Shown piece by piece: positions 1 through 64,000 of a stretch of 64,000 nt of DNA. The notes under the pieces were generated by a model. That model was not told the origin of the DNA, did no database searches, and worked only from the letters and a program-made list of their open reading frames with translations. The DNA is from Solwaraspora sp. WMMD406. Its GTDB lineage: Bacteria; Actinomycetota; Actinomycetes; Mycobacteriales; Micromonosporaceae. How positions within the stretch are numbered: the stretch's first letter is position 1; each line of letters opens with the position of its first letter. The translations under genes were made by a program, and so were the position numbers. The DNA lies in NCBI RefSeq assembly GCF_029626025.1, contig NZ_JARUBF010000001.1, positions 5,240,001 to 5,304,000 of the forward strand, given 5' to 3'.

Positions 1-1096
<1,096 letters not shown>

Positions 1097-1102
1097 CGTG
1101 CC

Positions 1103-2092
1103 TCACTTGTCCGAGCTGATTCGACGGGCCAGCAGATAGTTGACGAGCGACATGCCCGCGATCAGCAGGAACAGCAGCAGCGACACCGCCCCGGCGTAGC
1201 CCCACTGGAAGCGCTGGTTCATGACGTCGAGCAGATACATCGTGATCGTCTGGAACTGCCCCTGTGACCCACCGGAGATGCCGCCGGGCCCGCTGGTGAA
1301 CAGCAAGGGTTCGGTGAACAGTTGCAGGCCACCGATCGTCGAGATGATCAGCGTGAAGATGATGGTGGGCCGCAGCTGTGGCACGGTGATCGACCAGAAC
1401 TGCCGCATCCGGGTCGCGCCGTCGAGCGCGGCGGCCTCGTACATGTCCTTGGGGATGGCCTGCATTCCGGCGAGGTAGATCAGGGCGTTGTAGCCGACCC
1501 ACCGCCAGTCGACCATCGTGGAGATCGCGAACCAGGAGGCGAGCTTGCTGGCCCGGAAGTCGATCGGATCGACACCGAAAATCGACAGCAGCCAGTTGAC
1601 CAGGCCGAAGTCCCGGGCGTAGATCATGGAGAAGATCAGCGCGACGACCGCCGTGGAGGTGATGATCGGCATGGCGATGGCCATCCGGAAGAAGGTCTGG
1701 CCCTTGATCCGCCGGTTCAGCGCGTTGGCCAGCATCATCGCGATCACCAACTGCGGCACGGTGGCCATGACGAACATGCCGAAGGTGTTGTAGACGGCGT
1801 TCCAGAACTGGGGATCGTCGGTCAGCAGCCGGACGAAGTTGTCCAGGCCGACGAAGCTGATCTCGGCGTTGAGCGGTGACCGGTCGGTCAGCGCGATCCA
1901 GACGGTGTAGACGATCGGATAGACGCCGAAGATCGCGAAGATCACGAAGAACGGCAGGACGTAGAGGTATGGGGAGAATCTGAGGTCCAGGCGGGTGAAC
2001 GAGTGGCGCCGAGCCGTCTCGCCGCCGCCGGCCGGACCCGCCCGGTGGCCGCGCCGCTGCGCCGGCGCGGGGGTGTCAAGCTCCAGGCTCAT
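1103..2092 (-). CDS. cebF: Carbohydrate ABC transporter permease (MalF/CebF type)
   Basis: This 329-residue protein has a variable hydrophilic N-terminus of about 50 residues, a first membrane span around SPYLYVLPFFVIFAIFGVYP and an EAA loop (YEAAALDGATRMRQFWSITV) typical of MalF/UgpA permeases. An upstream in-frame extension to 2206 exists, but the ATG at 2092 is preceded by AAGGA seven bases away and the extension lacks family similarity, so 2092 is chosen. It would form the heterodimeric channel with the next permease. It sits about 140 bases after the binding-protein gene and belongs to the same operon. Confidence 0.9.
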   Translation of the reverse strand: MSLELDTPAPAQRRGHRAGPAGGGETARRHSFTRLDLRFSPYLYVLPFFVIFAIFGVYPIVYTVWIALTDRSPLNAEISFVGLDNFVRLLTDDPQFWNAVYNTFGMFVMATVPQLVIAMMLANALNRRIKGQTFFRMAIAMPIITSTAVVALIFSMIYARDFGLVNWLLSIFGVDPIDFRASKLASWFAISTMVDWRWVGYNALIYLAGMQAIPKDMYEAAALDGATRMRQFWSITVPQLRPTIIFTLIISTIGGLQLFTEPLLFTSGPGGISGGSQGQFQTITMYLLDVMNQRFQWGYAGAVSLLLFLLIAGMSLVNYLLARRISSDK

Positions 2093-2231
2093 CGGGAAGT
2101 CCTTCAGTTGTACGGCGGCCGGCCGCCGTTGGCAAGGGGTTCCACGCGCCGCAGGCACCGCGACGCGGCGGGAGAGGTGGCGTCGGCAGAACCCCGCCGA
2201 CGCCACCTCTCACACGGTGTGTCGCACCGCT

Positions 2232-3533
2232 CTATCGGCCGGCGGCCGTACCGTTCGTGACGGCGTCCTGCCAACCCGCGTCGGGCGCCTGACCCTGCTC
2301 GACCGCACGCAGCGCGTTCTCCACCGCCGTACGGACGGCCTGGTTCTTCGGGCCGAGGTAGACCGGCTTGAGCTCGCTGGCACCGGCGGCGAAGATCTCA
2401 CCGGTCGGAGCGTCCGAGAAGTACTCGTTGACCGCCTCGGCGACCTTCGGGTCCGACAGCGCCTGCGGCGACGACGGCAGGTTGCCGACCGCTTCGAAGG
2501 CGGCGATGTGACCCTCCGGGCTGGTCAGGTACTTGACCAGCTCAGCGGCGGCCTCCTGGTGATCGCTGGAGGTCGGCACCGCGAGGAACGAACCACCCCA
2601 GTTGCCGCCGTTGCCCGGCGCGGTGGCGATGTCCCACTTGCCGGCGGCCTCCGGACCGGCCTGGCCCTCGATGACACCGGTCATCCAGGCGGGGCAGGCG
2701 ATGGTGGCGAAGCTGGCGTTCTTGAAGCCGGCGTTCCACTCGTTGGAGAACGACTGGAGGTTGTTCGACAGGCCGGCACCGATCATGTCGGTGGTCAGGT
2801 CGAACGCCGCCTTGACGTCCGGGTTGCTCTCCAGGACGAACTCGTTGCTGGGGTCGTAGTAAGTGTGCCCGCTGTTGGCACCGGCGATCTGGCTCAGCAC
2901 CAGGTTGTAGAAGCTGGTCGCCGAGTCGACGAACGCCTTGTCCGGGGTGGCGGCCTTGAACTGCTCGCCGACCTCGATGAACTCCTCCCAGCTGGACCAC
3001 AGCCCGCTGACCTCGTCACGCTCGGTCGGCAGGCCGGCGGCCTCGAAGAGGTCCTTGCGGTAGCACAGCGCCATGCCACCGACGTCGGTGCCGAGTCCGA
3101 GCACCTTGCCGTCGGGCAGCACGCCGGCTTCCCACTTCCAGGGCAGGAAGTTGTCCTTCAGGTCGTTGGCGCCGTACTCACCGAGGTCGACGAACTTGTC
3201 GGCCTGGGCGAAGAACTGCGACATCGTGCCCTCTTCGATCGCCACCACGTCTCCGGCACCGGAGCCGGCGGTGATCTGCTGGGTGAGTCGGGTGTTGTAG
3301 TCGCCCAGACCGAGACCCTTGCCTCGCTGCTGCACGGTGACGTTCGGGTTGTCCTGCTGGTACTGCTCGATCAGTTCGTCATATCCGAAACCCGCGTCGC
3401 CGAAGATGTCGACAACCAGGGTGATCGGGCCGTCTGGATCCGATTCGGCGTCGTCGGAGCCGCAGGCCGCCGCCGTCAGCATGACGGCTGAGGCGAGTGC
3501 GACCGCGGCGAACCGCCGGAGCGTGACGCTCAT
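2232..3533 (-). CDS. cebE: Extracellular sugar-binding lipoprotein (CebE type)
   Basis: The 433-residue protein begins with a lipoprotein signal peptide: basic n-region, hydrophobic stretch, then TAAAC with the modified Cys at residue 24. The mature part follows the family 1 solute-binding fold, with ITLVVDIFGDAGFGYDELIEQ near the start and a C-terminal region rich in short helices, as in CebE and other cellobiose or maltose binding proteins. It would be tethered outside the membrane and hand oligosaccharide to the two permeases. The ATG at 3533 is preceded by an AGAGGGG ribosome site; an in-frame extension to 3692 would bury the signal peptide and is rejected. It is the first gene of the CebR-like controlled operon. 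The exact ligand is inferred from context. Confidence 0.9.
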   Translation of the reverse strand: MSVTLRRFAAVALASAVMLTAAACGSDDAESDPDGPITLVVDIFGDAGFGYDELIEQYQQDNPNVTVQQRGKGLGLGDYNTRLTQQITAGSGAGDVVAIEEGTMSQFFAQADKFVDLGEYGANDLKDNFLPWKWEAGVLPDGKVLGLGTDVGGMALCYRKDLFEAAGLPTERDEVSGLWSSWEEFIEVGEQFKAATPDKAFVDSATSFYNLVLSQIAGANSGHTYYDPSNEFVLESNPDVKAAFDLTTDMIGAGLSNNLQSFSNEWNAGFKNASFATIACPAWMTGVIEGQAGPEAAGKWDIATAPGNGGNWGGSFLAVPTSSDHQEAAAELVKYLTSPEGHIAAFEAVGNLPSSPQALSDPKVAEAVNEYFSDAPTGEIFAAGASELKPVYLGPKNQAVRTAVENALRAVEQGQAPDAGWQDAVTNGTAAGR

Positions 3534-3702
3534 CCTGACCCCTCTCAAGGTCGCTATTTCTGTGGTGGGGGGTGACCGTGTGGTGTCCGCTCCGGGCTCC
3601 GGGACAGCGTTGGCGAAAGGGGTCCGACAACTCGGAGCGGGCACTGCACGGCCGCGCTCCGGGAGAATGCAAGCAAGTGACGTGGGCCTCACTCACCCCG
3701 GC

Positions 3703-3716
3703 CGGGAGCGCTCCCA
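3703..3716. promoter_or_regulatory. CebR-like operator, promoter-distal side (covers start of transcription)
   Basis: CGGGAGCGCTCCCA matches the 14-bp CebR palindrome TGGGAGCGCTCCCA at 13 of 14 positions. It lies directly downstream (leftward) of the predicted -10 element and should cover the transcription start of the cebE operon, where a bound LacI-family repressor would block initiation. The regulator gene is not in the window. Confidence 0.8.
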
Positions 3717-3718
3717 TG

Positions 3719-3747
3719 AGATTGCCGGGAGGTTTCGGAGGTGTCAA
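3719..3747 (-). promoter_or_regulatory. Sigma-A type promoter of the cebE operon
   Basis: On the minus strand TTGACA (3742-3747), a 17-base spacer and CAATCT (3719-3724) form a near-consensus housekeeping promoter. The predicted start, near 3712, gives a leader of about 180 bases before the cebE ATG. Operators lie nine bases upstream of the -35 box and immediately after the -10 box. Confidence 0.7.
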
Positions 3748-3755
3748 GGGGCCAC

Positions 3756-3769
3756 TGGGAGCGTTCCCA
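3756..3769. promoter_or_regulatory. CebR-like operator, upstream of the -35 box
   Basis: TGGGAGCGTTCCCA matches the CebR consensus at 13 of 14 positions. Its start is 53 bp from the other copy, about five helical turns, so both sites face the same side of the DNA and could be bridged or bound cooperatively. Confidence 0.8.
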
Positions 3770-3851
3770 TTTCGTTACTGCCGGAGCTGACCCCGTCCAG
3801 CGGGGCGCCGGATCGACCCACGGGTGGTCACCGGCCCGGAAACCGCTGGTC

Positions 3852-3931
3852 GCCTAGCGGTGAACCGACGGACGCCTGACGGTGAACCGACGGACTGGCC
3901 GCCGGCGGTCGGTCGGTCGGTCGGTCGGTCA
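3852..3931. repeat. 22-bp tandem pair and GGTC tetranucleotide run at the 3' end of the pRiA4b-type gene
   Basis: Two adjacent 22-bp units (3852-3873 and 3874-3895, two mismatches) are followed by six consecutive GGTC units (3907-3930). The last unit supplies part of the stop codon of the leftward gene ending at 3929. The rest of the stretch from 3770 to 3851 shows no gene. Confidence 0.85.
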
Positions 3932-4474
3932 GGCGAACCGGCGCAGGAGCGTGGTGACGCGGGCCGGATCGAAGGTGTGCGGATCGAAACGCGGACCCGC
4001 CCAGGCGATCATGTCGGCGTGGCGGGGATGGGCCGGATCGGCGACCGCGGCGAGGAACTCGGCGTACCCGTACGCCCCGCCGACGTCCTCCGGCGGACAG
4101 CCGCCCGCGCCGTCGAGGCACAGTGGATACCGTACGTCCGGCTCGGCGAGGCTGACGTCCTCGACCACGACGTCGTGCTCCCACCAGTCCCCGAAGTCGT
4201 ACGTGTAGCGAAGCCGGGCGCCTTTGCCCGCCACCACGTCGAGCCGTACGTCCAACTCGTCGCGCAGCAGCAACTCCCCGTCCGGGTCGGGCACACCGTA
4301 CTGTGCACCGTCGATCTCGAACGAGTGCAGGTGGCAGTCGTGCCAGCCCATCGCGTGCTGGATCACCCGGTGCACCCGGTCGAGGGTGTAGCCGCCGGGC
4401 ACCAGCAACCGGCGCCAGACCGAGGGGGTGACGTCGGTCAGGGTCACCTTCAGTCGAAAGATCTGACGAGGCAT
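3929..4474 (-). CDS. Plasmid pRiA4b ORF-3 family protein
   Basis: The 181-residue protein matches the pRiA4b ORF-3-like family (PF07929) along its length: an N-terminal FRLKVTLTDVTPSVWRRLLV strand, the DRVHRVIQHAMGWHDCHLHSF helix, a YDFGDWWEHDV motif and an Asp-Gly-Ala-Gly-Gly-Cys-Pro-Pro-Glu-Asp-Val-Gly-Gly segment near residue 130. The molecular function of the family is not established; members occur on plasmids, near transposases and alone in chromosomes. The ATG at 4474 has GAGGAG eight bases upstream; a GTG six bases earlier is possible. No partner gene is evident, and it is divergent from the small Cys-rich ORF. Confidence 0.85.
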   Translation of the reverse strand: MPRQIFRLKVTLTDVTPSVWRRLLVPGGYTLDRVHRVIQHAMGWHDCHLHSFEIDGAQYGVPDPDGELLLRDELDVRLDVVAGKGARLRYTYDFGDWWEHDVVVEDVSLAEPDVRYPLCLDGAGGCPPEDVGGAYGYAEFLAAVADPAHPRHADMIAWAGPRFDPHTFDPARVTTLLRRFA

Positions 4475-4493
4475 GTCCACCGCTCCTCTGGCC

Positions 4494-4499
4494 TAGGCT
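4494..4499 (+). promoter_or_regulatory. -10 element of a probable leaderless transcript
   Basis: TAGGCT fits the TANNNT -10 pattern and ends six bases before the ATG at 4506, so transcription would start on or next to the start codon. No ribosome-binding site precedes that ATG, which supports a leaderless message. Confidence 0.5.
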
Positions 4500-4505
4500 C
4501 GGACC

Positions 4506-4625
4506 ATGATCTGTGGTGCGTGCCGCGTGGGGCAGCACGGTAGGTGTCCGGGCGGTAACTGGTGCGACTGTCAGCACCGTACCCCCGCCCCCACCCCACC
4601 TGTCACGGGTCCGGCGGGCGAATGA
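4506..4625 (+). CDS. Small Cys-rich protein (39 residues), probably zinc-binding
   Basis: This short frame starts with ATG and encodes CGAC near the N-terminus, then QHGRC and CPGGNWCDCQH, giving five Cys and two His spaced like a zinc-binding module, and ends in a Pro/Thr-rich tail. Three things argue that it is real. It has a TANNNT element six bases upstream. Its TGA overlaps the ATG of the following reductase gene (ATGA). The Cys/His pattern is too ordered for chance. I recall similar short peptides in other actinomycetes but cannot name a family, and no function is known to me. It is too short for routine gene calling. Confidence 0.6.
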   Translation: MICGACRVGQHGRCPGGNWCDCQHRTPAPTPPVTGPAGE

Positions 4626-5446
4626 GCCTCGACGCCGCCGGCGACCGGTCTCCGACACCCCCGGCACCAGGGATCCGACGACTGGCACCGATCCGACCCT
4701 GCCCCGTCGACCTGGACGACGAGGCGCTCGTCGACAGCTACGCCAACCCGGCTCTTCCCCATCTGCGCGTCAACTTCGTGACCAGCGCCGACGGGGCGGT
4801 CACCGTGGCGGGCCGGTCCACCGGTCTGTCGAGCCCGGCGGACAAGCGGGTCTTCGCGATCCTGCGGATGCTCTGCGACGCGTTGCTCGTCGGCGCCGGC
4901 ACGCTCCGCCAGGAGCGGTACCGTCCGCTGCGGCTGGATCCCCGACGGCGGTCCTGGCGGCGGCGACACGGGCTACCCGAGCAGCCCACCCTGGTGGTCG
5001 TCTCCGGTTCACTCGACCTCGATCCGACGCATCCGGCGCTGGCCGACTCCCCGGTCCGGCCGATCGTGCTGACCACGCGCACCGCGTCTGCCGACCGCCG
5101 ACGCCGATTGGCGCCGGTCGCCGACGTGATCGCGGAGGGCGACCCGTCGGTGGACCTGACCGCCGGCCTGGACCTGCTGCGGGCCCGGGGACACCGGCAC
5201 CTGCTCTGCGAAGGCGGCCCGATGCTGTTCGGCGCCCTGACCGCCGCCGACCTGGTGGACGAGCTCTGCCTGAGCGTGTCGCCGCTGCTCGCCGGCGCTG
5301 GCGCCGGCCGGATCACCGCCGGTCCGCTCAGCCCCGTACGCCAACTCGACCTGCGCCAGGTGTTGGTGGCCGACGACGGTCTGCTCCTGCTGCGCTATCT
5401 GCGCCGACCCGACCCGACACCACCTCACCCCGATCACCCACAGTGA
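4622..5446 (+). CDS. RibD C-terminal-domain (pyrimidine reductase) family protein
   Basis: The 274-residue protein is a stand-alone RibD_C/dihydrofolate-reductase-like domain. Visible hallmarks are RVNFVTSADGAVTVAGRS (residues about 47-64), LVGAGTLRQE for the nucleotide loop, and HLLCEGGPMLFGAL near residue 200. In riboflavin synthesis this fold reduces the ribosylamino-pyrimidine with NADPH; stand-alone actinobacterial members are annotated only as pyrimidine reductase family, and no other rib gene is near. The ATG at 4622 overlaps the stop of the small Cys-rich ORF; an upstream GTG at 4562 would overlap that ORF heavily and is less likely. Confidence 0.85.
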   Translation: MSLDAAGDRSPTPPAPGIRRLAPIRPCPVDLDDEALVDSYANPALPHLRVNFVTSADGAVTVAGRSTGLSSPADKRVFAILRMLCDALLVGAGTLRQERYRPLRLDPRRRSWRRRHGLPEQPTLVVVSGSLDLDPTHPALADSPVRPIVLTTRTASADRRRRLAPVADVIAEGDPSVDLTAGLDLLRARGHRHLLCEGGPMLFGALTAADLVDELCLSVSPLLAGAGAGRITAGPLSPVRQLDLRQVLVADDGLLLLRYLRRPDPTPPHPDHPQ

Positions 5447-5606
5447 TATAACGTTCACGCCAAGGCGCCGATCATCGTTGATTACCCCGCCGGACGCGGA
5501 AATCGAGCCGGCTCCCCGAGTCGGTTCGCCTCGGGGTCGTACCCGTGCGGCAGGATGCAACCCGTGGGTACGAAGCGACGCGAGATACAGCGATCAGGAC
5601 ATCACA

Positions 5607-7418
5607 ATGAGTGACCTGATTGCGGAGCCCGAATGGCCGGACTACGACGGTCCGGACTACGACGGTCCCGACCCCGACGGGCCGGCTCTGGGATCGGCGG
5701 TCGGTCGGGTCCTCGGCACCGCGGACGCCACTCCCCTACAGTTCTGGACCGCCGTCGAAGCCGGCAGCTACCTGCAACTCGACGACGTCGTGGTGACCCG
5801 ACGCGCGCTGCCCGGACAACCGCCGGTGACCATCGCCGGGGTGGTGACCCAGGTACGGGCCCGGCACGAAGGTGCCCAGTTCGACTCCGACGTCTTCGCC
5901 ATCGCCGACGGCACCCTGCCCGCACAGGTGCAGGAAGCCGCCGAGATCACCGCCACCCGACTCGACCCCGAGATCTACGTACCGCCGCAGCCGGGCGCGC
6001 CGGTCTGGCGGGCCGAAGGTGACGCCCGGGCCCGCGCGCTGCACTTCGACCGGATGGAGCGGCAGATCCCGATGGGATTCGGCCGCGACAGCGTCCCGGT
6101 CTACCTCAACGCCGACTTCCTCGACGGCCAACGCGGCGCGCACGTGTCGATCTCCGGCATCTCCGGGGTGGCCACCAAGACCAGCTTCGCCATGTTCCTG
6201 CTCTATTCGGTGTTCCGCTCCGGCCGACTCGGCGGTGACGCGGTTAACGCCAAGGCGCTGATCTTCAACGTCAAAGGCGAGGACCTCCTCTTCCTCGACC
6301 ACCCCAACGTCCGGTTGGACGAGGCGACGACGACCGCGTACGCCCGGCTCGGCCTGCCCGCCGGGGCCTTCCCCGACGTACGGGTCTACGCCCCGCCCCG
6401 GGCCGGCGACGCCTCCGGCACCCCCGATGTAAAAAGCCGACCGACCGGCGTGGACAGCTTCTACTGGACCGTCGCCGAGTTCTGCGACAAGCAACTGCTG
6501 CCGTACGTGTTCGCCGACGCCGACGACGAACGTCAGCAGTACACGATGGTCGTCCACGCGGTCACCGCGTACCTGCGCCGGCACGCGCAACCCGCCGACG
6601 GCGGCATCAGCATCGACGGCCGGCGGATCGGCTCGTACGGGGATCTGGTCGACCACGTCGTCGACCAGCTCGGCGACGAGGAGACCCGGTCGGCCTGGGC
6701 CGGCTCGGCCGTCGGCATGGGTACGGTGAACGCCTTCGCCCGCCGGCTGATCGGCAGCAAACGCGACCTGGCCCGGCTGATCCGCGGTGACCTGGCCACC
6801 CGACGACCACATCAGATCAGCACCGACGACAGCGCCCAGGTGACCGTGGTCGACCTGCACAACCTGCCGGACCGGGCGCAGCGGTTCGTGGTCGGGGTGA
6901 CGCTCAAGAGCGAGTTCGACCGCAAGGAACGGGCCGGCACCGCGAAACCGCTGCTGTTCGTGGTCCTCGACGAGCTCAACAAGTACGCCCCCCGGGACGG
7001 CTCCTCGCCGATCAAGGAGGTGCTGCTCGACATCGCCGAACGCGGCCGGTCGCTCGGCGTGATCCTGATCGGCGCGCAACAGACCGCCAGTGAGGTGGAG
7101 CGGCGGATCGTCACCAACTCGGCGGTCCGGGTCGTCGGCCGACTCGACCCGGCCGAGGCGTCCCGTCCCGAGTACGGCTTCCTGCCCGCCGCAGCGCGTC
7201 AGCGGGTGCTGCTGGCCAAGCCCGGCACGATGTTCGTCAACCAACCGGACATTCCGGTGCCGCTGTGCCTGGAGTTCCCGTTCCCGGCGTGGGCCACCCG
7301 CCACTCGGAGGCCGGTGCCGCGCCGAGCGGCACGCTGCGCTCGATCACCCAGGCCGCCGATCCGTTCGCCGTGGTCGGCAGCCGGTCGGCGATCTCCGAC
7401 GACGACATCCCGTTCTGA
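5607..7418 (+). CDS. herA: HerA-like DNA translocase ATPase
   Basis: The 603-residue protein has an N-terminal beta-barrel-like region (LQFWTAVEAGSYLQLDDVVV and TIAGVVTQVRARHEGAQF), then a FtsK/HerA-type ATPase. The P-loop SGISGVATKTS has Lys191 but lacks the usual Gly before it; Walker B is LLFVVLDELN with Asp455 and Glu456; a sensor-like ILIGAQQTASEVERR follows, and the tail ends in acidic DDDIPF. HerA hexamers pump DNA through NurA during end resection in archaea and some bacteria. The ATG at 5607 has AGGA upstream. It precedes sbcD, sbcC and a nurA-like gene on the same strand, which supports the assignment. An in-frame extension to 5478 lacks family features. Confidence 0.85.
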   Translation: MSDLIAEPEWPDYDGPDYDGPDPDGPALGSAVGRVLGTADATPLQFWTAVEAGSYLQLDDVVVTRRALPGQPPVTIAGVVTQVRARHEGAQFDSDVFAIADGTLPAQVQEAAEITATRLDPEIYVPPQPGAPVWRAEGDARARALHFDRMERQIPMGFGRDSVPVYLNADFLDGQRGAHVSISGISGVATKTSFAMFLLYSVFRSGRLGGDAVNAKALIFNVKGEDLLFLDHPNVRLDEATTTAYARLGLPAGAFPDVRVYAPPRAGDASGTPDVKSRPTGVDSFYWTVAEFCDKQLLPYVFADADDERQQYTMVVHAVTAYLRRHAQPADGGISIDGRRIGSYGDLVDHVVDQLGDEETRSAWAGSAVGMGTVNAFARRLIGSKRDLARLIRGDLATRRPHQISTDDSAQVTVVDLHNLPDRAQRFVVGVTLKSEFDRKERAGTAKPLLFVVLDELNKYAPRDGSSPIKEVLLDIAERGRSLGVILIGAQQTASEVERRIVTNSAVRVVGRLDPAEASRPEYGFLPAAARQRVLLAKPGTMFVNQPDIPVPLCLEFPFPAWATRHSEAGAAPSGTLRSITQAADPFAVVGSRSAISDDDIPF

Positions 7419-7456
7419 CCAGGTAAGGCCCACATGGTGAGGAGGTCACCCGACAG

Positions 7457-8656
7457 ATGAGGATCCTGCACACCTCCGACTGGCACGTCGGCAAAGTCCT
7501 CAAGGGACAGCCTCGGCTCGCCGAGCAGATCGCCGTACTGGCGCAGGTGGTGGAGATCACCCGGGCCGAACGTCCGGATCTGGTGATCGTCGCCGGCGAC
7601 CTCTACGACACGGCCGCACCGACCCCGGACGCCACCCGGGTGGTGACCCGGGCGTTGACCGCGCTGCGCGGCACCGGCGCCGCCGTGGTGGCGATCGGCG
7701 GCAACCACGACAACGGTGCCGCGCTCGACGCGCTACGCCCCTGGGCGGACGCCGCCGGGATCACCCTGCGCGGTTCGGTCCGAGAGGACCCGGCCGAGCA
7801 TCTGATCGAGGGGGTCACCGCCGACGGCGAGGCGTGGCGGCTCGCGGCGCTGCCGTTCCTGTCCCAGCGCTACGCCGTACGGGCCACCGAGATGTACGAC
7901 CTGACCGCCGCCGAGGCCACCCAGACGTACGCCGACCACGTCGGACGGGTGATCGGCCGGTTGACCCGCGACTTCGCCTCGGCGGCCTCGGCCCCGGCCT
8001 CAGCTACCAGCACGCCCACGGTCACCGGCACGCCCACGGTCAACCTGGTCACCGCGCACCTGACCGTGGTCGGCGGCCAGACCGGCGGCGGCGAACGCGA
8101 AGTTCACACCGTCCTCGGCTACGCCGTACCGGCGACGGTCTTCCCCACCAGCGCCCACTACGTCGCCCTCGGCCACCTGCACCGGGCGCAACGCGTCGAC
8201 GGGCCCTGCCCGATCCGCTACAGCGGCAGTCCGCTGGCGATCGACTTCGGCGAGCAGGACAACGTCGCGTCGGTCAGCGTCGTCGACGTCACCGCCAGCA
8301 CCGCCGCCCGGGTACGGGAGGTCCCGCTGACCGCCGCCACCGCGTTGCGTACCGTCCGGGGCACCCTGGCCGAGCTCGAAGCCGGCGAGTACGGCGACGC
8401 CTGGCTGCGGGTGTTCATCCGCGAGGCACCGCGCGCCGGGCTGCGTGAGGAGGTGCAGGCGCTGCTGCCCCGGGCCCTGGAGGTGCGGATCGACCCGGAC
8501 CTGCTCCCGGCCGGCGGCACCGCGACACCCGCCGCGCGCCGCGCCGGCCGGGCCCCGGCGGAGCTTTTCGCCGACTACCTGGACTCCCGGGGACACGGCG
8601 ACGACGGCGTCCGGGCCCTGTTCGACACCCTCTACGAGGAGGTGACCTCGTCGTGA
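7457..8656 (+). CDS. sbcD: Nuclease SbcCD subunit D (Mre11 family)
   Basis: The 399-residue protein carries all the phosphodiesterase motifs of Mre11/SbcD: HTSDWHVGK at the N-terminus, VIVAGDLYD, GGNHDNGAALDAL, TAHLTVVGG and VALGHLHRAQ. These residues bind two manganese ions and form the 3'-5' exonuclease and hairpin endonuclease site. A GAGGAGG ribosome site lies 11 bases before the ATG, and the stop overlaps the SbcC start (GTGA). A Ser/Ala/Thr-rich insert around residues 175-190 includes a short repeat of Thr-Pro-Thr-Val. It should act with SbcC on DNA ends and hairpins. Confidence 0.96.
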   Translation: MRILHTSDWHVGKVLKGQPRLAEQIAVLAQVVEITRAERPDLVIVAGDLYDTAAPTPDATRVVTRALTALRGTGAAVVAIGGNHDNGAALDALRPWADAAGITLRGSVREDPAEHLIEGVTADGEAWRLAALPFLSQRYAVRATEMYDLTAAEATQTYADHVGRVIGRLTRDFASAASAPASATSTPTVTGTPTVNLVTAHLTVVGGQTGGGEREVHTVLGYAVPATVFPTSAHYVALGHLHRAQRVDGPCPIRYSGSPLAIDFGEQDNVASVSVVDVTASTAARVREVPLTAATALRTVRGTLAELEAGEYGDAWLRVFIREAPRAGLREEVQALLPRALEVRIDPDLLPAGGTATPAARRAGRAPAELFADYLDSRGHGDDGVRALFDTLYEEVTSS

Positions 8657-11169
8657 GGCCGCTGCGGCTGGATCTGGCCGGTTTCACCGTCTTCCGCGAC
8701 GAGACCACCGTCGACTTCACCGACGCCGACTTCTTCGCCCTGGTCGGTCCGACCGGCTCCGGCAAATCCACCATCCTCGACGCGATCTGCTTCGCGCTGT
8801 ACGGCGTCGTACCCCGGTGGGGTAGCAGCCGGGGTATCGCCTCGGCGCTGGCCCCGTCGGCCAACGAGGCCCGGGTGCGGCTGGTCTTCGAAAGCGCCGG
8901 CAGCCGCTATGTCGCCACCCGGGTGGTCCGCCGGGACGCCCGGGGCGCGGTGAAGACCGGAAACGCCGGCCTGCAGCTGATGCCACCGGGCTTCGACGTC
9001 ACCCGGCTGGACACCGGGATGAGCCCGGACGACCTCGGCGACGTCCTCGCCGGCAGCGCCGCCGAGATGGAGCAGGCCGTGCTGGACGCGGTCGGTCTGC
9101 CGTACGAGCAGTTCACCACCTGCGTCCTGTTGCCGCAGGGCAAGTTCGCCGACTTCCTGCACGCCAAACCCGCCACCCGGCAACAGATCCTGGTCAACCT
9201 GCTGGGGTTGCACGTCTACGAGCGGGTACGGGATCGGGCCACCGCCCGCGCCGGGCAGGCCGACGCGGCGCGCGACGCCGTCGACCAGCTCCTCGGTGGC
9301 CTGGCCGATGCCGACGACGACGCGCTGGCCGCCGCGACCGAACGGGTGTCGGTGCTGCGGGACCTGTCCGGCGCGGTCACCGACGCGCTACCCGACCTGA
9401 CCCGGGCACAGCAGGCGGTGGCCGCCGCGAGTGCCCGGCTGGCCGAGGTGGACGCCGACATCGACCGGCTCGGGCGGGTCCGGGCACCCGACGCGGTGGC
9501 GGCGCTCGCCGAGGCGGTGGCGACGGCCCGGACCACGGCGACCGACGCCGGTCACGCCGTGGTCACCGCCGAGGAGCACGAGGAGAAGGTCCGCGCCGAA
9601 CTCGCCGCCAGTGGCGACCCGACCACGTTGCGGCTGCTGGTCCGGGCCCACGAGGAACACGACCAGGTGGCCGCCGACGCGACCAAGCTGGCGTCGGCCG
9701 TACGCGCCGCCGAAGGCGAACACGCCGCCGCGACGGCGGCGCTGCGCTCGGCCCGCACCGCCGCGGCAGCCGCGGACGACGCGCTGGAACAGGCCCGCCG
9801 GGCCTACCAGGACGCGCAGACGGCGCAACGCGCCGAGGCGCTGCGGACCCACTTGGTCGCCGGCGAACCCTGCCCGGTCTGCGAGCAGCCGGTCGACGCC
9901 GTGCCACCGATCGCACCCGGGTCCCGGCTGGCCGAGGCGGAAGCGGCCGGCCACGCCGCCCGCGCGGCGGCCGACCGGGCCCGGCAGGTGGTCACCGATT
10001 CCGAGCAGGCGGTACGGGCCGTGGAACGCGCCCTCGACCAGGCCCGCGCCCGCCACGAACACCTCGGCACCCGGTTGTCGCAGCTGGACGACCAACTGTC
10101 CACCTCACCCGGGCGCGACGCCCTGCTCACCGAGCTGACCGCCATCGGGCGGCTGCAGGAGCGCCTCGACCAGGCCGGCGGCGCGGTCCGGCGGGCGCGG
10201 GAAGCGGCCCGGCAGGCCCAGCGGGCCGCCGCCGAGGCCGAGCAGCGGTTGCAGGCCGGGTGGCGGGACTTCGACACCTGCCGGGACGCGGTCGCCGGGC
10301 TGCGTCCGCCAGCGGCCGACCGCACCGACCTGGCCGCCGCGTGGCGGGCGCTGGCCGACTGGGCGACCGGTCAGCTCGACGATCGCCGTACGGCCCGAGC
10401 GGCGGCGGAGCTCGACCTCACCACCGCGAACGAGGCCGCCGCCGGCGTCAGCGCCCGGATCGACGAGTTGTTCGACGCCGCCGGAGAGCCGCCGCCCGGT
10501 GGCCGGCCGACACCCGGCACGGGACTCCCGGTCGAACCCGCCGGCTACCAGCAGGCGGCGGTCTTGGCAGTCGAGCGGGCCGAGGGCGAGCTCCGGCGGA
10601 TCGGCGACCGGGTCGACCAGGCGGCGCAGCTGCGTCAACGTCGGGCCCGCCACGACCACGACGCGCAGGTCGCCCGCGCCCTCGCCGGACACTTGCGGGC
10701 CAACAACTTCGAACGGTGGCTGCTCACCGAAGCCCTCGACCTGCTGGTGCAGGGGGCGTCGCGGATCCTGCGGGACCTGTCCAGCGGGCAGTACGAGCTC
10801 GTCCACGACAAGGGTGAGTTCTTCGTCGTCGACCACCACGACGCGGGCCTGCGCCGGGGGGTGCGGACGCTGTCCGGCGGCGAGACCTTCCAGGCCTCGC
10901 TGGCGCTGGCGCTGGCCCTGTCCGAACAACTGGCCGGCATGTCGACCACGGCCGCCAGCCTGGAGTCCATCGTGCTCGACGAAGGTTTCGGCTCCCTCGA
11001 CGCGGCCACCCTGGACACCGTCGCGGCGACGTTGGAGGGGCTGGCCGCCCGGGGGGATCGGATGGTCGGCCTGGTCACCCACGTACCGGCGTTGGCCGAG
11101 CGGGTACCGGTCCGGTTCGAGGTCCGCAAGGACGCCCGGACCGCGCGGGTGCAGCGGAGCGGACTGTGA
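8653..11169 (+). CDS. sbcC: Nuclease SbcCD subunit C (Rad50-like SMC ATPase)
   Basis: The 838-residue protein has an N-terminal Walker A at GPTGSGKST (residues 32-40), a Q-loop region near VLLPQGKFADFL, two long Ala/Arg/Glu-rich coiled-coil arms, a zinc hook CPVC at residues 407-410, and a C-terminal ABC signature LSGGETFQASL followed by Walker B IVLDEGFGSLD. This is the complete SMC-type architecture, somewhat shorter than E. coli SbcC (about 1,050 residues) because the coils are shorter. The GTG start overlaps the sbcD stop, and the stop overlaps the next gene's GTG, so stoichiometric co-translation is likely. Confidence 0.96.
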   Translation: MRPLRLDLAGFTVFRDETTVDFTDADFFALVGPTGSGKSTILDAICFALYGVVPRWGSSRGIASALAPSANEARVRLVFESAGSRYVATRVVRRDARGAVKTGNAGLQLMPPGFDVTRLDTGMSPDDLGDVLAGSAAEMEQAVLDAVGLPYEQFTTCVLLPQGKFADFLHAKPATRQQILVNLLGLHVYERVRDRATARAGQADAARDAVDQLLGGLADADDDALAAATERVSVLRDLSGAVTDALPDLTRAQQAVAAASARLAEVDADIDRLGRVRAPDAVAALAEAVATARTTATDAGHAVVTAEEHEEKVRAELAASGDPTTLRLLVRAHEEHDQVAADATKLASAVRAAEGEHAAATAALRSARTAAAAADDALEQARRAYQDAQTAQRAEALRTHLVAGEPCPVCEQPVDAVPPIAPGSRLAEAEAAGHAARAAADRARQVVTDSEQAVRAVERALDQARARHEHLGTRLSQLDDQLSTSPGRDALLTELTAIGRLQERLDQAGGAVRRAREAARQAQRAAAEAEQRLQAGWRDFDTCRDAVAGLRPPAADRTDLAAAWRALADWATGQLDDRRTARAAAELDLTTANEAAAGVSARIDELFDAAGEPPPGGRPTPGTGLPVEPAGYQQAAVLAVERAEGELRRIGDRVDQAAQLRQRRARHDHDAQVARALAGHLRANNFERWLLTEALDLLVQGASRILRDLSSGQYELVHDKGEFFVVDHHDAGLRRGVRTLSGGETFQASLALALALSEQLAGMSTTAASLESIVLDEGFGSLDAATLDTVAATLEGLAARGDRMVGLVTHVPALAERVPVRFEVRKDARTARVQRSGL

Positions 11170-12236
11170 CCGGGGTCGCGACCGGCCGGCCGGCCCGCCC
11201 CGCGTCGAGTCGGCCGGGCCGCGGCGTCCGGTGGTTCGTCGAAGGGTGGCAGCCGGGCTACGGCACGTCGTTCGAAGCCGCCGACTCCGCCGGCCCCGGC
11301 CCGGCTGACGACAACACGGAGGCCACCGACCTCGCGGTGGAGCTGGAACCGGCGGCGTGGCAGGCGTTGCGGCAGCCAGCCGAGGTCCGGGCCCCGGACG
11401 TGGTGCTGCTGGTGGACGGGGTACGCCGAATCGACGCCGCACTGTGGAGCGACGAACCGGACGGGGTCTCCTACCCCGCCGTGGCGGCGTCCTACGCCGC
11501 CGGAGTGGTCCGGTGCGACCTGCGGCGCGGGGCGGCGACCTTGGCCGGGGCACGTCCGGAGCGGGGACTGTTCACGCCGAACGCGGCCGCGACCGATCTG
11601 ACCTTCGGCGCGATCCGCTACCCGGCCCGGCTGGTCGACCACACCGACCCGGCCACCTTGGCGCAGGCGGTGCAGCCGGCGCTGGCCGCGCTGGAGATCG
11701 CCGTGTCGGAGCAGGCCCGAGCGGACGCTGGTGCCGACGGGGAACTGCTGGTGGTCGACGGTCCGCTGCGGGGGCGACAGCTGCCGACCACCGTCGGATA
11801 CGTCAAGTCGCACAGCCGCACCTATCTGCCGGCCGAGCTGACACCGGTGGTGACCGGGCTGCGCCCGGCCGAACGCAGCCCGGTGTTCAAGCACGGCACC
11901 CGGTGGCGCAACTACTCGTGGTATCTGCGGCTACCCGGTCCCCGTGGCGCGCCGTGGGCGGGCATCGTCCGGCTGGAGTGCCGACCCGACATCACCGCGC
12001 GGGCGGCGATCGCGTTGGCGGATCTGTCCCTGGCGGCGCTGCCCCGGTTCGCGTCGACTCCGTACAAGGATCCACGGGCACCGCAGAACCTGGTACCGAT
12101 CGCCGGACTGGAGCGACGGCTGCGGGCCATGCTCGGTGACGCGCGACTGCTGCACCGGGCGCTGAGCCTGTCCGCCGGTGGAGCCGGTGGAGCCGGTGGA
12201 TCAGCCCTGCGCCAGCCGGCCGTCCTGCCGCGCTGA
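11166..12236 (+). CDS. nurA: NurA-like nuclease (NurA domain protein)
   Basis: This 356-residue protein would often be left as hypothetical. Its middle shows the NurA pattern: VLLVDGVRRID with Asp84, LLVVDGPLRG with Asp198, then VGYVKSHSRTYLP, where NurA proteins have a conserved GxVK segment. A C-terminal stretch (STPYKDPRAPQNLVPIAGLERRLRAMLG) matches the substrate-facing end of NurA. NurA is a manganese-dependent 5'-3' nuclease that pairs with HerA. The position directly after rad50/sbcC with a GTGA overlap, and a HerA gene at the head of the operon, strongly support this call, although the sequence is divergent. The C-terminus has a short Gly-Ala-Gly-Gly repeat. Confidence 0.75.
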   Translation: MTGVATGRPARPASSRPGRGVRWFVEGWQPGYGTSFEAADSAGPGPADDNTEATDLAVELEPAAWQALRQPAEVRAPDVVLLVDGVRRIDAALWSDEPDGVSYPAVAASYAAGVVRCDLRRGAATLAGARPERGLFTPNAAATDLTFGAIRYPARLVDHTDPATLAQAVQPALAALEIAVSEQARADAGADGELLVVDGPLRGRQLPTTVGYVKSHSRTYLPAELTPVVTGLRPAERSPVFKHGTRWRNYSWYLRLPGPRGAPWAGIVRLECRPDITARAAIALADLSLAALPRFASTPYKDPRAPQNLVPIAGLERRLRAMLGDARLLHRALSLSAGGAGGAGGSALRQPAVLPR

Positions 12237-12269
12237 CGACCGGATCAGGTCGGCAGGCATACTGCACGG

Positions 12270-13127
12270 GTGGGTCGAGTACGCAGGTCGGAGCCGCCGG
12301 CGGTCCAGGTCGACACCGGCACGGCGCGACTGGCCCCGGATCCGGATCGACGGCGGGCGTACACCCTGTTGTTGGACGGCACCCAGCAGTCACACGTCGA
12401 CCTCGACGATCCGACGCACCTGGAGTTCGAATACATCCGCCGGATCGCCGCCGCGATCGACCTGGCCGCACCGGTCGGCGCCGCGCTGCGGGTGCTGCAC
12501 CTCGGTGGTGGCGCGCTGACCCTGCCCCGGTACCTGATGGCCACCCGACCGGGGTCGACCCAGCGGGTGGTCGAGATCGACGGCGCGCTCGCCGACCTGG
12601 TCCGCCGGGAACTGCCCTGGCCGGCCGACCGCAACCTGCGGGTCCGCATCGGCGACGCGCGGGCCACCGTCGAGGAGGCCCGCCCCGCCAGCTACGACCT
12701 GGTGATCGCGGACGTCTTCGCCGCTGCCCGTACCCCGGCCGGGTTGACGTCGGTGGAGTTCGTCGCGGCGGTCGAGCGGATCCTCGCACCAGGCGGGCAG
12801 CTTTTGTCCAATGTGGCGGACGGCCCGCCACTGCGCTGGGCCCGTCGTCATCTCGCCACCGTCCGTAGCGTACTGCCCGACATGTGCGTCATCGCCGACG
12901 CGGCGGTACTGCGCCAACGCCGGTACGGCAATCTGGTCGTGGTGGCCGGGCGGACCGCGCCACGCGTCGGCGAGCTGACTCGCCGGGCCGCCGGAGACTG
13001 GTTTCCGGCCCGCGTGGTGCACGGCGAGGCGCTCGACCGGCTCCTCGACGCGGCGGACGTCATCGTCGACGCGGACGCCGAAGCGTCGCCGCCGCCACCG
13101 GGCGGAGTTTTTCTGGGCGGCCGTTGA
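12270..13127 (+). CDS. Spermidine-synthase-like methyltransferase fold protein
   Basis: The 285-residue protein resembles the PF01564-like fused-MFS/spermidine synthase family. It has a short beta N-terminal domain ending in TLLLDGTQQSHVDLDDPTHL, a nucleotide-binding loop VLHLGGGALTLPRY, an acidic residue VVEIDGALADLVRR and a VIADVFAAARTP motif. True spermidine synthases have a conserved aminopropyl site near the VIADVF position; here the fit is loose, so the substrate cannot be assigned. The GTG start is 33 bases after the nurA-like gene, so it may be read with the repair operon. A glycine/proline-rich tail is present. Confidence 0.75.
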   Translation: MGRVRRSEPPAVQVDTGTARLAPDPDRRRAYTLLLDGTQQSHVDLDDPTHLEFEYIRRIAAAIDLAAPVGAALRVLHLGGGALTLPRYLMATRPGSTQRVVEIDGALADLVRRELPWPADRNLRVRIGDARATVEEARPASYDLVIADVFAAARTPAGLTSVEFVAAVERILAPGGQLLSNVADGPPLRWARRHLATVRSVLPDMCVIADAAVLRQRRYGNLVVVAGRTAPRVGELTRRAAGDWFPARVVHGEALDRLLDAADVIVDADAEASPPPPGGVFLGGR

Positions 13128-13212
13128 TCCGGACGCCGGCCCGCTCCGTATCTGGGGGTGGGCCCACAGCCACGCGGGCCGGGGTTCGGTGCAGTCTGAT
13201 GGAGGTCGGCGC

Positions 13213-13908
13213 ATGTACGCGGTCGCGAGCGGCTGGCAGGCTGAGGCGGTCCGACCGGGCGCGATCGGCGGAGGCTCGCCCGCCAGCCGAGCCACGCAAC
13301 GTTGGCAGACGATCGACGGGAGGGCGGCCGAACGCGATGATGAGCCGGTGACGCCACGGACGGCAGGTCCCCGCCACCAGGCCGGGACCGCCGAATCCAG
13401 CCATGGGGACGAACTCGTCCGCACGCTCTACGACGAGCACGCCCGGCCGTTGCTGGGATTCGTGCTCCGGCTCACCGGGGGGGACCGGCAACGAGCCGAG
13501 GACATCGTCCAGGAGACCCTGCTGCGGGCGTGGCGTAACGCGCACCGCCTCGGTGCCCAGGGGCAGGCGTCGCTCCGTCCCTGGTTGGTCACCGTGGCCC
13601 GGCGGATCGCCATCGACGATCACCGCAGCGAGAAGGCACGGCCGACCGAGGAGTACGACCGGGATCTGGAGAGCTTCGCGGAAGCCGACGGCACGGACCA
13701 GGTGCTTCGTCAGATGACGGTCACCGACGCGCTGCGGACGCTGAGTCAGCCACATCGGGAGATCCTCGTCGAGACCTACTTCCGTGGACGCACGGTACCG
13801 GAGGCCGCACAGGAGTTGGGGCTGCCGCTGGGCACCGCGAAGTCGCGGGTCTACTACGCGCTACGAGCGCTGCGGACGGCGCTGCAACAGCGGGGGGTTA
13901 CAGAATGA
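13213..13908 (+). CDS. ECF-type RNA polymerase sigma factor
   Basis: Region 2 is visible as LYDEHARPLLGFVLRLTGGDRQRAEDIVQETLLRAW and region 4 as LSQPHREILVETYFRGRTVPEAAQELGLPLGTAKSRVYYALR, giving a group 4 sigma factor. The ATG at 13213 has GGAGG seven bases upstream, giving 231 residues with an unconserved N-terminus of about 60; a GTG at 13348 would give a protein starting close to region 2 and cannot be excluded. Its TGA overlaps the ATG of an anti-sigma gene, the normal arrangement for a membrane-controlled pair. Confidence 0.88.
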   Translation: MYAVASGWQAEAVRPGAIGGGSPASRATQRWQTIDGRAAERDDEPVTPRTAGPRHQAGTAESSHGDELVRTLYDEHARPLLGFVLRLTGGDRQRAEDIVQETLLRAWRNAHRLGAQGQASLRPWLVTVARRIAIDDHRSEKARPTEEYDRDLESFAEADGTDQVLRQMTVTDALRTLSQPHREILVETYFRGRTVPEAAQELGLPLGTAKSRVYYALRALRTALQQRGVTE

Positions 13909-14807
13909 CACGATCCGCGCACTGGGACGTCGGCGCGTACGCGCTCGGCGCACTGGATCCCGAGGACGTCGAACGGTTCGAGGAACACCTCGCCGGCTGC
14001 TGGGCCTGCGCGGCGGAACTCGAATCACTGGTCCCGATCGTCGGGCTGATGTCTACCGTAGACATCAGCCAGTTGGAGGACAGTCCCGCCCTCCCTCCAC
14101 TCAGCCCCACCGGTGCGAGCCGGGCTGGTGGGGCGGACGCCGTCAGCGACGACACCGACGACGAGGTGCCGGCGCGGACCCGGACGGTCGGCCCGTTCGC
14201 CGGCGACCGACGACCCGTCCCCAGCCCCGGCCGACAGCTCGCCCCCGCCCGTAGATCACAGCGGGTGTGGGCCAGCCGACCGTTGCAGATCGCGGCGGGG
14301 TTCGCCCTGGTGGCCACGTTGACCGGGGTCTCCTTCTTCGCCGGTTCGCAATGGTTCGGTGGCGGGTCGGTCCCGCCGCAGGCCGGGCCGGACGTCACCG
14401 TGTCGGCACCGGCGACCGACGATCCGCAGTCCGGGGTCGACGATCCGCAGTCCGGGGTCGGCGGTCCGGAGGTGACCGGCGAGAAGTTCAGCACCGTCGA
14501 CCCGACCACCGGCGTCGAGGCCGACGTGGTGCTGGAAGAGGCGGCGTGGGGCACCCAGGTGTCGTTCGCGCTTCGTCGGGTACCGGGGCCGATGCAGTGC
14601 CGGCTGGTGGTGCTCCGCGCCAGCGGCACCGCCGAAGTGCTGTCCACCTGGAAGGTGCCGGAGTCCGGATATGGCACGCCGCAGCAGCCGGCACCGCTGC
14701 TGCTGACCGCCGCCACCGCCGCGCCCCGCGACGACATCGACCGGATCCAGGTGCAGGCGGTCGATCAGTCCGGGGTGGCGACCGCGCTGGTGACGGTGCC
14801 GGTCTGA
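13905..14807 (+). CDS. Membrane anti-sigma factor with zinc-finger domain
   Basis: The 300-residue protein starts with an anti-sigma zinc-finger domain: HWDVGAYALGALD, then EEHLAGCWACAAEL with the H-x3-C-x2-C triad. A disordered acidic linker follows, then one membrane span near residues 125-147 (LQIAAGFALVATLTGVSFFAG) and an extracytoplasmic domain. It should hold the adjacent sigma factor inactive at the membrane until a signal is sensed outside. A perfect 21-bp tandem duplication (14418-14438 and 14439-14459) inserts seven extra residues (DDPQSGV) just outside the membrane. The ATGA overlap with the sigma gene ensures coupled synthesis. Confidence 0.9.
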   Translation: MTRSAHWDVGAYALGALDPEDVERFEEHLAGCWACAAELESLVPIVGLMSTVDISQLEDSPALPPLSPTGASRAGGADAVSDDTDDEVPARTRTVGPFAGDRRPVPSPGRQLAPARRSQRVWASRPLQIAAGFALVATLTGVSFFAGSQWFGGGSVPPQAGPDVTVSAPATDDPQSGVDDPQSGVGGPEVTGEKFSTVDPTTGVEADVVLEEAAWGTQVSFALRRVPGPMQCRLVVLRASGTAEVLSTWKVPESGYGTPQQPAPLLLTAATAAPRDDIDRIQVQAVDQSGVATALVTVPV

Positions 14808-14854
14808 GCGTACGGAGAACATGACTGATCGCGCATTACCGCGTACCACGGGCC

Positions 14855-14907
14855 CCCTTGTCCGGTGGTGTCGGCGAACGCATTTCGTCGACACCACCGG
14901 ACAGGGG
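14855..14907 (+). terminator. Long stem-loop after the sigma/anti-sigma operon
   Basis: A 14-bp perfect stem (14860-14873 with 14889-14902) extends outward by five more pairs including one G-T, with a 15-base loop. It begins about 50 bases after the anti-sigma stop. Only a short T-rich tail follows, so it may stabilise the 3' end rather than act as a classic terminator. Confidence 0.6.
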
Positions 14908-15092
14908 CGCTTTCGTATGTGGATCGTCCGTGGCGGGCCACCCGCCGGAGCCGGCCCACCCCGCTCACGCAGCAACCAGGAATGCGGTTCAACGGGTCGA
15001 TGTGAAATTGTGCACTTGCTATTGCCGATCCAATCCGCCCCGCCCCGCGTACCTCTTGGTGAAGCCCGATGTGGACGAAAAAGGGAGGGCAC

Positions 15093-15770
15093 GTGGCACT
15101 GGGAAAGCGGACCGTCGTAGTCGCAGGCGCGCTGGCGGCACTCGTGTTGCCGGGTTGCGCCCCGGCAGGTTACAACCCGGACGACTTCGGCGGCGCTGAG
15201 GCCCAGCCGGTCGTCAACGCGGCCAACGCGGCGGCGGCGTCAGCTGCGCCCGAACCGGCCGAAACCGAGGACGTGGCCGTCGACGTCGCGGAAGAGGATC
15301 TGACGAAGGAACTCATCGGCAAGGGCGTCGACCGGATGGGAGACGTCGTCACCGACGAGGACGGCTGGCTGCTGTACCGGTTCGACGAGGACTCCAACGA
15401 CCCGCCGACCTCGAACTGCGAGGGTGACTGCGCCAAGATCTGGCCGCCGGCGTTGACCGACGGGGACCCGGTGCTCTCCGGTGTGGATGAGGACCTGGTC
15501 GGCACCGTCAACCGTCCCGACGGCACCCGACAGCTGACCATCGACGGCTGGCCGATCTACTACTACGCCGGCGACGAGAAGCCGGGCGAATGGAAGGGCC
15601 AGGGCGTCGCGGGCACCTGGTACGTCATCCAGCCCGACGGCTCGCGCAACCTGGAATGCCTGCCGGAGGGTACGCCGAAGCCGATCCCCGTTCCGCAGGA
15701 TGACGAAGACGACGTGGCCAAGGACGACGAATCCGACGCCGACAGCGAGTCGGGCGACTACGACTACTGA
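15093..15770 (+). CDS. Lipoprotein with Y-X4-D secreted repeats
   Basis: The 225-residue protein has a lipoprotein signal ending in LPGC (Cys22) and two modules of the secreted-repeat family PF03640: DGWLLYRFDEDSNDPPTSNC followed by CAKIWPPAL, and DGWPIYYYAGDEKPGEWKGQ ending in TWYVIQPDG. The C-terminus is very acidic (about 30 Asp/Glu-rich residues). Family function is unknown, but members in actinomycetes are often under ECF sigma control. The GTG at 15093 is preceded by GGGAGGGCAC; an ATG at 15069 would lengthen the n-region and has no ribosome site. It follows the ECF sigma/anti-sigma pair on the same strand. Confidence 0.88.
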   Translation: MALGKRTVVVAGALAALVLPGCAPAGYNPDDFGGAEAQPVVNAANAAAASAAPEPAETEDVAVDVAEEDLTKELIGKGVDRMGDVVTDEDGWLLYRFDEDSNDPPTSNCEGDCAKIWPPALTDGDPVLSGVDEDLVGTVNRPDGTRQLTIDGWPIYYYAGDEKPGEWKGQGVAGTWYVIQPDGSRNLECLPEGTPKPIPVPQDDEDDVAKDDESDADSESGDYDY

Positions 15771-15870
15771 TCCCGAGGTCCGTTGATCGCGGCGGCCGGA
15801 CGTAGCCAAGCCAGGGCCGGCCGGTCGCCGCTGTTGACGGAGTCGACGACACTGACGCGGGGTCCTGTGT

Positions 15871-15909
15871 CGACTGTGGGCACCACCGATGCGGTGGTGC
15901 CCACAGTCG
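15871..15909. terminator. Perfect 18-bp hairpin with 3-base loop
   Basis: Bases 15871-15888 and 15892-15909 are perfectly complementary around a three-base loop. It lies 100 bases after the lipoprotein gene and ahead of the promoter of the next gene, so it most likely ends the lipoprotein transcript. The remainder of the 15771-16085 gap is unusually AT-rich for this genome and holds the promoter listed separately. Confidence 0.65.
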
Positions 15910-15972
15910 ATCTCGGAACTATAATTTCGGCTTAAGCAGCACCTAAGTGTTCCGTAGTTGTTCTGAGGTATG

Positions 15973-16001
15973 TTGACGGTTCTCGGCCTCCTCAATACGG
16001 T
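15973..16001 (+). promoter_or_regulatory. Sigma-A type promoter upstream of the exported protein gene
   Basis: TTGACG (15973-15978), a 17-base spacer and TACGGT (15996-16001) fit a housekeeping actinobacterial promoter. The predicted start is near 16008, giving a leader of about 75 bases before the GTG at 16086. Confidence 0.55.
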
Positions 16002-16085
16002 TTCAGGTATTGGCGTACCAGTAGCCATCACCGACTGCGTTGGACCGGACGGTTCTTCCGTCCGATGAAAAGAGGTGGCACCCAC

Positions 16086-16877
16086 GTGAACAGTTCCCAG
16101 CGCCGACGGCGACGTACGGACGACCAGCCGACGCGCCAGGGCGGGGCACTCAGCGGCACCCGCAACCGGATCATCGCGGTGACCACGATGCTGGCCGTCT
16201 TCGGCGGAGTGGTCGCGGTGACGCAGGTGTCCTCGGCCGGCACCCGCGACCGGGATCGCGACCAGCGGGGCCGTCCCGGCGGGGAGGTCAGCGCCCCGGC
16301 GAACCCGCCCGCCGATCCCACTCCGGCCGGGCTGGAGATCCTCGGCGACGACTGTACCGGCAGCGACCTGCCGGCACACGAAGGCTTCCAGGACGGCGAC
16401 CGCTGCGTCAGCACCGCCTTCGGCGAAGTCGGTGCCGCAGACACCAACCCGCAGCTCATGATCGTCTCGTCGCCGAACCGGGTCCGCGTCAACCAGCCCT
16501 TCACCTTGCGGATCAGCACCCGCAACCTGGTCCGCGACCGGTTCCTGCCTGCCGGACAGGGCGGCTACTACCTGGAAAGCTCGTTCCTCACCGAGGACGG
16601 ACTCACCCGTGGCCACTTCCACACCGCCTGCCGGATGCTGACCAGCACCCGCAGTGCCCCGCAGCCCGAGCCCGTACCGGCGTTCTTCGTGGCGACCGAG
16701 GACGGCGGCGGCGGTGCCCGCGCCGACGAGGTCGTAGTCCAGGTGCCGGGCCTGCCCACCCCGGGCATCGCCCAGTGCGCGTCGTGGGCCGGTGACGGGT
16801 CACACCGGGTGCCGATGATGCAACGCGCCAACCAGATCCCCGCCTTCGACACGGTACGGGTCAGGGTGACCCGATGA
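16086..16877 (+). CDS. Hypothetical exported or membrane-anchored protein
   Basis: The 263-residue protein has a very basic N-terminus (five consecutive Arg near residue 6), one hydrophobic segment (IIAVTTMLAVFGGVVAVTQVSS) and then an extracytoplasmic domain with a Pro-rich linker. Four Cys residues in the exported part (in DDCTG, DRCVS, TACRM and AQCAS) could form two disulfides. A central beta-rich region (QLMIVSSPNRVRVNQPFTL) and a conserved-looking TRGHFHTACRM segment stand out. I do not recognise the family. GTG 16086 is chosen because AGAGG precedes it; an ATG at 16065 is an alternative. It appears to be monocistronic. Confidence 0.75.
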   Translation: MNSSQRRRRRTDDQPTRQGGALSGTRNRIIAVTTMLAVFGGVVAVTQVSSAGTRDRDRDQRGRPGGEVSAPANPPADPTPAGLEILGDDCTGSDLPAHEGFQDGDRCVSTAFGEVGAADTNPQLMIVSSPNRVRVNQPFTLRISTRNLVRDRFLPAGQGGYYLESSFLTEDGLTRGHFHTACRMLTSTRSAPQPEPVPAFFVATEDGGGGARADEVVVQVPGLPTPGIAQCASWAGDGSHRVPMMQRANQIPAFDTVRVRVTR

Positions 16878-17106
16878 CCTCGGCGGTGTGACCTCTCCGC
16901 GAGCGTGGGAGCGGCCGACCGTCAGGTGCCTCGGTCCCCGCCGGAGCTGTGGAGAGCCCGTGCCGGGACCGACACCACCACCACGTACGGGGCCGCTCGA
17001 CGTCCCCCCACTGTGTACCCGACCGCTTGAGCGAGAAAGGAGGACGCATCGGCCGACCATCCGGCCGGGTCCGCAGACATCTCGCACCGCGCTCACGGGG
17101 AGCGCG

Positions 17107-17135
17107 ACGCCGGGACGATCAGATCGTCCCGGCGT
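17107..17135. terminator. Perfect 14-bp inverted repeat with one-base centre
   Basis: Bases 17107-17120 pair with 17122-17135. It sits in the 344-base gap between the exported protein gene and the glycosylase gene. It could be a terminator hairpin or a protein-binding palindrome; the lack of a T-run leaves both open. The rest of the gap up to 17100 holds no recognisable gene. Confidence 0.45.
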
Positions 17136-17147
17136 TCGCCCGTTTCC

Positions 17148-17220
17148 GGCACCATGGCACCGTGCCGTGTCGCTCCGCCCCATGGCACCGCGTTGTGCCG
17201 GCGCTCTGGCACAGTGGCAC
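17148..17220. repeat. Cluster of GGCAC/GTGCC half-sites ahead of the glycosylase gene
   Basis: GGCAC occurs at 17148, 17156, 17184, 17208 and 17216, and GTGCC at 17162 and 17195. One pair forms the 11-bp palindrome GGCACCGTGCC (17156-17166). The array ends one base before the GTG start and may be an operator cluster. Confidence 0.5.
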
Positions 17221-17221
17221 C

Positions 17222-18259
17222 GTGGCTGACGGCGGGAGCACGGTGCCCGAGGACGCGACCGTCGGGTCGCCCGGCGAGCCGACGGCCACCGACGTCGGCG
17301 TTGGTGCCGGTGCCGGTGCCGGTGCCGGACCAGCCAACCCGGCCGGACACCCGACGAACCGGATGTTGCGTCCGCCAGACCGCTACCGCTTCGCCGCCTC
17401 GGTCCGGTCGCTGAGCATGGGCCGGTACGACCCGTGCGCCCGCTGGATCGGTGACACGTTCTGGTGGACCGCCCGGACCCCGGCCGGGCCGGGCACCCTG
17501 GCCCTGCGACGACACGGCACCGACCTGACCGCCGTCGGGTACGGGCCCGGGGCGGACCAGGTGGTCGCCGTCGCCGACGCCGTCGCCGGCCTACGTGATG
17601 ACGGTGCCGACCACTTTCATCAGCATCTCGCCAAGCGGCACCCGGTCGTCGGCGACGTCGCCCGCCGGCTGTCCGGAGTACGGCTGCCGGCCACCGGCCA
17701 GGTCTTCGCGCGGACGCTGCGCGCGGTGCTGGAGCAAAAGGTCACCGGGGTCGAGGCCTACCGGGCCTACGCGGCGACCATTCGCCGATTCGGCACCCCG
17801 GCACCGGGTCCGGCCGCCGGCCTGTGGGTGAGCCCGGATCCGATGGTGATCGCAGCGGCACCGTACTGGCTGTTCCATCCGCTCGGGATCGAACAGCGTC
17901 GGGCCGAGACGCTGCGTCGCGCCGCGCGGGTCGCCACCCGGCTGGACGGCAGCGGCGACCCGGCCACCGCGACCCGGCGACTGACCAGCCTGAGCGGGAT
18001 CGGGGCGTGGACCGCCGCCGAGGTCGTCCGGGTCGCCTACGCGGACGCGGACGCGGTCAGCGTCGGCGACTTCCACCTGCCGAACACGGTGGCCTGGGCG
18101 CTCGCCGGGGAGGTACGCGGCGACGACGCCCGGATGCTCGACCTGCTGGAGCCGTTTCGAGGCCACCGGGGTCGGGTCTGTGTGCTGCTCGAACTCGCCG
18201 GCCTGCACGCCCCGAGGTTCGGTCCACGGTCGCCGATCCGATCGTTCACCCGCTACTGA
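17222..18259 (+). CDS. AlkA-like DNA-3-methyladenine glycosylase (HhH-GPD)
   Basis: The 345-residue protein carries the helix-hairpin-helix LTSLSGIGAWTAAEVVRVAY followed about 20 residues later by the catalytic Asp in VSVGDFHLPN, the hallmark of the HhH-GPD superfamily. Upstream, FARTLRAVLEQKVTGVEAYRAY matches the AlkA-type substrate pocket helix. It should excise alkylated purines in base-excision repair. The GTG at 17222 is taken as start; the frame is open further upstream but the peptide there is low-complexity. The N-terminus has a Gly-Ala repeat made by four GGTGCC units. Its stop overlaps the convergent DUF1990 gene by seven bases. Confidence 0.88.
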   Translation: MADGGSTVPEDATVGSPGEPTATDVGVGAGAGAGAGPANPAGHPTNRMLRPPDRYRFAASVRSLSMGRYDPCARWIGDTFWWTARTPAGPGTLALRRHGTDLTAVGYGPGADQVVAVADAVAGLRDDGADHFHQHLAKRHPVVGDVARRLSGVRLPATGQVFARTLRAVLEQKVTGVEAYRAYAATIRRFGTPAPGPAAGLWVSPDPMVIAAAPYWLFHPLGIEQRRAETLRRAARVATRLDGSGDPATATRRLTSLSGIGAWTAAEVVRVAYADADAVSVGDFHLPNTVAWALAGEVRGDDARMLDLLEPFRGHRGRVCVLLELAGLHAPRFGPRSPIRSFTRY

Positions 18260-18795
18260 TGTGGGTGTGCGGAGCGGGTCAGACGGCGCAACGCCTGCCC
18301 GCACCGCCGCGCGTAGGCGTACTGGAACAACGCGCCGACCGGTCCCGCCATCCGCATCGGCAGTGCCACCGGGCGGCTGAACGCGACCACCGCGAACCAG
18401 ACCTCACCGCCGGTGCGCTCCACGATGAACGCCTCCTCGCCGCTGGCCGGGTGACCGGGCAGCGTCCCGTAGGCGAATCCGGCCCGTTCGTCGCTCGTCG
18501 CGGTCCAGACCACCGCGCAGGGCGCGGCCATCCGCAGCCGGCCGACGCCCAAGCCCACGGTGACCAACACACCCGGGTCCGCCCGGGGCGCCGAAGCCGC
18601 GATCCGCGCGCCGGCACGGCGATGCATCCGCCAGGTCAGCACGGCGTCGGCCGCGACAGTGAAGGCGTCGGAGCGTAGCCGGGTGCGGTAGTGCAGATGC
18701 CGGTATCCACTCGGCAGGTCAGCGCCGGCGGCCGGCGCGCGATCGGTGCCGGCGTGCCGGGTGGCACCGACGTCGGGATAGGTGAACGTAGGCAC
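18253..18795 (-). CDS. DUF1990 family protein
   Basis: The 180-residue protein matches DUF1990 (PF09348): PTFTYPDVGATR at the N-terminus, LPSGYRHLHYRTRLRSDAF, then AADAVLTWRMHRRAGARI and a C-terminal GEVWFAVVAFSRPVALPMRM region. The fold is predicted to be SRPBCC-like; the function is unknown. The start is taken as GTG 18795 with AAGGG eight bases upstream, because PTFTYP aligns with the usual family N-terminus; nine further in-frame residues up to 18822 are possible. It is convergent with the glycosylase gene. Confidence 0.88.
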   Translation of the reverse strand: MPTFTYPDVGATRHAGTDRAPAAGADLPSGYRHLHYRTRLRSDAFTVAADAVLTWRMHRRAGARIAASAPRADPGVLVTVGLGVGRLRMAAPCAVVWTATSDERAGFAYGTLPGHPASGEEAFIVERTGGEVWFAVVAFSRPVALPMRMAGPVGALFQYAYARRCGQALRRLTRSAHPHQ

Positions 18796-19053
18796 ACCCG
18801 CGCCCTTCTGCCGCACCCGCACCTACCCCCAGATCGCTCGTGCCCTTGCCGCAGATCAGCACCGGGCCGTGCCACTGATCGCCCAGGGTCACGGTCAGGA
18901 TAACGCTGGGTGTCCAACCAGGTGCGGACTTCGGCCAGACCGCCGTACCCGCCGGCCGCGGCCCACCCGGACGCGACCGGCGACCGTAGCCGACCGTAGA
19001 GGTGCCACCGCGTCGGGACCAGGGCTGTCAGCCCGGGATGATTCACTGTCCGG

Positions 19054-20139
19054 GTGGATCTGCCGATTGCCCTGCCGATCGAACCGATGCTGGCCAGACC
19101 CGTCGCCGCGCTGCCCACCGGCCCGGCGATGAGCTACGAACCCAAATGGGACGGCTACCGCTGCGTCATCTTTCGCGACGGTGACGACGTCGAGCTGGCC
19201 AGCCGGGGCGGCAAGACGCTGACCCGCTACTTCCCGGAAGTCGTCGAGCAGGCCCGCAGGCAGCTGCCCCGCCGGATCGTGGTCGACGGCGAACTGGTCG
19301 TCGTGCGTCGTGTCGGCGGCCGGTCCCGGCTCGACTTCGACGTACTCGGCCAGCGCATCCATCCGGCGGCGTCCCGAATCCGGTTGCTCGCCGACCAGAC
19401 GCCGGCGTCCTTCGTCGCGTTCGACCTCCTGGCCCTCGATGACGAGGCGCTGCTCGACCAGCCGTTCACCACCCGACGGCGGCGGCTGGTCGCCGCCCTC
19501 GCCGCCGTGGCCGCGCCGATGTACGTGACCCCGGTGACCACGGACCTCGACACCGCGCGACGGTGGTTCGAGGTGTTCGAGGGCGCGGGCTTGGACGGCG
19601 TGATCGCCAAACCGGCGGACTTGGGCTACGAGCCCGGCAAGCGATCGATGTTCAAGGTCAAGCACGGGCGTACCGCCGACGTCGTGCTCGCCGGCTTCCG
19701 GTGGCACAAGTCCGGACCGGTGGTCGGCTCGCTGCTGCTGGGCCTCTACGACGACGACGGGGTCCTGCACCATGTCGGCGTCTGCGCCTCGTTCACCGCC
19801 GCCCGACGGGCGGAGCTGGTCGACGAGCTGGCCCCACTGCGCACCACCCCGGCCGAGCACCCGTGGACGACCGGCGACGACAGCACCGGCCAGCGGGTGC
19901 CCGGCGCGCCCAGTCGCTGGAGCGGCGGAAAGAACCTCGAATGGGAGCCGTTGCGTCCGGAGTGGGTGGCCGAGGTGGGGTACGACGCCATGGAAGGTGA
20001 CCGGTTCCGGCACACCGCCCGCTTCCAGCGCTGGCGTACCGACCGGGATCCCCGGTCCTGCCGTTACGACCAGCTGGAACGCCCGGTGCGCTTCGACGTC
20101 GACGACGTGCTGGCCGGCGATCCGACGGCCCGGAGCTGA
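19054..20139 (+). CDS. ligC: ATP-dependent DNA ligase (LigC type)
   Basis: The 361-residue enzyme has the nucleotidyl-transfer motif EPKWDGYRC with active-site Lys31, downstream ligase motifs RIVVDGELVV, FVAFDLLAL, GLDGVIAKPADLGY and MFKVKH, and an OB-fold C-terminal half (VVLAGFRWHKSGPVVGSLLL). Length and order match the actinobacterial LigC proteins that back up LigD in end joining and excision repair. The GTG at 19054 places PIEPMLARPV at the normal N-terminal position. The neighbours are a glycosylase and a LigD-type polymerase, so a repair role is likely. Ku is not encoded in the window. Confidence 0.93.
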   Translation: MDLPIALPIEPMLARPVAALPTGPAMSYEPKWDGYRCVIFRDGDDVELASRGGKTLTRYFPEVVEQARRQLPRRIVVDGELVVVRRVGGRSRLDFDVLGQRIHPAASRIRLLADQTPASFVAFDLLALDDEALLDQPFTTRRRRLVAALAAVAAPMYVTPVTTDLDTARRWFEVFEGAGLDGVIAKPADLGYEPGKRSMFKVKHGRTADVVLAGFRWHKSGPVVGSLLLGLYDDDGVLHHVGVCASFTAARRAELVDELAPLRTTPAEHPWTTGDDSTGQRVPGAPSRWSGGKNLEWEPLRPEWVAEVGYDAMEGDRFRHTARFQRWRTDRDPRSCRYDQLERPVRFDVDDVLAGDPTARS

Positions 20140-20145
20140 CTCGCG

Positions 20146-21807
20146 GTGCCCTTCCCCGCCCCGCCTCACCGGCACGGGTACCGAACCGCGGACCGGCGGC
20201 GAACCACGAACCGGCACCGAACCACGGACCGGCACCGGCCCGCAGACCGGCGGCGGGCGGCCTGGCGGGGCGGCACGGCCCTGCTGGTGGTCGGGCCGCT
20301 GGTGGTCGGCCTGCTGGGTGCGGCCTCGTGTTCTCCGCCGGGTTCGCCGGGTGCCGTACCCGACCGACCGTCGGCCGCCGCCGACGGTCCCGGACCGTCC
20401 TGGCGGGCCTGTCCGGAGCTCGCCGAACAGGTGTACGGGAACGTTCCGGCCGGCACCTCGTACGACTGCGCCACCATCGAGGTGCCACTCGACTGGACGC
20501 CGGCGACCAGCGAAACCCTGCCGCTCGCCCTGATCCGGGTCCGGGCGGCGGGCCAACGCGACCGGATCGGTTCCCTGGTGGTCAACCCCGGTGGTCCGGG
20601 CGTGCCCGGTATCGAGACGGCGATCCACCTCTCGCTGGGCGAACGTCTCGGTGGCCTGCCCGACGAGGTGCTGCGCCGATTCGACGTGGTCGGCTTCGAT
20701 CCACGAGGAGTCGGCCGCTCGGCGCCGATCCGGTGTGTCGCCGACGCCGACTGGGACGCGACCTTCGGTGCCGACCCCGATCCCCGCGATCCGGACGAAT
20801 TCGCCGCCCTCGTCGAGCTGAGCCGACGGATCGGGGCAGGTTGCGGCGCGAGGTACGACCCGGAGCAGCTGGCCGGCTACTCGACCCACCAGGCGGCGCG
20901 GGACCTGGACGCGGTCCGCGCGGCGGTCGGCGACGACCGGCTGACCTACCTCGGATACTCGTACGGCACCCTGCTCGGCGCCACGTACGCACACCTGTAC
21001 CCGCGACGGGTCCGCGCCCTGGTCCTCGACGGTGCGATCGATCCCGAGCAGGACCTGGTGGCCGGTTCCCTCGGCCAGGCCGCCGGGTTCGAGCGCGCGC
21101 TCGCCACCTTCGTCGACTGGTGCGCCCGACGACCGACGCGCTGTCCGATCAGCGCCGATCCGCGAGCAGCGCTCGACCAGGTGTTGGCCCGCGCCCGCAG
21201 CGCGCCGGTGACCGGACCGGACGGCCGGGAGGCCACCGCCGGGTGGATCTTCTACGCCATGGTCGCCTCGCTGTACGACGAAGCCGGCTGGGCCCGGCTG
21301 GGCGACGCGGTGGCGGCGCTGCGCGACGGTGACCCGCGACCCGTCTTCACCCTCGCCGACGCCTACGCCGGGCGGGACGCCGCCGGCGGCTACTCCCACC
21401 TGTTCACCGCCAACCTGGCCGTGAACTGCGCGGACAGCGAACTCGACCTGACCACCGCGCAGGTACGCGACCTGCAGGGCCAGTGGCGGGAGACCTACCC
21501 CGTCTTCGGCGCGCCACTCGCGGTCGGGCTGCTCAGCTGCGTGCACTGGCCGGGGCGGGCCGATCCCTACCCGACCGGGCCGGCGGTCGGTGCCCCACCC
21601 ATCCTGGTGATCGGCACCACCGGCGATCCGGCCACCCCGTACGAGCAGGCTCCCCGGCTCGCCGAACTGCTCGGCGTCGGGGTGCTGCTGACCCGGGAGG
21701 GCAACGAACACACGGCGTACCCGCACGTGGACTGTGTCGCGCGGCTGGTCGACGCGTACCTGATCGAGCTGACCGTGCCGGCCGACGGCGAACGCTGCCC
21801 GGTGTGA
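20146..21807 (+). CDS. Secreted alpha/beta-hydrolase, TAP-like peptidase
   Basis: The 553-residue protein has an unusual 40-residue N-terminus rich in Arg, His and Thr repeats, then a hydrophobic signal region ending in AASC (lipoprotein-like). The mature domain shows LVVNPGGPGVPG (oxyanion region), FDVVGFDPRGVGRS, the nucleophile elbow LGYSYGTLLG, and a C-terminal TAP-like domain with IGTTGDPATPYEQA (Asp) and EGNEHTAYPH (His). This is the proteinase family of Streptomyces tripeptidyl aminopeptidases. It would release N-terminal peptides outside the cell. It follows the ligase by six bases and may be read through from it. Confidence 0.9.
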   Translation: MPFPAPPHRHGYRTADRRRTTNRHRTTDRHRPADRRRAAWRGGTALLVVGPLVVGLLGAASCSPPGSPGAVPDRPSAAADGPGPSWRACPELAEQVYGNVPAGTSYDCATIEVPLDWTPATSETLPLALIRVRAAGQRDRIGSLVVNPGGPGVPGIETAIHLSLGERLGGLPDEVLRRFDVVGFDPRGVGRSAPIRCVADADWDATFGADPDPRDPDEFAALVELSRRIGAGCGARYDPEQLAGYSTHQAARDLDAVRAAVGDDRLTYLGYSYGTLLGATYAHLYPRRVRALVLDGAIDPEQDLVAGSLGQAAGFERALATFVDWCARRPTRCPISADPRAALDQVLARARSAPVTGPDGREATAGWIFYAMVASLYDEAGWARLGDAVAALRDGDPRPVFTLADAYAGRDAAGGYSHLFTANLAVNCADSELDLTTAQVRDLQGQWRETYPVFGAPLAVGLLSCVHWPGRADPYPTGPAVGAPPILVIGTTGDPATPYEQAPRLAELLGVGVLLTREGNEHTAYPHVDCVARLVDAYLIELTVPADGERCPV

Positions 21808-21810
21808 GTC

Positions 21811-21840
21811 CGGGCCGGCACCCGGCTGGGTGCCGGCCCG
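21811..21840. terminator. Perfect 13-bp hairpin with 4-base loop between convergent genes
   Basis: Bases 21811-21823 pair with 21828-21840 around GGCT. It begins three bases after the peptidase stop and separates it from the convergent polymerase gene, so it probably terminates in the plus direction and may serve both. Confidence 0.7.
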
Positions 21841-21848
21841 AACGCCGG

Positions 21849-21931
21849 TCAGGAGTCGGCCACCGGACGAGTCGGCCACCGAACGCCGGTCAGGAGTCGG
21901 CCACCGGGACACCGGTCAGGAGTCGGCCACC
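21849..21931. repeat. Repeats copying the 3' end and stop of the LigD-type polymerase gene
   Basis: The string GGTCAGGAGTCGGCCACCG occurs at three places, ending the gene at 21916 and recurring downstream of it with TCA (the stop on the minus strand) at 21890 and 21849. A shorter copy without the stop lies between them at about 21870. Confidence 0.85.
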
Positions 21932-22956
21932 GGCCGGGCGCGGGACGGCTGGACCCGGCGCGGTTCGCCGGGCATCTTCGGATGGTCCGGGGGGTAGGGC
22001 AGGTCGCCCGAACCGTCCCGTTCGTCGCGGTCGGCCCAGCCCAGCAGCGGGCTGATGTCCCACGGCGTGTCGTCGATGCCGGCGTGCGGGTCGCCGAGGC
22101 TGGCCAGCCGGGGAGGCACCGTACGCAGGTCGAAGTCGTCCGGTTCGACCTGGGTGAGCTCGTCCCAGGTGACCGGGGTGGAGACGGTGGCGCGGGCGTT
22201 GGCCCGCAACGAATAGGCACAGGCGATCGTCCGGTCACGGGCCGTCTGGTTGTAGTCGACGAACACCTTGCGCCCCCTTTCCTCCTTCCACCAGGCGGTG
22301 GTGACCAGGTCGGGACGACGCCGCTGCAGCTCGCGGGCGAAGGCGATCGCCGCCCGGCGTACCTCGGTGAACGTCCAGCGCGGCGGGATCCGCAGGTAGA
22401 CGTGCACCCCACGGCCGCCGGAGGTCTTCGGATAGCCGGTCGCGCCGAGTTCGTCGAGCATCGCCCGGACCTCACCGGCCGCCTCGACCGCGTCGGTGAA
22501 GTCGGTGCCGGGTTGCGGGTCGAGGTCGATCCGCAGCTCGTCCGGCCGGTCGACGTCGGCCGACCGTACCGGCCAGGGGTGGAAGACGACAGTGCTCATC
22601 TGCGCGGCCCAGGCCACGTGGGCCAGGTCAGCCGGGCAGAGCTCGTCGGCGGTCCGCCCGCTCGGAAACGCGATCCGGGCGGTCCCCAGCCAGGGCGGAA
22701 CGCCACGGGCGGGCACCCGCTTCTGGAAGAACATCTCGCCGTCGACGCCGTCCGGGAACCGTTGCAGGGTGGTCGGACGGTCGCGCAGCGCGCGCATGAT
22801 CCCGTCACCGACCGCGAGGTAGTAGTCGAAGACGTCGCGCTTGGTGTAACCGGGGCCGGGGAAGCAGACCCGGTCCGGGCTGCTCAGCCGTACCTGGTGT
22901 CCGGCCACCTCGACGACGCTGGCCGCCGACCGGCTGCCCTTGCTCTCACCAGCCAT
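21916..22956 (-). CDS. ligD: LigD-type DNA polymerase/primase domain protein (NHEJ polymerase)
   Basis: The 346-residue protein is a stand-alone polymerase domain of the archaeo-eukaryotic primase superfamily. Key motifs are RIDLDPQPG (metal-binding Asp pair, near residue 140), KTSGGRGVHVYLRI, and VFVDYNQTARDRTIACAYSLR, with MSTVVFHPWP ahead of the active site. In mycobacteria the equivalent domain fills gaps and adds nucleotides during Ku-dependent end joining. No ligase or nuclease domain is fused here; a separate ligase gene lies 1.8 kb away. The ATG at 22956 has AAGG eight bases upstream. The C-terminus (PVADS) is repeated downstream. Confidence 0.92.
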   Translation of the reverse strand: MAGESKGSRSAASVVEVAGHQVRLSSPDRVCFPGPGYTKRDVFDYYLAVGDGIMRALRDRPTTLQRFPDGVDGEMFFQKRVPARGVPPWLGTARIAFPSGRTADELCPADLAHVAWAAQMSTVVFHPWPVRSADVDRPDELRIDLDPQPGTDFTDAVEAAGEVRAMLDELGATGYPKTSGGRGVHVYLRIPPRWTFTEVRRAAIAFARELQRRRPDLVTTAWWKEERGRKVFVDYNQTARDRTIACAYSLRANARATVSTPVTWDELTQVEPDDFDLRTVPPRLASLGDPHAGIDDTPWDISPLLGWADRDERDGSGDLPYPPDHPKMPGEPRRVQPSRARPVADS

Positions 22957-23013
22957 ACCGCCGACCTTAGGGCAGACGGCCACGGATCGGCAGGCGGCGC
23001 GGGCGGCACGTCG

Positions 23014-23019
23014 TACCGT
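23014..23019 (+). promoter_or_regulatory. -10 element of a probable leaderless msrB transcript
   Basis: TACCGT fits TANNNT and ends six bases before the msrB ATG at 23026. No ribosome site is visible. Confidence 0.5.
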
Positions 23020-23025
23020 AGAGCC

Positions 23026-23430
23026 ATGACCGTCGACAAAAGTTCACTTCCCGCCAGCGAGCAGGAGTGGCGGGTCCGCCTCGCCCCCGAGGAGTTCCGG
23101 GTGCTGCGTCAGGCGGGCACCGAGCGCCCGTGGTCCGGGGAGTACGTGGCCACGACGACCGTCGGGACCTACCACTGCCGGGCGTGTGACGCCCCGCTGT
23201 TCACCAGCGACACCAAGTTCGACTCGCACTGTGGCTGGCCCAGCTTCGACGAGGCGCTGCCGGGATCGGTGCGCTACATCGAGGACCGATCGCACGGCAT
23301 GGTCCGCACCGAAGTCCGCTGCGCGACCTGCGACTCGCATCTCGGGCACCGCTTCGACGGGGAGCGGTACACGGCGAAGAACGCCCGCTACTGCATGAAC
23401 TCGGTGGCCCTGCGGCTCGAACCGGCCTAG
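23026..23430 (+). CDS. msrB: Peptide-methionine (R)-S-oxide reductase
   Basis: The 134-residue enzyme repairs oxidised methionine. It has the MsrB order: YHCRACDAPLF with Cys51 and Cys54, SHCGWPSFDEAL, RCATCDSHLGHRF with Cys99 and Cys102 (structural zinc), and the catalytic Cys123 in RYCMNS. It appears monocistronic with a leaderless promoter. The last codons plus the TAG stop are duplicated 30 bases downstream. Confidence 0.95.
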   Translation: MTVDKSSLPASEQEWRVRLAPEEFRVLRQAGTERPWSGEYVATTTVGTYHCRACDAPLFTSDTKFDSHCGWPSFDEALPGSVRYIEDRSHGMVRTEVRCATCDSHLGHRFDGERYTAKNARYCMNSVALRLEPA

Positions 23431-23481
23431 CCAAAACCGGCGCGAACCGCAGCGGCCTAGACAGAACCGGCGCGACCGACC
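23423..23481. repeat. 30-bp tandem duplication of the msrB 3' end including the stop
   Basis: CGGCCTAG plus about 20 further bases recurs with a 30-base period (23423 and 23453), a few mismatches apart, so the second copy repeats the TAG in the same frame. Confidence 0.8.
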
Positions 23482-23580
23482 CGTACCGGCCGAGATTTTC
23501 CGATTTTTCACCGTTTCGCCGGTCCAGCCGTCGTCGATGGCGCACGCTGCCAGGTGAGGTCCGACGTTGGGAGACGCGCC

Positions 23581-23841
23581 ATGGCGACCTGTGAAGTCTG
23601 CGGCAACGACTACTGGCTGGCGTTCGACATCAAGACGGTCAGCGGGGACACCTACACCTTCGACTCCTTCGAATGCGCGATCCAGTTGCTGGCACCGATC
23701 TGTGAACACTGCCAGTGCAAGATCGTGGGGCACGGCGTCGAGGTGTCGGGACGGTTCTTCTGCTGCGCGCACTGCGCCCGTACGGTGGACGCCGAGCAGG
23801 GCTCGGCGGTGCGGGACGCGGTCGGCAGCCGACCAGGCTGA
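23581..23841 (+). CDS. Small Cys-rich zinc-ribbon-like protein
   Basis: The 86-residue protein has four Cys-containing clusters: CEVCGN at the N-terminus, SFECAIQ, CEHCQCKIVGHG, and FFCCAHCAR. The spacing suggests two treble-clef or zinc-ribbon sites. Similar small proteins are common in actinomycetes, but I know of no tested function. GGGAG lies seven bases before the ATG at 23581. It stands alone between msrB and a GNAT gene. Confidence 0.8.
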   Translation: MATCEVCGNDYWLAFDIKTVSGDTYTFDSFECAIQLLAPICEHCQCKIVGHGVEVSGRFFCCAHCARTVDAEQGSAVRDAVGSRPG

Positions 23842-23907
23842 CGCGACCGGGACCCGGCGACGCCACGGCGGTACGGGGCCGCCGTGGTGGGCGTATGATC
23901 CGTCGCC

Positions 23908-24363
23908 GTGCCGTCCGCCACCGAGGTGACCTGCCATGTCGCGGCGATCACCGACCTCGACCCGGTCACCCTCTACCAGCTGCTCCGCCTGCGTACCGAT
24001 GTCTTCGTCGTGGAGCAGCGGTGCCCGTACCCGGAACTGGACGGTCGGGACCTGGAACCCGGCGCCCGACATCTGTGGCTCGCCCGAGGAGCCGACGTCG
24101 TCGCCTACCTGAGGCTGCTCGACGACGGTGAGCGCCAGCGGGTCGGACGGGTGGTGGTGGCGGCCGGCGAGCGCGGCCACGGGTACGCCGGGCGTCTCAT
24201 GGCCGAGGCGTTGGCCCTGGTCGGGCAGCGACCGTGTGTCCTGGCCGCGCAGTCGCACCTGGCCTCGTTCTATCGGCGGTACGGATTCGTGGTGGCCGGT
24301 CCGCCGTTCGTCGAGGACGGAATCGACCACGTCCCGATGCACCGGCCCGGTCGGACCAGCTGA
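23908..24363 (+). CDS. GNAT family N-acetyltransferase (ElaA-like)
   Basis: The 151-residue protein matches the ElaA branch of acetyltransferases: LYQLLRLRTDVFVVEQRCPYPELDGRD near the N-terminus, GRVVVAAGERGHGYAGRLMAEAL (acetyl-CoA binding loop) and FYRRYGFVVAGPPFVEDGIDHVPM at the C-terminus. The substrate is unknown. TATGAT (23894-23899) lies eight bases before the GTG, so the transcript may be leaderless or nearly so. The 170 bases after the stop hold no gene. Confidence 0.88.
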   Translation: MPSATEVTCHVAAITDLDPVTLYQLLRLRTDVFVVEQRCPYPELDGRDLEPGARHLWLARGADVVAYLRLLDDGERQRVGRVVVAAGERGHGYAGRLMAEALALVGQRPCVLAAQSHLASFYRRYGFVVAGPPFVEDGIDHVPMHRPGRTS

Positions 24364-24536
24364 CCGCTGACCGGCAGGTCGGCTCATCGGCTCACCGGGC
24401 GGGACGTGATTCGCCGACCGGGCGCGACCCGACGGCTGGTCGTGGATCTTCCGTCCACGCCAGCCGCCGGGCCGGGTCGCCTGCGGTGTCACCCCACGCT
24501 ACGGCGGCGGCACCACGAGGCATTCACCGTCGGTGG

Positions 24537-24911
24537 TCACCGGTGCCGGTCGCCGGAGTTGCGCCACGCGCTACCGGCCTTGGCCAGACCCCGGCTGACG
24601 ACGTAACCGATGGTCAGCAGGGCCACGTACCACCAGGCGGTGCTGGCCGGGAAGGGGTCGCCCGCGCCAGCGGTGCCCTGTACGCCGTCCACGTCGGCGC
24701 TGATCACCTGCGAGGCGAGCAGCACACCCACCACCGCGATCAGGTAGACGTAGAACTCGGTGCTCTTGAACGCCGACTTCGTCTCGGTCCCCGGCGTGAC
24801 GGCCGGGCGCATACCGGCGTTCATGTCCGCCATCTGCTGCATGCCGGCGGACTGCTGATCCGACATCGGTCGGGTCATCGCCGTGTTTCGGGTCGGAGCC
24901 TGTGTACTCAT
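24537..24911 (-). CDS. Small two-span membrane protein, unknown function
   Basis: The 124-residue protein has a Met/Gln-rich N-terminal half (several Met-Ser, Met-Gln and Met-Asn pairs), one span at FYVYLIAVVGVLLASQVISA, a short Gly/Asp-rich loop, and a second span at TAWWYVALLTIGYVVSRGLA, ending in a basic tail. Both ends are predicted on the same side of the membrane. GGAGGAGG lies upstream of the ATG at 24911, a strong ribosome site. I do not recognise a named family. It follows the haem genes on the same strand but about 200 bases away. Confidence 0.75.
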   Translation of the reverse strand: MSTQAPTRNTAMTRPMSDQQSAGMQQMADMNAGMRPAVTPGTETKSAFKSTEFYVYLIAVVGVLLASQVISADVDGVQGTAGAGDPFPASTAWWYVALLTIGYVVSRGLAKAGSAWRNSGDRHR

Positions 24912-25054
24912 CACACCCTCCTCCGGATTGGATGAGTGTTCCTTCTCCGGTACGTCGATCGTCCGAGGCCCGGTCGACCGACCTTGGGGGGCGTCTGGGA
25001 GGTACCCGGGCGGTTCACCAAGCAAACCCGCGACGTCCGCCGGCTGGCGGGCCA

Positions 25055-25141
25055 CGGCAGGGCGGCCACCAGGTCGGCGGGCTACCGCAGCGCGGGAGGG
25101 CCTGCGCTGCGGGCTACGGCAGCGCGGCCACCAGGTCGGCG
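25055..25141. repeat. Duplicated 3' end of the chdC gene
   Basis: A 25-bp segment at 25117-25141, which encodes the last residues of ChdC, recurs at 25055-25079 with one mismatch, 62 bases downstream in the gene's direction. A second pair (25081-25095 and 25113-25127) copies the region of the stop, with one change. Confidence 0.8.
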
Positions 25142-25872
25142 ACCGAGCGTCGCCGACCGGTGAAGAACGGCACTTCCTCCCGTACGTGTCGCCGCGCCGA
25201 CGAAGCCCGCAGATCCCGCATCAGATCCACGATCCGGTGCAGTTCGTCCGCTTCGAAGGCGAGCATCCACTCGTAGTCGCCGAGCGCGAAGGACGCCACC
25301 GTGTTGGCGCGAACGTCCGGATAGGGGCGCGCCATCCGGCCGTGTTCGGCGAGCATCGCCCGGCGCTCGGCGTCGGGCAGCAGATACCACTCGTAGGAGC
25401 GGACGAACGGATAGACGCAGACATACGACCGGGCTTCCTCCCCGGCGAGGAAGGCCGGCACGTGGCTCTTGTTGAACTCGGCCGGGCGGTGCAGCGCCAG
25501 CTGCGACCAGACGGCCGCCAGATGCCGGCCGAGTACGGTCCGGCGCAGCCGGCCGTACGCGTCCTGCAGGTCGTCGCTGTTCGGGGCGTGCCACCAGACC
25601 ATGATGTCGGCGTCGGCCCGCAGCCCGGACACGTCGTAGACGCCCCGGACCGTCACCCCCTTCGCCGCCAGCTCGTCGACCAACGCCTCGACCTCGCTGA
25701 TCACGCCGTCGCGCAGCGCGGGCAGCCGGTCGGTGACCCGGAACACCGACCACATCGTGTACTGGATGGTGGCGTTCAGCTCCCGCAGCCGGGCGGCGTT
25801 GGTCTGCTCGGCGGTGGCCGGTCCCCCGGTGGCTGACCCGGTGCCGGCCGGTTCGGCGCTGTCGGTACTCAT
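25114..25872 (-). CDS. chdC: Coproheme decarboxylase (chlorite dismutase family)
   Basis: The 252-residue protein is an actinobacterial ChdC/HemQ. Recognisable parts are [66 protein letters not shown] and [18 protein letters not shown]. It converts coproheme to haem b with peroxide, the last step of the coproporphyrin-dependent pathway. Its ATG overlaps the hemY stop (ATGA), so the two are coupled, with GGAAGG just upstream. The Ala/Gly-rich first 25 residues are probably disordered. Confidence 0.94.
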
Positions 25873-27308
25873 CGACGTCTTCCTTCCAGGGTGGTGAGGA
25901 TCTCCTCGGCGGCCTGTTCGCCGGAACGGATACAGATGGGGATGCCGATCCCGTCGTAGGCGGCGCCGGCGAGCGCCAGCCCGCAGCGGGCCGACCGCAG
26001 GGTCCGCCGGGCGGCGGCCACCCGGTCCAGATGTCCCGGCGGATACTGGGGCAACGCCCCGCCCCAGCGCCGGACCTGGGTCAGCACCGGTTCGGGCAGG
26101 CGGACCCCGGTCAGTCGGGCCAGCTCGTCGCGGACCACACCGACCAGTTCGTCGTCGGTGCGGTGCAGCAGCTGCTCGTCGCCGTACCGGCCGACCGAGG
26201 CGCGCACCACCGCCAGCCCGTCGGCGCGCCGCAAGTGCGCCCACTTGGTGCTGAAGAACGTGACCGCTTTGGTCAGCGCACCGTCGGCGGCGGGCACGAG
26301 GAATCCGGACAGCCGAGGCAGCGCCGGCGCCGGCAGCGCCAGGCTGATCAACGCGATGCTGGCGTAGTCCAGCGCCCCGATCGAGGCTCCCACCGTCGGG
26401 TCGACCCCGGCCAGGAGCCGGGCGGCGGGCCGGGCCGGCACGGCCACCAGCACGGCGTCCGCCTCGACCCGCTCGGGCGCGCGGGTCGGGCCGACCAGGA
26501 GCCGCCAGCCGGTCGGGGTCGCCGCCAGTTCCCGGACCGTCGTCGCCGTCCGCAGCTCGACGGTGACCGGCCGCTCGGCGTCGGCGGGCGCGGTGAGCGC
26601 CGCGCGGATCGCGGCCACCAGACCGCTCAGCCCGTTGGCCGGGGTGGCGAAGATCGGCGCGCCGTTCGCGGGCGGGCGGGCGGCCAGCGCCGCCCGTACC
26701 GCCCCGAGCAGGGTGTGCTCGGTGCGCGCGGTGGCCGCCAGGGCAGGGATGGTGGTGGCCAGCGACAACGTGTCGGCCCGGCCGGCGTACACGCCGCCGA
26801 GCATCGGGTCGACCAGCTGCTCCACGACGTCGTCGCCGAGCCGGCCACGGACCAGCCGGCCGACGGCGACGTCGTCGCCGGGACCGAGCAACGGCCGACC
26901 GCCGTCGACGTCGCGCCAGGGTTCGACGTCGGCCACCGCCGACACCAGATCAAGATCAGACGGTACGCCGATCAGCGTCCCGCCCGGCAGCGGCACCAGC
27001 CCGCCCGCGCGGGCCAGCGCGGCCTGGCCGACGGCCGGGTGGACCAGCTGATCCGCCAGCCCCACGCGACGGGCCAGCGTCATCGCGGCCGACTCGCCGC
27101 CGGCAGGGTCCCGGGTGAGGAACGCCTCGGCGCCCTGCTCCACCGGCAGTCCGACGAACTCGCCGGTGCTCAGCTTGCCGCCGAGCCCGGGCGACTGCTC
27201 GAACAGCACGATCCGGGTACCGGCGGGGGCAATGTCGCGCAGCCGCAGCGCAGCGGCCAGGCCGGCGATCCCACCACCCACCACGGCGATCCGCCACGGT
27301 TGCTGCAT
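25869..27308 (-). CDS. hemY: Coproporphyrinogen III (protoporphyrinogen) oxidase, HemY/CgoX type
   Basis: The 479-residue flavoenzyme starts with an FAD-binding loop [19 protein letters not shown], continues with [18 protein letters not shown], and has a C-terminal [21 protein letters not shown] motif that closes the FAD site. In Gram-positives with ChdC this enzyme oxidises coproporphyrinogen III to coproporphyrin III. AAGGTGA precedes the ATG at 27308. It lies 34 bases after hemE and overlaps chdC, forming a hemE-hemY-chdC unit; ferrochelatase is not in the window. Confidence 0.94.
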
Positions 27309-27342
27309 ACCGTCACCTTGCCACGCGGCCGACTCGTCGTGA

Positions 27343-28419
27343 TCAGCGGACCGACGTGGTGTGAATCAACTCCACCACCCGGGTCAACACGTCCGGGTCG
27401 GTCTCCGGCAGGACGCCGTGTCCCAGGTTGAACACGTGTCCGGGGGCGGCGAGTCCCTCGGTCAGGATCCGTCGCACCTCGGCTTCGACGACCGGCCACG
27501 GGGCGAGCAGCACACACGGATCGAGGTTGCCCTGGACGGCCCCGTCCGGACCGATCCGGGCGGTGGCGACGTCCAACGGGGTACGCCAGTCCACCCCGAC
27601 CACGTCGGCACCGGCCTCCCCCATCGCGCCGAGCAACTCGGCGGTGCCGACCCCGAAGTGGATCCGGGGTACGCCGGCACCGGCCAGCCCGGCCAGCACC
27701 GTGGCCGAGTGCGGCAGCACGAACCGCCGGTAGTCGGCCTCGGACAACGCCCCGGCCCACGAGTCGAACAACTGCACCGCTGCGACGCCGGCCGACACCT
27801 GGACCCGCAGGAACTCCAGAGTGATGTCGGCGAGCCGGGAGCAGAGAGCGTGCCAGGTCTCCGGTTCGCCGTACATCAGGGCCTTGGTCCGGCTGTGGGT
27901 ACGTGACGGTCCGCCCTCCACCAGGTAGCTGGCGAGGGTGAACGGTGCCCCGGCGAACCCGATCAGCGGGGTGTCGCCAAGCGCCGCGACCAGCAGCCGC
28001 ACGGCCTCGTCGACGAAACGGACGTCGTCGACGGTGATGGGCCGCAGCCGGTCGACGGCCGCCGCGTCGCGGAGCGGCTCGGCGATCACCGGTCCGGTGC
28101 CGGCGACGATGTCCAGGTCCACGCCGGCCGCCGCCAGCGGGACCACGATGTCGCTGAACAGGATCGCGGCGTCCACCCCGTGCCGGCGTACCGGCTGCAG
28201 GGTGATCTCGGCGACCAGGTCCGGTCGTCGGCAGGAGTCCAACATCCCGATGCCGCGCCGCAGTTCGCGGTATTCCGGCAGGGATCGGCCGGCCTGCCGC
28301 ATGAACCACACAGGAGTGTGTGGCACCGGCTGGCGCCGGCAGGCCCGGAGGAAGGCCGACGACTCGTGCGTCGACGCGGTGGCGTGGCGGGCTGCGCTGC
28401 CCGGTGTCGTGGTGGTCAT
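27343..28419 (-). CDS. hemE: Uroporphyrinogen decarboxylase
   Basis: The 358-residue enzyme removes four carboxyl groups from uroporphyrinogen III to give coproporphyrinogen III. It has the N-terminal signature [19 protein letters not shown], then [45 protein letters not shown] and the C-terminal GVDWRTPL and [11 protein letters not shown] motifs, in the normal order. The ATG at 28419 is preferred over an in-frame GTG at 28437 because it needs no extra leader; neither has a strong ribosome site. It is divergent from the DUF3000 gene, a common actinobacterial arrangement. Confidence 0.96.
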
Positions 28420-28528
28420 CGTTCGCCATGGTGCCACGGCCCGCCCGTCCGGCAGCCCCGGGTTCGCCGGTTCCCGCGCCCGTACGGCCGTTGCGGCGCG
28501 CCGGCCCCCATGGCCGCCGGCATCGGCC

Positions 28529-28534
28529 TAGGCT
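28529..28534 (+). promoter_or_regulatory. -10 element of a probable leaderless DUF3000 transcript
   Basis: TAGGCT ends six bases before the ATG at 28541, with no ribosome site in between. The same hexamer precedes the small Cys-rich ORF at 4506. Confidence 0.55.
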
Positions 28535-28540
28535 GCGTTC

Positions 28541-29113
28541 ATGGCCCCCCTTGCCGCGTTGCCCGAGGCGTTCGACCGCGCCGTTGCCGGACTTCGCGCG
28601 GTCACCCCCCGGGCGGAAATCCAGATCGAAGAGGTCGGTGCGCCACAGCGCCTCGCGCCGTACGCGTTCGCGCTCAGCGCGTCGGTGGTGCGGGCCGACG
28701 ACGAGGTGGCCACCGGGCGGTTGGTGCTGTTGCACGACCCCACTGGTCACGAGGCGTGGCACGGCACCCTACGGCTGGTGACCTACGTCACCGCCGATCT
28801 CGAGGCCGACCTGGTGTCCGATCCGCTGCTGCCGACGGTGGGCTGGACCTGGTTGACCGACGCCCTGGAGACGCACGACGCGGCGCACACCGCCCTGGGC
28901 GGCACCGTGACGCAGACCTGCTCGACCCGTTTCGGCGAGTTGGCCGGACCGCCGGCGGGCGGCGACATCGAGATCCGTGCCTCTTGGACCCCACTCGACC
29001 CGGAGCTCGGAGCGCATCTGCTCGCCTGGTGCGACCTGCTCGCCTCGACCGCCGGGCTGCCCCCGCCCGGGGTAAGCGTGCTGCCGGGCCGACGCGGGAC
29101 CGGCGGCACCTGA
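28541..29113 (+). CDS. DUF3000 family protein
   Basis: The 190-residue protein matches DUF3000 (PF11452), a family confined to Actinobacteria: EIQIEEVGAPQRLAPYAFAL, RLVLLHDPTGHEAWHGTLRL, and SDPLLPTVGWTWLTDALE with GTVTQTCSTRFGELA. No biochemical role is known to me. It sits between divergent hemE and the convergent protease gene and is probably leaderless. A genuine link to haem metabolism is only suggested by conserved position. Confidence 0.9.
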   Translation: MAPLAALPEAFDRAVAGLRAVTPRAEIQIEEVGAPQRLAPYAFALSASVVRADDEVATGRLVLLHDPTGHEAWHGTLRLVTYVTADLEADLVSDPLLPTVGWTWLTDALETHDAAHTALGGTVTQTCSTRFGELAGPPAGGDIEIRASWTPLDPELGAHLLAWCDLLASTAGLPPPGVSVLPGRRGTGGT

Positions 29114-29197
29114 CCCGCTCAACCACCGGCGCCACCCGGCCGCGCGTCCACCGGTGGCACGGCGACACCGACGGCACGGCGACACCGACGGCGCGGA

Positions 29198-30271
29198 TCA
29201 GCAGACGTCGAAGGCGTCGCAGGCGGTCTGGATCGGCACCGCGAGTCCGATGCCCTCGGCGTCGCGGGCCTTGGCGGCGGCGATTCCCACCACCTGCTTG
29301 TCGCTGTTCACCACCGGACCCCCGGAGTTGCCGGGGTTGATCGGGGCGTCGAACTGGATCACCGGACCGGAGCCCTCCTCGCTCTGCCGCAACGCGCTGA
29401 CCACGCCGGTGGTCACGGTGTCGGCCAGGCCGAGCGGGGCACCGACCACGACGATCTGCTGCCCGGCGTTCACCGCCCCGGTGGCGGGGACGAGCCCGGT
29501 GAACGACCGCGCGGTCCGCAGGTGGGCGACGTCGCTGTCGGAGTCGACCCGGACGATGGTGGCCGGGATCTGCTGGCCGTCGCGTTCCAGGAAGACCCGC
29601 CGGTTGCCGGCAAGATACGCCGATTCGATGACGTGGTAGTTGGTGAACAGATCGGTGTCGCCGTCGTCGGACTCGCCGACGGCGAAGGCGGTGCCGGTGA
29701 ACCGGCCGGCGGTGACCCGGAAGACACTCGGCAGGACCGCGCTGGCGATCGCCTCCGGGTCGAAGGCCGCCCCGACCTGCCGTTCAAGCTCGGCGGTGCG
29801 CGCCTCGACGAGGTCGAACCGGCTGGCGTCCGCGCCCTGCGCCCGATCCAGCCGCTGATCGGCCTGCGCGAGTCGGGTGGTGAGCTGGTCGATCCGGTAC
29901 GCCTGCAGACCGACCACGGCACCGAGTCCCACCACGAGCAGCAGTGCCGTGACTCCCGTCCAGGATCGGCGTCGGGGCATCGCACGGAGCAGGTCCGCGT
30001 GCGGTGGTCCCCATACCCCGGCCTGCCGTGCGGGATCCGGCTGATCGGACCCGGTCGGTCGGTGCACCGGATCCGGCTGACCGGACGCGGCCTGCGGGTC
30101 GTCGGGATCGGGCTGGTCGAACCCGGGCGACGCGGCGGATCCAGCGGGGGTGCCCGACCCGATCCGCTCCCCGTCGACGGCCGGAAGCGGCGGCGAGCCG
30201 TCCGGGACGGCGTGGCGCGGACCCGGCGGCTGCGGGGCGGACGCGAAGCGCTGATCGAACCCACTGGTCAT
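29198..30271 (-). CDS. Membrane-anchored S1C (trypsin-like) serine protease
   Basis: The 357-residue protein has a cytoplasmic N-terminus of about 100 residues rich in Asp-Pro and Gln-Pro repeats, one membrane span (WTGVTALLLVVGLGAVVGLQ), a short coiled coil (YRIDQLTTRLAQADQRLDRA), and a chymotrypsin-fold domain with His in FTNYHVIES, Asp in SDSDVAHLRT and Ser in INPGNSGGPVV. It lacks a PDZ domain, unlike HtrA/DegP. It should act at the outer face of the membrane. GGAGAGG lies upstream of the ATG at 30271. The frame stays open for 3 kb further upstream, but that part is antisense to other genes. The C-terminal Cys pair may be disulfide-bonded. Confidence 0.9.
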   Translation of the reverse strand: MTSGFDQRFASAPQPPGPRHAVPDGSPPLPAVDGERIGSGTPAGSAASPGFDQPDPDDPQAASGQPDPVHRPTGSDQPDPARQAGVWGPPHADLLRAMPRRRSWTGVTALLLVVGLGAVVGLQAYRIDQLTTRLAQADQRLDRAQGADASRFDLVEARTAELERQVGAAFDPEAIASAVLPSVFRVTAGRFTGTAFAVGESDDGDTDLFTNYHVIESAYLAGNRRVFLERDGQQIPATIVRVDSDSDVAHLRTARSFTGLVPATGAVNAGQQIVVVGAPLGLADTVTTGVVSALRQSEEGSGPVIQFDAPINPGNSGGPVVNSDKQVVGIAAAKARDAEGIGLAVPIQTACDAFDVC

Positions 30272-30529
30272 GAGGGGCAGCCTCTCCTCCGCTGCGGCAA
30301 ACCGGTGCGACTCGAGCGACGACCGACGGTCCGGTTTCACGCCCCGACAGTGGCAACTCGTGGCGACAGTCGCACGATGCGACCGTACCGGGCGGTAAGG
30401 GGTTTGTCGTCCCGTCACCACGATCGACGACCCGCCACCGACGCCTGGCCATCCCCTCCGTGACCAGCGGCCGTACCGGAGCCGACGCGCCGGGTGGAGC
30501 CTTGTGCCGTCTCCGGCCGTGCCGGGCAC

Positions 30530-30535
30530 TAGGGT
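30530..30535 (+). promoter_or_regulatory. -10 element of a probable leaderless rnd transcript
   Basis: TAGGGT ends six bases before the GTG at 30542. No ribosome site lies between them. Confidence 0.5.
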
Positions 30536-30541
30536 TGTCAG

Positions 30542-31858
30542 GTGACCGACGAATCCCCCCTGCACCGTCGGACCGCGCAACGCCCAGCAGGGAGCGAGCC
30601 GCACAACCTGTCGGCCCCGGCGCCGACGTCCGATGTCGTGGGGCCCGACCCCTCGCCCGGCGGGCCTGTTCCGTTGATCGCCCCGCGCGACGGCACCCCG
30701 GCGCCGGTGGCCACCGCGCAGGCCCTCGCCGAGGTGGTGACTCGCTTCGCCGCCGGCAGCGGTCCGGTCGCCATCGACGCCGAACGCGCCTCCGGCTACC
30801 GCTACAGCCAGCGGGCGTACCTGGTCCAGTTGCGTCGCGCCGGTTCGGGTACTGCGCTGATCGACCCGTTGCCCTTCGACGACCTGGCCTCTCTCGACGC
30901 CGCCGTCGCCGACACCGAATGGGTGCTGCACGCGGCCAGTCAGGACCTGCCGTGCCTGGCCGACCTCGGGCTGCGGCCGCGCCGGCTGTTCGACACCGAA
31001 CTCGCCGCCCGCCTGGCCGGGTTCGAACGCGTCGGGTTGGCGGCGCTCACCGAGGCGCTCCTCGGCTTCTCCCTGGAGAAGCACCACTCGGCCGCCGACT
31101 GGTCCACCCGGCCGCTGCCGGAGTCCTGGCTCACCTACGCCGCGCTCGACGTCGAGCTGCTGGTCGATTTGCGCGACGTACTCGCCGGCGAGCTGGAACG
31201 GCAGGGCAAACAGCGCTGGGCGGCGGAGGAGTTCGCCGCGCTGGTCGCCTGGGGCAGCCAGCCACCGAAGGTACGGCCGGAGCCGTGGCGCCGTACCTCC
31301 GGCATCCACCGGGTCCGAGGGACCAGGGCACAGGCGCGGGTACGGGCCCTGTGGTACGCCCGTGACGAGATCGCCGCCCGGCGGGACTCGGCACCGGGTC
31401 GGGTGTTGCCCGACTCCGCGATCGTCGCCGCCGCCGAGCTCGATCCCCGCGACGAGCGGGCGCTGCTGGCGTTGCCGGGCTTCAACGGTCGGTCGGTCCG
31501 GCGGCTGGCCCGGATCTGGCTCGACGCGTTGCACGCCGCGCGCGAGCTGCCCGACGACGCGCTGCCGGTCAGCCCGGTGGTCGACGGTCCGCCGCCGCCG
31601 CATCGCTGGGCCGAGCGGGATCCGGTCGCCGCCGCCCGGCTGGCCCGCTGCCGTGAGGTGGTGATCCGTACCGCGGCGGCGAACGTGCTGCCGCCCGAGA
31701 ACCTGATCACGCCGGATTCGATCCGGCGGCTCGCCTGGACCCCGCCGGACGAGATCAGCGAGGAGTCGGTGGCGGCCACGCTGCGCGGATTCGGTGCCCG
31801 TGCCTGGCAGGTCGCGCTGCTCGTCGCCGAGTTGACGATCGCGCTTCGGGATCCCTGA
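30542..31858 (+). CDS. rnd: Ribonuclease D with HRDC domain
   Basis: The 438-residue protein has the DEDD exonuclease motifs: VAIDAERASGYRYSQRAYL (D-x-E), HAASQDLPCLADLGL and WLTYAALDVELL (Tyr and Asp of motif III). An HRDC domain follows at about residues 250-335 (ARDEIAARRDSAPGRVLPD and LLALPGF). It should trim the 3' ends of structured RNAs such as tRNA precursors. The GTG start probably begins a leaderless message. The last codons and the stop are tandemly duplicated. Confidence 0.94.
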   Translation: MTDESPLHRRTAQRPAGSEPHNLSAPAPTSDVVGPDPSPGGPVPLIAPRDGTPAPVATAQALAEVVTRFAAGSGPVAIDAERASGYRYSQRAYLVQLRRAGSGTALIDPLPFDDLASLDAAVADTEWVLHAASQDLPCLADLGLRPRRLFDTELAARLAGFERVGLAALTEALLGFSLEKHHSAADWSTRPLPESWLTYAALDVELLVDLRDVLAGELERQGKQRWAAEEFAALVAWGSQPPKVRPEPWRRTSGIHRVRGTRAQARVRALWYARDEIAARRDSAPGRVLPDSAIVAAAELDPRDERALLALPGFNGRSVRRLARIWLDALHAARELPDDALPVSPVVDGPPPPHRWAERDPVAAARLARCREVVIRTAAANVLPPENLITPDSIRRLAWTPPDEISEESVAATLRGFGARAWQVALLVAELTIALRDP

Positions 31859-31872
31859 CCGGATCCCTGACC
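31849..31872. repeat. 12-bp tandem duplication of the rnd 3' end including the stop
   Basis: GGATCCCTGACC is repeated exactly (31849-31860 and 31861-31872); the TGA inside the first copy is the rnd stop, and the second copy repeats it in frame. Confidence 0.85.
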
Positions 31873-31953
31873 GGTCCACGACCCGCCCCGGCCGGCCCGG
31901 CCGGACCTGACCGGTTCCGGCGGATTCCGGACTGCGGACCGTCCGGTCCCCGG

Positions 31954-32958
31954 TCACGCCGAGCCGAGCACCTCGTCGCGGCGGGCGGACCAGGCCAGCG
32001 AGTCCCGGATGCCGTCGGCGATCGACAGTTCCGGTTTCCAGTCGAGCAGCTGGCGGGCCCGGACACTGCGGGTGTACGAGCCGGCGGAGTCGCCAGGGCG
32101 GGCCGGCGCCTCCCGAACCCGTAGTGGTGTGCCGACGACCGAACGGAAGGCGTCGACGAACTCCCGGACGGTCGTGCCGTCGCCGGTGCCCAGGTTGAGT
32201 ACGTCGTAGCGTCGGGGCGCGTCGGGGGCCAGGACCTCGTCGAAGTGACGCAGCGCCCGTACGTGGGCCCGCGCCAGGTCCCAGACGTGGATGTAGTCGC
32301 GGATGCCGGAACCGTCGCGGGTCGGCCAGTCCACCCCGGTGATCAGGAATTCCTCGTCGTTCTCGGCGGCACTGATCAGTTTGCCGAGCACGTGGGTCGG
32401 CTGGCGGATCTGCAGTCCGGTGCGCAGCTGCGGGTCGGCGCCGATAGGGTTGAAGTAGCGCAGGGACAGGGCCCGCAGCCCGGTGGCGGCGGCGCAGTCG
32501 GCCAGCATCAGCTCCATCATCGCCTTGGTACGGGCGTACGGGCTGGTCGGCTCCAACGGAGAGGACTCGTCGACCGAGAAGTCCGTACCCGGGCGGTAGA
32601 TCGCGGCCGACGAGCTGAACAGATATCGCTGTGCCCCGTTGCGGAGCAGGTGGTCGACGAAGTCGATCGACTTGGCCACGTTCTCCCGGTAGTACCGCAG
32701 CGGCCGGGCGACCGACTCGGGGACCACGATCAGCGCGGCGGCGTGCACCACCGCTTCGATCTGCGGGTGGTCGGCGAAGATCCGGTCGATCAGCGCGCCG
32801 TCGGCGATGTCGCCGTGGTAGAAGATCCGGTCGCGGGTGAACTCGACCCGACCGGTGCTGAGGTTGTCGAGCACCACGGGCACGATGCCGGCGTCGAGGC
32901 AGGCGGAGGCGATCGTACTGCCGATGAAGCCGGCTCCACCCGCGATCAGGACCTTCAC
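31954..32958 (-). CDS. galE: UDP-glucose 4-epimerase (GalE)
   Basis: The 334-residue extended short-chain dehydrogenase has the NAD loop VLIAGGAGFIGSTIA, VVHAAALIVVPESVARPL, the catalytic SSSAAIY and SPYARTKAMME (Tyr and Lys), RYFNPIGADP, and a C-terminal RPGDSAGSYTRSVRARQLLDW. This is the GalE pattern and it should interconvert UDP-glucose and UDP-galactose. GTG 32958 is chosen because AGGAG lies seven bases upstream and KVLIAGGAG then starts the protein as in the family. It is divergent from the fadA gene. Confidence 0.92.
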   Translation of the reverse strand: MKVLIAGGAGFIGSTIASACLDAGIVPVVLDNLSTGRVEFTRDRIFYHGDIADGALIDRIFADHPQIEAVVHAAALIVVPESVARPLRYYRENVAKSIDFVDHLLRNGAQRYLFSSSAAIYRPGTDFSVDESSPLEPTSPYARTKAMMELMLADCAAATGLRALSLRYFNPIGADPQLRTGLQIRQPTHVLGKLISAAENDEEFLITGVDWPTRDGSGIRDYIHVWDLARAHVRALRHFDEVLAPDAPRRYDVLNLGTGDGTTVREFVDAFRSVVGTPLRVREAPARPGDSAGSYTRSVRARQLLDWKPELSIADGIRDSLAWSARRDEVLGSA

Positions 32959-33059
32959 GGCTCGTCTCCTGTCCCCCGCTGGCCACACCGCCAGCTCGCC
33001 CGTCCCGCGTCAGCGGCCGACCTGAAGGTACCCGACCGGGATGGGCGCATCGTGCGGAC

Positions 33060-33083
33060 CGGGTGTGGCCCGGGCCACACCCG
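33060..33083. promoter_or_regulatory. Perfect 24-bp palindrome between galE and fadA
   Basis: All 24 bases from 33060 to 33083 read the same on both strands, centred on GGCCCGGGCC. It lies 78 bases before the fadA start and 101 bases before the galE start. Such long uninterrupted palindromes are typical TetR- or similar regulator sites; a small cruciform terminator is the alternative. Confidence 0.55.
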
Positions 33084-33161
33084 ACCCTGCCGCCAGGCAT
33101 AGTTACCGACAAGTAGCATTTAGGTCTGCCCCGCGTACCCAGGCCGGCTAGGAGGCCCATC

Positions 33162-34376
33162 GTGCCGCGTGAAATCCGGGAGGTCGTCTTCGTCGACGGC
33201 GTCCGCACCCCGTTCGGCAAAGCCGGCGGGATGTACGCCCACACCCGCGCTGACGACCTCGTCATCCGGTGCATCCGCGAACTGCTGCGGCGCAACCCCC
33301 AGCTGCCACCGGACCGGGTCGAAGAGGTCGCCATCGCGGCCACCACCCAGACCGGCGACCAGGGCCTGACCATCGGCCGTACCGCCGCCCTGCTGTCCGG
33401 GCTGCCCAAGACCGTACCCGGCTTCGCGATCGACCGGATGTGCGCCGGCGCCATGACGGCGGTCACCTCGGTCGCCGGCGGCATCGCCATGGGCGCCTAC
33501 GACGTCGCCGTCGCCGGCGGCGTCGAACACATGGGCCGGCACCCGATGGGCGAAGGCGTCGACCCCAACCCGCGCATCCTCGCCGAGAAGCTGGTCGACC
33601 CGTCCGCGCTGATCATGGGGGCGACCGCCGAGAACCTGCACGACCGGCTGCCGGGCATCACCCGGGCCCGCACCGACGCGTACGCCCTCGCCTCCCAGAT
33701 CAAGACCGCCAAGGCGTACGCCAACGGCAAGCTGCAGCCCGACCTGGTCCCGGTGGCGATCCGCGACCCGGAGGCCGGCTGGGGCCTGGCCACCGTCGAC
33801 GAGGCGCCCCGGGACACCTCCCTGGAGAAGCTGGCCACCCTCAAGACGCCGTTCCGGCCGCACGGGCGGGTCACCGCCGGCAACGCCGCCGGGCTCAACG
33901 ACGGCGCCACCGCCAGCCTGCTCGCCGCCGAGGACGTCGCCCGCGAGCTGGGCCTGCCGGTCGCGATGCGGCTGGTCTCGTACGGTTTCGTCGGTGTCGA
34001 GCCGGAGGTGATGGGCGTCGGGCCGATCCCGTCGACCGAGAAGGCGCTGCGACTGGCCGGGTTGAGCATCGACGACATCGGCCTGTTCGAGCTCAACGAG
34101 GCCTTCGCGATCCAGGTGCTGGCCTTCCTCGATCACTTCGGCATCGCCGACGACGACCCCCGGGTCAACCCGTGGGGTGGGGCGATCGCCATCGGGCACC
34201 CGCTGGCGTCGTCCGGCGTACGGCTGATGACCCAGCTGGCCCGGCAGTTCGCCGAACATCCCGAGGTTCGCTACGGCATCACGGCGATGTGCATCGGCAT
34301 CGGCATGGGTGGCACGGTCATCTGGGAGAACCCGGCCTGGACCGGTTCGGCACAGCAGGGAGACGAGGACCAATGA
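33162..34376 (+). CDS. fadA: Acetyl-CoA acyltransferase (thiolase)
   Basis: The 404-residue enzyme has the nucleophile region FAIDRMCAGAMTAVTSVA, the ELNEAFAIQVLAF loop, NPWGGAIAIGHPLASSG with the catalytic His, and a second active-site Cys in ITAMCIGIGMGGTVIWE. It performs the final cleavage of beta-oxidation. AGGAGG is placed seven bases before the GTG at 33162. The stop overlaps the fadB start by four bases, so the two form a fadAB operon. Confidence 0.95.
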   Translation: MPREIREVVFVDGVRTPFGKAGGMYAHTRADDLVIRCIRELLRRNPQLPPDRVEEVAIAATTQTGDQGLTIGRTAALLSGLPKTVPGFAIDRMCAGAMTAVTSVAGGIAMGAYDVAVAGGVEHMGRHPMGEGVDPNPRILAEKLVDPSALIMGATAENLHDRLPGITRARTDAYALASQIKTAKAYANGKLQPDLVPVAIRDPEAGWGLATVDEAPRDTSLEKLATLKTPFRPHGRVTAGNAAGLNDGATASLLAAEDVARELGLPVAMRLVSYGFVGVEPEVMGVGPIPSTEKALRLAGLSIDDIGLFELNEAFAIQVLAFLDHFGIADDDPRVNPWGGAIAIGHPLASSGVRLMTQLARQFAEHPEVRYGITAMCIGIGMGGTVIWENPAWTGSAQQGDEDQ

Positions 34377-36442
34377 CGACACTGGACAACCCCGCAGAGG
34401 TGGTCACCAAGGCCCTGGTCCGCGAGGTACGGGTGCCCGGCCTGGACCGGCCGGCCGCCCTGATCACCCTGGACAACGGCCTGGATCACCGCAAACCGAA
34501 CACTCTCGGCCCGGCCGGCCTGGCCGAACTCGACACCGCGATCACCACCGCGCTCGCCGCCGAGCCGGCCTTCGTCGCGATCACCGGCAAGCCGTACGTC
34601 TTCTGCGTCGGCGCCGACCTGACCGGCATGCCGCTGCTCACCACCCGGGAGCAGGCGCTGGAGATCGGTCGGATGGGGCACCGGATCTTCGCCCGGCTAC
34701 GCGACAGCGCGGTACCGACGTTCGCGTTCGTCAACGGCGCGGCGATGGGCGGCGGGCTGGAACTCGCGCTGCACTGCCACTACCGCACCCTGTCCGGTGG
34801 GGTCGCCGCGCTGGCGTTGCCCGAGGTGTCCCTCGGTCTGATCCCCGGCTGGGGCGGCACCCAACTGCTGCCCCACCTGATCGGCATTCCGGCCGCCGCC
34901 CAGGTGATCATCTCCAATCCGCTGACCCAGAACCGGATGCTCAAGGCCAGGCAGGCCGCCGAGATGGGTGTCGCGGACGTCCTGCTCGAGCCGGCGGATT
35001 TCCTGGAGCGGTCCCTGGAATGGGCCGCCGACGTGGTCCGGGGCGAGGTGTCCGTCACCCGGCCCGAGATCGACAAGGAGATGTGGGAGGGCGTGCTCTA
35101 CTTCGCCCGCCACCAGCTCGACCAGCGGCTGCACGGCGCGGTGCCGTCCGCGTACCGGGCCCTCGACCTGCTCGCCCTGGCCAAGGAGGCGTCGTTCGCC
35201 GACGGCACCGCCGCCGAGGACGAGGCCCTGGCCGACCTGATCCTCTCCGAGGAGATGCGCGCCAGCCTGTACGCGTTCGACCTGGTGCAGCGGCGCGCCA
35301 AGCGACCGGTGGGCGCCCCGGACGCGGAGCTGGCCCGCCCCGTCACCAAGGTCGGCATCGTCGGTGCCGGTCTGATGGCATCCCAGCTGGCGTTGCTGTT
35401 CGCCCGCCGGTTGCAGGTGCCGGTGGTGCTGACCGACCTCGACCAGTCCCGGGTGGACGCGGGTGTCGGCTACGTGCACGCCGAGATCGAAAAGCAGGTC
35501 GGCAAGGGTCGGATGGACACCGGCACCGCCGCCAAGCTGCTCACCCTGGTCAGCGGCGCGGTCGACAAGTCCGCCTTCGCCGACGCCGACTTCGTCATCG
35601 AGGCGGTCTTCGAGGACCTCAAGGTCAAGAAGCAGGTGTGGGCGGAGGTGGAGGCAATCGTCGGACCGCAGACGATCCTGGCCACCAACACGTCGTCGTT
35701 GTCGGTCACCGAGATGGCCACCGACCTCGACCATCCGGAGCGGCTGGTCGGGTTCCACTTCTTCAACCCGGTGGCGGTGCTACCGCTGCTGGAGATCGTC
35801 CGCGGCGAACGGACCGACGACGCCACGCTGGCCACGGCGTTCGCCGTCGGCAAGGAGCTGCGCAAGTCCTGCGTGCTGGTGTCGGACGCGCCCGCCTTCG
35901 TGGTCAACCGGCTGCTGACCCGCTTCCTCGGCGAGATCCTCGCCGCGATCGACGCCGGTACGGATCCCCAGACCGCCGACGCCGCGGTGGATTCGCTCGG
36001 CCTGCCGATGCGGCCCCTGGCCCTGCTGCAACTGGTCGGTCCGCCGGTCGCCCACCACGTCGGCGGTACGCTGCACGCCGCGTTCCCGGACCGGTTCACG
36101 GTCAGCGACAACCTGCGCCGGATCGCCGAGTCCGGTCTGCCGCTGCTGGTCGACGACGAGCTCAACCCGGAGATCGGCAAGCTGCTGGAGGTCGGCTCGC
36201 AGCCGCTCACCGCCGAGCAGGTCCGGCAGCGGGCCCTGGACGCGCTGGCCCAGGAGATCCGGCTGATGCTCGACGAGGGCGTCGTGGCCGAAGCCCCTGA
36301 CATCGACCTGTGCATGATCCTCGGTGCCGGATGGCCGTTCCACCTCGGCGGCATCATCCCCTACCTGGACCGCAGCGGTACCGCCGAGCGGGTCACCGGC
36401 CGACGTTTCCTGCCGCCCGGGGTGGCCAGCCTGCCGGCGTGA
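34373..36442 (+). CDS. fadB: Fatty-acid oxidation complex: enoyl-CoA hydratase / 3-hydroxyacyl-CoA dehydrogenase
   Basis: The 689-residue fusion begins with a crotonase domain (FVAITGKPYVFCVGADLTGM and the oxyanion loop VNGAAMGGGLELALHCHYRT, then PEVSLGLIPGWGGTQLLP). A linker leads to an NAD-binding dehydrogenase domain (VGIVGAGLMASQLALLFARR) with TNTSSLSVTEMA, the catalytic FHFFNPVAVLPLLEIVRG, and a C-terminal dimer domain. It therefore carries out hydration and oxidation in one polypeptide. In VGIVGAGLMAS the usual Gly after Met is replaced by Ala. It is co-translated with fadA. Confidence 0.94.
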   Translation: MTTLDNPAEVVTKALVREVRVPGLDRPAALITLDNGLDHRKPNTLGPAGLAELDTAITTALAAEPAFVAITGKPYVFCVGADLTGMPLLTTREQALEIGRMGHRIFARLRDSAVPTFAFVNGAAMGGGLELALHCHYRTLSGGVAALALPEVSLGLIPGWGGTQLLPHLIGIPAAAQVIISNPLTQNRMLKARQAAEMGVADVLLEPADFLERSLEWAADVVRGEVSVTRPEIDKEMWEGVLYFARHQLDQRLHGAVPSAYRALDLLALAKEASFADGTAAEDEALADLILSEEMRASLYAFDLVQRRAKRPVGAPDAELARPVTKVGIVGAGLMASQLALLFARRLQVPVVLTDLDQSRVDAGVGYVHAEIEKQVGKGRMDTGTAAKLLTLVSGAVDKSAFADADFVIEAVFEDLKVKKQVWAEVEAIVGPQTILATNTSSLSVTEMATDLDHPERLVGFHFFNPVAVLPLLEIVRGERTDDATLATAFAVGKELRKSCVLVSDAPAFVVNRLLTRFLGEILAAIDAGTDPQTADAAVDSLGLPMRPLALLQLVGPPVAHHVGGTLHAAFPDRFTVSDNLRRIAESGLPLLVDDELNPEIGKLLEVGSQPLTAEQVRQRALDALAQEIRLMLDEGVVAEAPDIDLCMILGAGWPFHLGGIIPYLDRSGTAERVTGRRFLPPGVASLPA

Positions 36443-36468
36443 TCCCCTCGGCTGTCGGCCTCGGAGGG

Positions 36469-36500
36469 GTGCCCCGCGATCCGTGCGGATCGCGGGGCAC
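36469..36500 (+). terminator. 15-bp hairpin after fadB
   Basis: Bases 36469-36483 are perfectly complementary to 36486-36500. It begins 26 bases after the fadB stop and lies before the convergent kinase gene, so it should terminate the fadAB transcript. Confidence 0.75.
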
Positions 36501-36519
36501 AGTCGTCCCCGCGCGGTCA

Positions 36520-36681
36520 GTCAGCTGGCCCCGATCGCACGGTGCAGTCAGCTGGCCCCGATCGCACGGTGCAGTCAGCTGGCCCCGATCGCACGGTGAA
36601 GTCAGCTGGCCCCGATCGCACGGTGCAGTCAGCTGGCCCCGATCGCACGGTGCAGTCAGCTGGCCCGGATCGCGCGGATCG
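36520..36681. repeat. Six 27-bp tandem units at the 3' end of the sensor kinase gene
   Basis: The units start at 36520, 36547, 36574, 36601, 36628 and 36655. The first five are nearly identical (one base differs in the third); the sixth is diverged and lies in the kinase gene, carrying its stop at 36656-36658. Each unit contains the same GTCAGCTGGCC start and so repeats the stop in the same frame. Confidence 0.95.
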
Positions 36682-37894
36682 CGGGCTCGGCACCGGCGAC
36701 CGGACCGGCCGCCGGCATCGTGACCGTCACCTCCAGGCCGCCACCGGGCTGGGCCACCGCGTACACGGTGCCGCCGTGCGCGTCCGCCACCGCCCGCACG
36801 ATCGACAGGCCGAGCCCGGAGCCACGGGCACCGGTCCGTTCCCGGCCGCCCCGGCGGAACGGCTCGAACAGCCCTGGCACGTCGGCCTGCTCGACCTCGA
36901 ATCCGGTGTTGCCGACCACCAGGTGCACCTGATCGCCGTGCTGCCCGGTCCGGACCCAGAGCTGCCCGTGCAGATGGTTGTAGCGCACGGCGTTCTCGAT
37001 CAGGTTGCCCGCCAGCCGGTCCAGCAGGCTCGGGTCGCCGATCACCCCGGCCGGTTCGAGCGCGGTGCGCACGTCCAGTTTGAGCCGCTGCGTCTCCACG
37101 CGTACCGCCGACAGGGCGCCGCAGACCCCGGCCGCCAGGTCGTGCGGCACCTTGCGGACCAGCCGACGACCGGACTGCGCCTCGCTGCTGGCCAGCACCA
37201 GCAACGCGTCGAACAGCCCGTTGGCCCGTTCGGACGCGTCGCGGACCACCATGGCCATCCGCTTGTACTCGGCCAGGTCGGCGTCGTCGTCGGCCATCGT
37301 CACGTCGATCTCGGTACGCATCACCGCCAGCGGCGTTCGCAACTCGTGCGAGGCGTTGGCGACGAACCGCTTCTGCGCCTCGAACGCCACGCTGAGCCGG
37401 TCCAGCATGTCGTCGAAGGTGTCCGCCAACTCGGCCACCTCGTCGCCGGCACCGGCGTACCCGATCCGCTGGTCCAGGGTCTGTTCGCCGAGCCGGCGGG
37501 CGGTCGAGGTGACCTGCTGCAGCGGTCGCAGCGCCCGGCCGACCACCGCGTACGCCCCCACCACGCCGACCACGCTGATCGCCAGCAACGCGACAAGCGA
37601 CTTGGCCAGCAACTCCCGGGACGCCCCGTCGATGATGCTCTCCTGCCAGGCCCCGGCGTCGAGTTCGCGGCCGTCGGCCAGCACCACGACCGTACCGGCG
37701 GCGAGTTCGTCGGCCGGACGTAAGGCGTCGGTGACCAGCAGCCAGGACAGCAGGACGAAGACCGCGCCGGTGCCGATCAGCAGCACCCCGTTGAACAGGG
37801 TCAGCCGCAACCGCAAGGTGGGACGTGGCGTTCGAAGCACCGGCCACCGGGACGGGCGACCGGCGGATCGGTCGACGGTCGGGGCCGCGCTCAC
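36656..37894 (-). CDS. Sensor histidine kinase
   Basis: The 412-residue kinase has two membrane spans (about residues 33-55 and 99-120) around a small sensor loop of some 40 residues, a HAMP linker (RALRPLQQVTSTARRLGEQT), the H-box NASHELRTPLAV with His183, an N-box NLIENAVRYN, and G-boxes RGSGLGLSIVRAVADAHGG. The GTG start overlaps the response-regulator stop by four bases, so the two are translated together. The tiny extracytoplasmic loop suggests it senses the membrane or ions. The stimulus is unknown. Confidence 0.93.
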   Translation of the reverse strand: MSAAPTVDRSAGRPSRWPVLRTPRPTLRLRLTLFNGVLLIGTGAVFVLLSWLLVTDALRPADELAAGTVVVLADGRELDAGAWQESIIDGASRELLAKSLVALLAISVVGVVGAYAVVGRALRPLQQVTSTARRLGEQTLDQRIGYAGAGDEVAELADTFDDMLDRLSVAFEAQKRFVANASHELRTPLAVMRTEIDVTMADDDADLAEYKRMAMVVRDASERANGLFDALLVLASSEAQSGRRLVRKVPHDLAAGVCGALSAVRVETQRLKLDVRTALEPAGVIGDPSLLDRLAGNLIENAVRYNHLHGQLWVRTGQHGDQVHLVVGNTGFEVEQADVPGLFEPFRRGGRERTGARGSGLGLSIVRAVADAHGGTVYAVAQPGGGLEVTVTMPAAGPVAGAEPAIRAIRAS

Positions 37895-38577
37895 GATCCG
37901 ATCCCGTCGGGTTCCGGCGGGCTGGCCACCCGGTATCCGGCCCCGACCACCGTCTCGATCAGCTGCGGCTCCCCCAGCTTCTTGCGCAACGTCATCACGG
38001 TCACCCGTACGGTCGTGGTGAACGGATCGGTGTTGGCGTCCCAGACCCGTTCGAGCAGTTCCTCGCTGGACACCACCGCCCCCCGGGCCTTGACCAGCTC
38101 CTCCAGTACGCCGAACTCCTTGCGGGTCAGATCGACCGGGGCTCCGGACCGGGTGGCGACCCGACGGGCGGGGTCGACGGTCAGGTCGGCCACGGCCAGC
38201 ACCGGCGGCGCGGGCGGCGTGGCTCGTCGCCCGAGTGCCTGCACCCGGGCGACGAGTTCGGTGAACGCGAACGGCTTGGGCAGGTAGTCGTCCGCGCCGA
38301 GTTGCAGTCCTTCGACCCGGTCAGCGACCGTACCGCTGGCGGTGAGCATCAGCACCCGAGTGAGCGCGCCCGAGCTCACCAGGTCCGCGCAGATCTGGTC
38401 GCCGTGCACACCGGGCAGGTCCCGGTCGAGAACGACCACGTCGTAGCGGGTCACGAAGGCCATCTCGTGGCCGGCGGAGCCGTCGTAGGCGACGTCGACG
38501 GCCATGCCCTGTCGTCGCAGGCCACGGACGATCGCGTCGGCGAGGTTGCGTTCGTCCTCGACCACCAGCACCCGCAC
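37891..38577 (-). CDS. OmpR-family response regulator
   Basis: The 228-residue protein has a receiver domain (RVLVVEDERNLADAIVRGL, phosphoacceptor Asp51 in VVVLDRDLPG, and the Lys in YLPKPF) and a winged-helix DNA-binding domain (LTRKEFGVLEELVKARG and LRKKLGEPQLIETVVGAGYRV). It pairs with the adjacent kinase. No ribosome site stands out before the GTG at 38577. The target genes are not evident; the 195-base gap upstream contains an 8-bp unit repeated three times (38726-38749). Confidence 0.94.
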   Translation of the reverse strand: MRVLVVEDERNLADAIVRGLRRQGMAVDVAYDGSAGHEMAFVTRYDVVVLDRDLPGVHGDQICADLVSSGALTRVLMLTASGTVADRVEGLQLGADDYLPKPFAFTELVARVQALGRRATPPAPPVLAVADLTVDPARRVATRSGAPVDLTRKEFGVLEELVKARGAVVSSEELLERVWDANTDPFTTTVRVTVMTLRKKLGEPQLIETVVGAGYRVASPPEPDGIGS

Positions 38578-38725
38578 GGCGACCTCCCAGTCATCGACCC
38601 GCTACCACCCTGCGTAGCCCGCTGTTAAACCAGCGTGAAGCGGCCAGGCGAGAATGCCAACCCGGCCGACGACTGCCGGACACCGCCGGAGCCGGCGGCC
38701 GGCGGCCGGCGGACACCGCCCGGCG

Positions 38726-38749
38726 ATCGGAGTATCGGAGTATCGGAGT
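38726..38749. repeat. Three 8-bp tandem units (ATCGGAGT)
   Basis: ATCGGAGT repeats exactly three times between the response-regulator start and the end of dxs. It lies 24 bases beyond the dxs stop and could be chance slippage or a regulator array. Confidence 0.8.
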
Positions 38750-38772
38750 AGAGCGCGGATCGCCGACGGGCG

Positions 38773-40788
38773 TCAGCTCCGGCCGTTGGCCCGGCGACTG
38801 GTCCGGCCGGCCGCCGTACCTCGGGACGCGTCGTCGGCCGCGCCGACGACGCCGTCGTCACCGCTGTGCACTTCGGTGGTCGTGGCGTCGTCGTCCAGAC
38901 CTGAGATCCAGCCGGTCACGTCCCGCGCCACGTCCTGGGCGGTCAGTCGCAGATCGGCGAGGATCTGAGCGCGGGTGCCATGCGGATGCCAGTCCGCCGG
39001 TACGCCCAGGTCACGCAGGGGCACCTGGACCTGCGCGTCGCGCAACGCCTTGGCCACGGCGTCCCCGACGCCGCCGGTACGGACCCCGTCCTCGACGGTG
39101 ACCACCAGCCGGTGCCCGGCGGCGAGGGTGACGAGTTCGTCGGCGACCGGCCGGACCCAGCGAGGATCCACCACCGTGACGCCGTAGCCCTGCTCGGCGA
39201 CGCGGGCGGCGACGTCCACGCCCATCGTGGCGAACGCGCCGACCGCGACAAGCAACACGTCCCGACGGTCCGACTCGACGAGCACGTCCACCTGACCGAT
39301 TCGCCGTACCGCCGGTAGATCGGCGGCGACCGAACCGGTCGGGAAGCGCAGCACGGTCGGGCCGTCGTCGACGGCGACCGCCTCCCGCAACTCCTCCCGC
39401 AGGGTGGCGGCGTCCCGGGGAGCGGCGATGCGCAGGCCGGGCACCACCCCGAACACCGACATGTCCCAGATGCCGTAGTGGCTGGGCCCGTCCGGACCGG
39501 TCACCCCGGCCCGGTCCAGGACGAAGGTGACCGGAAGCTTGTGCATCGCCACGTCGAGCAGCACCTGGTCGAAGGCCCGGTTGAGGAAGGTGGCGTAGAC
39601 GGCCACCACCGGGTGCAGCCCACCCATCGCCAGCCCGGCGGCCGAGGTGGTGGCGTGCTGCTCGGCGATGCCCACGTCGTACACCCGCTGCGGGTACTTG
39701 CGGGCCAGCGCGGCGATCCCGGTCGGTTCGGCCATCGCCGCGGTGATCCCGACCACGTCGGGCCGTTCGTCGGCGATCGCCACAAGTTCCTCGGCGAAGA
39801 CATGCGTCCACTTCACCGCCGGGGCGGCCAGCAGCTTGCCGGTCTGCACGTCGAACGCGCTGCTCGGCCCGTGCAGGCAGTCGGCGTCGTCCTCCTCGGC
39901 CGGCCGGTAGCCGTAGCCCTTGCGGGTCACCGCGTGCACGATCACCGGTCCGCCGAAGCCCTTGGCCCGGTGCAGGGCCGACTCGACGGCGGCGAGGTCG
40001 TGGCCGTCGATCGGGCCGACGTACTTGATGCCGAGGTCCTCGAACATGGTCTGCGGGGCGACCGCGTCCTTGATGCCCTTCTTGACCGCGTGCAGCACCT
40101 CGTACATCGGTCGACCGACCAGCGGGGTCGCGCCGAGCGACTCCTTGACCAGGTCGAGCACCTTCTCGTAGCCGGGGTTGAGGCGCAGCGCGGCGAGGTG
40201 GTCGGCGAGCCCGCCGATGGTCGGCGCGTACGACCGGCCGTTGTCGTTGACCACGATGACGAGCCGGTTGCGGGCCCCGGCGATGTTGTTCAGCGCCTCC
40301 CAGCACATGCCACCGGTCAGTGCCCCGTCGCCGACCACGGCGACGACGTTGCGGGCCTCACCGCGCAACGCGTACGCCTTGGCCAGCCCGTCCGCGTAGG
40401 ACAGGGCGGTGGAGGCGTGCGAGTTCTCGATCAGATCGTGCTCGCTCTCGGACTGGCTGGGATAGCCGGAGAGGCCGTCGCGCTGGCGGAGCTGGTCGAA
40501 CCCGGCCTGCCGGCCGGTGAGGATCTTGTGTACGTACGCCTGGTGACCGGTGTCGAACAGGAACCGGTCCCGGGGCGAGTCGAAGACCCGGTGCATGGCG
40601 AGGGTCAGCTCCACCACGCCGAGGTTGGGACCCAGGTGCCCACCGGTACGGGAGACCTTCGCGACCAGGAAGTCCCGGATTTCCGCCGCGAGCAGCGACA
40701 GCTCGTCGGCGGACATCCGCTTGACGTCCTGCGGGGTGCGTACGGTGGCCAGCAACCGGCCGTCGGATCCTGCCTCTGCCTGGCTCAT
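38773..40788 (-). CDS. dxs: 1-deoxy-D-xylulose-5-phosphate synthase
   Basis: The 671-residue enzyme condenses pyruvate with glyceraldehyde 3-phosphate, the first step of the MEP isoprenoid pathway. Motifs are [19 protein letters not shown] at the N-terminus, [18 protein letters not shown] (thiamine-pyrophosphate loop), [19 protein letters not shown], and [18 protein letters not shown]. The start ATG at 40788 has GGGAG nearby. An acidic, Asp/Thr-rich tail of about 35 residues follows the conserved core. It precedes the regulator pair on the same strand and is probably independent. Confidence 0.96.
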
Positions 40789-40924
40789 ATCGCTCCCTAA
40801 CTGCCCCTCGCGCGTACGCGACCCACGGGGCGTCCAGCTGGCGGTGCGCGCATCGATCCGCGCGCGGGGTCCGCCTACGACCGCCGAGTCTATCGGGATT
40901 CGCACAGCCCGCAGCGGGCCCGCG

Positions 40925-42166
40925 TCACGGATCAGTCGGCTCGCCGGGCGTGAACGACGCGACGCACTCGATGTGCTGGGTCATCGGGAAACAGTCGAAG
41001 CCGACCAGGCTACGCAACGTCCAGCCACACTCACGGAAGGTACGTACGTCCCGGGCGAGGGCCGCCGGGTCGCAGGCCACGTACGCCACGGCACGCCGGG
41101 CCGCACCGGCGATGTCCCGGACGACCCGCGCACCCGCACCCGCCCGGGGTGGGTCGAGAACCACCAGGTCGACCGGACCGGTGATGCGTCGCCGGGCCAG
41201 CGCGGTCTCGACCCGGGCGGCGACCACCTCGATCTGGGGCAGGTCGGCCAGGTTGGCCCGGGCGGCGGCGATCCCGGTCGCCGCGTTCTCCACCAGCGTG
41301 ACCCGCGACGACGGCCCGGTACGGCCGGCCACGGCCGCCGCGAACAGACCGGCACCGCCGTAGAGGTCCCAGGCCGACTCGCCGGGCCGGGGATCCAGCA
41401 GCTCCAGCACCGCGCCGGCGAGCGTGTCGGCGGCCGCCGGGTGTACCTGCCAGAAGGCGCCCGCCGGCAGCCGCCACCGGCGGCCGACGGCGACCTCGGT
41501 GACCGTCCCGGACCCCGCACCCACCTCGCCACCATCGGGAATCGGCGTGACCACGACCTCGCCGTTGCCGGAGACGACGGTCTCCACCGCGTCGGTGCCC
41601 GGCCAGCGGGTGGATAGCACCGGCTGTCGCTGAATCGCCGGGTGGGCGATCAGGCAGCGGTCGACCGGCACCACCTCGTGGGAGCGGTGTTTGAGCAGCC
41701 CGGCCCGGTCGGCTGCGTCGACCGCGTAGCGGACCCGGGTCCGCCAGCCGAGCGGACCGCCGGGCAACGGCCGTACCCGTACCGCCAGGGCGTCCACCTC
41801 GGCCGCGGTGAGCCCGCCGAGTCGCCGCAACTGTTCGCGGATCACGTCGGCTTTCCAGTCCAGCTGCGCCTCGGGCGCGACGTGCTGCAGGTCGCAGCCG
41901 CCGCACGCGCCGGGGCCGGCGTAAGGGCATGGTGGGGTGACCCGTCGCGGTGCCGGCTCCAGCACCGCCACCGCGTCGCCGCGCAGGTAACCACGGTGCG
42001 TCTCGGTGATCTCGACGGTGACCAATTCACCGGGGAGCGCGTGCCGGACGAAGACCACCTGCCCGTCGACCCGGGCGACGCAGTGGCCGCCGTGCGCGAC
42101 CGCGCCCACCCGTACCGTCACCTGGTCGCCGTCGCCGAGCTCGAGGAGGCCGGCGGAGTCAGACAT
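40925..42166 (-). CDS. TrmA/RlmD-like class I RNA methyltransferase with Fe-S motif
   Basis: The 413-residue protein has an N-terminal TRAM domain ([20 protein letters not shown]), an iron-sulfur cysteine cluster ([16 protein letters not shown] plus Cys in VDRCLIAHP), a SAM-binding loop [23 protein letters not shown] and the nucleophile region [13 protein letters not shown]. These features place it among tRNA or 23S rRNA uridine-5 methyltransferases of the TrmA/RlmC/RlmD family; which RNA position it modifies cannot be told. Its ATG lies inside the last codons of the potassium transporter (8-base overlap), so it is coupled to that gene. Confidence 0.9.
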
Positions 42167-44345
42167 CGTCGGACATCGTACGGTCGGCGTCGGCGCGACC
42201 GGCCGCGGGCCCGGCGGGATCGACCGCGGGCCCGGCGCGACCGACCGCGGGCCCGGCGCGACCGACCGCGGGCCCGGCGGGATCGACCGCGGGCCCGGCG
42301 GGATCGAGGTCGGCCGGCGGGGCGACGGTGGCGCCGCCGGCACCGGACCGATCGACCGGCACCGGACGCGGCCCGCGCGCCGGACCCCGGCTGAGGGTCT
42401 CGTCGAACCGGTCCAAGTCCTTGTTGGCGCTCGACGCCAACTGCCAGGGTACGCTGGTCACCATCACTCCCGGCTCGAACAGCAGCCGGCCCTTGAGCCG
42501 CAACGCGCTCTGGTTGTGCAACAGGTTCTCCCACCAGTGACCGACGACGTACTCGGGAATGAAGACGGTGACCACGTCGCGGGGCGCGTCGCGGCGCACC
42601 GACTTGACGTAGTCGATGATCGGCCGGGTGATCTCCCGGTACGGCGAGTCGACGACGGTCAGCGACACGGCCAACCCGCGCCGGTCCCACTCGGCCTGCA
42701 CCGCTCGGGTGTCGGCGTCGTCCACCCGTACGGTGAGCGCGACCAGGGTGTCCGGCCGGGTCGCCTGGGCGTACGCCACCGCCCGCAGCGTCGGCAGGTG
42801 CACCTTGCTGACCAGCACGATCGCGTGGTTGCGGGCGGGCAGCACCGGCCGGCCCTCGGCCGGGGTCAGCTCACGGGCGACCGTGTCGTAGTGCCGCCGG
42901 ATGGCCAGCATCACCGCGTAGACGGCGGACATCGCCGCGATCGCGATCCACGCGCCGAGCGCGAACTTGGTGACCAGCACGACGATCAGCACCGCGCCGG
43001 TCAGCGTCATGCCGAAACCGTTGATCGCCCGGGACCGGTGCATCCGTCGCCGGACGACCGGGTCCCGTTCGGTGCCCAGCAGCCGGTTCCAGTGCCGCAG
43101 CATGCCCGCCTGGGACAGGGTGAACGAGACGAAGACGCCGACGATGTAGAGCTGGATCAGTCTGGTCAGCTCGGCCTGCAGGGCGACGATCAGCACGATC
43201 GCGAACAGGGCCAGGAACAGGATGCCGTTGGAGAACGCCAGCCGGTCTCCCCGGGTGTGCAGCTGTCGCGGCAGGTAGCGGTCCTGGGCGAGGATCGAAC
43301 CGAGCACCGGGAACCCGCTGAACGCGGTGTTGGCGGCCAGGAACAGGATCAGCGCGGTGACCCCGGCCACCACGAACAGCAGCGGCCCGGACCCGAACAC
43401 GGTCTCGCCGAGCTGGGCGACCACGGTCTTCTGTTCGTATCCGGCCGGCCCGGACTGGATCTGCACGGCCGGGTTCTCGACGAACTGCAGGCCGGTCAGC
43501 CGGGCCAGCCAGATGATGCCGGCGATCATCGTCACCGACAACGCGCCGAGCAGCAGCAGGGTGGTGGCGGCGTTGCGGCTCTTCGGCGGCTTGAACGCCG
43601 GTACGCCGTTGGAGATGGCCTCCACGCCGGTCAGCGCGGCGCAGCCCGAGGAGAAGGCCCGCAGCATCAGGAAGGCCATCGCGAAACCGGTCAGGTCGGT
43701 CCACTCGGCGCTGATGACGAGGTCCGCGCTGGGCGCGCGCAGGTCGTGACCGAGGACGAAGACCCGGATCAGGCCGGTGAGGATCACCGCACTGATGACG
43801 ATGATGAACCCGTACGTGGGGATGGCGAACATCCGCCCCGATTCGCGCACGCCGCGCAGGTTGAGCGCGGTGAGGACGACGATCGCCGTGACCGCGACAC
43901 CCACCTTGTGCTCGGCGACGAACGGCACCACCGAGCCCAGGTTCGCCACCCCGGAGGCGACCGAGACGGCCACCGTGAGTACGTAGTCGATGAGCAGCGC
44001 GCTGGCGACCCCGACGCCGAACTTGGGACCCAGGTTGACCGACGCCACCTCGTAGTCGCCGCCGCCGGAGGGGTAGGCGTGCACGTTCTGCCGGTAGCTG
44101 GCCACCACCGTGACCATCACCACCGCGACGGCGAGCGTGACCCACGGCGAGTAGACGAAGGCCGCCGCACCGGCGATGGACAGGGTCAGCAGGATCTCGT
44201 CCGGCGCGTACGCCACCGACGACAGCGCGTCCGAGGAGAAGACCGGCAGCGCGACCCGCTTGGGCAGCAGCGTGTGCTGCAGGCGGTCGGAGCGGAAGGG
44301 TCTCCCCAGCAGCAGCCGTTTGATCAGTGAGGTGGGACTGGCCAC
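42159..44345 (-). CDS. kimA: KimA-like potassium transporter (APC superfamily) with C-terminal USP-like domain
   Basis: The 728-residue protein has about 12 membrane spans and follows the B. subtilis KimA (YdaO) sequence closely: FSSDALSSVAYAPDEILL, SYRQNVHAYPSGGGDYEVAS, LLIDYVLTVAVSVASGVA and AFSSGCAALTGVEAISNGVP. Asp39, Tyr46 and Asp120 correspond to KimA Asp36, Tyr43 and Asp117, residues reported to line the potassium site. After residue ~510 a cytosolic alpha/beta domain (AIVLVSKVHLPTLRAVAYAQ) resembles universal stress proteins. It should be a proton-coupled potassium importer. The C-terminus ends in 21-bp repeats encoding PAGPAV-type units. It is divergent from two TrkA/RCK genes. The GTG start has no strong ribosome site. 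Confidence 0.85.
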   Translation of the reverse strand: MASPTSLIKRLLLGRPFRSDRLQHTLLPKRVALPVFSSDALSSVAYAPDEILLTLSIAGAAAFVYSPWVTLAVAVVMVTVVASYRQNVHAYPSGGGDYEVASVNLGPKFGVGVASALLIDYVLTVAVSVASGVANLGSVVPFVAEHKVGVAVTAIVVLTALNLRGVRESGRMFAIPTYGFIIVISAVILTGLIRVFVLGHDLRAPSADLVISAEWTDLTGFAMAFLMLRAFSSGCAALTGVEAISNGVPAFKPPKSRNAATTLLLLGALSVTMIAGIIWLARLTGLQFVENPAVQIQSGPAGYEQKTVVAQLGETVFGSGPLLFVVAGVTALILFLAANTAFSGFPVLGSILAQDRYLPRQLHTRGDRLAFSNGILFLALFAIVLIVALQAELTRLIQLYIVGVFVSFTLSQAGMLRHWNRLLGTERDPVVRRRMHRSRAINGFGMTLTGAVLIVVLVTKFALGAWIAIAAMSAVYAVMLAIRRHYDTVARELTPAEGRPVLPARNHAIVLVSKVHLPTLRAVAYAQATRPDTLVALTVRVDDADTRAVQAEWDRRGLAVSLTVVDSPYREITRPIIDYVKSVRRDAPRDVVTVFIPEYVVGHWWENLLHNQSALRLKGRLLFEPGVMVTSVPWQLASSANKDLDRFDETLSRGPARGPRPVPVDRSGAGGATVAPPADLDPAGPAVDPAGPAVGRAGPAVGRAGPAVDPAGPAAGRADADRTMSDDV
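42193..42297. repeat. Five 21-bp tandem units in the kimA 3' coding end
   Basis: Units beginning at 42193, 42214, 42235, 42256 and 42277 share GACCGCGGGCCCG-like cores and encode repeated Pro-Ala-Gly-Pro-Ala-Val residues in the disordered tail. Two sequence versions alternate (with GCGGGATC or GCGCGACC). Confidence 0.9.
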
Positions 44346-44522
44346 AAGCGCTAAGGGTACGGGCGGGGTGCCCGCCGGGAATCCGGGTGCCGGATCCGAC
44401 CATCGGGGCACCGCCGGGGTACGGTCGGCGGCGGCAACCGGCCGGCCACGTGGCAGGCTGGCAGGTGAGCGCGGATCCACCCGGGAACGCGCTGCGTGAA
44501 GTCGCCCTGCGGGAGGGCTCAG

Positions 44523-45188
44523 GTGCACGTCGTGATCATGGGATGCGGGCGGGTCGGTTCGACGCTCGCGCAGACCCTGTCCGGGCACGGACACTCGGTC
44601 TCGGTGATCGACAAGGACCCCAACGCGTTCCGCCGGCTGCCGAGCGATTTCGCCGGTGACACGGTCGCCGGGACCGGGTTCGACCGGGAGGTGTTGCAGG
44701 CCGCCGGGATCGAACGGGCGGACGCCTTCGCGGCGGTCTCCAGCGGGGACAACTCCAACATCATCTCGGCTCGGTTGGCCCGCGAGACGTACGGGGTGTC
44801 GCGGGTGGCCGCCCGGATCTACGATCAGCGCCGCGCCGAGGTGTACGAGCGGCTCGGTATCCCGACGGTGGCGACCGTCCGCTGGACGGCCGACCGGATG
44901 CTGCGGCATCTGGTCCCGGAGGGCAACGTGGAGATCTTCCGGGATCCGACCAGTACGGTGTCGATCATCGAGGTGCCGCTGCACCGGGAGTGGATCGGGC
45001 GGCCGCTGCGGTCGCTGGAGTCGGCCACCGGCACCCGCGCGGCCTACCTGATGCGCTTCGGCATCGGCACCCTGCCGACGTCGTCGACCGTGCTGCAGGA
45101 GGGCGACCAGGTGTTCATGCTCGTCACCGACGACATCGCCAACGCGGTCACGATGACCGCGAGCAGCCTGCCCGAAGGAGCGCGCTGA
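44523..45188 (+). CDS. TrkA-N/RCK-domain potassium regulator (first copy, CeoB-like)
   Basis: The 221-residue protein has an NAD-binding Rossmann fold beginning HVVIMGCGRVGSTLAQTLS, followed by SVIDKDPNAFRRL, and ends in a TrkA-C-like regulatory half. Such proteins gate potassium channels or transporters in response to NAD(H) or adenine nucleotides. GGGAGG lies seven bases before the GTG start at 44523. One base separates its stop from the next gene, and it is divergent from the KimA-like transporter, so it likely works with potassium uptake. The partner channel is unknown. Confidence 0.9.
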   Translation: MHVVIMGCGRVGSTLAQTLSGHGHSVSVIDKDPNAFRRLPSDFAGDTVAGTGFDREVLQAAGIERADAFAAVSSGDNSNIISARLARETYGVSRVAARIYDQRRAEVYERLGIPTVATVRWTADRMLRHLVPEGNVEIFRDPTSTVSIIEVPLHREWIGRPLRSLESATGTRAAYLMRFGIGTLPTSSTVLQEGDQVFMLVTDDIANAVTMTASSLPEGAR

Positions 45189-45189
45189 G

Positions 45190-45879
45190 ATGCGGGTCGC
45201 CATCGCCGGAGCCGGCAACGTCGGGCGTTCCATCGCCCAGGAACTGATCGACAACGGTCACCAGGTGACGCTCATCGAACGCAACGCGTCGATGATCCGC
45301 GAGGAACGCGTCCCCGGCGCGCGCTGGATCCGGGCCGACGCCTGCGAGGTCGCCAGCCTGGAGGAGGCCGACCTGGCCCGGTTCGACGTGGTGGTCGCGG
45401 CGACCGGGGACGACAAGGTCAACCTGGTGGTGTCGCTGCTGGCCAAGACCGAGTTCAGCGTACCGAGGGTGGTCGCCCGGGTGAACCGGGCCGAGAACGA
45501 GTGGCTGTTCACCGAGCAGTGGGGCGTCGACGTCGCGGTCAGCAAACCCCGGGTGATGGCTGCTCTGGTCGAAGAGGCGGTCACCGTCGGTGACCTGGTC
45601 CGGCTGATGACCTTCCGGCAGGGTGAGGCCAACCTGGTGGAGATCACCTTGCCGACCGACGCGCCGCACGTCGGGCACGCGGTGCACACCGTACCGTTGC
45701 CCCGCGACTGTGCCCTGGTGGCGATCGTACGGGGCAAGCGGGTGTTGACGCCGGGACCGGACGACCCGCTGGAACCCGGCGACGAGCTCGTCTTCGTCTG
45801 TACGGCGGACGTCGAGGACGACGTCCGGGCGGTGATCCTCGGCGCGGACAGCGTGGAGCGGACCCGGCGCGGCGAATAG
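45190..45879 (+). CDS. TrkA-N/RCK-domain potassium regulator (second copy, CeoC-like)
   Basis: The 229-residue protein begins MRVAIAGAGNVGRSIAQELI, the NAD loop, with VTLIERNASMIREERV after it and a C-terminal domain including DAPHVGHAVHTVPLPRD. It is the second of a tandem TrkA pair, an arrangement seen in mycobacteria (ceoB-ceoC). It probably forms a hetero-oligomer with the first. Confidence 0.9.
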   Translation: MRVAIAGAGNVGRSIAQELIDNGHQVTLIERNASMIREERVPGARWIRADACEVASLEEADLARFDVVVAATGDDKVNLVVSLLAKTEFSVPRVVARVNRAENEWLFTEQWGVDVAVSKPRVMAALVEEAVTVGDLVRLMTFRQGEANLVEITLPTDAPHVGHAVHTVPLPRDCALVAIVRGKRVLTPGPDDPLEPGDELVFVCTADVEDDVRAVILGADSVERTRRGE

Positions 45880-45949
45880 CGTGCGGCCGGTCCGGATCGG
45901 CCCCCCGGAGCTCATGCCTCCGGCCGGCCGGAGGGCTCGGCCCGGAGGG

Positions 45950-46705
45950 TCAGCCCCCGGCCGGAGCCAGTGACCCGACCGGCTGCCGTTGACGGTTGAC
46001 CCGACGCACCACCCAGATGGTGATCGCCAACAGCACCGCGTACGGCGGATAGCCCAGCAGGAGCCGCGACACGCCGAGCGCGGTCTCCATCGAGGCCAGG
46101 TAGAAGCCGGCCTGGACGCCGACCTTGAGCAGCCAGACCACCCCCCACAGGACGGTGAGCCGGTTGAAGGTACGGATCAGCACCGGGTCGGTCCGCCACT
46201 CCGACCGGCCACCAGCCACCAGGATCGACCAGAGCCAGCCGACCAGGGGTTGGCGAATCACCACCGAGCCGAGCAGCGCCAGGCCGTAGCCGATGCCGTA
46301 GAGGATGCCCGGCAGGTAGAAGTCCCGCTCCTCGCCGGTACGCCAGGCGAGCAGCGCGCCGATGCCGATGCCGAACAGTCCGTTCACGGCGTGCCGGATC
46401 GGCCGACGCTGAGCGAGCCGGACCACGGCGATGAGCACGGCAACGCTGACCGCGGCGATCAGCGCGACCGACAGCTCCCACAGCACGTTGCAGACGACGA
46501 AGACGGCGATCGGCACGCTGGACTCGACCAGTCCGCGCCAGCCGCCGAGCTGTTCGGCCATCTGCTCGGTCAGGCTCGGCATCCGGTCATCGTCGACGAC
46601 GCCGGCTGCGGAGTCGGGGTCGGAGGCGGGGGTCGCGGCGGTCGGCTTCGCGGCGGCCGGCTTCATCGACTGCGGCGCGGTCGGTCCGTGCTGCCCAGAG
46701 GTCAT
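45950..46705 (-). CDS. DUF3159 family membrane protein
   Basis: The 251-residue protein has an Ala/Pro-rich N-terminus, then a core of about six membrane spans including PIAVFVVCNVLWELSVALIA, PIRHAVNGLFGIGIGALLAW and YLPGILYGIGYGLALLGS, matching DUF3159 (PF11361), an actinobacterial family of unknown function. GGAAG precedes the ATG at 46705. It is followed downstream by the RCK pair on the opposite strand and preceded by an OB-fold gene on the same strand, a common actinobacterial order. Confidence 0.9.
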   Translation of the reverse strand: MTSGQHGPTAPQSMKPAAAKPTAATPASDPDSAAGVVDDDRMPSLTEQMAEQLGGWRGLVESSVPIAVFVVCNVLWELSVALIAAVSVAVLIAVVRLAQRRPIRHAVNGLFGIGIGALLAWRTGEERDFYLPGILYGIGYGLALLGSVVIRQPLVGWLWSILVAGGRSEWRTDPVLIRTFNRLTVLWGVVWLLKVGVQAGFYLASMETALGVSRLLLGYPPYAVLLAITIWVVRRVNRQRQPVGSLAPAGG

Positions 46706-46778
46706 CGTTACCGTCTTCCGTCGTGGGCGTGGGCGGTGCCGGCCACCGCCGGCCGGCGGACCGGTGTGTCGACTCGGT

Positions 46779-47156
46779 TCACCGGGTTTCCAACTCGTAG
46801 TGCGGGTTGTAGATCACCTTGCGGTCCTCGCGGATGGCGACGCGCCCCCGGGCGGTGAGCTGCCGCCCGGGTTCGATTCCGATGATCCGCCGACGGCCCA
46901 GCCAGATGAGCGTGACGACGTCGCTGCCGTCGTACAGGTCGGCTTCCAGGGTCGGCAGGTTGGTACGCGGGCAGTAGACGACGGTCCGCAGCCGCCCCGA
47001 CACGGAGACGACTTCACCTCGGTGACACTGGCCGGCCGGTGTGGATCCGCACTCCGCGCTGTCGCGTTGGAGCTGCTCGGCGTCCAGCTCCGCCTCGGAA
47101 GCGGCCAGTCGACGCAGGAATCGGCGCAGCGACGGGCGACTTTCATCGATCGCCAT
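46779..47156 (-). CDS. OB-fold nucleic-acid-binding protein
   Basis: The 125-residue protein has a helical N-terminal part (SLRRFLRRLAASEAELDAEQ), one Cys pair in SAECGSTPAGQCHRGEVV, and an OB-fold (VVSVSGRLRTVVYCPRTNLP, LEADLYDGSDVVTLIWLGRR, IIGIEPGRQLTARGRVAI). It resembles the small OB proteins that bind single-stranded nucleic acid. Its partner is unknown. GGAGG is present but rather far from the ATG. Confidence 0.85.
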   Translation of the reverse strand: MAIDESRPSLRRFLRRLAASEAELDAEQLQRDSAECGSTPAGQCHRGEVVSVSGRLRTVVYCPRTNLPTLEADLYDGSDVVTLIWLGRRRIIGIEPGRQLTARGRVAIREDRKVIYNPHYELETR

Positions 47157-47356
47157 GACCGCTCTGCCACCCTCCTCGGCACCGCCTGGCCGGCAGTCAC
47201 CTGCCGTTCGGACTCACCCCACCAGGGTACGCGGTCGGCTGATAGCGGCCAGTGGCGGCACCGCACCGGTACGGTGGCGCGGTCGTTTCGTCATCATCCG
47301 ACCATCGGTCCGGCTGCGGCACCGAGAGCTGCGCGCCACGATCCGTCCGATCGGCG

Positions 47357-48028
47357 TCAGCCCGGACCGGTGTCGGCCGCCGGACGCGCCGGCGCGGCGG
47401 TGGCACCACCGGCCTGCTCCGCCAGCTCCTTGGGCAGCCGCAGCGGCAGCGGCTCCCGGACCGGCTTGGCCTCCTGGCCACGGTCGACCACGAGACCACG
47501 TAGCGCGTCGGCCAGGGGTCCGGCCGCCGCCGGATCCACCGCCGCCGGGCCCTGGAACAGGCCACGGACCATCCAGCGCGGGCCGTCGACACCGACGAAC
47601 CGCAGCTCGGTGTGGCCACCGTCCGGCGTACGGACCGTGGCGCGCAGCTCAGGGCCGTACTCGCCGGCCGTTTCCTGGACCGACGCGCCGTCACGACGCA
47701 GCGATTCGCTGATCTCGGCCCGCACCTCGTCCCAGATCCCGTCGGTACGGGGTGCGGCGAAGACGCCGAGCTGCAGCGCGCTGCCCCGGTTGGCGAGGAC
47801 CACCTGCTGAATCACGCCTTCGGGGTTGGCCTGGACCCGTACCTCCACGCCCTCGATCGCCGGGATCCGCAGGCTTCCGAGGTCGAGTCGACGCACCCCG
47901 GACGGAGCGTCGGCCACGTCGTACGGGCCGATCATCGGTTCCGGGACAACTTCCTGCTCGCGGGATTCGAGATCGGCCGGCCCGTCCTGGGCGTGCCGGC
48001 CGCGCCCACGGCCGCGGGAGAAGACCAC
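47357..48028 (-). CDS. DUF3710 family protein
   Basis: The 223-residue protein matches DUF3710 (PF12502): RLDLGSLRIPAIEGVEVRVQ, VVLANRGSALQLGVFAAPRT, IWDEVRAEISESLRRDGASV and ELRFVGVDGPRWMVRGLFQG. Function unknown; the family sits next to dut in many actinomycetes, as here. GTG 48028 has GGAAGG seven bases upstream. The frame is open further upstream, but that part overlaps the dut gene in another frame. Confidence 0.88.
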   Translation of the reverse strand: MVFSRGRGRGRHAQDGPADLESREQEVVPEPMIGPYDVADAPSGVRRLDLGSLRIPAIEGVEVRVQANPEGVIQQVVLANRGSALQLGVFAAPRTDGIWDEVRAEISESLRRDGASVQETAGEYGPELRATVRTPDGGHTELRFVGVDGPRWMVRGLFQGPAAVDPAAAGPLADALRGLVVDRGQEAKPVREPLPLRLPKELAEQAGGATAAPARPAADTGPG

Positions 48029-48098
48029 GATGCAACCTTCCGTATGCCACTGTCTCGGGCGCCGGCCGGCTCGGCCGGGCACCACCGTAACGATGCCG

Positions 48099-48596
48099 TC
48101 AGCGGGTCGCCGGCTCCGTCCGCGACCGCGGGGTCGATTCGGCAGCGTCGGCGTACCCGCCGGTCGAACCATGCCCATCGCGACCACGGACCGAGTCTGG
48201 CAACTCGTCGACCAGGTAGAAATCCGCTTGTTCGACGCGTTGTATCACAAGTTGAGCAATCCGGTCACCTCGCGAGATCTTCGCCGGGATCACCGGGTCG
48301 TGGTTGATCAGGTTCACCAGGATCTCGCCACGGTAACCGGCGTCGACCGTACCGGGCGCGTTGAGCACCGTGACGCCCAGCCGGGCCGCCAGTCCGGAAC
48401 GGGGATGCACCAGCCCGACGTATCCCTCCGGCAGGGCGATCGCCACCCCGGTACGGATCAGCGCCCGGGTCCCCGGCGCCAGTTCCACGTCCTCGGCGGC
48501 GACCAGGTCGGCACCGGCGTCACCCGGATGGGCATACCCGGGCAACGACAGCTCCGGATCGATCCGACGCAGCGGTACGCGCACAGTCTCGGTCAT
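48099..48596 (-). CDS. dut: Deoxyuridine 5'-triphosphate nucleotidohydrolase (dUTPase)
   Basis: The 165-residue trimeric enzyme hydrolyses dUTP to dUMP and so keeps uracil out of DNA. All five dUTPase motifs are present in order: [49 protein letters not shown] and [11 protein letters not shown]. The ATG at 48596 is chosen over upstream codons because [13 protein letters not shown] is the usual N-terminus. It is 70 bases upstream of the DUF3710 gene on the same strand and divergent from DUF3093. Confidence 0.97.
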
Positions 48597-48727
48597 CCGA
48601 TCCCCACTTCCGGTCCCTGGTTTCCCTGGTCCTGATCTCTGGTTCCCACCCGGGCCGTCGGACCAGCGGCTGGCGGCTGCCATCCTGCCCGGCCGTCGCC
48701 GGCACCGACGCCGTACCCTCGGACAAC

Positions 48728-49324
48728 GTGGCTTCCGCATCCACCGATCGCGACACACCGTACCGGGCGGCGGTTCTGTATCGGGAACGACTCCACCTGT
48801 CCTGGTGGTTGTGGGCCGGTGCCCTCGGGCTGACCGCGCTGCTCGCCGCCGAGATCTGGATGGGCACCTCGGGCGCCCGCGCCTGGCTGCCGTTCACCGT
48901 GCTGCTGCCGCTGACCGCCGGCGGGTTGTGGTGGCTGGGTCGGATCCCCATCCGGGTCACCGCGGACGACCTGCGGGTCGACGACGCCCGGCTGCCTCTG
49001 CGGTACGTCGCCGACGTCGTCGCCCTCGACGCGGACGGCCGCCGGGAACTGCTCGGCGTGGCCGCCGACCCGCTGGCCTTCGTCATCCAACGACCCTGGA
49101 TCGGCGGTGCCGTGCAGATCGTCCTCGACGACCCGGCGGACCCGACCCCGTACTGGGTGATCAGTTCCCGACATCCGATCGAGCTGGCCACAGCCATCGG
49201 ATCCCACGCCGTCGAATCTCGGGTCGGCGAATCTCGGGTCGGCGAATCTCGGGTCGGCGGATCCACGGCCGCCGGATCCGACGGGCGTGGATCGGCGTCG
49301 GGCCGCGCCGACCCGGAGGGATGA
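48728..49324 (+). CDS. DUF3093 family membrane protein
   Basis: The 198-residue protein has two N-terminal spans ([20 protein letters not shown] and [19 protein letters not shown]), then a cytoplasmic domain with [20 protein letters not shown] and [16 protein letters not shown], the DUF3093 pattern. Function unknown. TACCCT (48714-48719) ends eight bases before the GTG. Three exact 15-bp repeats near the 3' end encode ESRVG units, and the gene abuts the convergent gene at 49325. Confidence 0.88.
49214..49258. repeat. Three exact 15-bp tandem units in the DUF3093 3' end
   Basis: GAATCTCGGGTCGGC repeats at 49214, 49229 and 49244, adding Glu-Ser-Arg-Val-Gly units to a disordered C-terminus. Confidence 0.95.
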
Positions 49325-50263
49325 TCACGGTCCGATCCGGCGGGGCGGCGGTTCGGGGTGCATCAGCCCGAGCGCCCGGCGCTGTGCCCGCAGATCGTCC
49401 CGTACCCGGTCGGCGAGCGCCCGGGTGGCGCGTCGGTTGAGATAGCTGGCCACGGCGGCGCCGGTGAGGAACGGACCGAGCGTGGTGAGGTTGCGGCCGA
49501 GCCGGCGCATCAACAGCTCCCCCAGCTCGCGGCGTGCGGCGGTGCCGAGTACGGCGCCGACTCCCACACCGGGCACCACCGGATTGACACCCCGTTGGTT
49601 GGACCAGGCATGAATCATGTTGATCGCGCGTTCCGTGCCGGTGCCGGGCACCGGTATGCCGTACACCTGATGCAGTTCGCCGACGAGTTTGAGTTCGACG
49701 GCGACCACCGCCACCGTCTCGGCGGCCAGCAGTACCGGCGCGGACAGCAACGTCGGGGTGGCGGCCCACTGCACGGCCGAGACGCCGCCGCCGGCGGCCC
49801 CGATCCCGGCGCTGACCCGGGCGGCGTTGCGGATCAGCCGCTCCGCCAGTTCCTCGTCGTCGAGGCCGGGATGGTGCAGACGCAGGGTCGGCAGGTCCCG
49901 GATCGGAACGTGCGGAGCGATCGCGGCCACCGAATTTACCAGCCAGCGGACTGCGGCTGTCGGCTTGAACAGGTCCTTCACGCCGCGCTGCCGGATCTGG
50001 CCGACCAGCCGGCCGAGCAGTTGGCGACGCCGACGCACCGGCAGGTCGTCACTGGTCAACTCGGCGAGGGTGGTCTCGAAGTTCTCGTCGCCCGCCAGCG
50101 GTGCGACCTCCGTGCCCGGCGCCACCGATCCGGCGGCGGGCGCGCCGGAGGATTCGGTCGGCCCGGCGGGCGCGCCGGAGGATTCGGTCGGCCCGGCGGG
50201 CGCGCCGGACGAGCCGCTCGGCCTGCTGGACGGCGAGTCAGCCGCCCGATCCGGGTTGCTCAT
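49325..50263 (-). CDS. Hypothetical protein, possibly membrane-associated
   Basis: The 312-residue protein starts with about 50 disordered residues containing a 30-bp/10-residue repeat (GPTESSGAPA), then a helical domain with RRRQLLGRLVGQIRQRGVKD, a hydrophobic Ala/Val-rich centre (SAPVLLAAETVAVVAVELKL) and GPFLTGAAVASYLNRRATRALADRVR near the C-terminus. The last two segments loosely recall EcsC-like membrane proteins, but I would not assign the family. GGAGGTGATC directly before the ATG is a very strong ribosome site, so it should be well translated. The stop abuts the convergent DUF3093 stop. Confidence 0.75.
   Translation of the reverse strand: MSNPDRAADSPSSRPSGSSGAPAGPTESSGAPAGPTESSGAPAAGSVAPGTEVAPLAGDENFETTLAELTSDDLPVRRRRQLLGRLVGQIRQRGVKDLFKPTAAVRWLVNSVAAIAPHVPIRDLPTLRLHHPGLDDEELAERLIRNAARVSAGIGAAGGGVSAVQWAATPTLLSAPVLLAAETVAVVAVELKLVGELHQVYGIPVPGTGTERAINMIHAWSNQRGVNPVVPGVGVGAVLGTAARRELGELLMRRLGRNLTTLGPFLTGAAVASYLNRRATRALADRVRDDLRAQRRALGLMHPEPPPRRIGP
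50136..50210. repeat. 30-bp tandem repeat in the 5' coding region of the gene ending at 49325
   Basis: Two exact 30-bp units (50136-50165 and 50166-50195) and a partial third encode GPTESSGAPA-type repeats in the disordered N-terminus. Confidence 0.9.
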
Positions 50264-50524
50264 GATCACCTCCATCACGGCCGCTCGTCGATCGAGCGAC
50301 CACGGCGGCAGGGGCGGCGACCACGGCGGGGCCCGGGACGCGCGTCGACGCCGTCATGGCGCGTCGGTCCGACGCGCCATGTCGAGTCAATCAGTTCCCC
50401 GTGTACGCCGCATCCGGGCCGGCGGTCGCCAACGCGGCGGGCCGAGACGGAGCGACGGCGACGACGGCGACGACGGCGACCTCAGCCACGAGGCCGCCGT
50501 CTCTCCCCCCAGTTCAGTGCCAGA

Positions 50525-50821
50525 TCAGGTGCACTCGCGACAGATCAGCTCGTTGTTGCGCTCGACGGCGAGTTGGCTGCGGTGGTGGACCAGGAAGCAG
50601 CGCGCGCAGCGGAACTCGTCCGACTGCATCGGCAGCACCTTCACCGTCAGTTCTTCGTCCGCCAGATCGGCTCCGGGCAGCTCGAAGCTCTCGGCCACCT
50701 CGGCCTCGTCCACGTCGACGGCGCCCGACTGTGAGTCGACGCGCCGTGCCTTGAGCTCCTCCAGGCTGTCCTCGCCGAGGTCGACCTCGTCGCGACGCGG
50801 AGCGTCGTAGTCGGTGGCCAT
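50525..50821 (-). CDS. DUF4193 family protein with C-terminal zinc ribbon
   Basis: The 98-residue protein is acidic in its first 60 residues, then has RCARCFLVHHRSQLA and ICRECT, two Cys pairs in zinc-ribbon spacing, matching DUF4193 (PF13834), widespread in Actinobacteria. Function unknown. Its start faces a 415-base gap shared with the LytR_C gene. Confidence 0.9.
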   Translation of the reverse strand: MATDYDAPRRDEVDLGEDSLEELKARRVDSQSGAVDVDEAEVAESFELPGADLADEELTVKVLPMQSDEFRCARCFLVHHRSQLAVERNNELICRECT

Positions 50822-51236
50822 CGGTTCACTCTCCCGTATCGTTCAGTCGCTTCCGGTGATAACGCCGGACGACGGTATTTCGGTTCCCATGCGGGCCCTC
50901 GTGGGTTCCGCTCTCCCGGCGGACGTACTGTTTGTTCCGGTTTGCGGCTGCCGCAGGAACTCCCCCCGCGAGCGCGGTACCTTACCCCCCTCTGGCCGAC
51001 GCATGTATACCGCCCTTGTGGGATTCATGTACGCCCAGACGCCAGAAGTTGTTCCCAATGTGACTCAGGCGACACGAAGATAGGGGTGCGACCCGTCTGA
51101 TCACCCGTCGGCACGCCGGCACGGTCGCTCTGATTCCCGCGCCGCACGGACACCGACTAACCTCAGCGGCATACTCGGTTGTCACCGGTGAGGCACCCGC
51201 CAACGGCCCGGCCCACCTCTGTACGGGAGCCACCTC
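50822..51236. other. Intergenic region between DUF4193 and LytR_C genes
   Basis: This 415-base gap must hold the divergent promoters of both genes. It is noticeably less G+C-rich than the flanks, contains short in-frame stretches on both strands with poor codon bias, and no gene I can defend. No strong promoter consensus or hairpin stood out. Confidence 0.6.
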
Positions 51237-51767
51237 ATGAGCTTTGCGCGCGTACGAGCGCTCGTTGTCGTCGGCGGCCTGGTCGTCTTCGCCCTGGTCT
51301 TCGTGGTCGTCGCGCTGGTCCGCGACAGCCAGGGCGGCCCGGCCGACGCCACCTCCTGCCCGGAGGGCTGGGCCCTGGCCGACGTCCAGTTGCGGGAAGC
51401 CCGGGACGTGCGGATCAACGTCTACAACGCGACCGACACCAGCGGACTCGCCGGCAGCATCGCCGACGACCTGAGCAACCGGAAGTTCCAGGTGGAGGAG
51501 GCGGGCAACGACCCGGAGGGCCGGGGCATCGACGACGTGGCGGTGCTGCGGTACGGCCCGAAGGCGGTCGGATCCGCTCACCTGCTGCGCGCGTACTTCC
51601 TCGATCAGGCCAAGACCGAGTACGACCCGGCCCGTACCGACGACATCGTCGACGTCGTGATCGGCAACGCGTTCCGGCAGTTGGCCACCACGACCGAGGT
51701 CAACCAGTCTCTGGCCGCGCTCGGCAAGCCGGTGCTGCCGCCGCAGACCTGCGCGGCCACCGAGTGA
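51237..51767 (+). CDS. LytR C-terminal-domain protein
   Basis: The 176-residue protein has one N-terminal span (ALVVVGGLVVFALVFVVVAL) and an extracytoplasmic LytR_C domain (PF13399): VRINVYNATDTSGLAGSIAD, FQVEEAGNDPEG, VAVLRYGPKAV and VDVVIGNAFRQL. Such domains are linked to cell-wall glycopolymer attachment enzymes, but this copy has no LCP catalytic domain, so it may bind or modulate. GGGAG precedes the ATG. It is convergent with the inositol phosphatase gene. Confidence 0.88.
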   Translation: MSFARVRALVVVGGLVVFALVFVVVALVRDSQGGPADATSCPEGWALADVQLREARDVRINVYNATDTSGLAGSIADDLSNRKFQVEEAGNDPEGRGIDDVAVLRYGPKAVGSAHLLRAYFLDQAKTEYDPARTDDIVDVVIGNAFRQLATTTEVNQSLAALGKPVLPPQTCAATE

Positions 51768-51794
51768 CGGACACGAGGTGCCCGGCCGACTCGG

Positions 51795-51875
51795 TCACGG
51801 CCGGCCGGGCGACTCGGGTCAGGGCCGCCGGCCACCTCGGTCACGGCCTGCCGGCCGACCGGGCGACACCGGTCA
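51795..51875. repeat. Imperfect repeats copying the 3' end of the inositol phosphatase gene
   Basis: TCACGGCC or TCAGGGCC, which contains the minus-strand stop, occurs at 51795, 51819, 51841 and 51873 (the true stop). The spacing varies from 22 to 32 bases, so this is an older, degraded array. Confidence 0.65.
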
Positions 51876-52718
51876 CGGCCCACCGGCGGCGTCCAGGCGG
51901 ACCAGGTGCTCGTGCAGGTCGTCGAACAACGCCGGTGGCGCGGCGACCAGCATCCGGGGTCCGGGCTCGGCGCCCCGCAGACCGGCGACCACCAGTCCCG
52001 CTTCGGCGGCGACCAACCCACCGGCGGCGTGGTCCCACACGTTGAGCCCTTTCTCGTAGTACGCGTCGACCTGTCCCTCGGCGGCCAGACACAGGTCCAG
52101 GGCGGCCGCCCCGAAGCGTCTGATGTCCCGCACGTGCGGCATCAGTCCGGCGAGCACTCTTGCCTGGTGGACCCGACGGGCCGCGTCGTAACCGAACCCG
52201 GTGGCGACCAGGGACTGGGCCAGCGTCCGCTGGTCGGAGCCGGCCAACGCGGTCCCGTCGCGGAACGCGCCACCGCCCCGGACCGCCGTCCACTCGGCTC
52301 CGGTCGCCGCGTTGCGCACCACGCCCGCGACCACGGTGCCGGAGACCTCCGCGGCGAGGGAGATGGCGTAGTGCGGCAGTCCGTACAGGTAGTTGACGGT
52401 CCCGTCGATCGGATCGAGGATCCAGCGCACCGCGTCGGGGTCACGTCCGGGGCGGTCGCCCCGCCCGACCGCGTCACCGGGCTCCTCGCCGAACTCCTCA
52501 CCGAGCACCGCGTCGGCCGGGCGCAGCTCCCGTAGGGCCGCCACCACCTGGCGCTCGACGGCCCGGTCGGCGGCGGTCACCACGTCGGTGGCGGTGCTCT
52601 TGGTGGCGAGGCCGGAGACACCGTCCCGGCGCATCTCCCGCGCCGTCTCGGCCGCCTGCCGCGCCACCTCGACCGCGATCGTCAACAGGTCGCTCGGCAC
52701 CGGCTTGCGCTCGCTCAT
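51873..52718 (-). CDS. suhB: Inositol monophosphatase family protein
   Basis: The 281-residue enzyme has the metal-binding motifs in order: TDVVTAADRAVERQV, VLGEEFGEEPG, WILDPIDGTVNYLYGLPHYA and the C-terminal VWDHAAGGLVAAEAGLVV. It should dephosphorylate inositol phosphate or a similar sugar phosphate, needed for inositol-lipid and mycothiol supply in actinomycetes. The exact substrate cannot be read. It is divergent from the principal sigma gene. Confidence 0.94.
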   Translation of the reverse strand: MSERKPVPSDLLTIAVEVARQAAETAREMRRDGVSGLATKSTATDVVTAADRAVERQVVAALRELRPADAVLGEEFGEEPGDAVGRGDRPGRDPDAVRWILDPIDGTVNYLYGLPHYAISLAAEVSGTVVAGVVRNAATGAEWTAVRGGGAFRDGTALAGSDQRTLAQSLVATGFGYDAARRVHQARVLAGLMPHVRDIRRFGAAALDLCLAAEGQVDAYYEKGLNVWDHAAGGLVAAEAGLVVAGLRGAEPGPRMLVAAPPALFDDLHEHLVRLDAAGGP

Positions 52719-53070
52719 GGTCTGCCCTGTCCCCTCACTGGTCCCCGTCCACGGACACCCCGCCGGCCATCAGGCGGACGCCCTAGCTCCATCAGCCGGG
52801 TGGTCAGCGGTAATGACCCGTCCGGCAGGGGTAACATCCTGTCAAAGTCCACGTTCGTCCCAAGTTGGTGGCCCCTGACCGGCGGCTGGCTCGTGCGTGG
52901 CGGGATGATCCCCACAAACGGCGTTACAATTCACGCCTACCCTTGTGCCACGGTTCACCGGCCCCCGCCGGTGAAGCGTCACGGGGGTCACACAATCACA
53001 ACCGGCACGTCGCTCCGCGCTGCGGTGGCCGGTCCGGCCGTGCTCGTTCATCGCCTCCGGAAGGTCATTC
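52719..53070. other. Upstream region of the principal sigma factor gene
   Basis: This 352-base gap holds no gene that I can support. TACAAT (52925-52930) is a good -10 hexamer but no matching -35 was found, and the stretch is lower in G+C than its flanks. A leader of about 130 bases would result. Confidence 0.4.
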
Positions 53071-54765
53071 GTGACAGAACTCCGCCACACCGGCGCCGAC
53101 GTACGCTCGCTAACCGACACCCTGATCGCCCATGCCGAACGGGCCGGCGGTCAGCTCACGTCGGCCGAGGTCGCACGGACGGTCGAGTCCGCCGAGGTGA
53201 CCCCGGCCCAGGCCAAGAAGATCCTCCGGGCGCTCGCCGACGCCGGGATCACCGTCGTGGTGGACGGCTCGGCCAGCACCCGGCGTCGGGTCGCCGCGGC
53301 TCGGGCGGTCACCCCCGCGTCGAAGGCGACCACCGCCAAGACCACCCGTCGAACGCCGGCCACGCCGAAGCAGGCCCCGGCACCGGACGAGCCCCGACCG
53401 GCGGCGCCGGCCGGCGCGGTGGCGGCCAAGAAGGCCCCCGCGCGCAAGGCCACCACCGCAGCGGTTCCGACTGCGCCGCAGAACGGCGCCTCACCCGACG
53501 AGACGGCCGCCAAGCCTCCCGCGAAGGCGACCCGAGGTAAGACCACCAAGGCGGCGACGCCCGGCGCAGCGGCCAAATCAGCGGGACCGGCGGCCAAGGC
53601 CGCCGCCGCGAAGGCACCGGCGAAGGCGGGCAAGGCGACCGCCAAGGACGGCGACGGGCCGGAGGCCACCGACGAGGAGATCGATCCAGAGACGCTCGCC
53701 GCCGAGATCGAGGACGTGGTGGTCGAGGAGCCAGCCGAGCTGGCCCAGGCGGCCGAGGCCGACGCCACCAGGGACAACGACTTCGAATGGGACGACGAGG
53801 AGTCCGAGGCGCTCAAGCAGGCCCGCCGCGACGCCGAGCTGACCGCGTCGGCCGACTCGGTCCGGGCGTACCTCAAGCAGATCGGCAAGGTACCGCTGCT
53901 CAACGCCGAGCAGGAGGTCGAGCTCGCCAAGCGGATCGAGGCCGGGCTGTACGCCGCCGAGCGCCTACGCGCCGCCGAGGAGAGCGAGCAGAAGCTCCCC
54001 ACCCAGCTCACCCGGGACCTCGGCTGGATCTCCCGCGACGGTGAACGGGCCAAGAACCACCTGCTGGAGGCTAACCTGCGGCTGGTGGTGTCGCTGGCCA
54101 AGCGGTACACCGGACGCGGCATGGCCTTCCTCGATCTCATCCAGGAAGGCAACCTCGGCCTCATCCGCGCCGTCGAGAAGTTCGACTACACCAAGGGCTA
54201 CAAGTTCTCCACCTACGCCACCTGGTGGATCCGCCAGGCCATCACCCGCGCCATGGCCGACCAGGCCCGCACCATCCGGATCCCGGTGCACATGGTCGAG
54301 GTGATCAACAAGCTCGGACGGATCCAGCGCGAGCTGCTGCAGGACCTGGGCCGCGAGCCGACTCCGGAGGAGTTGGCCAAGGAGATGGACATCACACCGG
54401 AGAAGGTGCTGGAGATCCAGCAGTACGCCCGGGAGCCCATCTCGCTGGACCAGACGATCGGCGACGAGGGCGACAGCCAACTCGGTGACTTCATCGAGGA
54501 CTCCGAGGCGGTGGTCGCGGTCGACGCGGTCTCCTTCTCCCTGTTGCAGGACCAGCTGCAGCAGGTGCTGCAGACGCTGTCGGAGCGGGAGGCGGGAGTC
54601 GTGAGGTTGCGATTCGGTCTCACTGACGGCCAGCCCCGGACGCTGGATGAGATCGGACAGGTCTACGGGGTGACTCGCGAACGAATCAGGCAGATAGAGT
54701 CCAAGACCATGTCCAAACTCCGTCATCCGTCACGTTCCCAGGTACTCCGGGACTACCTGGACTGA
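53071..54765 (+). CDS. sigA: Principal RNA polymerase sigma factor (RpoD/HrdB/SigA type)
   Basis: The 564-residue protein has a long Lys/Ala/Pro-rich N-terminus (about residues 70-200) replacing much of region 1.1, then region 1.2 [20 protein letters not shown], region 2 ([20 protein letters not shown] followed by [20 protein letters not shown]), region 3, and region 4.2 ([20 protein letters not shown]). This is the group 1 sigma factor that serves housekeeping promoters such as those predicted here. GGAAGG lies before the GTG start. The low-complexity arm is typical of HrdB-like proteins. Confidence 0.96.
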
Positions 54766-54872
54766 CCGATGTCGGCAACCCATTGTGTAACTTTGGTCAC
54801 TTGGCGTTCATTCAGCCCAGGTCATCGCGGCATTACCGAGCGGTGATCGTTGACGTGGCACCCTTGGTACAC

Positions 54873-54885
54873 GGCACACTGTGCC
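54873..54885. promoter_or_regulatory. 13-bp palindrome GGCACACTGTGCC upstream of the DUF7455 gene
   Basis: The element is perfectly symmetric around a central C and sits 18 bases after a TTGACG (54850-54855). It may be a regulator site overlapping the promoter of the small gene at 55007. Confidence 0.4.
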
Positions 54886-55006
54886 TACCACGTGTGAGCC
54901 CGGTCCCCCGGGGGCACACGGGGAAGGCGGGAGCCCCCGCCGGTGTTGGACCATGGGTGACAGACCGAAGAGTGTGTTCATCGGTGACGACCAGAGGAGG
55001 AAGGCG

Positions 55007-55237
55007 ATGACCCCGACTCTCACGCCGCCGGAAACGGTGGATGCCCTAGCTGCCGATGAACGGTGCGACCGGTGCAACGCGGCCGGCAAGCTCCGAGTGA
55101 CCCTGGCGGGTGGCAGCGAGCTGGTGTTCTGCGGACACCACGCTAACAAGTACGCCGAGGATCTGGTGCAGATCGCGGTCCAGTTCAAGGCCGATCCAGA
55201 GTTCACCTGGCGTGGCGCCGATCTGATGGCCAACTGA
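55007..55237 (+). CDS. DUF7455 family small zinc-binding protein
   Basis: The 76-residue protein has DERCDRCNAAGKLRVTLAGG and ELVFCGHHANKYAEDLVQIA, a Cys-x2-Cys and Cys-x2-His pattern that should bind zinc; it matches the DUF7455 domain of actinobacterial proteins. AGAGGAGGAAGG directly upstream is an excellent ribosome site for the ATG at 55007. It follows the sigma gene, but the long gap and its own promoter-like elements suggest separate transcription. Confidence 0.88.
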   Translation: MTPTLTPPETVDALAADERCDRCNAAGKLRVTLAGGSELVFCGHHANKYAEDLVQIAVQFKADPEFTWRGADLMAN

Positions 55238-55263
55238 CAGCACGAGCAAGACAGCGCATAGCC

Positions 55264-55293
55264 CGGCCGGGGTTCCGCAAGGGACCCCGGCCG
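55264..55293 (+). terminator. 13-bp hairpin with GCAA tetraloop
   Basis: Bases 55264-55276 pair with 55281-55293 (one G-T), closed by the stable GCAA loop. It lies 27 bases after the DUF7455 stop and separates it from the convergent helicase gene. Confidence 0.75.
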
Positions 55294-55378
55294 TGCCGTG
55301 TCCACCAACCCGCCCGCAGGCTCACCCCGACGGTAGGCCCCGACGCTGGACCACAGGCTCGACCACCAGCGGAATCGG

Positions 55379-57103
55379 TCAGAGCGTCTGCACCATCGCG
55401 ATCCGCTCTTCGAGCTGCTCGATGGTGGCCTGGGCGCTCGGCGGCCCGCCACACCGCCGACGCAACTCGGCGTGGATCTTGCCGTGCGGCAGCCCGGTCC
55501 GGTGGTGGTGCGCGGCGACCAGGGCGTTGAGTTGGCGACGCAGCGCGATCCGCCGTTCGCCAGCAGTCGGCTGGGCCACCGGTGGTCGGGCGACGGGAAC
55601 CTGCTGCTCGGCCGAGCGTGATCGGCGCTGCGCGGCGATCTGCTCGGCCTGCCGCCGGTTCAGCAGCACCGCGACCTGGTCGGCGGTGAGCAGACCGGGA
55701 AGGCCGAGGTATTCCTCTTCCTCACGGGTGCCGGCCTGCGCTCCGGTGCCGAACGACGCGCCGTCGAAGATCACCTGGTCCAGTTCGGCGGTGGCGGACA
55801 ACGCCTCGAACCGCTTCTCCAGTTCCCCGCTGGCCTGCTCGTTGCGCTGGGCCCGTTCCAGCAGGTCGTCGTCGAACCCCTCCCGCTTCTTGGCCGCGCC
55901 GAGGACGTGGTCGCGTTCCGCCTCCATCTCGCTGGCCAACCCGAGCAGGTGCGGCACGCTGGGCAGGAAGACGGTGGCTGTCTCGCCCGGCCGACGGGCC
56001 CGCACGAACCGCCCGATCGCCTGCGCGAAGTACAGCGGGGTCGACGCGCTGGTGGCATAGACGCCCACGGCCAGCCGCGGGATGTCCACCCCTTCGGAGA
56101 CCATCCGGACCGCGACCAGCCACCGCTGCTCGGAGGCCCCGAAGGACGCGATCCGCGCCGACGCACCGACGTCGTCGGAGAGGACCACCGCCGGCTTCTC
56201 CCCGGTGAGCCGCTCCAGCAGACGAGCGTAGGACCGCGCGGCCGTCTGGTCGCTGGCGATGACCAGACCACCGGCGTCGGACATGCCACCGGCGCGCAGC
56301 ACCCCGAGCCGGGCGTCGGCCGCCCGCAGCACCTGCGGCATCCAGTCACCGGCCGGGTCGAGCGCGGTCCGCCAGGCCTGGGCGACCAGGTCCTGGGTCA
56401 TCGGCTCGCCCAGCCGGGCCGCCAGCTCGTCGCCGGCGCTGGTACGCCACCGAGTCTCCCCCGAGTAGGCCAGGAACAGCACCGGGCGTACCACCCCGTC
56501 GCGCAACGCGTCCGAGTAGCCGTAGACGCTGTCGGCCCGCGATCGCGGCAGACCGTCGCCACCGGCTTCGTAGCGGACGAACGGGATCGGGTTGTCGTCG
56601 GAGCGAAACGGCGTACCGGTGAGCATCAGTCGGCGTACCGCCGGCTCGAACGCGTTCTTGATCCCGTCACCCCAGGACCGCGAGTCTCCGGCGTGGTGGA
56701 TCTCGTCGAGGATGACCAGGGTCCGTCGGGTCATCGTGCGCCGCCGGTGCACCTGGGGCGCGATCCCGACCTGGGCGTAGGTCACGACCGCGCCGTGGAA
56801 GTCGGCCGACGAGTGCAGGTCCGCGTTACGGAAGCCGGCGTCGAGTTGGATGCCGACCCGACCGGCCGCCGCCGCCCACTGCGTCTTCAGATGCTCGGTC
56901 GGCGCGACCACGGTGACCGCCTCGACGGTCCCGTCGGCGAGCAGTTCGGCGGCGATCCGCAGAGCGAACGTCGTCTTGCCGGCGCCCGGCGTGGCGACCG
57001 CGAGGAAGTCCTCGCTCCGTCGCCGCAGGTATTCCACCAGTGCCCGCCGCTGCCAGCCCCGCAACGCCGGGAACGTGTCGACCGTCGGCATGCTGGCCGG
57101 CAC
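55379..57103 (-). CDS. DEAH-type superfamily 2 helicase
   Basis: The 574-residue protein has motif I ATPGAGKTTFALRIA, motif II VILDEIHHAGD, motif III LMLTGTPFRS, and motif VI QAIGRFVRARRPGETATVF, with a C-terminal basic tail carrying RLNALVAAHHHR-like sequence. It is the actinobacterial group of XPB-like or restriction-type SF2 enzymes; the substrate is unknown. GTG 57103 has AAAGGGG upstream; an in-frame extension to 57154 lacks a site. It is convergent with the DUF7455 gene. Confidence 0.9.
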   Translation of the reverse strand: MPASMPTVDTFPALRGWQRRALVEYLRRRSEDFLAVATPGAGKTTFALRIAAELLADGTVEAVTVVAPTEHLKTQWAAAAGRVGIQLDAGFRNADLHSSADFHGAVVTYAQVGIAPQVHRRRTMTRRTLVILDEIHHAGDSRSWGDGIKNAFEPAVRRLMLTGTPFRSDDNPIPFVRYEAGGDGLPRSRADSVYGYSDALRDGVVRPVLFLAYSGETRWRTSAGDELAARLGEPMTQDLVAQAWRTALDPAGDWMPQVLRAADARLGVLRAGGMSDAGGLVIASDQTAARSYARLLERLTGEKPAVVLSDDVGASARIASFGASEQRWLVAVRMVSEGVDIPRLAVGVYATSASTPLYFAQAIGRFVRARRPGETATVFLPSVPHLLGLASEMEAERDHVLGAAKKREGFDDDLLERAQRNEQASGELEKRFEALSATAELDQVIFDGASFGTGAQAGTREEEEYLGLPGLLTADQVAVLLNRRQAEQIAAQRRSRSAEQQVPVARPPVAQPTAGERRIALRRQLNALVAAHHHRTGLPHGKIHAELRRRCGGPPSAQATIEQLEERIAMVQTL

Positions 57104-57288
57104 GGTTACCCCTTTCCGCCGCGACCGGGCGGACACCGCCGCGCCGGTCGCCACCGATGACGAACCTCACTGACCCACCTGCGGCACCACGATCACTCGC
57201 GGTCGCGCCAACGGCTGATACGACGCCGCCGCGCACGGCCTGTCCGACGCCGCGCACCGACCCACCCCGGGCCGTGCGGTCGCCCACG

Positions 57289-57325
57289 AAAAGGCCTTCG
57301 CGGCCGGTGGGGGCGCGCGAAGGCC
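57289..57325 (-). terminator. Intrinsic terminator with U-run for the DUF3039 gene
   Basis: On the minus strand a 10-bp stem (57293-57302 with 57316-57325) around a 13-base loop is followed by TTTT. It begins 13 bases after the DUF3039 stop and is the clearest classical terminator in the window. Confidence 0.8.
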
Positions 57326-57337
57326 GATCGACGCTGG

Positions 57338-57556
57338 TCAGCCGGTCATCGTTTCGTAGATCTCCTTGCACCGGGGGCAGACCGGCGAGCCGGGTTTCGG
57401 TGTCTTGGTCACCGGGAAGCGTTCACCGCAGAGGGCGATCACGAACGTGCCCATGACAGCGCTCTCGGCGATCTTGTCTTTGCGGACGTAATGGAACATC
57501 TCCGGGCCGGTGTCGGCATCCTTGACCTCGGGACGCTCAAGAACCTCGGTACTCAC
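57338..57556 (-). CDS. DUF3039 family protein
   Basis: The 72-residue protein matches DUF3039 (PF11238): MFHYVRKDKIAESAVMGTFV, ALCGERFPVTKTPKPGSPVC and CPRCKEIYE, with three Cys that could bind a metal. Function unknown. GTG 57556 has GGAGG upstream; the longer frame to 57628 would include a Pro-rich lead without a site. It is divergent from psuG. Confidence 0.88.
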   Translation of the reverse strand: MSTEVLERPEVKDADTGPEMFHYVRKDKIAESAVMGTFVIALCGERFPVTKTPKPGSPVCPRCKEIYETMTG

Positions 57557-57645
57557 GTCGTCTCCCACCTCCGGTCTGCAGTCTGGCAGCTCGCTGCTCC
57601 CGGGTCCAACGACGGTACCGCCCGGCACACCGTACCGTTGTGATC

Positions 57646-58593
57646 ATGGCAGAATCCGCTGGCCACCCCGGGCCGGTCAACCACGAGATCCAGCACGGCG
57701 CCGAGGTAGCCGCCGCCCGCCGGGACGGGCGGGCCATCGTCGCCCTGGAAAGCACCATCATCGCACACGGGCTGCCCCGGCCCGACAATCTGCGGGTGGC
57801 CCGGGAGATCGAGTCGACGGTACGGGCGACCGGCGCGGTACCGGCCACGATCGGCATGGTCGCCGGCCGGCTGATCGTCGGGCTGGACGACGACGAACTG
57901 TCCCACCTGGCGACCAGCGACACGGTCGCCAAGCTCTCCGCCCGCGACCTCGCGGTGGCCGCCGCGACGGGCGCCGACGGTGCCACCACCGTCGCCGCGA
58001 CCAGCGCGGTGGCGGCGACGGCCGGCATCGGCGTGTTCGCCACCGGCGGCCTCGGTGGGGTGCACCGGGAGGCCGCGCAGACCTTCGACGAGTCGGCTGA
58101 TCTGGTCGCCCTGGCCTCGACGCCGATCACGGTGGTCTGCGCCGGGGTGAAGTCCATCCTCGACGTGGCGGCGACCCTGGAACGGCTGGAGACGCTCGGC
58201 GTCGCGGTCGCCGGCTACCAGACCCGCCGCTTTCCCGGCTTCTTCATCACCGACAGCGGCCATGACCTGGACTGGGCGGTCGAGTCACCGGAACAGGTCG
58301 CGCGGGTGATGTGGGCCCGACGCGCGCAGGCCGCGACCGGCGGCGCGCTGATCGTGGCGAACCCGTTGCCACCGGGCGAACAGCTGGATCCGGCGCTGCA
58401 CGACCGTACGCTGGCCGACGGGCTGGCCCGGCTGGCGGCCGACGGCGTCACCGGCAAGGCGGTCACCCCGTTCCTGCTGGCGCACTTCCACTCCGCGACC
58501 GAGGGTGCCAGCCTGGCGGTCAACGTACGGATCATCCTGCGTAACGCCGAACTCGCCGGGCGGATCGCGGTGGCCGCCAGCACACCGGCGTGA
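57646..58593 (+). CDS. psuG: Pseudouridine-5'-phosphate glycosidase
   Basis: The 315-residue enzyme cleaves pseudouridine 5'-phosphate to uracil and ribose 5-phosphate. Diagnostic segments are VALESTIIAHGLPRPDNLRV, GLDDDELSHLAT, FATGGLGGVHREAAQTFDES, VCAGVKSILDVAATLERLET and PGFFITDSGHDLDWAV. TACCGT (57633-57638) lies seven bases before the ATG, so the mRNA may be leaderless; a GTG at 57640 is an alternative. Its stop overlaps the kinase start (GTGA). Confidence 0.95.
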   Translation: MAESAGHPGPVNHEIQHGAEVAAARRDGRAIVALESTIIAHGLPRPDNLRVAREIESTVRATGAVPATIGMVAGRLIVGLDDDELSHLATSDTVAKLSARDLAVAAATGADGATTVAATSAVAATAGIGVFATGGLGGVHREAAQTFDESADLVALASTPITVVCAGVKSILDVAATLERLETLGVAVAGYQTRRFPGFFITDSGHDLDWAVESPEQVARVMWARRAQAATGGALIVANPLPPGEQLDPALHDRTLADGLARLAADGVTGKAVTPFLLAHFHSATEGASLAVNVRIILRNAELAGRIAVAASTPA

Positions 58594-59516
58594 CCGAGGC
58601 GCGCGGTCCCGGCGATCCGCGGGCCCGGGTGCTGGTCGTCGGTGACCTGGTCACCGACGTGCTGGCGGTCCTCGCCGGTCCGCTGGCGGTCGCCTCCGAC
58701 ACCCCGGCGGCCATCCGGCTGACCGGGGGTGGTCAGGCGGCCAACACCGCCGCGTGGCTGGCTGCCGGTGGCGTACCGGTCACGTTGGTCGCGGTGGTGG
58801 GCGACGACGCGGCCGGCGAGACCCGGCTGGCGGAGCTGGCCGGGGCCGGGGTGGACCTGGCGGTCCGGCGCTGCCCACACATCCCGACCGGCACGGTGAT
58901 CGTGCTGGCGCACGGCGACGAGCGGTCGATGGTCGCGGATCGGGGCGCGAACCTGGAGCTGCGGCCGTCCGACGTCGACGCCGCGTTGGCGGCCTGGCCG
59001 GACGTTCGCCACCTGCACCTGTCCGGATATCCGCTGCTGCAGCCGCGGACCCGGCCGGCGGCCCGGCACGCGCTGGCCGCCGCCCGCGACCGGGGCATGA
59101 CCACCAGTGTCGACGCGGCCTCGGCGCGACCGTTGCGGGACGCCGGGGCGCCGGAGTTCCTGCGCTGGATACAGGGCGTCGACCTGTTGCTGGCCAACGT
59201 CGACGAGGCGGCCGTGTTGGGGTTGGCGACCGGACCGGGTCGGCGCCCGCCGGCGCGGTGGCCGGTCCGGCATCTGGTGGTGAAGCGGGGCTCGGCGGGG
59301 GCCACCTGGTACGCCCCGGACGTGACGGTCACCCAGGCGGCGCACCCGGCGCAGGTGCGCGATCCGACCGGGGCCGGCGACGCCTTCGCGGCCGGGCTGT
59401 TGGCGGCCTGGGCGGGTGGCGCGGATCCGGCTGCCGCGTTGGCGGCGGCCGGGCGGCTCGGCGCGGCGGCGGTCGGTACGGTCGGCGCCCGGCCGGCGCC
59501 CGGCTCGACGCGATGA
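58590..59516 (+). CDS. psuK: PfkB-family sugar kinase, probable pseudouridine kinase
   Basis: The 308-residue kinase has the PfkB N-terminal Gly-Gly (LTGGGQAANTAAWLAAGGVP) and the C-terminal signature DPTGAGDAFAAGLLAAW with catalytic Asp. As it overlaps psuG by four bases, it most likely phosphorylates pseudouridine to pseudouridine 5'-phosphate. The substrate is inferred from this pairing; a ribokinase-like role is the alternative. The 3' end is partly duplicated towards the convergent DUF3099 gene. Confidence 0.88.
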   Translation: MTEARGPGDPRARVLVVGDLVTDVLAVLAGPLAVASDTPAAIRLTGGGQAANTAAWLAAGGVPVTLVAVVGDDAAGETRLAELAGAGVDLAVRRCPHIPTGTVIVLAHGDERSMVADRGANLELRPSDVDAALAAWPDVRHLHLSGYPLLQPRTRPAARHALAAARDRGMTTSVDAASARPLRDAGAPEFLRWIQGVDLLLANVDEAAVLGLATGPGRRPPARWPVRHLVVKRGSAGATWYAPDVTVTQAAHPAQVRDPTGAGDAFAAGLLAAWAGGADPAAALAAAGRLGAAAVGTVGARPAPGSTR

Positions 59517-59569
59517 TCAGACCCGGTCACGGCTCGACGCGGTGGATCGGGTCGGGTCACGGCTCGACG
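59501..59569. repeat. 30-bp period repeats spanning the psuK and DUF3099 stops
   Basis: CGGCTCGACG occurs at 59501, 59530 and 59560, each followed or preceded by similar bases, so the ends of two convergent genes share one tandem array. The psuK TGA (59514) and the DUF3099 stop (59557-59559) both lie inside it. Confidence 0.75.
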
Positions 59570-59916
59570 TCGATGATCCGGCCGGCCGGCGACTGCGTCG
59601 GCATCGGGCCGATCTGAGCCGGCCCGGTCTCCCGGGGCCGTCGGGCACCGGGGCGGTGGAGCCGGTGCCGGTCCTTCGGCGGGCGGTCGTTGGCGAGCAG
59701 GACCGCGAGCCAGGGTACGAGGATCATCCCGACGGCGCAGAGCGGCAGCCAGAGCCAGAGCAGTGGCGCTTCGGCGGTCACCAGGACCGCGCCGAGGATC
59801 AGGCAGACGCCGCGAATCGACATCATCAGGATGTAACGCCGCTGTCGGCTCCGGAGCTGGTCACTAGGGCTGCGCTCGGCGTCGGTGATGATGGTCGGTT
59901 GGTCGGATCGGCGCAC
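59557..59916 (-). CDS. DUF3099 family membrane protein
   Basis: The 119-residue protein matches DUF3099 (PF11298): QPTIITDAERSPSDQLRSRQ, RYILMMSIRGVCLILGAVLV (first span) and LPLCAVGMILVPWLAVLLAN (second span), then a basic tail. Function unknown; the family is actinobacterial. GTG 59916 has GAGGAGG upstream. The stop is inside the repeat shared with psuK. Confidence 0.9.
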   Translation of the reverse strand: MRRSDQPTIITDAERSPSDQLRSRQRRYILMMSIRGVCLILGAVLVTAEAPLLWLWLPLCAVGMILVPWLAVLLANDRPPKDRHRLHRPGARRPRETGPAQIGPMPTQSPAGRIIDVEP

Positions 59917-60057
59917 CGGGTCCTCCTCGCGCGGGCGGCACGGCCATCGTCGCACCTTCTCCGGCCACCGGCCCAACGGCCTCGACCGTCGTTCACCCTG
60001 CGGTCCGCCGGATCGGCGGGCGGGGTCTGCTGGTCCGGCGAGATCGACGGCGGGTCG

Positions 60058-60074
60058 CACGTACCACGTACGTG
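60058..60074. promoter_or_regulatory. CACGTAC direct repeat / CACGTACGTG palindrome before the BrnT-like gene
   Basis: CACGTAC occurs at 60058-60064 and again at 60065-60071, where it forms the perfect palindrome CACGTACGTG (60065-60074). This is 14 bases before the start codon and just ahead of TACGCT (60076-60081), so it is well placed as an autoregulatory operator for the RHH antitoxin. Confidence 0.55.
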
Positions 60075-60088
60075 TTACGCTGACGGTC

Positions 60089-60376
60089 GTGGGCAATCGG
60101 TTCAGCTTCACCGACGAAGCCCTCGGCAACCTGGCCGTCTACGGCGTCACGCCGGGCGAGGTCTGGGAGGCCCTGCACAGCCACCGCCGGGTGCTCCGCC
60201 ACCTCGGCGACGACGCGATGGTCGTCTACGCGGCGCTGCGCAACGGGCGTCGGGTGGCGGTGCTGCTGGCCGAGTCCACCCACTCCGACAACGACTGGGA
60301 CGTGCTGTCCGCCCGCGACCTCAGCGACGCCGAAGCGAAGCGCTACGACGAAGCCGTACGACGCCGACGACGATAG
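60089..60376 (+). CDS. BrnT-like toxin
   Basis: The 95-residue protein resembles the BrnT family of RelE-fold ribonuclease toxins: FSFTDEALGNLAVYGVTPGE, VLRHLGDDAMVVYAALRNGR and a C-terminal DWDVLSARDLSDAEAKRYDE. The GTG at 60089 is seven bases after TACGCT (60076-60081), which suggests a leaderless message. The following gene, 12 bases on, encodes a ribbon-helix-helix protein, the usual antitoxin partner. Whether the RNase is active is not provable by reading. Confidence 0.75.
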   Translation: MGNRFSFTDEALGNLAVYGVTPGEVWEALHSHRRVLRHLGDDAMVVYAALRNGRRVAVLLAESTHSDNDWDVLSARDLSDAEAKRYDEAVRRRRR

Positions 60377-60388
60377 GAGGCGGTCGTC

Positions 60389-60703
60389 ATGCACCGTGAC
60401 GACGCGATCAAGCAGTTCCACGACGGCGGCGACCAGCTCGCCGACCTCATCGACGAACGCCAGCCCGCCGAGCTACCCGTACCGGACGCCGACGAGCCGA
60501 TGGTGAGTCGGTCGGTCCGGCTTCCGTTGGCCACCTACGAGCGGGTGCGGGCCGCCGCCGACGCGCGCGGACTCGGGGTGACCACGCTGATGCGGCAGTG
60601 GATCGAGGCGGGGCTGGCCGACCTGGACGACTCCGCGACGGTGTCCCTGGCCGACGTACGGCGTGCGCTGGCCGCACTGGCCACCCAGCCCGACGCCGCC
60701 TGA
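60389..60703 (+). CDS. Ribbon-helix-helix antitoxin-like protein
   Basis: The 104-residue protein has a central RHH motif (VSRSVRLPLATYERVRAAAD, then GLGVTTLMRQWIEAGL) and acidic arms. RHH proteins bind DNA as dimers and neutralise the toxin. AGGAGG overlaps the toxin stop, eight bases before the ATG, so expression is coupled. It plausibly recognises the CACGTAC elements upstream. The pair is placed toxin-first, as in brnTA. Confidence 0.8.
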   Translation: MHRDDAIKQFHDGGDQLADLIDERQPAELPVPDADEPMVSRSVRLPLATYERVRAAADARGLGVTTLMRQWIEAGLADLDDSATVSLADVRRALAALATQPDAA

Positions 60704-60706
60704 CGA

Positions 60707-61282
60707 TCAGGCCTTGGTGGCCTTGGCCGCCGCCTTCATCTGCTGCTTGTGCTCCCGTACCCGGATCAGCGAATCCTCGTCGGTGATGTCGGCCACCGAC
60801 AGGTGCACCCCGTCGCGTCCGAACTCGCCGGCCGCCTCCCGCCAGCCGGGTGGTCGCGCGCCGAACCGTTTGCCGAGCATCGCCAGGAAGATCTGCGCCT
60901 TCTGTTTGCCGAACCCGGGCAGTTCGCTGATCCGGGCCAGGGCGGCCGCTCCGTCCGGAGCCTCGACCCAGATCCGGGCCGGGTCACCGGCGTAGCGGTC
61001 CACGACGATCCGGCACGCCTCCTGTACCCGGGCCGCCATCGCCTTGGGGAACCGGTGCAGCGCCGGACGCTGCGCGAAGAGCGCGATCAGCTCCTCGGTG
61101 TCGAACTCGGCCAGTTCCCGGGCGTCCGGCTCGTGCCCCAGTCGACCCACCAGGTCGTACGGTGCGGAGAAGGCCCGTTCCAGCGGCACCTGCTGGTCCA
61201 GGATCATCGCGACGAGCAGCGCCAGCGGGCTGCGCCGCAGCAGCTCGTTGGCCTGCGCGTCGATGGGCAACGACAGTGTCAT
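60707..61282 (-). CDS. HhH-GPD-type base-excision repair protein
   Basis: The 191-residue protein has MILDQQVPLERAFSAPYDL at the N-terminus, where DNA glycosylases carry the Q-x2 contact region, and a helix-hairpin-helix ALARISELPGFGKQKAQIFL near residue 130. A C-terminal VREHKQQMKAAAKATKA tail is basic. The small size and the missing C-terminal Fe-S cluster match the short actinobacterial HhH-GPD family. The expected catalytic Asp after the HhH is not clear, so glycosylase activity is uncertain. AAGG is close to the ATG. Confidence 0.8.
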   Translation of the reverse strand: MTLSLPIDAQANELLRRSPLALLVAMILDQQVPLERAFSAPYDLVGRLGHEPDARELAEFDTEELIALFAQRPALHRFPKAMAARVQEACRIVVDRYAGDPARIWVEAPDGAAALARISELPGFGKQKAQIFLAMLGKRFGARPPGWREAAGEFGRDGVHLSVADITDEDSLIRVREHKQQMKAAAKATKA

Positions 61283-61403
61283 GTGCCTTATCCTGCCGGA
61301 TCGGGCGATGATGTATCCGGCCGCCACCGCGACACGTGGCACCGGACGAGACCTGTGGTGTGCCGGTGGGTACCCGCACCGCACGAAAGGACCCCCACCG
61401 ACG

Positions 61404-61844
61404 GTGAGTCAGATCGTACGGCCGGAGCTGGCCGAACAGCTCGACCTCGCGCCGCATCCCGAAGGTGGCTGGTATCGGGAGACCTGGCGGTCGGCCCACG
61501 AGTTCGTCCCGGACGGCTACGGTGGTGTCCGGCAGGCGGCGACCGCCATCTACTTCCTGCTGCAGCCCGGTGAACGGTCCCGCTGGCACGTGGTGCGCTC
61601 CGACGAACTGTGGCTGTGGCATTCGGGCGGCGCGCTGACCGTACGCCTGGGTGGTGCCGGTGACCAGCCGGCGGACCCTCCGGTGGAACGGTGTCTCGGC
61701 CCGGACGTCGCCGCCGGCCAGCACCCCCAGTTGGTGGTTCCCGGCGGGGTCTGGCAGGCCGCGACCCCGGCCGGCCCCGAGCCGGTCCTGGTCAGCTGCG
61801 TGGTCGCGCCCGGCTTCGACTTCACCGATTTCCGGCTGGCGTGA
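61404..61844 (+). CDS. Cupin domain protein (DUF985/Cupin_5)
   Basis: The 146-residue protein matches the DUF985 cupins: LAPHPEGGWYRETWRSAHEF, ATAIYFLLQPGERSRWHVVR, DELWLWHSGGALTVRLGG and SCVVAPGFDFTDFRLA. The His and Tyr pattern could hold a metal, but no reaction is known to me. A GTG is used as start, with AAAGGA a little far upstream. It may be co-transcribed with the methyltransferase that follows. Confidence 0.88.
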   Translation: MSQIVRPELAEQLDLAPHPEGGWYRETWRSAHEFVPDGYGGVRQAATAIYFLLQPGERSRWHVVRSDELWLWHSGGALTVRLGGAGDQPADPPVERCLGPDVAAGQHPQLVVPGGVWQAATPAGPEPVLVSCVVAPGFDFTDFRLA

Positions 61845-61862
61845 CCGGGCAGGATGGCAGAC

Positions 61863-63362
61863 GTGACTGACGATCAGACCCGATACCCCGCCCTGCTCGA
61901 CGACGCCGGCGTCGACCGGCTCCGGACCGCGCTGACCGCGGCACGGTTCACCTCGACCGGGATCGCCGAACGGCTCGGGCCGCAGGCGACCGCCGCCGTC
62001 GCCCGTAATGATCATCGGGCCGCGCTGCGGCGGACCGCCGACCGCGACGCGCTGGCCACGCTGATCCGGCTCTTCGTCTGCGCGCAGAGCGAACCCGTCG
62101 AGGCGGTCACCGACGCGCTGGCTCCGCTGCCGGTCGACGACGCGCTCACCGCCGGGCTGGTCGAACCGGCGCCGGACGGGTCCGGCCTGCGTCAGGGCGT
62201 CGATCTCGAACCGTACGGCGACAGCTGGTGGGTGATCTCCGACGTGCCGTCGCACGTACGGCCGGGCCGTCCGCTGGCCGCCGACCACGTTCTCGGCATC
62301 GGTGGTTCGTCGACGACGTTGGCCGGTGCCGTGGCCCGCCGGCCGGTCGGTGACGCGCTGGATCTCGGCACCGGCTGCGGTGTGCAGGCGCTGCACCTGG
62401 CGACGCACGCGGACACGGTCACCGCCACCGACCTGTCGGCTCGGGCGTTGCGGTTCGCCGCCACCACCGCCGCGCTCAACGGCCAACGGTGGGAGCTGCT
62501 GCACGGCGACCTGACCGCCCCGGTCGCCGGCCGCCGGTTCGACCTGGTGGTGAGCAACCCGCCGTTCGTGGTCGGTCCGGGGGTCGCCACCCACATCTAC
62601 CGCGACTCCGGCCGTATCGGCGACGGTGTCTGCGCCGAACTCGCCGCCGCCGCGCCCGATCTGCTCACCGACGGCGGCACCATGCACTACCTGGCCAACT
62701 GGATGCACGTGGCCGGTGAGGACTGGACCGAGCGGGTCGCCGGCTGGGTGTCCGGTGCCGGGTTGGACGCCTGGGTGATCCAGCGTGAGGTGGCCGATCC
62801 GGTCTCGTACGTCAACCTGTGGCTCGCCGACGCCAGCGAGGGGGCGGACGCGCACCGGGCGGCGGCCTGGCTCGACTGGTTCGACGCGCACAAGGTCGAA
62901 GCTGTCGGTTTCGGTCTGGTCACGTTGCGGCGCGGCGGCCACCGTCAGCCGGTGGTCCGGATCGAGGAGCTCCGTCAGCAGGTCGCGCCGCCGCTCGGGG
63001 ACCGCATCGTGGAGTGGTTCGACCGGCAGGACTGGCTGCGGCGGCGGGAGGCCGACGCGTTGCTGGCCACCCGATACCGGGCTGTGCCGGGACTCCGGCT
63101 CCAGCAGGAGGCGACCATCGACGGCGACGCCGGTTGGGCGGTGGACCGGCAGATCATCACGATGTCCGACGGGCTGCGGTGGAGCGAGGAGATCGACCCG
63201 CTGGTGTTGGCGTTGATCGGTGGCTGCACCGGCGAGCTCGCCATGCGGGAGCAGCTGACCGTGCTGGCCGCCGCGCACGACGTCCCCGAGACGGATCTGG
63301 CCGAGGCCGTCACGCCGATCCTGGCCCGGCTGGTCGAACGCGGCGTCCTGCTGCCGTGCTGA
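61863..63362 (+). CDS. SAM-dependent methyltransferase with NPPF motif
   Basis: The 499-residue protein has an N-terminal helical domain, a SAM loop ALDLGTGCGVQALHLATHAD, and the target-amide motif LVVSNPPFVVGPG, as in PrmC/HemK and RlmG-type enzymes, followed by a long C-terminal domain ending in a winged-helix-like region. Actinobacterial proteins of this length form their own group with unknown substrate. GTG 61863 is chosen because AGGA lies eight bases upstream; an in-frame ATG at 61854 is possible. The gene precedes dtd by twelve bases. Confidence 0.85.
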   Translation: MTDDQTRYPALLDDAGVDRLRTALTAARFTSTGIAERLGPQATAAVARNDHRAALRRTADRDALATLIRLFVCAQSEPVEAVTDALAPLPVDDALTAGLVEPAPDGSGLRQGVDLEPYGDSWWVISDVPSHVRPGRPLAADHVLGIGGSSTTLAGAVARRPVGDALDLGTGCGVQALHLATHADTVTATDLSARALRFAATTAALNGQRWELLHGDLTAPVAGRRFDLVVSNPPFVVGPGVATHIYRDSGRIGDGVCAELAAAAPDLLTDGGTMHYLANWMHVAGEDWTERVAGWVSGAGLDAWVIQREVADPVSYVNLWLADASEGADAHRAAAWLDWFDAHKVEAVGFGLVTLRRGGHRQPVVRIEELRQQVAPPLGDRIVEWFDRQDWLRRREADALLATRYRAVPGLRLQQEATIDGDAGWAVDRQIITMSDGLRWSEEIDPLVLALIGGCTGELAMREQLTVLAAAHDVPETDLAEAVTPILARLVERGVLLPC

Positions 63363-63374
63363 GCGGGTGACGGG

Positions 63375-63821
63375 ATGCGGGCACTGGTGCAGACGGTCAG
63401 CCGGGCGTCGGTCACAGTGGACGGTGAGGTCGTCGGGTCGATCGACGCCGGACTGTTGGTGCTGATCGGGGTGACCCACTCCGACAGCGTGGCGGTCGCG
63501 GCGGCGATGGCGCGCAAGGTCCACGAACTGCGGATCTTCCCGCCGGAGGAGCCGGACGGTGCCGGCACGCAGCGGTCGGCCGAGCAGATTGACGCGCCGA
63601 TCATGGTGGTCAGCCAGTTCACCCTGTACGGCGACGCGCGCAAGGGCCGGCGGCCCAGCTGGTCGGCGGCGGCCCCGGCCGAGGTGGCCGAACCGGTCGT
63701 CGCGGCCTTCACCTCGGCGCTGGCCGAGCGTGGCGCGACGGTCCGTACCGGCCGGTTCCGGGCGCACATGTTGGTGGAGAGCGTCAATGTCGGCCCGCAG
63801 ACGATCCTGCTCGAACTGTGA
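63375..63821 (+). CDS. dtd: D-aminoacyl-tRNA deacylase
   Basis: The 148-residue enzyme removes D-amino acids mistakenly attached to tRNA. Family motifs are [38 protein letters not shown] (Ser-Gln region of the active site), and near the C-terminus [20 protein letters not shown], where most family members carry Asn-Asp-Gly-Pro. Here it reads Asn-Val-Gly-Pro, a variation worth noting. It is probably translated after the methyltransferase gene. Confidence 0.95.
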
Positions 63822-63863
63822 CCAACTCGGTGTCACACAGTGACGACCACACCTCGCGCGGAA

Positions 63864-63882
63864 CGGCCGGCGTAGCCGGCCG
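63864..63882. terminator. 8-bp hairpin after dtd
   Basis: CGGCCGGC (63864-63871) pairs with GCCGGCCG (63875-63882) across a GTA loop, 43 bases after the dtd stop. There is no T-run. The rest of the stretch to the window edge contains one short minus-strand frame (see findings) and no other gene. Confidence 0.45.
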
Positions 63883-64000
63883 ATCACCTCGCGTACACCG
63901 CCGGTCGGTACGGGGGACATCGGTGACGATCAGCTCCCGGATTCATGCCACCCTCCTCTTCTCCTCACTCCGACTTCACGCCCCAACCGCCAAGCTTGTT

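Follow-up and report, generated by a model that had tools for sequence, protein, structure and literature searches.

The window analysed here, a 64,000-nucleotide stretch of the genome of Solwaraspora sp. WMMD406, carries a four-gene operon, herA-sbcD-sbcC-nurA, on its plus strand. Its features are as follows.

5607..7418, + strand: herA, D. radiodurans-type HerA-family DNA translocase, 603 aa (profile, Foldseek, key residues)
within 5607..7418, + strand: HerA Walker A GISGVATKTS and Walker B LLFVVLDE (sequence)
7398..7415, + strand: DDDIPF codons, the final six residues of HerA (sequence and conservation among relatives)
7457..8656, + strand: sbcD, SbcD/Mre11-type nuclease of a herA-linked clade, 399 aa (TIGR00619, motifs, tree)
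8653..11169, + strand: sbcC, SbcC/Rad50-type ATPase with a CPVC zinc-hook motif, 838 aa (TIGR00618, motifs)
11166..12236, + strand: nurA, NurA-family RNase H-like nuclease, 356 aa (profile, Foldseek, residues)

The order of the genes and the 4-base overlaps that join the last three (8653-8656 for sbcD/sbcC, 11166-11169 for sbcC/nurA) agree with the preliminary description of this DNA; between herA and sbcD lies a gap of 38 bases (7419-7456). The ATG at 5607 was adopted as the herA start in place of the TTG at 5478 in the open reading frame list, because it better fits the lengths of most aligned relatives. GC contents at codon positions 1/2/3 are gene-typical throughout: 0.72/0.49/0.90 for herA, 0.75/0.54/0.92 for sbcD, 0.80/0.54/0.91 for sbcC, and 0.78/0.60/0.87 for nurA.

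The first protein has the HerA core proposed for it in the preliminary description. Its profile matched the HerA of PDB entries 7f6d/7wrw/7wrx (E 3.4e-179). Foldseek on the predicted model, which is of modest confidence (mean pLDDT 70), recovered the HerA fold, a RecA-like core plus a HAS barrel, and matched D. radiodurans HerA (7wrw_B) with E 4.1e-52, TM 0.78/0.80 and 47% identity; identity to the D. radiodurans HerA structures was 46-48% in structural alignment. Nine key residues (K191, T192, K223, D226, D455, E456, R463, R481, and R520) are present and invariant in the alignment of HerA relatives. They were matched to the Walker A/B motifs, catalytic D220, K217, trans-acting R513, and translocation R495 and R552 of the D. 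radiodurans protein (drHerA), which was compared up to residue 605 of 618; the Walker A sequence GISGVATKTS is common to both proteins. PHROGs returned FtsK-like and terminase-like partial matches and nothing else. By homology, the window HerA would be a hexameric, ATP-driven translocase of double-stranded DNA.

The RNase H-like fold of NurA, also anticipated for the fourth protein, was found as well, so neither of the two outcomes that the preliminary description had named as refuting its reading occurred. The NurA profile matched 7f6d_H (E 7e-40), and its model (pLDDT 84.7, pTM 0.83) matched D. radiodurans NurA (7f6d_G; E 5.5e-17, TM 0.61/0.65) and 1zup_A (E 6.3e-13) in Foldseek. D84, K214, and R304 correspond to D53, K201, and R309 of D. 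radiodurans NurA, which are needed for cleavage there, and are invariant in an alignment of 32 sequences. Pfam PF09376 was reached marginally (21.8 bits against a cut-off of 21, E 1.5e-4), but the identity of NurA is settled by profile and structure comparison. PHROGs gave no match for NurA, and a search of the host's own genome gave no NurA-family match at E<=1e-3. The two middle proteins belong to bacterial SbcCD. SbcD scored 161.8 bits against TIGR00619 and has the phosphoesterase motifs SDWH, GDLYD, GNHD, AHLT, and GHLH; SbcC, an ABC ATPase with a zinc hook, matched TIGR00618 with E 1.3e-79 and 268 bits, below the family cut-off of 478.5, and contains GPTGSGKST, CPVC, LSGGE, and VLDEGF.

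Distribution and origin of the gene cluster

The arrangement is not a chance one: all 25 family genomes that were searched, counting the host's, have a nurA-like gene. The order herA, sbcD, sbcC, nurA on one strand recurs in 23 of 26 relatives' loci, the other three being cut by contig ends. Among the named loci, which are the best 80 of 541 and cover close relatives only, the complete cluster was found in 69 and the remaining 11 were cut by contig ends; with 69 of 69 loci that have enough contig, the cluster looks core to Micromonosporaceae. Six other genomes of the same genus have the same neighbours on both sides of the operon. The genome survey suggested in the preliminary description detected HerA (E<=1e-20) in 20 of 296 class genomes, every one of which also has NurA (E<=1e-5). 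NurA was matched in 22 genomes in all; of the two outside the HerA set, one (G282) holds a fragment of NurA and the other (G325) an operon that is truncated. The four-gene cluster turns up throughout Actinomycetota as well as on plasmids of Cyanobacteria and Chloroflexota, the four genes keeping together over the phylum and beyond. The phylum sample comprises loci from 40 of the 111 genomes in which HerA was matched, drawn largely from the higher-ranking ones; weak HerA matches (many from family f64, E ~1e-17 to 1e-27) and locus L359 lay outside the analysis.

These data also bear on the reading of the operon as an anti-plasmid or anti-phage defence module that degrades invading DNA ends. Defence systems that pair a HerA-type motor with a nuclease are known, and many defence HerAs are among the Foldseek matches of the window HerA, which PADLOC models for mad8 and HerA match with E 2.5e-8 and 2.6e-5; NurA matches the TdpAB chain 8wfd_G (Foldseek, E 8.7e-4). 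Complete clusters lie on plasmids, one of them beside genes annotated TIGR02680/TIGR02678/DUF2397, which we take to be Wadjet-type, and an IrrE-type peptidase gene is near two plasmid clusters. Beyond the host family the operon has a scattered occurrence (20 of 296 class genomes). However, a nurA-like gene throughout the family and neighbours conserved within the genus do not resemble patchy defence islands, those defence HerAs that were matched share 12-16% identity with the window HerA against 46-48% for D. radiodurans HerA, and the PADLOC match is not a strong one: mad8 aligns over residues 214-559, and the nurA product has no match. A defence role therefore appears improbable.

The archaeal cluster has the gene order HerA-Mre11-Rad50-NurA, and the preliminary description called the window's order archaeal. 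This holds for 17 of the 33 complete clusters in the phylum sample (herA-sbcD-sbcC-nurA), whereas the other 16 are arranged nurA-herA-sbcD-sbcC. The sequences themselves are not of archaeal type, since HerA and SbcD are nearest to bacterial proteins. The archaeal HerAs matched are ~14-15% identical to the window HerA in structural alignment, against 47% for D. radiodurans HerA. SbcD matched the bacterial SbcD entries 4lty and 6s6v, presumably both E. coli SbcD, with E 7.7e-31 and 1.3e-30, and matched the Mre11 entry 1ii7, presumably from P. furiosus, with E 6.3e-8. Transfer of the operon from archaea was rejected because its parts are nearest to bacterial proteins; judged by sequence similarity, these parts are bacterial and nothing points to archaeal import. 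The same four kinds of protein are gene-linked in Sulfolobus and other archaea (PMC2288612, excerpts), where HerA is as distant as stated above, whereas the window SbcD is of bacterial type.

The herA-linked SbcD lineage

In a tree of SbcD proteins, 49 herA-linked and 21 stand-alone rows were split with 100/100 support, and the herA-linked SbcD formed its own clade, far from stand-alone SbcD. Both kinds occurred in three tree genomes (G152, G329, and G207). The herA-linked rows were chosen by the analyst from the fetched loci, and the stand-alone rows (genomes without a HerA match, or with HerA only at another place) were 18 taken from the 30 loci that scored best, to which three second copies were added, and one family (f31) supplied 16 of these 21; one short row of 71 was left out (L358, 125 aa). 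There is a bacterial parallel: in Oceanithermus profundus, one member of the Thermales, the herA homologue hepA is followed downstream by sbcD and sbcC (PMC5448004, excerpts), and the excerpts of that source mention neither a C-terminal tip nor a separate SbcD clade.

This clade bears on whether HerA-NurA and SbcCD work separately despite their common operon, with hairpins as the substrate of SbcCD and other ends as that of HerA-NurA. Among the 23 ordered loci of relatives, three have herA further off, 4.6 kb (L036), 3.1 kb (L041), and 0.95 kb (L040) from sbcD, and sbcD was not seen within the fetched stretch of two loci of family f62 (L258 and L261), as separate action would allow. In contrast, the herA-linked SbcD remains a separate clade even beside a stand-alone SbcD, as if it had evolved with HerA-NurA, and archaeal Mre11 interacts with HerA (PMC2288612, excerpts). 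Separate action of the two pairs is thus very improbable.

The C-terminal tip of HerA

HerA ends in DDDIPF, which is identical to the C-terminal tip of E. coli SSB (SSB-Ct, DDDIPF; PMC5872125, excerpts). E. coli SSB recruits repair factors through this tip. In both proteins the tip follows a disordered linker; the E. coli tip is carried by an OB-fold SSB, whereas that of the window is carried by the HerA ATPase. Residues 562-603 of HerA are unstructured in the model (pLDDT <50), and the tail has the SSB-Ct-like form of an acidic run ending in Pro-Phe-COOH after a G/S-rich linker, whose flexibility is read from the low pLDDT. In the best 80 of 541 loci, all 80 named relatives end in D[DE]IPF after a variable linker, entropy over the last six residues is 0-0.29 bit, compared with 0.98-2.69 at -7 to -24, and silent codon changes occur at three of the six. 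All 40 class-level HerAs end in PF. The DNA pattern [DE][DE]IPF-stop was found in 22 of 23 family genomes searched (of 25), each time at the HerA end; further matches were one true stop (G021, L366) and two that are not stops, and the reversed pattern had one match in the 23 genomes. Both this tip and the separate SbcD lineage were overlooked in the preliminary description and are new. No report of an SSB-type tip on HerA was found in the open-licence PubMed Central literature, outside which lie preprints and most subscription journals.

In other parts of the phylum the PF tip was present in 10 of 40 HerAs and absent from 30, and 27 of these 30 tip-less loci had all four genes; the tip is therefore an add-on that is inessential to the machine. 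PF-tipped tails fall in separate parts of the HerA tree, with 5 label changes (3-5 in bootstraps, at least 2 forced). In an alternative reading, the operon encodes no more than a usual resection set of the Deinococcus type, HerA-NurA plus SbcCD, in which the acidic PF tail acts locally or is self-inhibitory, for example by competing with DNA in the pore, and binds no SSB partner. The match of folds and key residues to D. radiodurans HerA-NurA and the many complete tip-less loci are consistent with this, as is a DPFxGL-like motif near the HerA C-terminus that is common with and without the tip, so that the C-terminus may have another job. Against it, a tail in which the G/S-rich linker varies freely while the acidic run and PF end stay strict resembles a C-terminal docking peptide, the tip residues equal E. 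coli SSB-Ct exactly, and tipped tails recur in separate parts of the tree. A tail without SSB partners is hence rather unlikely, and docking of such partners is preferred.

An acid-x-PF end is likewise seen on the best-scoring SSB of HerA-bearing genomes from the same class. Compared by family, a PF tip on the main SSB accompanies the HerA tip in 9 of 9 families, but it is also present in 5 of the 8 that lack a HerA tip (17 families; one-sided Fisher ~0.08 by hand, not significant), an association that is suggestive only. The tails read were those of the best-scoring SSB per genome and of ten paralogues, and no SSB-type tip was found in these ten. The DPF before the tip was considered as a copy of the actinobacterial SSB motif DPW, which was rejected because DPF also occurs in tip-less HerAs.

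Proposed role in DNA-end resection

The operon most likely encodes a motor for resection, and the SSB tips on its hexamer would serve as docking sites for SSB partners, RecO for example. We give a probability of about 0.57 to the full reading, a dedicated bacterial DNA-end-resection machine in one operon with HerA tips docking SSB partners. In this scheme, SbcCD (Mre11-Rad50 type) would open or clean blocked DNA ends, and the HerA hexamer with a NurA dimer would pump duplex, cut the 5' strand, and leave a 3' single-stranded tail. Each HerA subunit would contribute a flexible linker and DDDIPF-COOH, so that a hexamer may present up to six SSB-Ct peptides. These tips may dock the usual SSB binders at the break, RecO first, or RecG, PriA, RecQ, or RecJ, which would couple resection to RecA loading in rough analogy to E. 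coli RecBCD. That the four proteins assemble, and what the tip binds, are predictions, and the resection activity is expected from homology. A further, tentative idea, to which we give somewhat less credence, is that HerA in these actinobacteria mimics SSB: its peptide array would recruit RecO or other SSB partners directly to the motor, as a trait gained or kept in separate clades, and peptide mimicry would make the HerA-NurA-SbcCD set a self-loading recombination initiator like RecBCD.

D. radiodurans HerA-NurA resembles the window operon in its folds, Walker A, and the key residues mapped. There, nurA and herA are called an operon, with the word sbcC absent from the main text (PMC9960219, excerpts), and the pair resects the 5' strand in vitro and leaves a 3' tail (same source). 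The pair is said to add little to radioresistance (PMC4663267, excerpts), so that a part in repair in vivo cannot be taken for granted.

End resection by AdnAB or RecBCD likewise combines a motor and a nuclease. Their domains are unrelated to those of HerA-NurA-SbcCD, and none of the four operon proteins matched UvrD-type helicase or PD-(D/E)XK families in Pfam. Elsewhere the host genome encodes a tandem UvrD-helicase/PD-(D/E)XK pair of AdnAB type; HerA-NurA-SbcCD would therefore be an additional route, as the preliminary description supposed. Accounts of HerA-NurA usually concern archaea (and Deinococcus-Thermus). In the present case the operon appears core to a large family of actinobacteria and is spread through the phylum and onto plasmids; it has its own SbcD lineage and coexists with an AdnAB-type pair. 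The SSB-type tip on HerA suggests, in a form open to direct test, how ring translocases may hand resected DNA to RecA loaders.

No RNA family reached its gathering score in 3500-14000, and a promoter/terminator scan of the region gave nothing usable. Upstream regions were scanned with patterns of damage-response boxes. SOS and mycobacterial SOS patterns performed no better than base shuffles in 41 upstream regions, and no SOS box upstream of herA exceeded shuffles. A RecA-NDp-like site (<=4 mismatches) was present in 27 of these 41 related regions. Permuted patterns, 200 in number, gave 17 regions on average, and 3 of them reached 27. The sites lie at no common distance, and the best one in the window itself has 4 mismatches. 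The RecA-NDp-like excess upstream of herA is a weak lead.

Gene content and protein identity

The window spans 5.24-5.30 Mb of the 7.16 Mb genome, and the operon within it contains four genes:

5607-7418, + strand, herA (603 aa)
7457-8656, + strand, sbcD (399 aa)
8653-11169, + strand, sbcC (838 aa)
11166-12236, + strand, nurA (356 aa)

A gap of 38 bases separates herA from sbcD, and the sbcD/sbcC and sbcC/nurA junctions are 4-base overlaps. The family assignments of SbcD and SbcC are clear in Pfam and NCBIfam. In Pfam, the first protein gave no HerA match, and the fourth gave no more than a marginal NurA match (21.8 bits, with a cut-off of 21). A profile built from 19 HerA relatives matched HerA in PDB 7f6d over about 550 residues (E 3.4e-179), and a profile from 22 NurA relatives matched NurA in 7f6d (E 7e-40) and 1zup (E 3.8e-9). 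The AlphaFold model of NurA (pLDDT 84.7, pTM 0.83) matched Deinococcus radiodurans NurA at E 5.5e-17 (7f6d_G) and the Thermotoga structure 1zup at E 6.3e-13. That of HerA (pLDDT 70.2, pTM 0.71) matched D. radiodurans HerA 7wrw (E 4.1e-52, TM 0.78, 47% identity), whereas archaeal and defence HerAs came next with only about 12-16% identity. Residues known to be important in the D. radiodurans proteins by mutation or structure (PMC9960219) have counterparts in HerA (K191, T192, K223, D226, D455, E456, R463, R481, and R520) and NurA (D84, K214, and R304). The Walker A motif, G[IV]SGVATKTS, varies only between I and V among the 19 aligned HerA sequences, and the D. radiodurans motif, GISGVATKTS, fits it. 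The profile, fold, and residue matches thus bear out the HerA and NurA assignments of the preliminary description; neither a missing HerA core nor a missing NurA RNase H-like fold, the outcomes it had named against its reading, was found.

By eye, the upstream gene (4562-5446) resembles a RibD-type reductase domain. Downstream, at 12270-14807, lie spermidine-synthase-like, putative sig, and anti-sigma-like genes, which stay by the operon in six other genomes of the genus.

Distribution of the cluster and the SbcD lineage

The genome sets used at the family, class, and phylum levels are samples. In the host family nurA was found in 25/25 genomes, compared with 2/16 other genomes of the order; among 26 loci of relatives, 23 carry herA-sbcD-sbcC-nurA in this order on one strand, and three are cut by contig ends. 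Of 296 class genomes, 20 have HerA (E ≤ 1e-20) and 22 have NurA (E ≤ 1e-5), including all 20; the two remaining NurA matches are a fragment (genome G282) and a leftover operon (G325). In G325 (L140:8379-10639), an intact nurA follows the C-terminal part of sbcC, with neither herA nor sbcD within the 19 kb retrieved, a truncated operon. Of 17 class loci, 16 carry the complete cluster in this order; in the other, the contig stops after sbcD. At the phylum level, HerA matched in 111 of 396 genomes (E ≤ 1e-10). The four genes are present in 33 of 40 loci examined (17 herA-first, 16 nurA-first), and five loci are cut by contig ends; two loci of family f62 (L258 and L261) have herA but no sbcD, sbcC, or nurA in the sequence retrieved, although the contig extends beyond it. 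The best 80 of 541 named loci, from genera including Micromonospora, Actinoplanes, Plantactinospora, Salinispora, and Asanoa, comprise 69 complete and 11 contig-cut clusters. These HerA relatives place the host in, or close to, the Micromonosporaceae.

Six records of the plasmid collection matched, and the cluster is complete in five: Nonomuraea (an 11.85 Mb record), Streptomyces sp. BB1-1-1, Sphaerospermopsis, Aulosira, and Candidatus Chlorohelix. In the sixth, from Nostoc, the cluster is cut by the record end. The nurA genes of Aulosira and Chlorohelix have no Pfam match and were called by our own profile (E 3.2e-22 and 7.5e-17). On the Streptomyces linear plasmid (L294:1-16447), the cluster adjoins TIGR02680/TIGR02678/DUF2397 genes, which we take to be Wadjet-type, and an IrrE-type peptidase gene; an IrrE-type peptidase is also encoded directly upstream of the cluster on the Chlorohelix plasmid (L368).

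SbcD occurs in 189 of the 296 class genomes. The 20 class genomes with HerA have two SbcD matches in 13 cases and one in seven (including three of the host family); in the host, the operon sbcD is the only match genome-wide (TIGR00619, E ≤ 0.001). Of the 70 SbcD sequences placed in a tree, 49 are herA-linked and 21 stand alone. A 100/100 branch separates the two groups, its length being 2.27 + 0.67 changes per site on the two sides of the drawn root, and 100% of 200 bootstrap trees have a single label change. Three genomes (G152, G329, and G207) have one SbcD of each kind. Because of this split and these genomes, the sequences indicate that herA-linked SbcD is a long-separate lineage, and not ordinary SbcD placed beside herA by chance. 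It is still bacterial: the nearest solved structures are SbcD 4lty (E 7.7e-31) and 6s6v (E 1.3e-30), whereas Mre11 1ii7 is far weaker (E 6.3e-8). In three loci (L176, L195, and L077), sbcC seems shortened or in two reading frames, either a sequencing error or a real break.

The HerA C-terminal tip and SSB tails

The host HerA ends in ...ADPFAVVGSRSAISDDDIPF, and its last six residues, DDDIPF, are those of the E. coli SSB-Ct (PMC5872125). Among the best 80 of 541 loci, all 80 HerA proteins end in D[DE]IPF (DDIPF 76, DEIPF 4). Their final 30 residues occur in 57 distinct versions. Entropy is 0-0.29 bit across the six terminal positions, three of which show silent codon changes, and 0.98-2.69 bits at positions -7 to -24, which are G/S-rich near the tip. 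All 40 class HerA ends terminate in Pro-Phe (DDDIPF, DDDPPPF, DDPLPF, DEVPPF, EEDIPPF, DDQPPF, DDAPF, and similar). Ten of 40 phylum loci do so (e.g., DDDLPF and DDGLPF; families f62, f85, f93, and f115), and the other 30 often have DPFxGL ends. A DPFxGL-like motif near the C-terminus is frequent across the phylum with or without the tip (L253-L292). Mapping the tip onto a 63-row HerA tree requires five changes (3-5 in bootstraps), at least two of which are forced by well-supported branches.

The search for DNA encoding [DE][DE]IPF-stop covered 23 family genomes, all but the two most fragmented of the 25. It matched in 22, always at the HerA end; in the remaining genome (G023), HerA ends in DDGIPF. 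Three extra [DE][DE]IPF matches comprised two that end in TGG, which is not a stop, and one at the genuine end of another ORF (L366:568-1878, genome G021), which terminates in RDDEIPF and whose product has no Pfam or NCBIfam match. Across the 23 genomes, the reversed pattern gave a single match.

The best-scoring SSBs of HerA genomes have ends such as FDEEPPF (host), SDEPPF, SDDDVPF, and PEDVPF; a Pro-Phe end was absent from ten tails of SSB paralogues. The best-scoring SSB has this end in 9/9 families with the HerA tip and in 5/8 without it; in f55, f61, and f91 it ends otherwise, e.g., in DEGGF, TPLDAD, or EEVLTGA (L295, L297-L299, and L301-L303). This family-level association is not significant (about 0.08 by hand), and the pattern is consistent with one shared reader of both tips.

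Resection routes and a proposed mechanism

Bacterial herA-sbcD-sbcC linkage per se is not new, because sbcD and sbcC downstream of a herA homologue have been noted in Oceanithermus profundus (PMC5448004). We found no report of the cluster's breadth, the separate SbcD clade, or the SSB tip of HerA in the open-licence PubMed Central literature. The host also encodes two adjacent UvrD-helicase + PD-(D/E)XK proteins of AdnAB type (~6.131-6.138 Mb), in agreement with the earlier proposal that HerA-NurA is an additional pathway. Tandem PD-(D/E)XK places ~3-4 kb apart were counted by hand in 22/24 HerA-bearing and 6/6 HerA-lacking genomes, the helicase domains being confirmed in the host alone; none was seen in the f62 genomes G379 and G539. 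Therefore, HerA-NurA is an extra route, with f62 perhaps excepted.

In D. radiodurans, a HerA hexamer and a NurA dimer bind the duplex end; ATP-driven translocation feeds NurA, which cuts the 5' strand to leave a 3' tail (PMC9960219). The effects of this system on radioresistance are said to be small (PMC4663267). HerA interacts with archaeal Mre11 (PMC2288612), and archaeal NurA-HerA is modulated by SSB (PMC8910471), a section title of the same paper stating no SSB interaction with NurA. Partners recruited by SSB-Ct in E. coli number at least 17 and include RecO (PMC10018359). By analogy, SbcCD would prepare DNA ends, HerA-NurA would resect them, and the HerA tips may dock SSB-binding proteins. 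Taken on its own, resection by HerA-NurA is likely (probability roughly 0.8), while docking at the tip, also on its own, is plausible.

Upstream of herA there is a weak excess of RecA-NDp-like sites at no shared position. One locus (L037) has such a site, with one mismatch, near the assumed herA start; the sites in the other regions are weaker and unaligned.
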